Shown here: positions 1 through 31,278 of the stretch, piece by piece | Numbering within the stretch: position 1 is the first letter of the stretch | Layout: each line of letters begins with the position of its first letter | Virus record (IMG/VR): IMGVR_UViG_3300049855_000129 | Span: 1 to 31,278 of that record | Source: a virus | Length of the DNA stretch: 31,278 nucleotides | Direction: 5' to 3' (one strand) | Program-made: the position numbers and the translations under genes | The notes under the pieces: model-generated | Databases searched by the model: none | Told to the model about the DNA's origin: nothing | What the model saw: the letters and a program-made list of their open reading frames with translations, nothing else

Positions 1-50
1 ATATTTATTTAATTATAGAAAAAATACATAATTCAAAAGATATTTTTATA

Positions 51-332
51 ATGGAAGAATCAGGAAAAGAAACAACTTCTCCTATAAAAAAAAATCAATA
101 TAATTACAAGAAAAAATACAGACTAATAACCGCAAGAAAATTCTATGAGATGAAAGGCGACAAAGAAGGCGCAAGCAAATGTGACCATTATAGGCGTGGA
201 CATTGGCGAAACTTTAATTCTGAAAAGTTTGTTAATAAAAAAGGGCTAAGAACTTGGATTGCACCTATTTGGATAGGGGAATCAGAAGCTACTTTAGAAG
301 GAATAAGATATAAAATTCGTCTTGATTTATAG
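51..332 (+). CDS. Small basic phage/plasmid protein with RRGHWR motif, unknown function
   Basis: This is a 93-residue, Lys/Arg-rich protein. The motif RRGHWR (about residues 48-53), followed by RTWIAPIWIG (about 68-77), resembles a conserved 'RGHWR...R.WI.P...G' block that I recall from many uncharacterised phage and plasmid proteins. Its function is unknown, and a nucleic-acid role is only a guess from its basic charge. No strong Shine-Dalgarno site precedes the ATG (only an A-rich stretch), and its promoter would lie at or beyond the window edge. It runs toward the leftward structural operon and converges on the hairpin at 493-517. Confidence 0.65.
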   Translation: MEESGKETTSPIKKNQYNYKKKYRLITARKFYEMKGDKEGASKCDHYRRGHWRNFNSEKFVNKKGLRTWIAPIWIGESEATLEGIRYKIRLDL

Positions 333-337
333 TCTAA

Positions 338-380
338 CTCTTGCCAATTCATCCTATCATCTGCTATGTGACGGCAAGAG
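338..380 (+). repeat. 8-bp perfect inverted repeat downstream of the left-edge gene
   Basis: CTCTTGCC (338-345) and GGCAAGAG (373-380) are exact reverse complements separated by 27 bases. They begin six bases after the stop of the left-edge gene. No T-tract follows directly, so this is not a standard terminator. It could be a 3'-UTR stem or part of a small RNA ending at the hairpin at 493-517. The rest of 333-492 shows no ORF. Confidence 0.4.
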
Positions 381-492
381 ATCGTTATCATACACATACA
401 GAAACGAGGTAAGCTGTTAGTCGTGAGTGTGGCTTGCTAATAACCGTTGGTATAAACCACGAAAACAAATAGGCTTCCTAAGCTGTGTTTGT

Positions 493-520
493 ATAGAGGG
501 GTATCTTTCCCCTCTATTTC
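493..520. terminator. Probable bidirectional hairpin terminator between convergent genes
   Basis: ATAGAGGGG (493-501) pairs perfectly with CCCCTCTAT (509-517) around a 7-base loop. The hairpin lies 7 bases past the stop of the leftward hub gene and downstream of the rightward gene at 51-332. The plus-strand tail is T-rich (TTCTTCTCT), while the minus-strand tail is not a clean T-tract. Termination is therefore more convincing for rightward transcription, but the position fits both. Confidence 0.6.
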
Positions 521-524
521 TTCT

Positions 525-3500
525 CTATGCTAATGTAATCGGAACTACAACCGCAAGATCAGGCAAGTCTTGATAAGTAACACCGCTAACGAATATCATA
601 GGCGTAATTGTCACCCTAGAAGGCGGTGTGGCATAAGTATGAATATAATTATGATTAAAGGTAGTTGGTGTTACAGGCGTATTAGCACCTGGTATGACAA
701 AAGTATCCATAACCTCAACACCTGCATTGTTGTATAGATATTTCAGCGTGAAATAAGAATATCCATTACCTTGCCATTGCAATGCGTTTTGCTTAGTTGT
801 TGCATTGCTAGACATACTAACAGGCGTAAGCTGATAAGGGAACCATTGAGCAGCACTTGTATCAGTTCCATAATCAGGCATATTATGAATGTCTATCCCT
901 GCTGTGTAAACTCTATTATCTCTAATAACGGCATCAATATTTGCTGAATTAGAACCGCTAGGCGTAATCGACTTAACAACTAAAACAACTGAGCTATCGG
1001 CAACACCGAAAGTATATTCTGTCGGTTCAAAATCAGGCTGAGATTCTTGCGAATAGAATGGGAATATCGTGTAATCAGGGGCATTCACACTAAACGGAAT
1101 CATTTGCACCTTATAGGCGGTATCCATCTTTGAGCAGACATAAGGACCTGCCGAAGAACCGTTCTTATTCTTAAAGCTAATTAGACCAGAGGCATATCCT
1201 TGAAAATCAATAGGCTCTGAAAGGTAAATTGTGGCACCGCTAACCTTTTGTACATATCCATGATAATTGCTCGTGGTTAGCATCGGGTGGCAAAACGAGA
1301 TATGATCTAATGGATTAGGTAAAAATCCTTCCATATCCGTTTGAAACTTAACTTTCGTATTATGATAACGACTTTGAGCGCATAGATATTGTCCGTATTT
1401 CCATGCTTGCAATCTAGCGGTGATCGTGTGAAGTTCGATTTCTTCAACTGGTCCTGTTAAATTGCTTTCCCCTGCAATAATACAGTCTACCGTTTCTTTC
1501 TTATTCGTATCTTGATCGAAATATGTAACCTTAAACCACGTTGCGCTGAATTCATTCTTTGTAAAGAAATCTATGCTAATGCCATCACTATTTGTTCTTG
1601 TGAAGAATCCTTGTAAACTAGCAGGTACGCCATCATGAGCAAGCAAATATTTTCCTCCACGTTTGTAAACGATGCACTTCATAGATTGAGCTATTTGAGC
1701 AAGGCATTCTTCGCCACTTAATGCTGTGTCAAATCTAGCATTACATTCGTAGCCTTGACCTGTTGTTGCCGTGATAATATCTTGAATATTAGCTAGATCG
1801 AGCTGAGTACTCTCATCTAAACCTAATCCATAATCAAGTGTTCCACGTCCACTTGTACACATATCCCAAAATGCCCAAACAGGTTCATTCGATAATAGTC
1901 TTGACCATGAGGTTGTGCCGAAGTTATAAACGTATAATTTTCTTTTGCCTAAACAATTAAATATCCCGATATTAGAATCGTTTAATTTTCCTGTAGCTTT
2001 TGCTTCAATAACAAGAAATGTCTTATTGTTATAAACAGGTATAGCGTCAAATTCACCTCTAAGTCCTGACCATTGAACTAAATCCATATAATTGTTATTC
2101 GTCTTATATTTAGCTGATTTAAGTCTTAATACTTTTACTTTAAATCTTTCCGATGTTCCATGAACATAACTAAATGTTTGATAAACAGGCTGATTAGAAG
2201 AACCGCTAATATAAACTGTTTGGATAATTGGCGCACCGATATTCACACCTAATGAATCGATAGGTTGAATATATATTGCTAATCCAACTGAATTTGTTGC
2301 AAAGCTAGAATTTGTATCATAAGCCCCAAAAGAAACAGGACTAACTCCAACCGTTACAACGTCTAATGTTTGTAACCAATTTCCTTGTTTTGAACCAGTA
2401 ATTGGGTGAACTTTTGAATAAGTAAACTCTGAAGGTGCATTCATTCCTACAGATCGAACTAATGGCACACCAGGTCCAAAACAATCATAAACTCCATTTT
2501 CAGAAGAGTTTGTCTGTCCCATTAAAAGAACGTCAATATTTCCGCCATAAGTTCCTGTCGCAATATTCGCTGAACTAAAACCGTCAATTTGTGTTGGACA
2601 AGATGCAATATTAACATTAACGTCTGTACCAACAGCTACATCACCATAGTTTTGAACAACGGCACTTGTTACAAAAATACCTTGAAAGCATGAGAAGTCT
2701 AAAAATACTGTTTTTACTTTAGAAATAGGATTTGAGTCGTTTAAAATATAATAATCACCGACTCCATTAACCGTATCGTAATATTCAAATTCAACAGGGT
2801 CTTTTCCAACAGAATCAATTTGATTAACTTGAACGAAAAATTGACCTGCATAAGTTCCGCCAATAACTCCTACTCTGGCATTTATAAATTCAGCAGGTTG
2901 ATCTAAAAAAGTATCTCTTGTCATAGATGTTGTTGCGCTATTCCAAACCCAAACACCATTTTGAGTGTTATCGTTTTGCTTCCACAATAAAACAGTTTGA
3001 CCTGCAACCATTCCAAATCCATCAATAGTAGCACCTGGTGAAGAAATATTAACATTAATATCAGAAGCTCTTATTACGTCTGGAATTAATTGTATTGTTG
3101 CATTAGTAGTGATAACCTCAACATTTTTAACTTCTTTTGAAGTAATCATTGGCTTTTCAAAACCATTGATAGGAATAGGCGATCCTATTGAATACCATGT
3201 AGTCACCCATGCAAACTTTGATAGATTAGTATCGTCAATTCTTATATCGCTAACATTTATTTCATCTTGCCCTACACAAAGAGCAACACGATAATAATTA
3301 TAGGAAGGATAAACCGATTTTGTAAATGGAGTGCAAGCAACATCAGGATAGCATCTTATAGTTCCATAATGAACAGGTATAGGCTGATTAAGTCTTACCT
3401 TGTTTCCTTGCTGTGTTAGGTCATAAGTCGGTGATGTTCCTTTATCCATTTGATTGTAGTTTAAGTTAGGTCTAGGCGTTAAAAGATATGTGCCTACACC

Positions 3501-3818
3501 GATAATTACCGATATTGCAATAGATACAATTAAAGCTGTCGTTGCAGGGTCAGATTGCGGATAGCTAACGAAATATAATTCGTAACCTTCTTCGATAGGC
3601 ATATCCCATTCAGAAACAACATCGCCTTCCTCGTCAAACTTTCTACGAGAAAGATAAACAGGGTCTTGTCCTTTATGGTGCAAAAAACAAATAGTCGGAA
3701 GCGGAAAATTACCACTCATTAACAATTTACGAAACTGATTAGGCGTAGTTCCCGATGCAAGATTCATCATCTTTGGTTTAGGATTAAGCACATTATCAAC
3801 GTAATGGAATAGAGGCAT
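525..3818 (-). CDS. J-like tail hub / tip attachment protein with two inserted fibre domains
   Basis: This 1097-residue protein is the last of the leftward tail genes and follows NlpC/P60, as in lambda-like tail-tip modules. A hydrophobic segment at about residues 92-113 is followed by QPIPVHYGTIRCYPDV (about 145-160), typical of the start of J-type hub proteins. The J-like pattern continues at about 365-385 (VFLDFSCFQGIF) and 500-640 (SFSYV...RFKVKVLR, VQWSGLRGEFDAIPVYNN). Two insertions of about 100 residues (about 251-349 and 395-502) share the plan DxNVNI, IDGF, VLL, Q, NGV, R, P-EF, G, Q, VG-PV-F, YDT. This plan occurs in many phage fibre proteins. The family role is closing the tail tip and contacting the receptor. 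The hub assignment is firm, while the insert role in adhesion is inferred. Confidence 0.88.
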   Translation of the reverse strand: MPLFHYVDNVLNPKPKMMNLASGTTPNQFRKLLMSGNFPLPTICFLHHKGQDPVYLSRRKFDEEGDVVSEWDMPIEEGYELYFVSYPQSDPATTALIVSIAISVIIGVGTYLLTPRPNLNYNQMDKGTSPTYDLTQQGNKVRLNQPIPVHYGTIRCYPDVACTPFTKSVYPSYNYYRVALCVGQDEINVSDIRIDDTNLSKFAWVTTWYSIGSPIPINGFEKPMITSKEVKNVEVITTNATIQLIPDVIRASDINVNISSPGATIDGFGMVAGQTVLLWKQNDNTQNGVWVWNSATTSMTRDTFLDQPAEFINARVGVIGGTYAGQFFVQVNQIDSVGKDPVEFEYYDTVNGVGDYYILNDSNPISKVKTVFLDFSCFQGIFVTSAVVQNYGDVAVGTDVNVNIASCPTQIDGFSSANIATGTYGGNIDVLLMGQTNSSENGVYDCFGPGVPLVRSVGMNAPSEFTYSKVHPITGSKQGNWLQTLDVVTVGVSPVSFGAYDTNSSFATNSVGLAIYIQPIDSLGVNIGAPIIQTVYISGSSNQPVYQTFSYVHGTSERFKVKVLRLKSAKYKTNNNYMDLVQWSGLRGEFDAIPVYNNKTFLVIEAKATGKLNDSNIGIFNCLGKRKLYVYNFGTTSWSRLLSNEPVWAFWDMCTSGRGTLDYGLGLDESTQLDLANIQDIITATTGQGYECNARFDTALSGEECLAQIAQSMKCIVYKRGGKYLLAHDGVPASLQGFFTRTNSDGISIDFFTKNEFSATWFKVTYFDQDTNKKETVDCIIAGESNLTGPVEEIELHTITARLQAWKYGQYLCAQSRYHNTKVKFQTDMEGFLPNPLDHISFCHPMLTTSNYHGYVQKVSGATIYLSEPIDFQGYASGLISFKNKNGSSAGPYVCSKMDTAYKVQMIPFSVNAPDYTIFPFYSQESQPDFEPTEYTFGVADSSVVLVVKSITPSGSNSANIDAVIRDNRVYTAGIDIHNMPDYGTDTSAAQWFPYQLTPVSMSSNATTKQNALQWQGNGYSYFTLKYLYNNAGVEVMDTFVIPGANTPVTPTTFNHNYIHTYATPPSRVTITPMIFVSGVTYQDLPDLAVVVPITLA

Positions 3819-3820
3819 TA

Positions 3821-4258
3821 TTAAACCTTTTTACTAAAATCGTTATATCGCATGATCTTAAAACCACCTGCACAATTTCTGATCGCTTGCATATTCGTTA
3901 AAATAACTCCATGTTTCTTTGAACAATGCAATACGCCTTTATGTCTATTAGATTCAACATAAGTACCGATATGTGTAGCTGAGTTATCATAACCAAACAA
4001 AATAGCATCACCCTCTTTAGGTGTGATCGCTTGTCTCCATGAATTTCTAATAGTTGGATTTGTTTTGATATACTCAACCGCATCATCATGGTTCTGAAAT
4101 TCACTGATATTAACGATTTGATCTAAGCCTGTTAATCCAAAAACTTCTTCTTGAACTTGAATAAAATGCGCCCAACAATCATAAGTTAATGGATCGTATT
4201 TTGATTCAATATAATTGTAAACCCAATGATTACTATATTCTACTAACATCTTTTCCAT
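3821..4258 (-). CDS. NlpC/P60 family tail-tip peptidase
   Basis: This 145-residue protein fits the single-domain phage tail NlpC/P60 peptidase (lambda K-like). The putative nucleophile Cys28 sits in YDCWAHFI at the start of a helix, His96 is in THIGTYV, and His111 in VLHC fits the third catalytic position. It lies between DUF1833 and the hub gene, the usual place for the enzyme that assembles into or acts at the tail tip and cuts peptidoglycan cross-links during DNA entry. It is separated from both neighbours by only 1-2 bases. It is too short and wrongly placed to be the main endolysin, though lytic activity cannot be excluded. Confidence 0.87.
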   Translation of the reverse strand: MEKMLVEYSNHWVYNYIESKYDPLTYDCWAHFIQVQEEVFGLTGLDQIVNISEFQNHDDAVEYIKTNPTIRNSWRQAITPKEGDAILFGYDNSATHIGTYVESNRHKGVLHCSKKHGVILTNMQAIRNCAGGFKIMRYNDFSKKV

Positions 4259-4259
4259 T

Positions 4260-4745
4260 TTAATTCCTTAATCCTGGAAATTCTTTTGTCGTATAAACTT
4301 TACTAGGAACCTTCTTGTTTATTGTATCAGGATAACTCGCATTTAAAACTAAATCTGTCTTATTAACGCTTATTTGAACCACGTCTAAAGCTGTTGAAAA
4401 ACTAGCGGTTGCAGTGGGAACATTTGCGATAAAAGAAGCGAATAATAACTTGATAGGCTCAATCGTGTTATTAGCTGTCCGAACATAATCAACTAATGCA
4501 CGACTAGCATTTGCAACTGTAATATTAATCCCTGCACCTGATTGTGCTTTTAATTCAGGCAAACTCCATTTGAATTGCTTGCCTAGATATGTGATTCCAT
4601 TAACGATTAAATCAGTATCCGCCCTAGCATATCTAAATGGTGCAGGAAAAGTAGAATGTGAGATCGTAACAGTATCAATAAATGTAACTCCATGATCTAC
4701 ACTTGCGATAGCTTCTTTCATTGCATTTGAATATGACATTGGCAT
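4260..4745 (-). CDS. DUF1833 tail-tip protein
   Basis: This 161-residue protein matches the pattern I know for DUF1833 tail proteins: an N-terminal helix (SNAMKEAIAS), beta-rich TVTISHSTFPAPFRYARADTDLIVNGITYLG (quoted in part), then ITVANASRALVDYVRTA and a C-terminal beta region. DUF1833 genes commonly sit just before NlpC/P60 and the J-like hub, as here. They are thought to form part of the distal tail or hub complex, with no enzymatic role shown. Two Met codons open the gene (MPM); the first is used here, with no strong site deciding between them. Confidence 0.75.
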   Translation of the reverse strand: MPMSYSNAMKEAIASVDHGVTFIDTVTISHSTFPAPFRYARADTDLIVNGITYLGKQFKWSLPELKAQSGAGINITVANASRALVDYVRTANNTIEPIKLLFASFIANVPTATASFSTALDVVQISVNKTDLVLNASYPDTINKKVPSKVYTTKEFPGLRN

Positions 4746-4756
4746 GATTTATTCCC

Positions 4757-5644
4757 CTATTCCGAAGTTTGCCATGGTACTGTATTATCGTGATAACAGT
4801 TCAAAGCGAAAGGCTTGTAAACACCACAAATATCAGGATTAACGGTTGCGCCTGCTATTGAAAACCCTGTACCAACTAAAGTCCATGTTGTACCAATTAA
4901 TTGATATACTCTTAATTGTTTATTTGTCGTATCAAAGAAAGCTACTTTATCAGAATCAATTGCTGTAATGCTAGGCGATGCGATTCCTGCTATTGATAAT
5001 GGAGTTCCAAATAATGACCATGTAGAGCCGTTAAAATCATAAGCTCTTAATGTCTGAACTGTTTGATCTATAAGAGCTATTCTTGTCGATGTTAAAGCTG
5101 TGATCGAAGGCTTTACAATTGAAGCGATACTTAAAGAAGAACCAACTTGCGCCCATACTGAACCATTAAAAGAAAGGCATTTAAGCAATCGAAAGCTATC
5201 ATCAATTAAGGCTATCTTGTTGAAATCCATTCCTGTAATATCAGGTTCAACTATTCCTGCATAAGCGAATTGACTTCCTACTTGGCTAAAATAGGTGTCG
5301 TTAAAATCATACTCAATAACTTTTTGCAAGCTATCTCCGAATACCGCAAGACGATTCGGATAAACACTAGCAAGACATGAATCGCCCATAGATGAAAATG
5401 CAATTGAAGATGTTCCTAGTTGAGTCCAATTAGGTGAATTATATTTGTAAGCCTTTAATCTTTTACTAGCGTTATCTACAACTACGACTTTGTTATCTGT
5501 GATATAAACAACTGTCGGGAAAGTAACACCTGATAGATTTAAAGGATTACCGATAGCAATCCAAATAGATCCATCCCACCCATAGGATTGTAGATTTCCT
5601 GTAGTCTGATCTATCATTGTAATTGTGTAAGGCTGTAAAGACAT
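4757..5644 (-). CDS. Stand-alone six-repeat propeller-like tail-tip protein
   Basis: This 295-residue protein is almost wholly six repeats of about 45 residues. Each has a [FY]-[ND]-G-[ST]-x-W-x-x-[VL]-G core followed by a hydrophobic strand and an A-x-[IV]-D turn. The aligned aromatic residues fall at about 28, 73, 119 (Phe), 164, 209 and 254. That regular spacing, with alternating short strands, suggests a six-bladed beta-propeller. The same repeat makes up the C-terminal part of the next upstream gene (5651-7033). It is coupled to tail-tip genes, so a surface- or sugar-binding role at the tail tip is likely but inferred. No enzyme motif or signal peptide is visible. Confidence 0.7.
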   Translation of the reverse strand: MSLQPYTITMIDQTTGNLQSYGWDGSIWIAIGNPLNLSGVTFPTVVYITDNKVVVVDNASKRLKAYKYNSPNWTQLGTSSIAFSSMGDSCLASVYPNRLAVFGDSLQKVIEYDFNDTYFSQVGSQFAYAGIVEPDITGMDFNKIALIDDSFRLLKCLSFNGSVWAQVGSSLSIASIVKPSITALTSTRIALIDQTVQTLRAYDFNGSTWSLFGTPLSIAGIASPSITAIDSDKVAFFDTTNKQLRVYQLIGTTWTLVGTGFSIAGATVNPDICGVYKPFALNCYHDNTVPWQTSE

Positions 5645-5650
5645 ATTTTC

Positions 5651-7033
5651 CTATACTGGTTTGAAGTAACTGGTTATAAAAGAATCTTGATTCACACCTG
5701 TCGAAACATCTAAAGTATTTCCTAGATCAGTAAATGCACCTGCTGTAATATCTACGGCTATTTCTGTCATATTAGAAGTAACTGAACTAGCTCTAACCGA
5801 TGCAATCTTATCAACTGCCATTGCACATAAAACAGGAAAACCACCATTCGTAAATTGTGCCGATGGAGTTCCTGCTGTCCAAACTCCACCGCTAAAAGTA
5901 AACTCTGTATATCTTTTTTCATAGGTATGAGAAGCACCTGATCTAATATTGTGTGTCAAAATAATAACGCTTGAAGTTCTAGCTGATATTGAGTAATCGG
6001 CCGAGCCTGTTCCTGTAAAAGGATATATTTGAAATGTAGAACCGTTTTGACTCCATGTTGAACCATTGAAATCAAAAGTCGCTAGTTTATCGTCTTGATT
6101 GATAACAACAGCTACCCTAGATCCGCTTAAAGCTGTAATCGCACCACGACCAGCCGTTGTATAAAAAGCAGACATATTAAAAGAAGAGCCAACTTGTGAC
6201 CATGTATTTCCTACATAATCATAATCCCAAACCGTTAATGTTTTTAAACCGCCATCAAGCAAAGCAATTCTATTATCTGATAATCTGCAAATAGCCGTTC
6301 TAAGTGTGCTGTATGTCGCTAAGGTAGTTGATCCTAATAACGTCCAGTTAGTTCCATCAAACTTAAACATTCTTAATATGCAAGCTAAAACTCCATTAAC
6401 AAGAGCTACGGAATCAGCCTTCATTGCACAAATTGATCTTGTATTAGTCATGGCTGTAGGTGAAGCAAGACTAAAAGCGTTTCCTATAGGTGTCCAATTT
6501 AATCCGTTTCCATTATAATCTAAGCACTGTAATTGTTGACCTAAATAGCTATATAGGAATGTTCTGTAATAAGTAAAATCACTACAAACAACATCCGTAA
6601 ACGGATTCAAGAATCTTTGAGTACCATTTATATCCGTACCTAGCTCAACATAATTAGGACTAACATAATTAGTATATTTAGGACTCATTAACATCGTACA
6701 TGAGAAACCCATTGAATAACCACTAGCGTTATAATTGATCTTAGCAAATCTCCAAACCCATTCACCTGCATTGAATCCTTCAGCTAATAAGAAATCGGCT
6801 TCAAACCAAAAATTGCCGTAATCAATATCGTATTTAAACCATTTCAAGAATTCATCGAATTCAGACTTCATTTTGAAGTCAAATCTCATTGAGCAAACAT
6901 AAACCTGTGAAGTAACAAATCTTCTTTGTCTTTTATTGCCAAATTCAGATTGAAACTCTTCCTTATCCTTTTTAGGGTCTAAGCTAAAACCGCTTGCATT
7001 AGGCTGTGGAATCGTAGAAGGATATATCGGCAT
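5651..7033 (-). CDS. Distal tail protein with C-terminal six-repeat propeller-like domain
   Basis: This 460-residue protein has two parts. Residues 1-120 (YPSTIPQPNASGF, FDEFLKWFKYDIDYGNFWFEA, SCTMLMSPKY) resemble a compact distal-tail domain and look paralogous to the whole upstream gene 7033-7455: both open with YP[ST]T[IL]P and end in a beta-rich section. Residues about 165-450 hold six loose repeats with NG-x-W-x-x-G cores, with Trp at about 180, 230, 278, 327 and 385 and a degenerate sixth. The same repeat forms the next gene. The layout suggests duplication of a distal-tail gene and capture of a beta-propeller as a surface decoration. It overlaps its upstream neighbour by one base (TAATG). 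Confidence 0.65.
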   Translation of the reverse strand: MPIYPSTIPQPNASGFSLDPKKDKEEFQSEFGNKRQRRFVTSQVYVCSMRFDFKMKSEFDEFLKWFKYDIDYGNFWFEADFLLAEGFNAGEWVWRFAKINYNASGYSMGFSCTMLMSPKYTNYVSPNYVELGTDINGTQRFLNPFTDVVCSDFTYYRTFLYSYLGQQLQCLDYNGNGLNWTPIGNAFSLASPTAMTNTRSICAMKADSVALVNGVLACILRMFKFDGTNWTLLGSTTLATYSTLRTAICRLSDNRIALLDGGLKTLTVWDYDYVGNTWSQVGSSFNMSAFYTTAGRGAITALSGSRVAVVINQDDKLATFDFNGSTWSQNGSTFQIYPFTGTGSADYSISARTSSVIILTHNIRSGASHTYEKRYTEFTFSGGVWTAGTPSAQFTNGGFPVLCAMAVDKIASVRASSVTSNMTEIAVDITAGAFTDLGNTLDVSTGVNQDSFITSYFKPV

Positions 7034-7455
7034 TATGCGTTAGCCTTAGCAGGAAATGGTGAAGGAATAGTAGGGGCTGAGATCGAATATTGAACATCAG
7101 GTATGAATTCAAAGTTAAGGTTAATATTAGGCTTTACGCCCTTTAAATTCTGTTTGAATGATAGAATCCTTGCAACATAGCCTTTATAACCGAATAATGT
7201 TAGCCATGGGGCTGTAAAATACCTTAGTCCATCGTTTAGAGTGACCTTGTAAAAAGGTATAAAGATAGTCCCGAACTGTGAGGCTGAGTCTAAAAAGATA
7301 ACTGAACTTCCATCTAAATTAGCTCTAGTCTTTTCCCTTCTTGATTCAAAGGCACCGATTTCACCTAGATTTGAAACCGCAAGCGGAAGATAGATTTCGC
7401 CATTAAGGGGAATCTCAGGAACAGGCAAAGTAGTTGGATAAACAGCGTAAGCCAT
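7033..7455 (-). CDS. Distal tail (DIT-like) minor tail protein
   Basis: This 140-residue protein is encoded directly after the tape measure, where the first tail-tip protein (lambda M/L or Dit position) is expected. It is beta-rich with a YPTTLPVPE opening, IFIPFYKVTLNDGLRYFTAPW, GYKGYVARI and a final FEFIPDVQYSI segment. It has the size and layout of the N-terminal part of the next gene, suggesting paralogy. One-base TAATG overlaps link it to both neighbours, so translation is probably coupled. The family assignment is by position and layout, not by a clear motif. Confidence 0.6.
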   Translation of the reverse strand: MAYAVYPTTLPVPEIPLNGEIYLPLAVSNLGEIGAFESRREKTRANLDGSSVIFLDSASQFGTIFIPFYKVTLNDGLRYFTAPWLTLFGYKGYVARILSFKQNLKGVKPNINLNFEFIPDVQYSISAPTIPSPFPAKANA

Positions 7456-10400
7456 TAGTAGCCTCTCCCTATTAATCCTTTAACCACGCTATGAAGATTT
7501 CCATCACCGTTAGAAACATTTTGAGCTAATTTGTCCTCGATGCGTTTAATCTGAACATCGAAATGATCTTGACCGTCAACTTCTCTATGATCTACTGTTA
7601 CGTTAGCATCACTGTAGTTGTGAATATTAATAACAGGTTTCGAGCCTGTTTGTCTTTGATTTGTGAAGGTACGATTCAAGTTTGAAGTATCAACCTTGCC
7701 ATCGTTTAAATCTTTTAAGAAGCCTCTGTTTGGACGAGCGACTGACTCACGAATAACTTCTTCGCCACGAGATAAGAATACTAGATTTGAATCGCTGGTT
7801 GTTGAACCAAAACCACCTACTGTACCGCCTTTGGCTAGTCCTTGAAGTGATGTTGCAATGATTGTCGAAATAGCACTTGCACCTGTAGCACCTGCAAAAG
7901 CAATTGCAGGAAATTTAGCAGGTATCGGAAGTTTATTTGCCTCTGAAATAGATTCGGCTGTATTAACAATCGCTTGACCTAAAGCAAGAGCTTTTGAAGC
8001 TATAAACAATCTCTTAGCTGTCTTTGAATTCTCGCCTTCTCTTGCCTTAGCTAGATTAGAAAGAGATTCAAATAACTGAGAAGTTGCACCTAATTCTAAT
8101 GATGCTATTTTTAATCTATTAGTAGCTTTCTTTTCATTAGCTAATCGTTCTAATTCATTTAATTTTTCTTGTCCATCTTTCTTTATTTTAATTAGATCAT
8201 TTTGCAAACCTTTTGCATTTTCTAATTCAGCTCTTCTCGCTTGTTCTGCATTATCAATTCTTTGTTTTTCAAGAGTATTATCTATCCCTGCATTTTCAGC
8301 GAATAATTGACCAACAGGATTAGCACCTTGAAATGTTAATCCGCTTTTTCTTTGTTCAAATCTAAGATTAAACTCATCTTCTCTTTTATTTGACTCTGCT
8401 TGTAGATTTTCTTTGTCTTTTAGAAATTTACCAAACTCATTAATAATTTTTTTGAACCCATTTACTATTCTATTATATTCTTTTTCGCCTCTTGCTTCTT
8501 TTTTGTTATCAGCCTTTTGCTCTTCTAGATCAATATCAGCTAAAGCCTTTTTAAGATTTTGATTTATCAAATCAATATTTGTTATATATTCGTCTTTATT
8601 AGTAATTGATTTAACAGCTTCATTTTCAGCTTTTAATCTATCAGATTCTAATTTAGCCTGAACTCTTTTCTTATCATAAAGAGTATCTGCATTTTTAATG
8701 GCAATCGCTTCTTCTAGTCTTATTTTTCTTTGAACCAAAGTCGTTTGATCTAATATCTGATTATATTGTTCCCATGTAATATTTCCTTTTGATATTAATC
8801 CGTCTAATGCTTCTTTTGTTCTAATATATTCCTTAGTTCCAATTGTTAAATTATCTAATATTTCTTCTTGTTTTTTAAGCAAATCATTAGCTTCTTTTTG
8901 TCTTGCTTTTTCGCCTTTAGCGCCACCCTCTTGAATGTATTGAATTGCTCTTGCTTTAGATTCTTCTAATCCGATTATAATAGAATTGTTAGCTGAATAT
9001 TCACCAACATATTCTTTGAAAGAATTTTTTAAGTTTAAAATTGCTTTATCATATACTTCTGTTGTTTCTTGTAATTGTGCTTGCAAATCTTCTGCTTCAG
9101 TGTTAGTCTTTTTTCTTTCATCTTTTGTTAATCTTTTTGCTTCATCTAAAGCTCTATTAACAACAGCCTCTTTATTTGTTTCTTCTATTTGTCTTTTTTG
9201 AACTTCAATTGCTTTAAGTCTTGCCTGAGTAACTTTTTCTTGCTTATCAAGAATCTCGTCAAAGAAATTAGTATTTGTCGTTCCTGTAGATAATATATCT
9301 TGAACTTTTGCAAGCAATAATATTGTATTATTAAGAACATTGGTCGGCTCAAAATTCTTTAAATCAAAGAAACTATCTGCAATTCCTGACAAACCAATTT
9401 TTGCTAATAAAGCGTTAGCACTTGTTTCTTTAAATATCTGATTTAATGCTGTGAATGTGTCTTGTAAAACAACACCGCTTTGGCTTGCTAATTCCATTGA
9501 ATCTTTGTTTAAAACAATATAGGTAGTTAATACTGCCACCGCTGTTGCAACACTTGTTATTCCTGCGGTTGAAGCAACACTTGTTTCAGTTAAAAAATAC
9601 ATTGTTCTTAAAAAAGCATTCGTAGCTTTATTTGCTAATGCCGTAGCTATTCCAAATCCTTCTGTTGAAATTGTAGCTAAGTTCAATTTAATTATATATT
9701 GACTTAAAGCATAAGTTCCTAAACCAATAGAAACAACAAATACAGACTTTATATTGTTTCCAATAAATATTAATGAATCAGCTAATATTTTAGAAGCACC
9801 TGTAGCCTTATTAAAATCTCCAATAAATTCAATCGCACCATTTTTTATAACTGTGAATCCTTGCGAAACGGTTGAACCTAATTCTTTAAATCTTGCGTCT
9901 GTTTCATCAGCTAGTGAAGCAAGAGCTTTACGGATAATATCAGAAGTAATCTTTCCTTGTGGTGCTAATTTTAATAGTTCACCACGAGCAACACCCATTT
10001 CTTTTGCAATCGCTTCTGCAAGTGTCGGCAATGTTTCCATTACAGTACGGAATTCGTCACCGTCTAATTTACCTTTGTTTAATGCTTGCGATAATTGCAA
10101 TAACGAACTAGATGCCTCTTGTGTATTCAAACCTGATATTTGAAGCAATTCAGAAAGAGTTTTTGTAAATCTTAAAGATTCTTTTTGTGATGCACCTAAT
10201 TCTTTTAATGCAAAATCATATCTAACAAATGATTGAGTTAATTCAACAATAGGAACTCTCGCACTTTGAGCATTTTGAAATAATTCTTTTTGTAAAGCAG
10301 AAACATTACTTGTAGAAGTCGCAACTAGCTTTAATCTGTTTTCCATTAAAGTATAGCTATCGACTAAATCGGTAACTTTATTAATAATTACTGAACCGAT

Positions 10401-10835
10401 AAATAAACGATAACCTACTGATATTGCTTGCAATGTGCTTGCAAGGGCTTCGTTTTTATTAGTTAGATTTTGCGTAGCCTGAGCCATCTTATTAGTTCTT
10501 TGCTCGGCTTGTGCTAATCTTTCATTATTTATTTGCGTTCTAATTTCTTGTTGTTTTAATCTTTCGTTTAATAATTGTGTAGCTAAAACAGCCTTCTCTC
10601 TAGCTTGATTTACTTTTATTTGTGATAACTCTTCTTTTGTATTTGCAGATGTTAATCGTTCTTGCATTGTAGCTAAAGAAGAAACAGAACTAGCAACAGC
10701 TTTTAGTCCATTAGCAGAATCTTTTAATTCTTTTAAAGATTTAGAGGCAGAGTCACCAGTTTTCTCTAAAGCCTTTAGCTTATCAATTATATCCTTCCCA
10801 ATCTGGTCGGTAATCTTAATTACTATATCTGCCAT
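7455..10835 (-). CDS. Tail tape measure protein
   Basis: This 1126-residue protein is the longest tail-assembly gene and sits between the chaperone genes and the tip genes. Residues about 140-350 match the lambda/phage tape-measure N-terminal domain (DSYTLMENRLKLVATSTSN, FVRYDFALKELGASQKES, LSQALNKGKLDGDEFRTVME, PTLAEAIAKEMG). Hydrophobic segments occur at about 350-445, suited to membrane insertion during DNA injection. Long charged coiled coil runs through about 510-920, and a Gly-rich end (GGTVGGFGSTTS, FLSRGEEVIRESV) is typical of the family. By the usual ruler relation (about 0.15 nm per residue), a tail of roughly 150-170 nm is expected, which is an inference. Confidence 0.93.
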   Translation of the reverse strand: MADIVIKITDQIGKDIIDKLKALEKTGDSASKSLKELKDSANGLKAVASSVSSLATMQERLTSANTKEELSQIKVNQAREKAVLATQLLNERLKQQEIRTQINNERLAQAEQRTNKMAQATQNLTNKNEALASTLQAISVGYRLFIGSVIINKVTDLVDSYTLMENRLKLVATSTSNVSALQKELFQNAQSARVPIVELTQSFVRYDFALKELGASQKESLRFTKTLSELLQISGLNTQEASSSLLQLSQALNKGKLDGDEFRTVMETLPTLAEAIAKEMGVARGELLKLAPQGKITSDIIRKALASLADETDARFKELGSTVSQGFTVIKNGAIEFIGDFNKATGASKILADSLIFIGNNIKSVFVVSIGLGTYALSQYIIKLNLATISTEGFGIATALANKATNAFLRTMYFLTETSVASTAGITSVATAVAVLTTYIVLNKDSMELASQSGVVLQDTFTALNQIFKETSANALLAKIGLSGIADSFFDLKNFEPTNVLNNTILLLAKVQDILSTGTTNTNFFDEILDKQEKVTQARLKAIEVQKRQIEETNKEAVVNRALDEAKRLTKDERKKTNTEAEDLQAQLQETTEVYDKAILNLKNSFKEYVGEYSANNSIIIGLEESKARAIQYIQEGGAKGEKARQKEANDLLKKQEEILDNLTIGTKEYIRTKEALDGLISKGNITWEQYNQILDQTTLVQRKIRLEEAIAIKNADTLYDKKRVQAKLESDRLKAENEAVKSITNKDEYITNIDLINQNLKKALADIDLEEQKADNKKEARGEKEYNRIVNGFKKIINEFGKFLKDKENLQAESNKREDEFNLRFEQRKSGLTFQGANPVGQLFAENAGIDNTLEKQRIDNAEQARRAELENAKGLQNDLIKIKKDGQEKLNELERLANEKKATNRLKIASLELGATSQLFESLSNLAKAREGENSKTAKRLFIASKALALGQAIVNTAESISEANKLPIPAKFPAIAFAGATGASAISTIIATSLQGLAKGGTVGGFGSTTSDSNLVFLSRGEEVIRESVARPNRGFLKDLNDGKVDTSNLNRTFTNQRQTGSKPVINIHNYSDANVTVDHREVDGQDHFDVQIKRIEDKLAQNVSNGDGNLHSVVKGLIGRGY

Positions 10836-10836
10836 G

Positions 10837-11265
10837 TTATCTATTCCTGAATTTTGATTCGGCTATTAATACTGCTTGCTCGGCTGACTGAACTGCGACT
10901 TCTTCGGCTATTAGAACTTGGGAATTATAATCGTAACCTTCACTACCTTTGATATTGTTTGTAATGAATATAGGTTCTTCTAGTTTTCTTCCTGCAAGAT
11001 TTCTTTCAGCAATACTTAATGTTTCTCGTTCACTTGCAATTGCTGTGCTTCCTGCTTTACCTACAAAGTGAGCGGAAACAAATTGTTTGTTTGGCGTATC
11101 TAATTGCAATTCCCAGTTTGAAACAGCTTGCGAAGTATCAATAACCGTATTCTCAACAACTTCTTTCATCACCGAACGAGCAACATCCTTTGTAACTTCA
11201 TTGATTTCTTTAAACAACAAATCAATCTCTTTCTTTAGTTGCTCGCCAAGTGAACCGCTACTCAT
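10837..11265 (-). CDS. Small tail/neck completion-like protein (HK97 gp10-like), tentative
   Basis: This 142-residue protein starts with a helical, acidic-basic region (LGEQLKKEIDLLFKEINEVTKDVARSVMKE). The segment TVIDTSQAVSNWELQLDTP recalls the 'VDTGRARSNW' signature of gp10-like / minor tail Z-like proteins. It is followed by ASERETLSIAERNL, FITNNI and a Tyr-rich YDYNSQ stretch. Its ATG overlaps the stop of the frameshifted chaperone by 4 bases (ATGA), and the tape measure follows directly. Proteins of this type usually sit in the neck cluster, so their position between chaperone and tape measure is unusual. The function remains tentative. Confidence 0.5.
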   Translation of the reverse strand: MSSGSLGEQLKKEIDLLFKEINEVTKDVARSVMKEVVENTVIDTSQAVSNWELQLDTPNKQFVSAHFVGKAGSTAIASERETLSIAERNLAGRKLEEPIFITNNIKGSEGYDYNSQVLIAEEVAVQSAEQAVLIAESKFRNR

Positions 11266-11588
11266 TTCTTATTACTCCGATTGCAGTAAGCAATATCCAT
11301 TTTTGAAATCAAATAATGAAACTTTTCACCTTCTTCAAAGTCAAGCTCATAATGGTCGGCATATCTTTGTATAATCGACCATGACAAACCGAATACTCCA
11401 TGCTCGCCCATTTGCCGTTCACTACAAAGATTGTTAAAAGCCTCGTAATAAAACTCTAAGCCCATAGCGAGCTTCGGCTTATTCAAGATAAAATCAGGAA
11501 TAGCCGTTCTCTCCATTGCAATAATCTTTAACCGCCTATCTATATCGTCCTTTGAATGTGCAAGGTCAAACAAAAGGACATCGGTTAG
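11262..11588 (-). CDS. Tail assembly chaperone, T part, made by -1 frameshift from the G part
   Basis: The reading frame has no ATG at its start. It opens only from a TTG at 11573, while the frame stays open upstream to the slippery site at 11588-11594. A -1 slip there gives a G-T fusion of 258 residues by my count, with 108 from this frame. The sequence MERTAIPDFILNKPKLAMGLEFYYEAFNNLCSERQ (quoted in part: GLEFYYEAFNNLCSERQMG) has the helical pattern of second tail chaperones such as lambda gpT. In the family, G coats the tape measure and the T extension recruits tail-tube subunits. Independent TTG initiation is possible but less likely, as no Shine-Dalgarno site is evident. Confidence 0.8.
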   Translation of the reverse strand, partial: LTDVLLFDLAHSKDDIDRRLKIIAMERTAIPDFILNKPKLAMGLEFYYEAFNNLCSERQMGEHGVFGLSWSIIQRYADHYELDFEEGEKFHYLISKMDIAYCNRSNKK

Positions 11589-11594
11589 TTTTTT
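11547..11594 (-). promoter_or_regulatory. Programmed -1 ribosomal frameshift site (A AAA AAC) with downstream stem
   Basis: The G gene ends GCA AAA AAC TAA. The heptamer A AAA AAC (11594-11588) is in the correct phase of the X XXY YYZ rule. It is followed 8 bases later by GTCCTTT (11579-11573), which pairs exactly with AAAGGAC (11553-11547). A further pair, TAACCG (11587-11582) with CGGTTA downstream, could enclose it. A -1 slip enters the open frame of the T chaperone just before its TTG. This is the conserved strategy of lambda-like tail chaperones, here with an efficient A AAA AAC type of slip site. Confidence 0.88.
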
Positions 11595-12037
11595 GCGGAT
11601 GCCTCTGCTAACTCCTTGCTAAAGTTTTCTTGTGACATTGATTCTTTTTGCAAGCGTTCGTACAAATCATACCATTCTTCATTGCTGAAAATCTCTTTAG
11701 CATTTCCTTTTGTAAACTGCAAATTAACGCCATCGGTCTCAGGCTGAAAGTTATCCCAACCTTTAAGAACTGCTTCCACGAAAATATCAAGGCTCATTTC
11801 TTTTGATTGCTCAGGCGTTAATTTGTCGATTGATAAAACGCCATATTTCTTCAAAGCATTATCATTAACTTTTCTAACTACTTTTGCGAATTCTTTATTC
11901 TGCATTGAATAACGAGCTACTCTAAATGTCGGAATAGTCTTGCCTTCATCATTGTTAGGATTCGCCATTAATTGAACGACAATACCGTTATTTGCCGAAG
12001 CAATGTCTGTCTTAAAACTTTGTCTTAAACTACCCAT
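11585..12037 (-). CDS. Tail assembly chaperone, G part
   Basis: This 150-residue, mostly helical, Lys/Glu-rich protein (VVRKVNDNALKKYGVLSIDKL, LDIFVEAVLKGWDNF, FSNEEWYDLYERLQKES) is located directly after the tail tube gene. It matches the position and style of tail chaperone G proteins, and the region VEAVLKGWDNF is typical of them. The product ends at AAC TAA, whose last codons form the frameshift heptamer. The gene starts 32 bases beyond the T-tract of the terminator at 12069-12099. A GGGGAG at 12063-12068 lies too far upstream (over 20 bases) to be its ribosome site, and AGTAGG closer to the ATG is a better if weak candidate. Confidence 0.85.
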   Translation of the reverse strand: MGSLRQSFKTDIASANNGIVVQLMANPNNDEGKTIPTFRVARYSMQNKEFAKVVRKVNDNALKKYGVLSIDKLTPEQSKEMSLDIFVEAVLKGWDNFQPETDGVNLQFTKGNAKEIFSNEEWYDLYERLQKESMSQENFSKELAEASAKN

Positions 12038-12068
12038 TCTAAACCTACTTTCAAAATATTAACTCCCC

Positions 12069-12099
12069 AAAAAAAAGAGGCTACCACCTTGATAGCCTC
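12069..12099 (-). terminator. Rho-independent terminator after the tail tube gene
   Basis: On the minus strand GAGGCTA and TAGCCTC pair perfectly (7 bp) around a 9-base loop and are followed by eight T residues. It lies about 24 bases after the stop of the tail tube gene. A terminator here would raise tube mRNA relative to the chaperone and tape measure genes downstream, which are needed in much smaller numbers. Confidence 0.93.
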
Positions 12100-12122
12100 C
12101 GCACGAAATCCTCTCTCACTGA

Positions 12123-13649
12123 TTACGCAGGCATCGCAATGTCTGGTAAATAATGGAAGCTAGTCCATGAAGCTGTATAGCCTTGTGGACATTTTACGAC
12201 TGCACCGTCAAGTGGAATCTTGATCTTTTCATTCAACGCTACTTGTAAGTTACCACCACCTAAAGTTAAAAGTGGGAAGTCAATTACAAATCCGTTATTA
12301 TGTTTCGCAATGATAGCGTCAAGTGTAATATCGGTATTGTTCTTGATTGCACTGATAGCACTTAATGTAGAGAAGTAAGCATTTAAGCTACCTTTCACAT
12401 CAAAGTTACCACTTGTTACATCGAAAGCACCAATAACACCGATAGCTTTTGCAGGTTTAAATCCGTTATCAATTGTGAAGTTTACTTCGCTAAGATAAGC
12501 GAACTCACTTGTAGGAGTTAAACTAGCAACAGTCGGAACATAATTCAAAGCGATTCTGAATACGTTTGAACTTGTATTCACTAATTCTTCATTTGGAATA
12601 GCAACACGTGTACCTGATTTGATACCTGTAGTTCCATCTCTATCTTCTTCATTCAAAGCTACGAATCCTAAATCAGCATCAACTTTATTTGCTGTTGGCA
12701 TTTTGAAAGCGAATTTATCAGTATAGCAACCTAATAAATATTGTGATTGAACACCTGTACCATCATTACCTAATTGTCTTTCTAATTGGTATGAAGGATA
12801 AATAATATCTGTCGATACTTTAGCATTCACATACCATGTACCAAAGAATAAACGAATAGTTTTACCTGCACCTGTATCCGCAGAAGTTAATCCTGTAGAT
12901 TTATCGCAAACAATTTGAGTGGCTGAAACGCTAAGTACACGAGCATAACCTTTACCGTTAACGAATTGGAAACCTGCACCATCACCACCGATATAAATCC
13001 ATTCTCCGATTTGCAAACCTAATTGAGTTAAGTTTTTAACTGTGGCTGTTAATACTAAAGTTCCTGAAACGATTGTCGCAACTAAATCACCACTAGCGAA
13101 TTCAAAACCTACTGTTTGAATTTGTGCAGATGATGGAGGCGATGCTTCGGCTACTGTAACTAAATCTGTATCTAATTGAGTGGCTATTGCAGAAGAAACT
13201 TTGCTTAATCCGTTGTTAGCTGAATTTGTAAATCCGCTTGTCTTAACTAAATCACCTGCAAGTGGAGTTCCCAATCCTGAAGCACCGTTGAATAAACCTG
13301 TAGTCGCAACCGATGTGATCGGAACTTGCGTACCATTGATCGGCTGAGTTTTGAATTTCTCAAAAGGCGCACGACAAAAGAAACCTTCTAGCAAATATTG
13401 CATATTGTTTTGAGTAACATCCGAATTGAATCCGCCTGAGCTATCAATATCAGTTGTACCACCTTTAAGATTTTGACGTAAATCTGTAATAGGTGTTCTT
13501 GAAACGACCGTAATTTTAGAACCGAATTCAGCATAGCTATTTGGTTCTTGACCACGCCAAATTGGCGTACCTGGTAATACTTTTGGTGTTAGCTCTTTTG
13601 CAATCGCTAAACCTGTTACGTTACTGCTAATTGATGCTGGGGCGACCAT
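12123..13649 (-). CDS. Major tail tube protein
   Basis: This 508-residue protein is the only large gene between tail terminator and chaperones. Its features are typical of the larger phage tube proteins (Phage_tube_2-like): N-terminal LTPKVLPGTPIWRGQEPNSY and SRTPITDLRQNLKGG, a middle beta-rich insert (about 120-265), and FRIALNYVPTVASLTPTSEF and FTIDNGFKPAKAIG near the C-terminus. The segment IGVIGAFDVTSGNFDVKGSLNAYF fits a tube-domain strand pattern. The insert may be an Ig-like or surface domain. The following strong terminator agrees with a highly expressed structural gene. The precise subfamily would need a profile search. Confidence 0.82.
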   Translation of the reverse strand: MVAPASISSNVTGLAIAKELTPKVLPGTPIWRGQEPNSYAEFGSKITVVSRTPITDLRQNLKGGTTDIDSSGGFNSDVTQNNMQYLLEGFFCRAPFEKFKTQPINGTQVPITSVATTGLFNGASGLGTPLAGDLVKTSGFTNSANNGLSKVSSAIATQLDTDLVTVAEASPPSSAQIQTVGFEFASGDLVATIVSGTLVLTATVKNLTQLGLQIGEWIYIGGDGAGFQFVNGKGYARVLSVSATQIVCDKSTGLTSADTGAGKTIRLFFGTWYVNAKVSTDIIYPSYQLERQLGNDGTGVQSQYLLGCYTDKFAFKMPTANKVDADLGFVALNEEDRDGTTGIKSGTRVAIPNEELVNTSSNVFRIALNYVPTVASLTPTSEFAYLSEVNFTIDNGFKPAKAIGVIGAFDVTSGNFDVKGSLNAYFSTLSAISAIKNNTDITLDAIIAKHNNGFVIDFPLLTLGGGNLQVALNEKIKIPLDGAVVKCPQGYTASWTSFHYLPDIAMPA

Positions 13650-13671
13650 TGTAAAAACTCCTTGTTAAACT

Positions 13672-14139
13672 TTATGTAGACGACCTGACATCGTCATAGT
13701 TATAATCTATATTTACTGTGAACTTATTGAAAACTTCGGTAACTCGTGGCTCAGTCAAGACAGCAGAAAAAAACCTGACACCTGAAGGCGACTCTTTACC
13801 TGTGAAAGCATCTCTTGCGACTATGCCAAGCAATCTGCCTTTATAGGCATTTTGAGCATCAGAGATTGGACAGAATATCACAAACTGCAATATTCCGAAA
13901 TTATTATATCTTACATTCTGCAATCCGTCAACATTAGAACGGAAAGTTGATTGTTTTTCTCCCGAAGGAATTATCTTTGCCGAAGCATAGTAAATTCCTG
14001 TAGGTGGCTTTAGTGTCGTTTCCATTCCAGGATAAGAGACATCGGGAATATAACCGACAATAGCAAACGTCTTAGCTTGCCACCTTGTATTGAACATCGT
14101 AAACATTTCGTCAATTGCTTGCGGATATGAACAACTCAT
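13672..14139 (-). CDS. Tail terminator protein (DUF4128-like)
   Basis: This 155-residue protein begins SYPQAIDEMFTMFNTRWQ, with GYIPDVSYPG, FGILQFVIFCP, AYKGRLLGIVARDAF and GVRFFSAVLTEPR. I recognise this series from DUF4128-type phage tail terminator proteins, which cap the tail tube at the head end and stop its growth. Its place between a head-closure gene and the tube gene is the expected one. Its start overlaps the upstream gene's stop by 4 bases (ATGA), so translation is likely coupled. Confidence 0.78.
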   Translation of the reverse strand: MSCSYPQAIDEMFTMFNTRWQAKTFAIVGYIPDVSYPGMETTLKPPTGIYYASAKIIPSGEKQSTFRSNVDGLQNVRYNNFGILQFVIFCPISDAQNAYKGRLLGIVARDAFTGKESPSGVRFFSAVLTEPRVTEVFNKFTVNIDYNYDDVRSST

Positions 14140-14525
14140 GTCTTTATCCCTATAACGTAAAGGATTACGGTGCCATCAGGGGCATACGGTTTTAGATATT
14201 TAAGTCTCAATTGCTCGCCATTTCTGATAATAAGATCATTCAAAGCAGGGGCAGGAATATTTGGATTATTTGCCATTAAACCATATTCAAAACCTTCAAA
14301 ATCTAAATCATAAGGAATTCTAACCGTAACATAACGGTTGATTGTTTCTTCGGGAAGGAATACGCATTTCACTTGATAATCAGTTGCCGTTGAAGCTGTT
14401 GGCTTCCAAGGTTCAAGCGGATTAACAGGATTACCATAAACTAGCTTTCTAAGGGTAATAAACATCCCTTTTTGAGAAATCAAGCGAATGGTAAGGTCAA
14501 CGAATCTTTGATAAACTGTAGCCAT
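14136..14525 (-). CDS. Head closure / neck protein
   Basis: This 129-residue protein lies between the adaptor and the tail terminator, the standard place of the head-closure (stopper) protein. Its sequence has VYGNPVNPLEPWKPTAS, VKCVFLPEE, GFEYGLMANNPNIPAP and IIRNGEQLRLKYLKPYAPDG, a beta-rich pattern common in neck proteins of this class. The role of sealing the portal-adaptor channel is inferred mainly from context. It is directly coupled to the tail terminator gene by a 4-base overlap. Confidence 0.6.
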   Translation of the reverse strand: MATVYQRFVDLTIRLISQKGMFITLRKLVYGNPVNPLEPWKPTASTATDYQVKCVFLPEETINRYVTVRIPYDLDFEGFEYGLMANNPNIPAPALNDLIIRNGEQLRLKYLKPYAPDGTVILYVIGIKT

Positions 14526-14534
14526 TATTTAGCC

Positions 14535-15089
14535 TTAGACTCTCATCGTCATAAACTTTGAACCACTACCGCAAGGGTAAAATAGAACGTCAAACATCTT
14601 TTGCAAGCTCTGAACATTCGGAACACCTGCACTTGAACCACCTTCGATTGGGCTTGCATAACGAGCTTCGATTGGTCCCACCTTTTCAAGAGTAATGAAT
14701 TGCTGAGATTGATTATAATTCTCAAAGTCTACCCCTGCATTTACCGCCATGACAGTTTGACAAAGCAGATTAACTAGCTCAATTGGTATCACATTGTTTG
14801 CTATCTGAATACAATCTATAAAGATGCCATAAGCTGTCGAGGCGTTTTGATATTGTGCCCTTGGAAATTGCAAGGCTTGTGGCGTAGGCGATTGGTATGT
14901 TTTAACGCCTTGGAATTGGCTTCGGAAAGATTCTATATAATCCATAGCCTTAAATGTTTGAGCTTCGACAGTAGGGTCTGAAACCGAAAGAGTCACACCT
15001 CTCGCAAGCGCATAAGCTCGTAACGTGATTAGAGAAGCGTAACTATTAGCATTCGCAACATTTGTACCATTCTCAACTATTAGTGTCAT
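14535..15089 (-). CDS. Head-tail adaptor, 'DnaT-like' family
   Basis: This 184-residue protein has VENGTNVANANSYASLITLRAYALARGV at the start (NANSY-x-S-L signature, then a helix). It continues with AMDYIESFRSQFQG, ALQFPRAQ and LVNLLCQTVMAVNAG. This pattern belongs to a phage family often labelled 'putative DnaT-like ssDNA-binding', which actually occupies the head-tail adaptor (gp6-like) slot. Its location here, just upstream of neck and tail terminator genes, supports the adaptor role. The product label in databases may mislead, as no replication context exists here. Confidence 0.75.
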   Translation of the reverse strand: MTLIVENGTNVANANSYASLITLRAYALARGVTLSVSDPTVEAQTFKAMDYIESFRSQFQGVKTYQSPTPQALQFPRAQYQNASTAYGIFIDCIQIANNVIPIELVNLLCQTVMAVNAGVDFENYNQSQQFITLEKVGPIEARYASPIEGGSSAGVPNVQSLQKMFDVLFYPCGSGSKFMTMRV

Positions 15090-15526
15090 TTTTTAGCCTT
15101 TTCTATGTTATCTATTCTTGTCTCTATTTTCGCAGTCTTAATAGAGTTTTCGTTTATCTGTTCTTTAATATGATCTAATCCTTTTAAGATTATATCAGTA
15201 TTCTTTTGATTTTCGGCTGTAACCCTAGCAATCGACTCTTTGATATTATCTATGACTCCCATATATTTCTCCGAGCGAATGGTTCTTATTTCTTCATTAT
15301 GCTCTTCGTATTCATTTAACTTTTCAGTAAAGGCAGTTGCCATATACTTCTTTGAATCTTTATCGCCTTTAATTATCTTCTCTTCTAAATCTGTGTAATT
15401 TCCTGTAATCATAGGCACCAAATCATCCCTAAGTTCGTTACGAATTAACTTGTAAATAAAAGCTGAAACAACTCCTAATATTGCAAGTATACCACCTATT
15501 AGACTTACCCATTCTCCTAGACTCAC
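15086..15526 (-). CDS. Membrane-anchored coiled-coil protein, possible lysis or entry role
   Basis: This 146-residue protein starts with GTG, placed immediately after the stop of the 29-aa gene (TGA-GTG). A single transmembrane segment (about residues 7-26, LIGGILAILGVVSAFIYKL) is followed by a long charged coiled coil (LEEKIIKGDKDSKKY, IDNIKESIARVTAENQ, IKTAKIETRIDNIE). The form resembles inner-membrane spanins (N-terminal TM plus periplasmic coiled coil) or small holin-like phage proteins. Positive residues (K, R) just after the TM leave topology unclear. It sits next to a lipoprotein and a tiny TM protein, so a lysis function is plausible but unproven. Confidence 0.6.
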   Translation of the reverse strand: MSLGEWVSLIGGILAILGVVSAFIYKLIRNELRDDLVPMITGNYTDLEEKIIKGDKDSKKYMATAFTEKLNEYEEHNEEIRTIRSEKYMGVIDNIKESIARVTAENQKNTDIILKGLDHIKEQINENSIKTAKIETRIDNIEKAKK

Positions 15527-15616
15527 TCATTTGCCCTTTTTACACAAAACGTACAAAAGTAATATTGCCAAAATTATTACTAAAAAATCTAATGTCTGAA
15601 CTTCTTCAGGCTTCAT
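15527..15616 (-). CDS. 29-aa single-pass membrane protein
   Basis: This small ORF (ATG at 15616, TGA at 15529-15527) encodes an acidic N-terminus (MKPEEVQ), one hydrophobic segment (LDFLVIILAILLLYVLC, about 9-25) and a basic tail (KKGK). The charge pattern and hydrophobic core look like a real membrane peptide. It overlaps the end of the lipoprotein gene upstream and abuts the GTG of the next membrane gene. It could be a holin, an antiholin or a regulator, but no family is recognised. Confidence 0.55.
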   Translation of the reverse strand: MKPEEVQTLDFLVIILAILLLYVLCKKGK

Positions 15617-16130
15617 GTTTCTCAACTATTTTGCAAGCTGTTTCTTTGCATTCGTTATATTTGCTTGTGCTTTCTTCGCCTGTTAAAACTTTTGCAACTA
15701 GTTTAACTTTATCTTCGGTATGATATTCGTCATTTGCTTTAACCGCTTTATTTTTTATATACCAACCTGCTAAAGCTGTTACTGCTGTCGATGCAATTCC
15801 AATATAGTTTCCTGCTACGAAATCTTTAGCTACTTTTCCTGCAACAGTTAAAGCTAGTTTAAATCCTTCCCAAGTGAATATCTTCCATGTAAAAATAGAA
15901 GCAGTCTCTTTAACTTGATCGTGAGAAGCATTTAAAATAATAGTCGAGTTCTTTGTCATCGAATCAGCTTGTTCAATTGTTAATAATCCTTTTGCATTGA
16001 TAACAGTAATAATCTGATCTATTTGTTCAGCTTGTGCTTCAACTATTTTATCAAGCTGTTTGACGTGCTTACTAGAAGCAACGCAACCTGATAAAGATAA
16101 AATTAGAACTAATATTAAAAACTTTTTCAT
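15606..16130 (-). CDS. Phage-encoded lipoprotein
   Basis: The frame opens earlier, but the Met at 16130 is chosen because AAGGA lies 6 bases upstream and the signal peptide starts there. MKKFLILVLILSLSGC is a clear lipoprotein signal, with the lipobox LSGC and the lipidated Cys at residue 16. The mature part holds a helical heptad-like section (VKQLDKIVEAQAEQIDQIITVINAKG), a hydrophobic stretch about 105-135 (NYIGIASTAVTALAGWYIKN) and a Lys/Glu-rich C-terminus with two Cys. About 174 residues from this start. It may pair with the next membrane coiled-coil protein as an outer/inner membrane couple (spanin-like), an inference from layout only. Confidence 0.7.
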   Translation of the reverse strand: MKKFLILVLILSLSGCVASSKHVKQLDKIVEAQAEQIDQIITVINAKGLLTIEQADSMTKNSTIILNASHDQVKETASIFTWKIFTWEGFKLALTVAGKVAKDFVAGNYIGIASTAVTALAGWYIKNKAVKANDEYHTEDKVKLVAKVLTGEESTSKYNECKETACKIVEKHEA

Positions 16131-16144
16131 AAAAATTCCTTTAT

Positions 16145-19100
16145 TTAAGCACAACTAAAAGCATTACGACAAGAGAAAGAAGTACATTTGCCAACAGGTT
16201 TTTCTGTTCCTGTTTCTGAATTATAAGAAATTGTTGAAATAGGAGTCTTTTGCAATTCACCTTGTGGATTATTTATTGTTAATGTTCCATCAAGTTGTAA
16301 ATTAAATTGGTTAGTACACCAAATACCTTTTGTGATTGTAATATCACTATTACCTAAAATGTCGTTTTGATATTTATTTATATTTGATTTTTGAATCACT
16401 GAGCCATTATTTTTATTTATTTCTAATAGTCCAATAGGAATGTTGTCTGCAACGTCTCCATTTATAAGTTGTTCGCCTGTACCATTTAATTTCCAAAGAG
16501 GTGAATTAACGATAGTTGGATTTGCGTCAATAGATACTCCTGCATCAATCATCAAATCGCCACCTAAATAAACAGTGCCTTGTGTTGATTCCCAAATTAT
16601 TTTGGCATTAGCCTTAATTCGCAAATAACCTGTAATATGAAGGTCTGTGTCAATTCTCGTTTGTACTGAACCTCCTAAGTTAATAACCATATTAGGAATA
16701 GGTATAGTCAACATATAAATAAAAGCGTCTTGACTTCCAACAAACGCAACTTCCACAGTTGGTTGAGTTCCTGTAAATGATAAATTTGGTGCTGTACCCA
16801 TATATAGTTGGCTATCAAAATTGAATGTTGAAACTTTTCTAATTGAACCATCTAACATTGCTACATCAGAGGAATTTATTGCATTAAAATTAATTGAGCC
16901 AGAACCTTTTCCATTATTTAATTTACAACATTTAGGTGTAGAACCATTTTGTGTAAATACTTGGGCACCTGTTCCTATTAGTAAAAATAATTCGTAACAA
17001 GAACCATTTACTAAACTTGAATTGTAAAAGTTACCAGAAATTGAAATAGTTACTGTAGAGGATCCCCATGTATTATTGCTACCATTTGCTGTAAAATTAG
17101 TCAAAGTCGCATTGTTACCAAAAGCAAAGGTGCTTGAAGTTCTATTTAATTCTAAGTCGTTAATTACTTTAGCTACAACATTTGTTCCAAGATCCAAAAC
17201 GCTATTTGGGTAACTAGATAAACCAGAATGAGGAGTATATGTATCAAAAGTAATTACAGAAGTCAATGTTGTGCTTTTTGTGTATGTAGCAACAGAAGCA
17301 ATAGAATAATTTGTATCAGTAATTCTTGTTCCACCATCGGCTTCAGTCCAAGAACCTCCAAAAACAAATAAATTACCAAATTCATGTTTTTGAGTACCGC
17401 CTGTGAACACACCGCCATTCATTCTAAGTGTGTTTCTTAGAATAATCTTTTTAGTAGTACAAGCAAGTGTTCCTTGATCTAATTGCAAATCTATGTTGGA
17501 TTCATTTGCTGTTGAATAAGGCACATTAAAAGTTAAATCAGAATTCAAAGTTAAAGTCCCACCTGTTTTAGCAATTAATATTTGAGCAAAACAATTTGCT
17601 GAACCACTAATTGCTTGTGAACCTGAACCATTAAATGTTAAATGTGACATTTTCCCATTGGCTGTTGTGAAAATAACATCACCACCAACAAAGCAATCAG
17701 GGAAGTTATTAGCACCTGATTGATTATTGAATTCTAAGTTATGGCTTACAATTGGGTATGCTGTTCCAAATTGAACTGTAATACCACTTCCAATATTCAA
17801 AGTCAAATCATAAAATTGTGCATTGCTGAATGTGAAAAATGTTACCAATGGTTTAACTGTAACTTTATGACTATTCCAAGTAATTGTTCCTGTTGTGTGT
17901 GTCCATGATTTCAAAGCATTCAAATCTGTATTAAATACTAATGCCCCCGATGCTTTATTTATTGTAAACGAACCAACATCCGTACCATCAAAAGTTTGTG
18001 TTCCTGTTCCTGTAAATGATAAATTACATGAACCATTTGTTCCAACAAAACTTGCAGTCGCACCACTTAAAGTAGCTGTCATTAAATTAGAAACTTTGTC
18101 CATTGAAGTAAGAGTCAAAGTTCCTGCAACAGTAATTGAACCTGAAATCAATGTGCTAGAAGCACCAATATCAATTTCAACATTGTTCAATGAAGAAGTT
18201 GAACGAATACCTGTGCTTACTGAACCTAAAACTTTTACTGAACCGCTATTGTGAGTGAATGTTCCACCTGTTTGGTCGAATGCGAAGTTATTTAAAATAG
18301 CACCAACTTGTAATAATCCCGATGTGCTTGTAAATGTTCCTGTTACAAGTCTGAAATATCCTGCAATTGTAATCGCTTGAGTTGAACCTGTGAATGTCCC
18401 ATTAGTAACTTCAAATCCACCTGCACCAACTGTAATACTTGTATTTTGAGTAATCGTTCCAGTATAACCTAGAGTTACTTTAATTCCTAAACAATTTACA
18501 TTGGCATCCATGTTGCAATTTGCAACTGAAATAGCTGTGAATAAAGCAATATCTGTTGTTGAAGGCACGTTTCCACCTTGCCAATTTGCACCTAAATTCC
18601 AAACACCTGTGCCACCCAACCATGTAAATAATGCTGTTGTCAATCCTGTCCATCCAGTATTGCCACCGCCATCAGCACTATTTGTTCCTGCATTGAATGT
18701 TGCACCGCCTGAAACAGTTGATTTTGTAATTATTAAATAATCGCAATTTACTGTTCCACTTGCTTTAGACCATGTGAAGGCTGTAGTCGTAGTTGACCTG
18801 AGTGAAATTAGATTTCCTGCACTGCCAACACAAGTGATTGTCCCTGTAAATGTAGTAGTTGTTCCCGTAGTGAAAGCCAAAGTATGAACTGTAGATTTGG
18901 TTGTAAAATTGTTCCATGTCATTGTTCCTGAGAATGTATAAACTGCATCACCTGCACCACTGATAGTAAGATTATTCATAGTTCTTGAAGTACCTGAACC
19001 AGTGATATTCTTAGCTGTGGCACTTGCATCTGTAATTAAAATAACTGAACTTGCACCACTGAAAGTTGTTGGGAATGAAGTTACGTTTAAAACCGTTCCT

Positions 19101-20749
19101 GTTCCTGTAAGTGTAATCGTTCCATTTCCTAAAGTAGCATTATGGCAGTCAACAACTAATTTTCCGCCTGTATAATTCTTATTGTTGAAATCCCAAATAC
19201 CAGAATTCAATTGTAATGTAGAACCAACTGGAAGATTAATTGCATCTTGCATCGTGTAGGTATTTGTGGAATTTGTTGAGAAAAACAAATTCAAACAAGG
19301 AATAGTAATTCCGTTTGTAGTAATCGTAAATGAATTGCTAGTTCCATTTCCTGCCAAAGTAATAAATAAATTAGCATAAGCTGTGATTGTCATTGAAGCT
19401 GAAAATGTGACATTACCATAAATATTAATATCGTTTTGAATATCAAATGTAGGCGAATTTGTAACGCCTGTCCAGTCCATGTTTTGTCCTGCACGAGATA
19501 TACCAACATTGGTATAACCTGTTATTTGTACAGTCACGCCTGTTGTTACAAAACTTGCTGAATCAAATCTAGTATTGTCTTGTGGAAGTGGAACTCTACC
19601 TGCCCCACCTGTACCACCTGATCCAAGAAACCAATTTGCTGAGTTAAACCAATCTTTCACACCTGTTGTTGCTGAATACCAAAATTGAGTGGCACCTGTT
19701 GTAAATACTATTCCTGTATTTCCACCTATATCACCACTTCCACCTGTTACGGCTGAAAGATTATTTGTATTTGTCAAAGTAATATTTTGGAAGTCACAAT
19801 ACTGACCTGTCACACAAGTTGTATTTGGAACTGTTAGAGTTCTAATTGTTGAACCATTTGAATGTAGTCTTAGTCGTCTTGCAGAAGAGTACCCATTCAT
19901 TACGATTGCATTCGATGTAGCTGTGCAAGTGAAACTGTTATTTAATTGAAGTCTATCTTCTCTGCCATCACCTAAATCTGCACCACCATAAACTTTTACT
20001 GATTTAAATACTGGAGTTCCACCACTTGCAATTGTAGCGATTCCACCACCTCTAAATTCCAAGTTGAAATCCCATGTTATAGTACCACTTTGAAATAACG
20101 GTGCTGAACATTGAAGTGAACGATACAATTTAATTGTGGCTGTGTTTGCTGTAACTGTTAATCCTGTTACTGTTGCACAAAGAAAACAGTTATTTCCAAT
20201 GCCTGTAAGTTCCATTAATGTAGAACCAAAAGTTATCGTTCTTGTATTACTATTACTTGAGTTAAATTGACCACCTGCATGATAGCCATTGTTAGTGTTA
20301 TAAGTTCCTTTGGTAATATTTAAAGTGGCAAAAGCTGACCAATAATGTTGACCAGTTAACCAAGAACCAGTACCATTGTATGTAACATTTCCTGTTGTCT
20401 TTCCACCCCAATTAACTGTTTGTTGTGTGGCAGAAGTAGAAACAAAAGTAATTGCACTTGTAGCATAATCATTAAGAATATAAATCATTGAAGAAGAAAA
20501 ACGTAATGCTCTATTTCCTGCACCTGCTGTAGCATCACCAATTGTTAAAGTAGCACCTGCATTGTGAATTATAATTCCAACGTGAAGGTTTAAATCTATT
20601 GAACGGCATACCGCACCTGAGTCTATTGTGAGTGTCCCACTTGTAGCTGTTGCCACAACATCGTCTGAAGCTAGTGGAACAGCACCTTCAACCCATGTGC
20701 CGATTGCTGACCATAAACCACCACCGTTTGCAATAGTTCTTGTAGCCAT
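16145..20749 (-). CDS. 1534-aa beta-rich giant, adhesin- or fibre-like, in the head/neck region
   Basis: This is the largest gene of the window. The protein is Thr/Ser/Asn/Gly-rich with endless short beta-strands (TLTIDSGA, ITFGSTLMELTG, GTLTLNSDLTF), typical of a right-handed beta-helix or filamentous adhesin. Three 'W-x-G-x-W...NW-x-G-x-VP-x-x-D' modules start new sections: near residues 10-35 (GGLWSAIGTWVEGAVPLASDD), about 356-400 (DWFNSANW, RVPLPQDNTRFDSA) and about 700-735 (WLGGTGVWNLGANWQGGNVP). The C-terminus (VGKCTSFSCRNAFSCA) packs three Cys in 14 residues. No signal peptide is present. It follows the 91-aa gene with a one-base overlap. Role as head fibre, side fibre or appendage is uncertain. 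Confidence 0.75.
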   Translation of the reverse strand: MATRTIANGGGLWSAIGTWVEGAVPLASDDVVATATSGTLTIDSGAVCRSIDLNLHVGIIIHNAGATLTIGDATAGAGNRALRFSSSMIYILNDYATSAITFVSTSATQQTVNWGGKTTGNVTYNGTGSWLTGQHYWSAFATLNITKGTYNTNNGYHAGGQFNSSNSNTRTITFGSTLMELTGIGNNCFLCATVTGLTVTANTATIKLYRSLQCSAPLFQSGTITWDFNLEFRGGGIATIASGGTPVFKSVKVYGGADLGDGREDRLQLNNSFTCTATSNAIVMNGYSSARRLRLHSNGSTIRTLTVPNTTCVTGQYCDFQNITLTNTNNLSAVTGGSGDIGGNTGIVFTTGATQFWYSATTGVKDWFNSANWFLGSGGTGGAGRVPLPQDNTRFDSASFVTTGVTVQITGYTNVGISRAGQNMDWTGVTNSPTFDIQNDINIYGNVTFSASMTITAYANLFITLAGNGTSNSFTITTNGITIPCLNLFFSTNSTNTYTMQDAINLPVGSTLQLNSGIWDFNNKNYTGGKLVVDCHNATLGNGTITLTGTGTVLNVTSFPTTFSGASSVILITDASATAKNITGSGTSRTMNNLTISGAGDAVYTFSGTMTWNNFTTKSTVHTLAFTTGTTTTFTGTITCVGSAGNLISLRSTTTTAFTWSKASGTVNCDYLIITKSTVSGGATFNAGTNSADGGGNTGWTGLTTALFTWLGGTGVWNLGANWQGGNVPSTTDIALFTAISVANCNMDANVNCLGIKVTLGYTGTITQNTSITVGAGGFEVTNGTFTGSTQAITIAGYFRLVTGTFTSTSGLLQVGAILNNFAFDQTGGTFTHNSGSVKVLGSVSTGIRSTSSLNNVEIDIGASSTLISGSITVAGTLTLTSMDKVSNLMTATLSGATASFVGTNGSCNLSFTGTGTQTFDGTDVGSFTINKASGALVFNTDLNALKSWTHTTGTITWNSHKVTVKPLVTFFTFSNAQFYDLTLNIGSGITVQFGTAYPIVSHNLEFNNQSGANNFPDCFVGGDVIFTTANGKMSHLTFNGSGSQAISGSANCFAQILIAKTGGTLTLNSDLTFNVPYSTANESNIDLQLDQGTLACTTKKIILRNTLRMNGGVFTGGTQKHEFGNLFVFGGSWTEADGGTRITDTNYSIASVATYTKSTTLTSVITFDTYTPHSGLSSYPNSVLDLGTNVVAKVINDLELNRTSSTFAFGNNATLTNFTANGSNNTWGSSTVTISISGNFYNSSLVNGSCYELFLLIGTGAQVFTQNGSTPKCCKLNNGKGSGSINFNAINSSDVAMLDGSIRKVSTFNFDSQLYMGTAPNLSFTGTQPTVEVAFVGSQDAFIYMLTIPIPNMVINLGGSVQTRIDTDLHITGYLRIKANAKIIWESTQGTVYLGGDLMIDAGVSIDANPTIVNSPLWKLNGTGEQLINGDVADNIPIGLLEINKNNGSVIQKSNINKYQNDILGNSDITITKGIWCTNQFNLQLDGTLTINNPQGELQKTPISTISYNSETGTEKPVGKCTSFSCRNAFSCA

Positions 20750-21024
20750 TAGAAATCAACTCCATTCTCAATGCAAGATGTTAATCGTTCCACTTCGGCA
20801 TTAGCTTCTAATTCTTTATTCTTGAAAACAATAAAATCTTCTTCTTTGTTATTATCATAAACTGATAATTCCCAAACATTGTTTTCCATGCCATTGTATG
20901 CTTTAGTAATAATAACCATGACACCTTTTCCTTTGACTTCAAAGAATTCATCAGGTGTTTCTTCACGAATAGTTTCCCATTCCGCAGGTGTTATTAAGTC
21001 ACCATTTTTATCGTAGTTAGCCAT
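20749..21024 (-). CDS. Small acidic protein of the fibre block, unknown
   Basis: This 91-residue acidic protein (DKNGDLITPAEWETIREETPDEFFEVKGKGVMVI, NNKEEDFIVFKNKELEANAE, in parts) lies between the fibre-like and giant beta-rich genes. It is joined to both by one-base TAATG overlaps, implying coupled translation. No known domain is recognised. The tight coupling suggests a chaperone or connector for one of the neighbours, as small acidic proteins often are in fibre operons. That is only an inference. Confidence 0.6.
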   Translation of the reverse strand: MANYDKNGDLITPAEWETIREETPDEFFEVKGKGVMVIITKAYNGMENNVWELSVYDNNKEEDFIVFKNKELEANAEVERLTSCIENGVDF

Positions 21025-21599
21025 TATGCACCTCTATTGAAAGACTGAGCACGCCATTTTGAAGTGATTGAATTCCAAGTACAGAATAAATCATCAACTA
21101 CGTTAGCACCACCACTTAAAACTGGAGTACCTACATCGGTCGTGAATTCAAAATTTGTACCATAGGAAGCTGTATTGCCACCTGCAACTTGTTTGAATGA
21201 AATTATCAAAGGTTGACCATGATAAGTTCCATTTGCGGTTGGTTGCAACCCTGCTAAATTTCCGTTCATTGTGAAGATGTTGTTTCTGCTTGTTTGTGGG
21301 TCGAATGTGTTTCCTGCTGAGGCATTTCGTGTTGTAACTGCAACCATTCTTGTAACTTCTGGACTAACAGTTCCTGTGCCGTCTCCAACTAATACATAAG
21401 CCGATCCTGTCCAACGATATGTTAAATTAGTATTTTGAGCAATATATAATATTGTCAAATCTCCTGTTACTGGAAAACTTGCTAGATTAGCATATTGAGC
21501 AACGCCACCACTTGAAGTTGTCGGCTGATTTGTCATTGGCTGAACCATTGCACCTGGTGCAAATTTTCTTTTATTATCAGGGATCATTGTTGGTGGCAT
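21024..21599 (-). CDS. Fibre-like surface protein
   Basis: In this 191-residue protein, residues about 38-73 (ASFPVTGDLTILYIAQ, LTYRWTGSAYVLVGDG) match a module seen in many phage fibre and baseplate proteins, of the form 'FP-x-TG...-Y-x-x-x-x-T-x-x-x-Y-x-W-x-G-x-x-Y'. The remainder (about 80-191) is beta-rich with FTMNGNLAGLQPTANGTYHG and ends in TWNSITSKWRAQSFN, suited to a small trimeric or head-fibre tip. It is coupled by a one-base overlap to the next gene and lies just after the capsid gene block. It may therefore decorate the head rather than the tail. Confidence 0.6.
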   Translation of the reverse strand: MPPTMIPDNKRKFAPGAMVQPMTNQPTTSSGGVAQYANLASFPVTGDLTILYIAQNTNLTYRWTGSAYVLVGDGTGTVSPEVTRMVAVTTRNASAGNTFDPQTSRNNIFTMNGNLAGLQPTANGTYHGQPLIISFKQVAGGNTASYGTNFEFTTDVGTPVLSGGANVVDDLFCTWNSITSKWRAQSFNRGA

Positions 21600-21608
21600 A
21601 TATTTTCC

Positions 21609-22013
21609 TTATATTAATCCTACTTTTTCTTTAGCATCTTTTAAGCTCATTCCACTTGAAGTAAGATTACAAACAAGGCTAAACTTTTCTTCTTCACTTA
21701 ATGCGCCTAATTTAATAACTTCTTCTTCAACAGGCAATTCAGCTTCTCTTTTTAATCTTGAACTTCTAATAATATCAACGGCTTCTTTTTGAGTCTTTCC
21801 TGATTGCGTCAAATTGATAATGGCAAGAGATTCATCTCTCGTTAATTCAATCGGTTTTACTTGCTCGGTTTCGGCTTCGGTTTCATTTTCTTTTTCGCTT
21901 GGACGTATTGAAGCGGTTGCATCGTGTCCATTTTGATCGGTTGACCCGTCATTTCCACTTTCGGTTTTGACTTCACTAATGATTTTTGTTTCATTTGATC
22001 TTCCCTTTGCCAT
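21609..22013 (-). CDS. Glu-rich protein with duplicated C-terminal helix motif
   Basis: The frame is open earlier, inside the upstream terminator, but the start at 22013 (MAKGRSNETK) is preferred. It follows GGGGAG about 12 bases upstream and avoids translating the hairpin. From there the protein has about 134 residues. The first half is low-complexity and acidic (RPSEKENETEAETEQ). The second half has two related helix-turn units: LTRDESLAIINLTQSGKTQKEAVDII and LSEEEKFSLVCNLTSSGMSLKDAKEKV (quoted in part: NLTxSGx[TS]xKxA). No family is recognised. Its place right after the capsid gene suggests a decoration or head-fibre helper. Confidence 0.6.
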   Translation of the reverse strand: MAKGRSNETKIISEVKTESGNDGSTDQNGHDATASIRPSEKENETEAETEQVKPIELTRDESLAIINLTQSGKTQKEAVDIIRSSRLKREAELPVEEEVIKLGALSEEEKFSLVCNLTSSGMSLKDAKEKVGLI

Positions 22014-22038
22014 AAAAATTTGTACTCCCCTTGTGTTT

Positions 22039-22088
22039 AAAAAAAAGAGGTGCGATAGGGTTCTTTGGGGAGAACCGCTACCGCCCTC
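22039..22088 (-). terminator. Strong rho-independent terminator after the major capsid gene
   Basis: On the minus strand the stem GAGG GCG GTAG c GGTTCT pairs with AGAACC CTAT CGC a CCTC: about 17 bp with one bulge on each side, a short CCCCAA loop, and then eight T residues. It begins about 21 bases after the capsid stop. It should cap the capsid-rich part of the mRNA and reduce transcription of the accessory and neck genes downstream. Confidence 0.93.
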
Positions 22089-22108
22089 GATCACTAGCCT
22101 AAGCCAGA

Positions 22109-23116
22109 TTAGTCATTAACTTGTAAGAAAGCTAATGGGATATTTTTGCGTGACCAGATACGAGTCCAGTTAGTCGCAATTTTCAACTCTGCTAAAGTTG
22201 CTGTTTGACCTGCAACTGAAGCTGATAAGAATGAGAATCCTTTTGGATGGATAACGTCATTTCTACGAGAATATAAGAAATCTTGACCGCCACCTGTACC
22301 TGCACTTGGGGCTCTGAATAATTCAGAAGGAACAGTCACACGACCGTTTGCTAAACCGATTACATCGTCACCAAAAAGAATACAAGTGTACATGATACGG
22401 TTTGTACCCATAATGGCAGGTAAGCTGTCGTCAACAACTAACATTTTGCCTAAATAGGTTGGAATCAATACTTCACCACGAGCATTTGGAATGAACGCAA
22501 TCAAGTTTTGTTTTTGCAAACGAGTATAAATGTTTGAGTGAATCGCCATTGTTGTGATATTTGCAGAATGGTCGCCCATTGTTTGCATTGTATCTAAAAC
22601 GGCATTTGCAGAAATACGTTCTGCATCGGTTACGGCACCTGCTGAGTCATTTCCAACAACTTTAACCATGTCGCTTGAAAATGAAGCGATGTTGTTAGCA
22701 AGAACACCCATACAAGTATTGATAATTCTGCGTTCAATTGAAGTAGCCCAATATTGAGCAATCTTTTCAGTGATGGCACTGATTGGGTCTTGCAAAGCAA
22801 TTTCACGAGAAATGTTCATGCTTGACCAAACTTGATTTTGAATAGCTGTTCTGAATTTTTGTTTCTCAGATACTATTTTGTTTGGAACCGCAATGTTTGT
22901 TGGAACATCATCAGAATAATTTGGTTCTGGTGTGCCAAGTGGTTGATAATTTGTTAATTCACCGATCGTACCGCCTGGTGCGATTGCTGATTGGATAACG
23001 CCATCAGCCATTGCAACGCCTGAAACGATAAATTTGTTAAGTTCAAGTTGCTTTTCAGCAATCAAACCTGCGAAAACTAACGGATTATAAATATCCGCAA
23101 TTTGTACTACTGCCAT
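22109..23116 (-). CDS. Major capsid protein (HK97-fold, gp13-like)
   Basis: This 335-residue protein shows the usual pattern of gp13-like coat proteins: AVVQIADIYNPLVFAGLIAEK at the start, SGVAMADGVIQSAI, WSSMNISREIALQDPISAITEKIAQYWATSIERRIINTCMGVL (in parts), and a C-terminal VVDDSLP...GLANGRVTVPSELFR section. AAAGGAG lies 7 bases before the ATG, the best ribosome site seen in the window, fitting a very abundant product. The preceding gene is the scaffold, and the following strong terminator isolates it. No fused protease or delta domain is seen. The HK97 fold is known for the family and is not shown directly by the sequence. Confidence 0.9.
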   Translation of the reverse strand: MAVVQIADIYNPLVFAGLIAEKQLELNKFIVSGVAMADGVIQSAIAPGGTIGELTNYQPLGTPEPNYSDDVPTNIAVPNKIVSEKQKFRTAIQNQVWSSMNISREIALQDPISAITEKIAQYWATSIERRIINTCMGVLANNIASFSSDMVKVVGNDSAGAVTDAERISANAVLDTMQTMGDHSANITTMAIHSNIYTRLQKQNLIAFIPNARGEVLIPTYLGKMLVVDDSLPAIMGTNRIMYTCILFGDDVIGLANGRVTVPSELFRAPSAGTGGGQDFLYSRRNDVIHPKGFSFLSASVAGQTATLAELKIATNWTRIWSRKNIPLAFLQVND

Positions 23117-23179
23117 GATAGACTCCTTTGTCTAATAATTTATTGATAAAAAATTACAATAAATCACTAAAACAAAGTA

Positions 23180-23211
23180 AAGGTAAGTTCAATATAAATT
23201 GTTCTTACCTT
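23180..23211 (-). repeat. 8-bp inverted repeat before the capsid gene
   Basis: AAGGTAAG and CTTACCTT are exact reverse complements around a 16-base AT-rich spacer, in the 124-base gap between scaffold and capsid. A TACTTTGTTTT follows on the minus strand. It could be a weak terminator, an RNA-processing hairpin or a 5'-end stabiliser for capsid mRNA. I found no convincing promoter in the gap. Confidence 0.45.
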
Positions 23212-23240
23212 GAATTGGCTGTAGAGAATTTATCGTAAAC

Positions 23241-23981
23241 CTATTCGAGATTATGTTTTTTGAATAGATTTTGATAAAGTTCGGGATTTGATTTTGCTAG
23301 TTCGAGGTGTTGTTGTCCCGTCATTTTACCGAAATCTACAGTGGTACTACCACTTGATTTTGTCGACGAGGCACTGCCCCCAGAGGATTGAACTGCTTTA
23401 ATATTACCTTGCAATTTTGGATTTGCAACTAAATTTTTCTTAAAGTCCTCAATGCTACCTTCTATTTTATTTTTATTACCGTCTAAGAAAACAGGGACGA
23501 CTTCACCATCAACGACTTCAAATTGAATTCTGTTTTCAAGGTAATCGCTTGCAAGCTCGGTATCTTTAAATAGAGATAGGCATTGAGAAACTAACGCTTG
23601 CTTCGTAGAAGCCTTGACTTTCTCTAAAGCCTTTTGCTCTTTGGCTGTTTGTTCTGATTTGTAGACTTCAAAATCTTTTTTCCATTTATTATCTACTTCG
23701 GAAACTTTTGAATCAGTAGACGATTTAGCTTCTTCAAGGCTTGCTTTATAATCTTCAAGCTCTTTTTGTTTCATTTTTAATTCATGCTCTTTTATTCTTA
23801 GCTTTTCTTTTGCATCAGAAGCGTATTTTGTCTCACGCTTTTTAGCATCAAGAAGCTCTTGCGGTTCGACATAATCATCAAGCTCTAAAACAAATTTACC
23901 GTCTGCTTCTTTGTAAAGAGTTTGAAGCGGTTTCTGAATCGCTTCAAATTCTTCTTTTTCTAATACTCTTTTCATTCCCAT
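23241..23981 (-). CDS. Capsid scaffold protein
   Basis: This 246-residue, highly charged protein has a long coiled coil (about 45-130: KKRETKYASDAKEKLRIKEH, KQKELEDYKASLEEAKSS). After about 150 comes a small folded part (TELASDYLENRIQFEVVDGEVVPVFLDGNKN), a flexible Ser-rich linker (SSGGSASSTKSSGSTT) and a short end (KMTGQQHLELAKSNPELYQNLFKKHN). Scaffold proteins of this kind fill the procapsid and leave before packaging. It lies between portal and capsid, the standard place. GGGGAGTT about 8 bases upstream gives a good ribosome site. No protease signature is seen. Confidence 0.85.
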   Translation of the reverse strand: MGMKRVLEKEEFEAIQKPLQTLYKEADGKFVLELDDYVEPQELLDAKKRETKYASDAKEKLRIKEHELKMKQKELEDYKASLEEAKSSTDSKVSEVDNKWKKDFEVYKSEQTAKEQKALEKVKASTKQALVSQCLSLFKDTELASDYLENRIQFEVVDGEVVPVFLDGNKNKIEGSIEDFKKNLVANPKLQGNIKAVQSSGGSASSTKSSGSTTVDFGKMTGQQHLELAKSNPELYQNLFKKHNLE

Positions 23982-24004
23982 TTTATTAACTCCCCAAGTT
24001 GTTT

Positions 24005-24029
24005 AGCCTTCAGCATTATGCTGTCGGCT
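24005..24029. other. Near-palindromic hairpin over the portal stop codon
   Basis: AGCC-TT-CAGCAT-T-ATGCTG-TC-GGCT forms two stems (4 and 6 bp) with a 2-by-2 internal loop around the portal stop codon. No T-tract follows, so it is not a standard terminator. It may influence ribosome release or re-initiation at the scaffold gene, whose ribosome site (GGGGAG) begins about 8 bases downstream, or mark an RNase site. It could also be chance. Confidence 0.4.
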
Positions 24030-25692
24030 TTTTATCGTTACTCATAAAATTTCTACCACTACTCGAATTGACTGTCCCATTCGCATCACCTTTTGGCTTG
24101 TTATTAACGCCACCACCATTCGCCATCGTACTCGCTTGCATCGGGTCTACTGGCTCAGGTGGAGTATATTTAGGATCAAACGCTATACCTGCGTTCATAA
24201 ATGCCTGTCTCATTTCAGGCGTACTAATCGCTTTCGCTTGCCAATCGGCTACTGTTTGAAGCCTTTCATTAGCTGTCATATTAGTTAAAGCTGACTCAGT
24301 AAGAAGTTTGTAACAAATCTTTTCGTACTCTTCATCTTTCTTACCTGTAATAAATAAATAACTCCATTTTAAATGGGCGGTAATAGCATCACTAACATTG
24401 CTTGAAGTGGATGTTAATATACTATTCTCGTCTGACTTCTCCATTGTAGATTCTGTTGCTGTCTTAACTACTTTAGAAGGCTCGATAATCTTAGCACCCA
24501 AAGCAATCATTTGACCTTCTTTATCTTTCATCAAATCACGAGGAAGGATATTCGGTTGTGCTTGGATAATCTTAGCATCGGCACCAACAGGAAGCGGAAT
24601 ACCACCTACTGCACCCATTTGTATTTTGTTTTTTAGAACATTAACATACCATTGGTCTGTAACTCCGATTACTACTAGTGTCGGTTGACCTACTGTATAA
24701 GAGCTATCTTCGCAATCCGCTGAGTTACGGTAATGTCCGATATTGATTTGTGCAATCGTATCAATCTGCGGATACTGTGGTTCAATTGAATTACTAATGC
24801 CACCCAAACAAGTAAACGGAATCTCGTTTAATCTTTTACCTGCAATCTCAGGATAGATTCTCGCACCTTCTAATACTAGCTCTGTTTCATCATCATTCAT
24901 TTCATATACTTCGATGCAATATTCGTCATTCTCGTCTAGCATAAGCACACGATAGCGTTCTTCTGCCTCTGGTTTAAACTTCATTTCGTCTGCATCATCG
25001 TAACATTCTTTTAATACGATTAGACTATTAACAATCTGACCATTAACTTCTCTAACCTTCCAATTGATAATCTGCTCAGGTTCATAAATAATATTTGTCG
25101 GTCTTAGTTTTCCTTCTTTCACATCTTGCAAACTAGGAACGTATTGAGGGTCGGCTTTCGGAAAATCAGTTAAGATCCCACATCTTGCAAAGCTGATATT
25201 GTTCTTTAAAACTTCTCGACTGAATTGGTCTAAACTGAGTGTCCCATTCATATTTTCGGCTGTCGGTTTTAATATTTCAGGAATATAGCTCTTTGGTTTA
25301 AAGATAAAACATTGACCGATTAATCCTAGAACTGTTTGACACATTACAGGATAAAATACGGCTCTTGTTAGATAAGATAAGTATCTAGCTTCGTTTTCTT
25401 GACTTAAATCTGTAGGATTTGGCTTCGGAAGGTAAGGCGTTCGCCATATATTATAGTATGAATTATTAACATTATTCGCATCGGTATTTGAACGATTGTA
25501 AAAATAATCGCTTGCCTTGATTGCATCTTGACCGTTTAAACAGTCTCTAATACGCTTGTAAACAAGAAACATTCGGAATAACTCAGGACGCACATAACTT
25601 GCGTCATCTTTTTGATCTTGGAAGTTAGAAAAGTTTAACATCCATCCGTTTTGAGCGGTCACACTATAGAAAGGATTTGGTAGGGCGGTCAT
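24016..25692 (-). CDS. Portal protein (DUF4055-like)
   Basis: This 558-residue protein, between the large terminase (1-base gap) and scaffold, has the features of DUF4055 portals: VYKRIRDCLNGQDAIKA, YLSYLTRAVFYPVMCQTVLGLIGQ, FARCGILTDFPK, an EQIINWKVREVNG strand and IEPQYPQIDTIAQINIGHYRNSADCEDSSY. The end is Asn/Pro-rich and flexible (DPMQASTMANGGGVN). Portals form the 12-fold ring at the DNA vertex and nucleate capsid assembly. The operon order of terminase, portal, scaffold and capsid supports it. Confidence 0.92.
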   Translation of the reverse strand: MTALPNPFYSVTAQNGWMLNFSNFQDQKDDASYVRPELFRMFLVYKRIRDCLNGQDAIKASDYFYNRSNTDANNVNNSYYNIWRTPYLPKPNPTDLSQENEARYLSYLTRAVFYPVMCQTVLGLIGQCFIFKPKSYIPEILKPTAENMNGTLSLDQFSREVLKNNISFARCGILTDFPKADPQYVPSLQDVKEGKLRPTNIIYEPEQIINWKVREVNGQIVNSLIVLKECYDDADEMKFKPEAEERYRVLMLDENDEYCIEVYEMNDDETELVLEGARIYPEIAGKRLNEIPFTCLGGISNSIEPQYPQIDTIAQINIGHYRNSADCEDSSYTVGQPTLVVIGVTDQWYVNVLKNKIQMGAVGGIPLPVGADAKIIQAQPNILPRDLMKDKEGQMIALGAKIIEPSKVVKTATESTMEKSDENSILTSTSSNVSDAITAHLKWSYLFITGKKDEEYEKICYKLLTESALTNMTANERLQTVADWQAKAISTPEMRQAFMNAGIAFDPKYTPPEPVDPMQASTMANGGGVNNKPKGDANGTVNSSSGRNFMSNDKKPTA

Positions 25693-25693
25693 T

Positions 25694-27238
25694 TTAATAT
25701 CCGTAGTTAATTGTTAATTTCGTTATACATCTATTCAAACTCTCGGTAACACCATAACGCAAAGCATCGTATAAGTGGTCGTTGCTTGAGGTATCGCAAT
25801 CTTCTTGATTATCTTCGTCTCTAGGAAGATAAGGGATACTTTCTAAGCAATTTACACAATTACGCATGAAGTATAATCCTCGTCCTTCATTCTTTAAAGC
25901 ACATTTTAGCATATCTCGCATAAGATTCAACCCATTGATTCTTGAACCTTTTGATTTGTCGGATGGTGTCCAATAAACTCCACAATCTTCCATTCTCTTC
26001 TTTATTGTTTCTACATCGCTCGTATTAATATTCCCGATTTGGTTATCGGCTGAACCTGGTTGTGGCATACTTTGAATCCAACCCTGTGAAAGCATTGTAT
26101 TTTCTCTAAGGATTATATTTTCAGATATTTCTTTAGGCGATAAACCCAATCCAACATTAGTAGAAATATCTTCTCCTCCGTAATATTCGCTGAATACAAT
26201 CAAACTACCTCTAGGAAATGTAATCTTTGCACCGTTTTCAAAGATAACTTCTTCTCCATTTGCTTCTGCTATCCATACTACCGCAAAAGGGTGGGCATTC
26301 CCAAAATCGAAACATCTTTTGATAAACCAATTTGAAGGAATTTTAAATCTACTAACAATATGAACCTTTGAATCCCATAGGTCGTCAAAAATACCACCAC
26401 TTGAACCATCCCATGAACCCTCTAACCATGCTTTCCTAAGATTTGGATTATTAGAAGTAAGTCTATGAAGTTCTGCAATGTAAGAAGGGTCTAAATATAT
26501 GTTTTCGATATAGGAACCAAAAATAGCTATCTGTGTCTTAGTTATTATTTCTTCTTTTTGTGTCTTTGGATTAAATACTTTTATCTTATTCTCAACTAAT
26601 TCTCCTGCTTTTGCAACATCAATAAATCTTTTTTTTACCCAAAGTCTCCCTGGTCCTGACGGATTGCAAGTCGAAAAAACTTTAAGCGGAATATTTGGAA
26701 GCGGTTTCTTATCGGGTGTGTTAAAATCGCCATTTGCAAGTCTAGGTGTATCTCTTTTTGGAGTAAAAGAAGAGCGGTTAATAGACATCATCATATCATA
26801 TAAATCAGAGGTGGATTGTTTTGTTAATTCATTCCAACCTAAGAAAGGTGCTTCAAATCCATGGAAGTTTTGATAATCAGAAACGTCTTTAACGTGTCTT
26901 AATAATAATTCCTCTCCGCTATCCCAAACGAATTTAACTTCGGCTGTCCCACCTAAAAATCTGCAATCGTTAAATTGAAGAAAGAATCTTTTAGCTTGCG
27001 AAATAATATCATTGAAGTTTTTATAATGCTTATCAAATATTATTCCTTTCCAAAATGACCCGTAACCAATTCCTACGAATTGCCTAAAATACATTAATTG
27101 GGTGGCTGTTTTACCAGGACCCCTAGTTCCAAAATATAATGTATGGTCTGCCCTCGAGTCAATAGCTACTTCTTGACTACTTCCTGTTATGGGCTTAAAT
27201 ACTATATTGTGGTCTAGAGGTTCTAATTGGACACTCAT
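25694..27238 (-). CDS. Terminase large subunit
   Basis: This 514-residue packaging motor has both domains. The ATPase part has Walker A GTRGPGKT (37-44), a Walker B-like APFLGWNE ending in Glu137, and coupling motif STCNPSG (189-195). The nuclease part has FDFG (Asp311), a GSADNQ loop (Asp398), and the final Asp491 in HLYDALRYG, all fitting an RNase H-like nuclease. It cuts concatemeric DNA and pumps it through the portal. Its ATG overlaps the small subunit's stop by 4 bases. Length is normal for the family. Packaging type (cos or pac) cannot be told from sequence alone. Confidence 0.97.
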   Translation of the reverse strand: MSVQLEPLDHNIVFKPITGSSQEVAIDSRADHTLYFGTRGPGKTATQLMYFRQFVGIGYGSFWKGIIFDKHYKNFNDIISQAKRFFLQFNDCRFLGGTAEVKFVWDSGEELLLRHVKDVSDYQNFHGFEAPFLGWNELTKQSTSDLYDMMMSINRSSFTPKRDTPRLANGDFNTPDKKPLPNIPLKVFSTCNPSGPGRLWVKKRFIDVAKAGELVENKIKVFNPKTQKEEIITKTQIAIFGSYIENIYLDPSYIAELHRLTSNNPNLRKAWLEGSWDGSSGGIFDDLWDSKVHIVSRFKIPSNWFIKRCFDFGNAHPFAVVWIAEANGEEVIFENGAKITFPRGSLIVFSEYYGGEDISTNVGLGLSPKEISENIILRENTMLSQGWIQSMPQPGSADNQIGNINTSDVETIKKRMEDCGVYWTPSDKSKGSRINGLNLMRDMLKCALKNEGRGLYFMRNCVNCLESIPYLPRDEDNQEDCDTSSNDHLYDALRYGVTESLNRCITKLTINYGY

Positions 27239-27825
27239 TCTTGTTTAATCTCAATCGCCCTACTATCAACCTTGCCTTCCGATAATCTTTCCTGTTGCTT
27301 CCTAGCATTCTCCGCCCATTCAGCATCAGACAAGGCTCTAGGAACAACCATAATCTTATTATTATTCACCGTAATATTATTGCTAGCAGATTTATCAAAT
27401 CCCTTTATCTTATCAATCTGACTCAAAGCAAGCACCTGATCTTTAGCATTCTCCGATTGCTGATAAATCTCTAAATACCTCTCGCATTGTGCCTCAACCG
27501 ATATTTCTTTATCATCCCTTATCGGCTTTGCGCCAATCTCGGACAGCCTAGCAAGAACAACCTCGTCACTAGTCCAACTAGTCGTGGCAATAATCCGCCA
27601 CCTAGCTTCTTTTGGATCGGTAAAAACTCTCGCACTGCATTCGCTTGGATCTGTCGGATCTTTATAAAGTTCATCGGCAAAGGCTCGCTTCTTTTCGATT
27701 ACCCATGCTTCTAACTGCTTTTTCTTTTCTCGTTCTTTTGCGTAATATCCGAATGGCTTGTCGTCAACTTGCTCGGGAAGCTGAACTGGATCGGAAGTCT
27801 GAACTGGCTGTTCTGGCTCGCTCAT
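27235..27825 (-). CDS. Terminase small subunit
   Basis: This 196-residue protein starts with a Pro/Glu-rich tail (SEPEQPVQTSDPVQLPEQVDD). A helical DNA-binding-like part follows (KKKQLEAWVIEKKRAFADELYKD, VFTDPKEARWRIIATTSWTSDEVVLARLSEIGA), then an oligomerisation-type section (QVLALSQIDKIKGFDKSASNNITVNNNKI) that recalls 'ALE..GKI.G.f' small terminases. Its position directly before the large subunit with a 4-base overlap is the standard arrangement. In the family it recognises the packaging site and regulates the large subunit. Confidence 0.8.
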   Translation of the reverse strand: MSEPEQPVQTSDPVQLPEQVDDKPFGYYAKEREKKKQLEAWVIEKKRAFADELYKDPTDPSECSARVFTDPKEARWRIIATTSWTSDEVVLARLSEIGAKPIRDDKEISVEAQCERYLEIYQQSENAKDQVLALSQIDKIKGFDKSASNNITVNNNKIMVVPRALSDAEWAENARKQQERLSEGKVDSRAIEIKQE

Positions 27826-27965
27826 TTCTTCCTATCCTTCTTAACCTCTAAATCTAACTTCTTATGATACTCTTGATATACTTCTCGCTCTTTCAACCAC
27901 TGCTTAATATACCTAGCTATCTGTTCATCACTTGCAGGACGCTTAATAGGATTTATCGCACCCAT
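27822..27965 (-). CDS. 47-aa basic helical protein upstream of small terminase
   Basis: This small ORF (ATG at 27965) encodes MGAIN, KRPASDEQIARYIKQWLKER and a Lys-rich end (KKLDLEVKKDRKK). It overlaps the upstream 39-aa gene by 13 bases and its TGA shares bases with the small terminase ATG (ATGA), implying translational coupling. No family is recognised. The pattern suggests one or two helices, perhaps a partner of the terminase or a nucleic-acid binder. It is too small to be sure. Confidence 0.5.
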   Translation of the reverse strand: MGAINPIKRPASDEQIARYIKQWLKEREVYQEYHKKLDLEVKKDRKK

Positions 27966-28072
27966 TTACGCTTCTTCCTAATAACGCTTAGTGTAGCAAT
28001 AACTCCACATAGACACCCAAATAACAATCCGATTAACATTCCGAATGAAAATCCGATACAAAGATTCAACAT
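27953..28072 (-). CDS. 39-aa single-pass membrane protein
   Basis: This small ORF (ATG at 28072) follows GGGGAG by 7 bases, a good ribosome site. It encodes a Gly-rich hydrophobic stretch (about residues 4-30, FSFGMLIGLLFGCLCGVIA) followed by a basic tail (RKKRKWVR). That pattern is typical of a small inner-membrane protein with its C-terminus in the cytoplasm. It may be a holin-like or signalling peptide, and no family is recognised. It overlaps the next gene by 13 bases. Confidence 0.6.
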   Translation of the reverse strand: MLNLCIGFSFGMLIGLLFGCLCGVIATLSVIRKKRKWVR

Positions 28073-28088
28073 TAAAACTCCCCTCTAA

Positions 28089-28334
28089 TTAGTCCATCCA
28101 CTTGTTTATATCTCTCCGATAACAAGCAAGCGCAAAATCCCTAGCTTTCTTAAAATCCATTGGTCTATTACCTGCTTTGTAATCATACCACTTTCCATAT
28201 TTAACTACTTGAACGCTGATAATCCCACGACTGATTTTCATCGGCATAGTCCACTTTTCTGGAATCTGCTCTGGCTTGTTAGGCGCAGGTAAGAAATCAT
28301 TCGGGTCTTGAAACACTTCCTTCTCATTATCCAC
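28089..28334 (-). CDS. 81-aa hypothetical protein
   Basis: This small protein has an acidic start (DNEKEVFQDPNDFLPAPNKPE), a middle beta segment (WTMPMKISRGIISVQVVKYGKWYDYKAG) and an aromatic-basic end (FALACYRRDINKWMD). It starts within the end of the nuclease gene (8-base overlap), so translation is probably coupled. No family is recognised. Its place in the packaging block would allow a role with the nuclease or terminase, but this is not shown. Confidence 0.6.
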   Translation of the reverse strand: MDNEKEVFQDPNDFLPAPNKPEQIPEKWTMPMKISRGIISVQVVKYGKWYDYKAGNRPMDFKKARDFALACYRRDINKWMD

Positions 28335-28932
28335 GCTGATTCACTCCGATACTTAAATAATCAACCAACACATTTCGACACTCAATCCAATTATAACAAA
28401 CACAATGCTTATACCCCTGCTCAATCAGGAAGTTTTGCCACTCGATTTGTTCAGGTTTTAATCCACCTAGCTTCTTAGAACGCTCTGATTCTTTCTTCAT
28501 CTCAATCCGCAAGCCTTTATATATTCCTCGGCTAACATCCAATCCCAAATCAGGATAACCCTTTTTCGCCCCTTGGCTTCGCATCTTCAGCCCTGCCACT
28601 GCATTTGACTGGTTTAAAGGAATCGCATAAATCCATTTAAGCAAAATCTCATTAGGAGTAACTCGATAAGAAAGTCCGCTAAATCTAGCGTAACCTTCTT
28701 CTGTATAACTTCTAGGGTCGTTCCCTATATCAATTCCAAATCTACTAACAACACTACACCACTGAATTACCGCACACTGATTTACAAATTCACTACCACA
28801 CAGGTCAACACTAAACGGATTCATACTACTAGACTTCGGCTTATCCTGCTCGGCAAACTCAGCATCAAGGACACTCTCGCTCTCGCTCTCGCTATGACTC
28901 TCACTCTGACTAGATCCTCGGATAACCTGCAT
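28327..28932 (-). CDS. VRR-NUC (PD-(D/E)xK) nuclease of the packaging block
   Basis: This 201-residue protein has an N-terminal Ser-Glu-rich low-complexity stretch (about 7-20, SSQSESHSESESES) that is probably disordered. The C-terminal half carries the nuclease core: GYPD (125-128), RIEMK (E144-x-K146) and KPEQIEWQNFL (Gln162). This matches the VRR-NUC fold's PD...ExK and Q motifs. Phage enzymes of this family can process branched DNA and occur near terminase or replication genes. It lies a few genes upstream of terminase and overlaps the following gene by 8 bases. Its role, for instance concatemer processing or packaging, is inferred from context. Confidence 0.82.
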   Translation of the reverse strand: MQVIRGSSQSESHSESESESVLDAEFAEQDKPKSSSMNPFSVDLCGSEFVNQCAVIQWCSVVSRFGIDIGNDPRSYTEEGYARFSGLSYRVTPNEILLKWIYAIPLNQSNAVAGLKMRSQGAKKGYPDLGLDVSRGIYKGLRIEMKKESERSKKLGGLKPEQIEWQNFLIEQGYKHCVCYNWIECRNVLVDYLSIGVNQRG

Positions 28933-28933
28933 C

Positions 28934-29389
28934 CTAATTCCCCTCGTTCGGATACAAACCGCTTACACTTCGCCCATTAGCATCAACAACTAGCGACTTC
29001 TTCCCTCTCGCCTTCCTCTGCAAATCATCGCAAACCTCGTTCAGATACTTCAGCGTACTATGCAACCTTGCGTTCTCGTCTCCCTGCGCTCGGATAACCG
29101 CATTTCCCTTAACTAGCTCTGATTCTAATCTCTTACACTCCGCAACCATCTTCCCCCAATTGATAACCACCTGCCTAGCACGAGACTCATAATCCTCTAT
29201 CACCACCATGCACTGCTTGTTCGCACTAACAGCATTCGTATATAGGACACGCAATTGATCGGCATTCAAATCGGATAAGGGAATCTCGGATTCTGGATCG
29301 GACGGAACTGGCAACTCGGACTGACTTGGAAACAACGGAACTACTCGGTTAGACTCGGATTGCTCGGACGGCAACTCACTTGACTGCAT
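28934..29389 (-). CDS. Ser-Glu-rich coiled-coil protein, first gene of packaging operon
   Basis: This is a 151-residue protein with a Ser/Glu/Pro-rich head (about 1-40: SSELPSEQSESN, PSQSELPVPSDPESEIP). A helical section follows (DLNADQLRVLYTNAVSANKQCMVVIEDYESRARQ, then RLESELVKGNAVIRAQGDENARLHSTLKYLNE, in parts) and a basic end (RKARGKKSLVV). GGGGAG precedes the ATG by 5 bases. No family is recognised. It is the first protein gene after the attenuator-like leader, so the leader would control this and the packaging genes together. Confidence 0.65.
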   Translation of the reverse strand: MQSSELPSEQSESNRVVPLFPSQSELPVPSDPESEIPLSDLNADQLRVLYTNAVSANKQCMVVIEDYESRARQVVINWGKMVAECKRLESELVKGNAVIRAQGDENARLHSTLKYLNEVCDDLQRKARGKKSLVVDANGRSVSGLYPNEGN

Positions 29390-29412
29390 AAGAACTCCCC
29401 AAAGAACTTTTT

Positions 29413-29459
29413 ATAAAAAAATCTCAGGAATTCTGCTTAGATGGCAGACCCTTGAGATT
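29413..29459 (-). terminator. Rho-independent terminator in the packaging-operon leader
   Basis: On the minus strand AATCTCA pairs with TGAGATT (7 bp), then GG with CC past an A bulge, and an inner TCTGC/GCAGA stem closes a 7-base loop. A tract of seven T residues follows. It lies between the tRNA and the first protein gene. The inner stem's 5' part (TCTGCCATCTA) can pair instead with an upstream segment, so termination may be conditional. Confidence 0.85.
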
Positions 29460-29526
29460 TTATCGGTCTTTCCCGACTGCCACCTACCAGCGTATTTCTA
29501 CGCCTTCGCGCCCTCTGCGAATGTAG
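29438..29526 (-). ncRNA. Attenuator-like structured leader RNA with competing helices
   Basis: The minus-strand RNA between the tRNA and terminator has a hairpin with a GAAA tetraloop (GCGTA/TACGC, 29490-29503) and a small TCGG/CCGA hairpin (29463-29476). TAGGTGGCAG (29486-29477) can form a 10-bp helix, one G-U pair included, with CTGCCATCTA (29447-29438). That second segment forms part of the terminator's inner stem and loop, so the two structures exclude each other, as in attenuators, riboswitches and put-like antiterminators. No known riboswitch class is recognised. The competition is visible in sequence, and its function is inference. Confidence 0.6.
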
Positions 29527-29597
29527 TAGCCTAAAATGGAATCGAACCATTGACTTAGCTTTATGAGAGCTACGAGATACCACTTCTCTATCAGGCG
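29527..29597 (-). tRNA. tRNA with CAT anticodon (Met or Ile2 type)
   Basis: All arms are present: acceptor CGCCTGA against TTAGGCT (six pairs, one G-U, with a C-U mismatch at position 1-72), D-arm GAGA/TCTC with GG in the loop, anticodon arm TAGCT/AGCTA with loop CTCATAA, T-arm AATGG/CCATT with loop TTCGATT, 4-base variable loop and A73. CCA is not encoded. The CAT anticodon gives Met, or Ile if lysidine-modified. The unpaired 1-72 position recalls initiator tRNAs, but the usual three G-C pairs at the anticodon stem are missing. It starts just after a strong promoter. Confidence 0.92.
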
Positions 29598-29608
29598 GTA
29601 AAAGACTC

Positions 29609-29636
29609 ATTTTACACTCGATTTGCCTGTTGTCAA
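29609..29636 (-). promoter_or_regulatory. Strong sigma70-type promoter of the leftward operon/tRNA
   Basis: On the minus strand TTGACA (29636-29631, perfect -35) is followed by 16 bases and TAAAAT (29614-29609, near-perfect -10). The predicted start of RNA at about 29602 lies only about 5 bases before the tRNA's first base. It would drive the tRNA and, if the attenuator is passed, the packaging and structural genes. Confidence 0.85.
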
Positions 29637-29746
29637 TAGTTCGTAAAAATCGGTGGTGAATTTAACGGGCGTATCACACACTCTCTCTCTTGCGCGGGGG
29701 TGGTGGTAGGTACTTGCCTAACTACAATAGCAAGCAAGACAAGCGA

Positions 29747-29799
29747 CTACCTACCTACATACCTACATACATACCTAGCTACTACTACTACTACTACTA
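29747..29799. repeat. Microsatellite: CTAC/CATA units and (CTA)7
   Basis: Units of CTAC and ACATAC run into seven perfect CTA triplets (29779-29799). The stretch has no coding logic. Nearby GGTAGGTA (from 29704) is the complement of TACCTACC here, so a foldback is possible. Copy number may vary between isolates. Confidence 0.8.
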
Positions 29800-29976
29800 A
29801 CAATACATACTCGACTATATACTCGATAATCATATATCGTTATAATTGTATCTTATGCCGATATCTATATAACCTGTTGATACATAAGCACTTACAAAAT
29901 AGTCATTACGACAATCTTGCAATCTACTATACATATATATAGCTCGTATCGTTCTATTGTCACTATGACATAACAG

Positions 29977-30018
29977 CGGACTCTCTATACAACCTAACGG
30001 ACAATCCATACAACCTAT
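29977..30018. repeat. Two tandem 21-bp direct repeats
   Basis: Both units have CGGAC, five variable bases, then ATACAACCTA and one more base. 17 of 21 positions match. The 21-bp period is two DNA turns, so a protein could bind both on one face, as at operators or iterons. Confidence 0.75.
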
Positions 30019-30130
30019 GGTTGAGTCGTGCTGGATGTAAAAATAGGCGGTAAAAAATAAACATTAAGAAAAAAGCGTATAAAAAGACAGTACCTAGCCC
30101 TCGTTATATCATGATAAACCCTTAATATAG

Positions 30131-30155
30131 CCTTAAGATACAAGCAAGATATAAG
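30131..30155. repeat. 25-bp direct repeat, copy 1
   Basis: CCTTAAGATA-CA-AGCAAGATATAAG is repeated at 30356-30379 with one base change and one base missing, 225 bases apart. CCTTA and TAAGG at the ends of this copy are also an inverted pair. Confidence 0.75.
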
Positions 30156-30355
30156 GAAATAGTTTACAGTTTGAATACTTTCGCACAGTATGAATTAAGA
30201 CGCAAGAAAAAAGCTATAAACCATTGATAATAAAGGATTTAACTCTCTTATATATTAATATATAAATATATCTTGTATGCTTTAAAGTATTTGTTGTAAA
30301 CAAATTTATCATTTAGTAAATTTTACTCTCTTTTTACAGGTTTACCCCCCCCTAC

Positions 30356-30379
30356 CCTTAAGATATAGCAAGATATAAG
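30356..30379. repeat. 25-bp direct repeat, copy 2 (24 bp)
   Basis: CCTTAAGATA-T-AGCAAGATATAAG, the second copy of the 30131 repeat, lies directly after a run of eight C bases (30345-30352) and TACC. Confidence 0.75.
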
Positions 30380-30429
30380 CTATTAAAACAAATATATAGT
30401 GGTATTTGTATATAACAGGCATGTTTATA

Positions 30430-30482
30430 AGTTTACTGTTAGTCAAAAGGCTATCGTTGTTTAGTTTACTATTAGTCAAAAG
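30430..30482. repeat. Two 20-bp direct repeats upstream of the rightward promoter
   Basis: AGTTTACTGTTAGTCAAAAG (30430-30449) and AGTTTACTATTAGTCAAAAG (30463-30482) differ at one base and are 33 bp apart, about three DNA turns. A shorter relative, AGTTTACAGTTTG, is at about 30161. They end 28 bases before the -35 of the promoter at 30511, a position that suits regulator binding. Confidence 0.8.
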
Positions 30483-30510
30483 AAATATGATAAATAATCA
30501 ATAATAATTG

Positions 30511-30539
30511 TTGAAATTTTAGTAGTTGTATGATATACT
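30511..30539 (+). promoter_or_regulatory. Rightward promoter with extended -10
   Basis: TTGAAA (30511-30516), 17 bases, and TATACT (30534-30539) preceded by TGA (extended -10, TGN). RNA would start near 30546, about 50 bases before the lipoprotein gene. The 20-bp direct repeats lie just upstream. Confidence 0.82.
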
Positions 30540-30594
30540 ATAGCTATAAGAGTTAAGGAAGTTTGAAGGTGAAAATTTTTGAAAGGGTGAGATT

Positions 30595-30846
30595 ATGAAA
30601 TATTTTTTTCTATTGGTGATAGTTTTTTCTTTATTCGCTTGCAATGGTCAAAAAGGCGAAAATGTAGAAATTCAAGATCAGATTGATTTTTACGAGGTTA
30701 AGGGTGATATAGAAATGAAGTACGGAAAGCCTTTGAATATTAGAATTAATTCTGAAGGCAATTCTGTATTTTACTATACTGATTTTTCAATTGAGGTGGT
30801 ATGTTTTGAAGATAACAGTTATAAATTAATTAAATCGGTTTTATAA
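30595..30846 (+). CDS. Small phage lipoprotein, possible exclusion factor
   Basis: This is an 83-residue protein with a signal peptide (MKYFFLLVIVFSLFAC) and lipobox LFAC, with Cys at residue 16 then Asn-Gly-Gln. The mature part, about 67 residues, is acidic and beta-prone (FYEVKGDIEMKYGKPLNIRIN, VFYYTDFSIEVVCFEDN). AAGGGTGAG precedes the ATG by a few bases. It is the first gene of the rightward block and has its own promoter. Small lipoproteins expressed this way (for example T5 Llp) can block phage receptors, but no sequence match is claimed. Host-modifying lipoprotein is the safest reading. Confidence 0.75.
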   Translation: MKYFFLLVIVFSLFACNGQKGENVEIQDQIDFYEVKGDIEMKYGKPLNIRINSEGNSVFYYTDFSIEVVCFEDNSYKLIKSVL

Positions 30847-30905
30847 AATTAAATCTAGTTGGATAGTGCGACTAGCAAATAAAAATTTTTTGAAAGGGTG
30901 ATATT

Positions 30906-31025
30906 ATGAAAACAATCAAGATATACAGAAAAATAGTTTTGGCTAGTAGTTGTGGAAGTTTGCAAGAATATTTGAAAAAGTGTGTGTTTGTTAATAGTTG
31001 TTTTGACAGTGAGTTTTTAAATTAA
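30906..31025 (+). CDS. 39-aa Cys-containing small protein
   Basis: This small ORF (ATG at 30906, TAA ending at 31025) encodes MKTIKIYRKIVLASSCGSLQ and EYLKKCVFVNSCFDSEFLN, with a basic start and three Cys. It has the same leader as the lipoprotein gene: the 25 or so bases before its ATG nearly copy those before 30595. It could be a regulatory or leader peptide, or a real small protein. No family is recognised, and confidence rests mainly on the ribosome site. Confidence 0.5.
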   Translation: MKTIKIYRKIVLASSCGSLQEYLKKCVFVNSCFDSEFLN

Positions 31026-31046
31026 ATTTTTAATAAGGGGTGGAAA

Positions 31047-31278
31047 ATGGCAAAATTTATGCTTGATAATGAAAATTCGATTGACTATATAGATGTTACA
31101 ACAGATTGTAATAATCCTAGAATTGCAATTCACTACCTAGATTTTTTAAGATTAGTTAAAAAATCAACTAATTTAAGTTATGAATGGGCATTAAATTATG
31201 CAAGAAAATTTAACGGTAAAAAATTTCATAATAAAAAAATGGGGGGCGGTATTGTTTTTTATTCGCATCATGCTGAAA
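31047..31278 (+). CDS. Partial hypothetical gene cut by the window end
   Basis: The first 77 codons are visible, with AAGGGGTGG about 5 bases before the ATG. The protein begins MAKFMLDNENSIDYIDVTTD, followed by NNPRIAIHYLDFLRLVKKS, LSYEWALNYARKFNGKKFHN and a GGGIVFY segment. It is A/T-rich in codon choice (Lys AAA, Asn AAT), like its neighbours. No family is recognised from this part. It continues the rightward block. Confidence 0.6.
   Translation, partial: MAKFMLDNENSIDYIDVTTDCNNPRIAIHYLDFLRLVKKSTNLSYEWALNYARKFNGKKFHNKKMGGGIVFYSHHAE

Follow-up and report, generated by a model that had tools for sequence, protein, structure and literature searches.

A promoter, a tRNA and an intrinsic terminator at the head of a siphovirus late operon

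The 6S RNA/tR′ system of phage lambda, which involves Q, combines a late promoter with a leader of ~190 nt that ends at an intrinsic terminator. In phages L and Sf6, tRNA genes head the Q-controlled late operons (PMC8022706). Phage L has two of them close to the operon's 5′ end, beginning 46 bp past the presumed late start, and the operon also contains a terminator (PMC8022706). In the Sf6 annotation the order is PR′, tR′, tRNA-Asn, tRNA-Thr and lysis genes, and a Q-like protein is encoded as well.

A cellular case is the metY-rimP-nusA-infB operon of E. coli, where an initiator tRNA comes first, terminators and protein genes follow, and processing frees the tRNA from the transcript (PMC6511841). 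At the metY locus compared here, a promoter with 12 of 12 matches is followed by the terminators t1 and t2 (1592-1569 and 1544-1532) and then by rimP-nusA. An earlier note on the DNA described below, made from the sequence alone, regarded a tRNA at the head of such a leader as unusual, a view that does not stand beside the precedents in L and Sf6 (PMC8022706) and in metY-nusA-infB (PMC6511841).

The window studied here is a whole IMG/VR record of 31,278 bp with a G+C content of ~36%. It carries a late operon of the siphovirus type on the minus strand, and small genes run rightward from 30595. The closest relatives are far off, with at most 58% identity in the terminase and at most 64% in the major capsid protein (alignments of 80 loci each). 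The elements that open the late operon are the following:

29609..29636, minus strand: sigma-70-type promoter, TTGACA-16 bp-TAAAAT, 11 of 12 matches
29526..29597, minus strand: tRNA gene with anticodon CAU, CCA not encoded (ARAGORN, Rfam)
29415..29461, minus strand: intrinsic terminator, made of a hairpin (29461-29418) and a U tract (U7, 29421-29415)
29395..29400, minus strand: ribosome-binding site GGGGAG of the first late gene (from the sequence)
28934..29389, minus strand: gene 1 of the late operon, a 151-aa orphan protein (gene call and PHROG/Pfam search)
28932-28327, minus strand: VRR-NUC/Holliday-resolvase-like nuclease
27825-27235, minus strand: terminase small subunit (phrog_5334)

Further along, the operon encodes the terminase large subunit, portal, scaffold, major capsid, connectors and tail genes. 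Among the structural genes, 16145-20749 (minus strand) codes for a 1534-aa protein that has neither PHROG nor Pfam matches.

About 950 bp without a clear gene (29640-30594) separate the diverging gene sets. This stretch holds simple CTA/CTAC repeats (29747-29799) and short direct repeats (29977-30017 and 30423-30482). On the plus strand, a 29-nt near-identical pair (30572-30600 and 30883-30911) contains the ribosome-binding site and the start of small rightward genes. At the right end, a truncated ORF (31047-31277, plus strand) matches Pfam Phage_TreK, a Staphylococcus phage terminal-repeat protein, with 32.2 bits against a cut-off of 22.

The promoter, the tRNA and the terminator with its T-tract had all been read from the letters by the earlier note, and each of them is borne out. 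The -10 hexamer lies 11 bp from the tRNA, and the RNA start would be near 29602. A shuffled window is expected to hold ~3 promoter sites with at least 11 of 12 matches, counting both strands; the match by itself is therefore not strong and counts against the reading that we prefer below. Finding one of this quality at exactly 29636-29609 is unlikely by chance but not decisive.

ARAGORN reports a CAT tRNA, and the Rfam family RF00005 matches it with 57.8 bits (E 4.8e-11). The molecule bears marks of the initiator type, namely an unpaired C1 against U72 and an A11:U24 pair, with a D arm that reads GAGAAG-TGGTA-TCTC. Its anticodon stem is UAGCU/AGCUA, and the three G:C pairs (GGG/CCC) of initiator tRNAs are absent. 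Phage initiator-type tRNAs retrieved with a partial pattern, which did not include the 1:72 mismatch, share the acceptor and D-arm marks but carry GGG/CCC. The present tRNA may be a phage initiator that has diverged, or one that has been reused. It may equally be an elongator tRNA for Met, and a role as Ile2 is also possible, because AUA makes up 156 of the 636 Ile codons in the late genes.

A search with the exact tRNA pattern gave no match, and a search of 398 genomes of one phylum found no such tRNA, a result that says little because the search had no positive control. No CAU tRNA stands shortly before the packaging genes in the related loci aligned by terminase or capsid. At one other locus, L213, a terminator comes after a similar tRNA, and an unrelated gene after that.

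The terminator hairpin has a predicted energy of -17.1 kcal/mol, compared with a shuffle mean of -7.2, and was equalled in stability by none of 1000 shuffles. The U tract ends only 25 nt ahead of the start codon of the first late gene (29389). These 25 nt include the ribosome-binding site, and no -35/-10 pair was found in them. They leave no room for a promoter, so the late genes must be reached by terminator read-through, whichever upstream promoter is used. A single promoter, then the tRNA and then the terminator precede the late operon, whose expression depends on passing that terminator; to this extent the reading of the earlier note is supported.

The same note had called this stretch the leader of a packaging operon. 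The first gene is an orphan: its 151-aa product has no PHROG or Pfam match and only one short match of 39%, in an unrelated contig and outside the listed ORFs. The terminase small subunit comes fourth.

We consider it probable (roughly 0.65) that these elements form a tRNA-first leader of the late operon, packaging and structural genes included, with read-through set at the polymerase. A host-type RNA polymerase would start at the promoter, transcribe the initiator-type tRNA and meet the terminator, which ends at ~29415. RNAs stopping there would be tRNA precursors and those reading through would carry the late genes, the tRNA being presumably excised from both kinds by tRNA-processing enzymes. 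Control of read-through at the polymerase could take two forms, to which we give roughly equal odds. The operon terminators may be leaky and thereby fix gene dosage, or a phage factor may enable the polymerase to resist terminators late in infection, in the manner of Q in lambdoid phages. No Q gene or Q binding element was seen in the 31-kb fragment, whose early side is nearly all missing.

Additional terminators lie inside the late operon:

22048..22089, minus strand: strong intrinsic terminator directly behind the major capsid gene and ahead of the next ribosome-binding site (-26 kcal/mol, U8)
12076..12100, minus strand: strong intrinsic terminator after the gene of a 508-aa tail protein and before the next ribosome-binding site (-15.9 kcal/mol, U8)
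23181..23212, minus strand: weaker terminator-like hairpin in the gap between scaffold and major capsid genes

A GGGGAGT ribosome-binding site directly follows each of the two strong ones. Since these further strong terminators each stand directly before a ribosome-binding site, passing terminators appears to be a need of the whole operon. With at least two of them present, leaky terminators or a terminator-resistant polymerase become more likely than a local ligand switch.

The gene at 22094-21609 (minus strand) is listed with a GTG start upstream of the post-capsid terminator. Translation probably begins instead at the ATG that follows GGGGAGT.

The same promoter, tRNA and terminator could also be read as a stand-alone tRNA gene, since they already make a complete unit. 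The late genes would then have their promoter elsewhere, either far upstream on the minus strand or at a site that depends on a phage factor, such as TATAAAAA at 29415. The order of tRNA, terminator and unrelated gene at L213 fits such a unit and counts against a tRNA-first leader, and the ~1 kb upstream (29640-30594) is without clear genes. Transcription from a distant promoter would, however, still have to read through the leader terminator. As for TATAAAAA, which we take to resemble the T4 late promoter box and which would speak for a separate start, the motif at 29415 follows naturally from the U tract. It also occurs at four other minus-strand and four plus-strand sites, mostly within genes, and a T4-like late promoter at 29415 is thus unsupported. 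On balance, we regard a stand-alone tRNA gene as unlikely.

Between the tRNA and the U tract, several further pairings can be drawn:

29505..29521, minus strand: small hairpin A, TTCGC...GCGAA (predicted)
29489..29504, minus strand: small hairpin B, GGCGTA-GAAA-TACGCT (predicted)
29477..29486, minus strand: 5′ arm of a proposed antiterminator helix, TAGGTGGCAG
29463..29476, minus strand: small hairpin C, TCGG...CCGA, stacked on the proposed helix (predicted)
29438..29447, minus strand: 3′ arm of the proposed antiterminator helix, CTGCCATCTA

The helix of TAGGTGGCAG with CTGCCATCTA has 10 bp, one of them a G-U pair, and is the predicted fold of an RNA that ends before the 3′ arm of the terminator. 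Folding predicts two RNA conformations, so that both pairing options described by the earlier note are indeed available. When the growing RNA is folded, the helix has a probability of 0.98-0.999 until the outer terminator arm emerges, after which the terminator takes over with at least 0.99.

These predictions would suit a local attenuator, in which the helix (29486-29477/29447-29438) forms first and blocks the terminator, while a ligand, a protein or tRNA processing decides the outcome, much as the earlier note suggested. The barrier on the direct path from helix to terminator is 17.8 kcal/mol, an upper bound for nested structures with pseudoknots ignored, and the first fold could therefore persist. 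Additionally, the other three terminators of the operon have no comparable upstream helix (the longest has 8 bp), and the leader as a whole folds better than shuffles (z from -3.4 to -3.95).

Against an attenuator speaks how readily such a helix arises. When the 61 nt upstream were shuffled and the terminator was kept, a helix at least as long appeared in 121 of 2000 shuffles (6%), and shuffles of the same 61 nt reached the stability of the duplex in 205 of 2000 cases. Among native controls, predicted in loci mostly of related phages, 37 of 409 strong terminators (9%) have an upstream helix of at least 10 bp beside them; for hairpins of similar size the count is 27 of 224 (12%). A pairing that chance supplies in 6% of shuffles and that about one native terminator in ten can match is hardly a special feature.

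The geometry also weakens the proposed competition. The part of the terminator that the helix covers is just the inner 5-bp stem (TCTGC/GCAGA); the outer 9-12 bp beside the U tract, AAAATCTCA/TGAGATTTT plus GG/CC, are left free. Judging from the coordinates, the outer stem could pair across the helix and coexist with it as an H-type pseudoknot.

Comparative searches likewise tell against an attenuator. No homologue of the leader was found by nhmmer in 173 loci, and blastn gave no match in the phage collection. The exact helix pattern occurs in 26 viral contigs, none of them in a comparable terminator context, one T-run aside. In the Rfam search of the leader only the tRNA passed its gathering score and neither a riboswitch nor a T-box was reported; SpF36 matched at E 0.15, under its cut-off. 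We hold a local attenuator to be quite unlikely.

More doubtful still is a switch made up of the helix and the terminator, perhaps with a pseudoknot of the two, that would be set by folding or excision of the upstream tRNA. If true, it would mean that a phage couples late transcription to tRNA maturation.

Two other candidates were set aside. The sequence GGTGGCA recalls the UGGN core of a T-box, but it is fully paired, the bulge is absent and so is an Rfam match. In the minimum free energy fold of the whole leader, the anticodon arm of the tRNA is paired with the ribosome-binding region; we take this to be an artefact, because the tRNA folds on its own.

The put RNA of phage HK022, to which the leader had been likened, is ~70 nt long and forms two long stem-loops (PMC9378689). 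The present leader resembles it in having two adjacent small hairpins, A and B, before the terminators. Together these span just 33 nt, which falls short of a put-like element, and no similarity was found to the HK022 stretches compared, in which put is not annotated.

In its present state the finding is for the most part ordinary. Promoter, tRNA and terminator are real, and other phages as well as E. coli already provide examples of their layout.

The lambda 6S/tR′ leader shares with the present one a late promoter, a length of ~190 nt and an intrinsic terminator before the late genes. It differs in being without a tRNA and in having Q and its binding site, neither of which was found in the present incomplete record.

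In L and Sf6 (P22-like, phage 21 type), tRNAs also head the late operon behind a presumed single promoter. Sf6 likewise has an intrinsic terminator in its leader, and phage L, like this virus, has a further terminator in its late operon. Unlike here, L and Sf6 have two elongator tRNAs, lysis genes are their first protein genes and a Q-like gene is known next door. In addition, the Sf6 terminator precedes the tRNAs whereas here it follows, so that the phage precedent is inexact, which counts against a tRNA-first leader with read-through set at the polymerase.

The metY leader supplies the order seen in this virus: a strong promoter, a tRNA as the first gene, intrinsic termination and a protein operon reached by read-through. 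The elements that mark the metY type, a promoter directly upstream of the tRNA and an intrinsic terminator between the tRNA and the first protein gene, are both present here. The two leaders have no sequence similarity, and metY differs in being cellular, in having two tandem terminators and an internal promoter, P2, and in encoding a full initiator tRNA with GGG/CCC.

If the preferred reading of a tRNA-first leader is right, a low-GC and otherwise unrelated siphovirus joins the phages in which a tRNA heads a terminator-controlled late operon, as in metY-nusA. Should the tRNA itself influence read-through, phage tRNAs would gain a regulatory role besides their part in translation.
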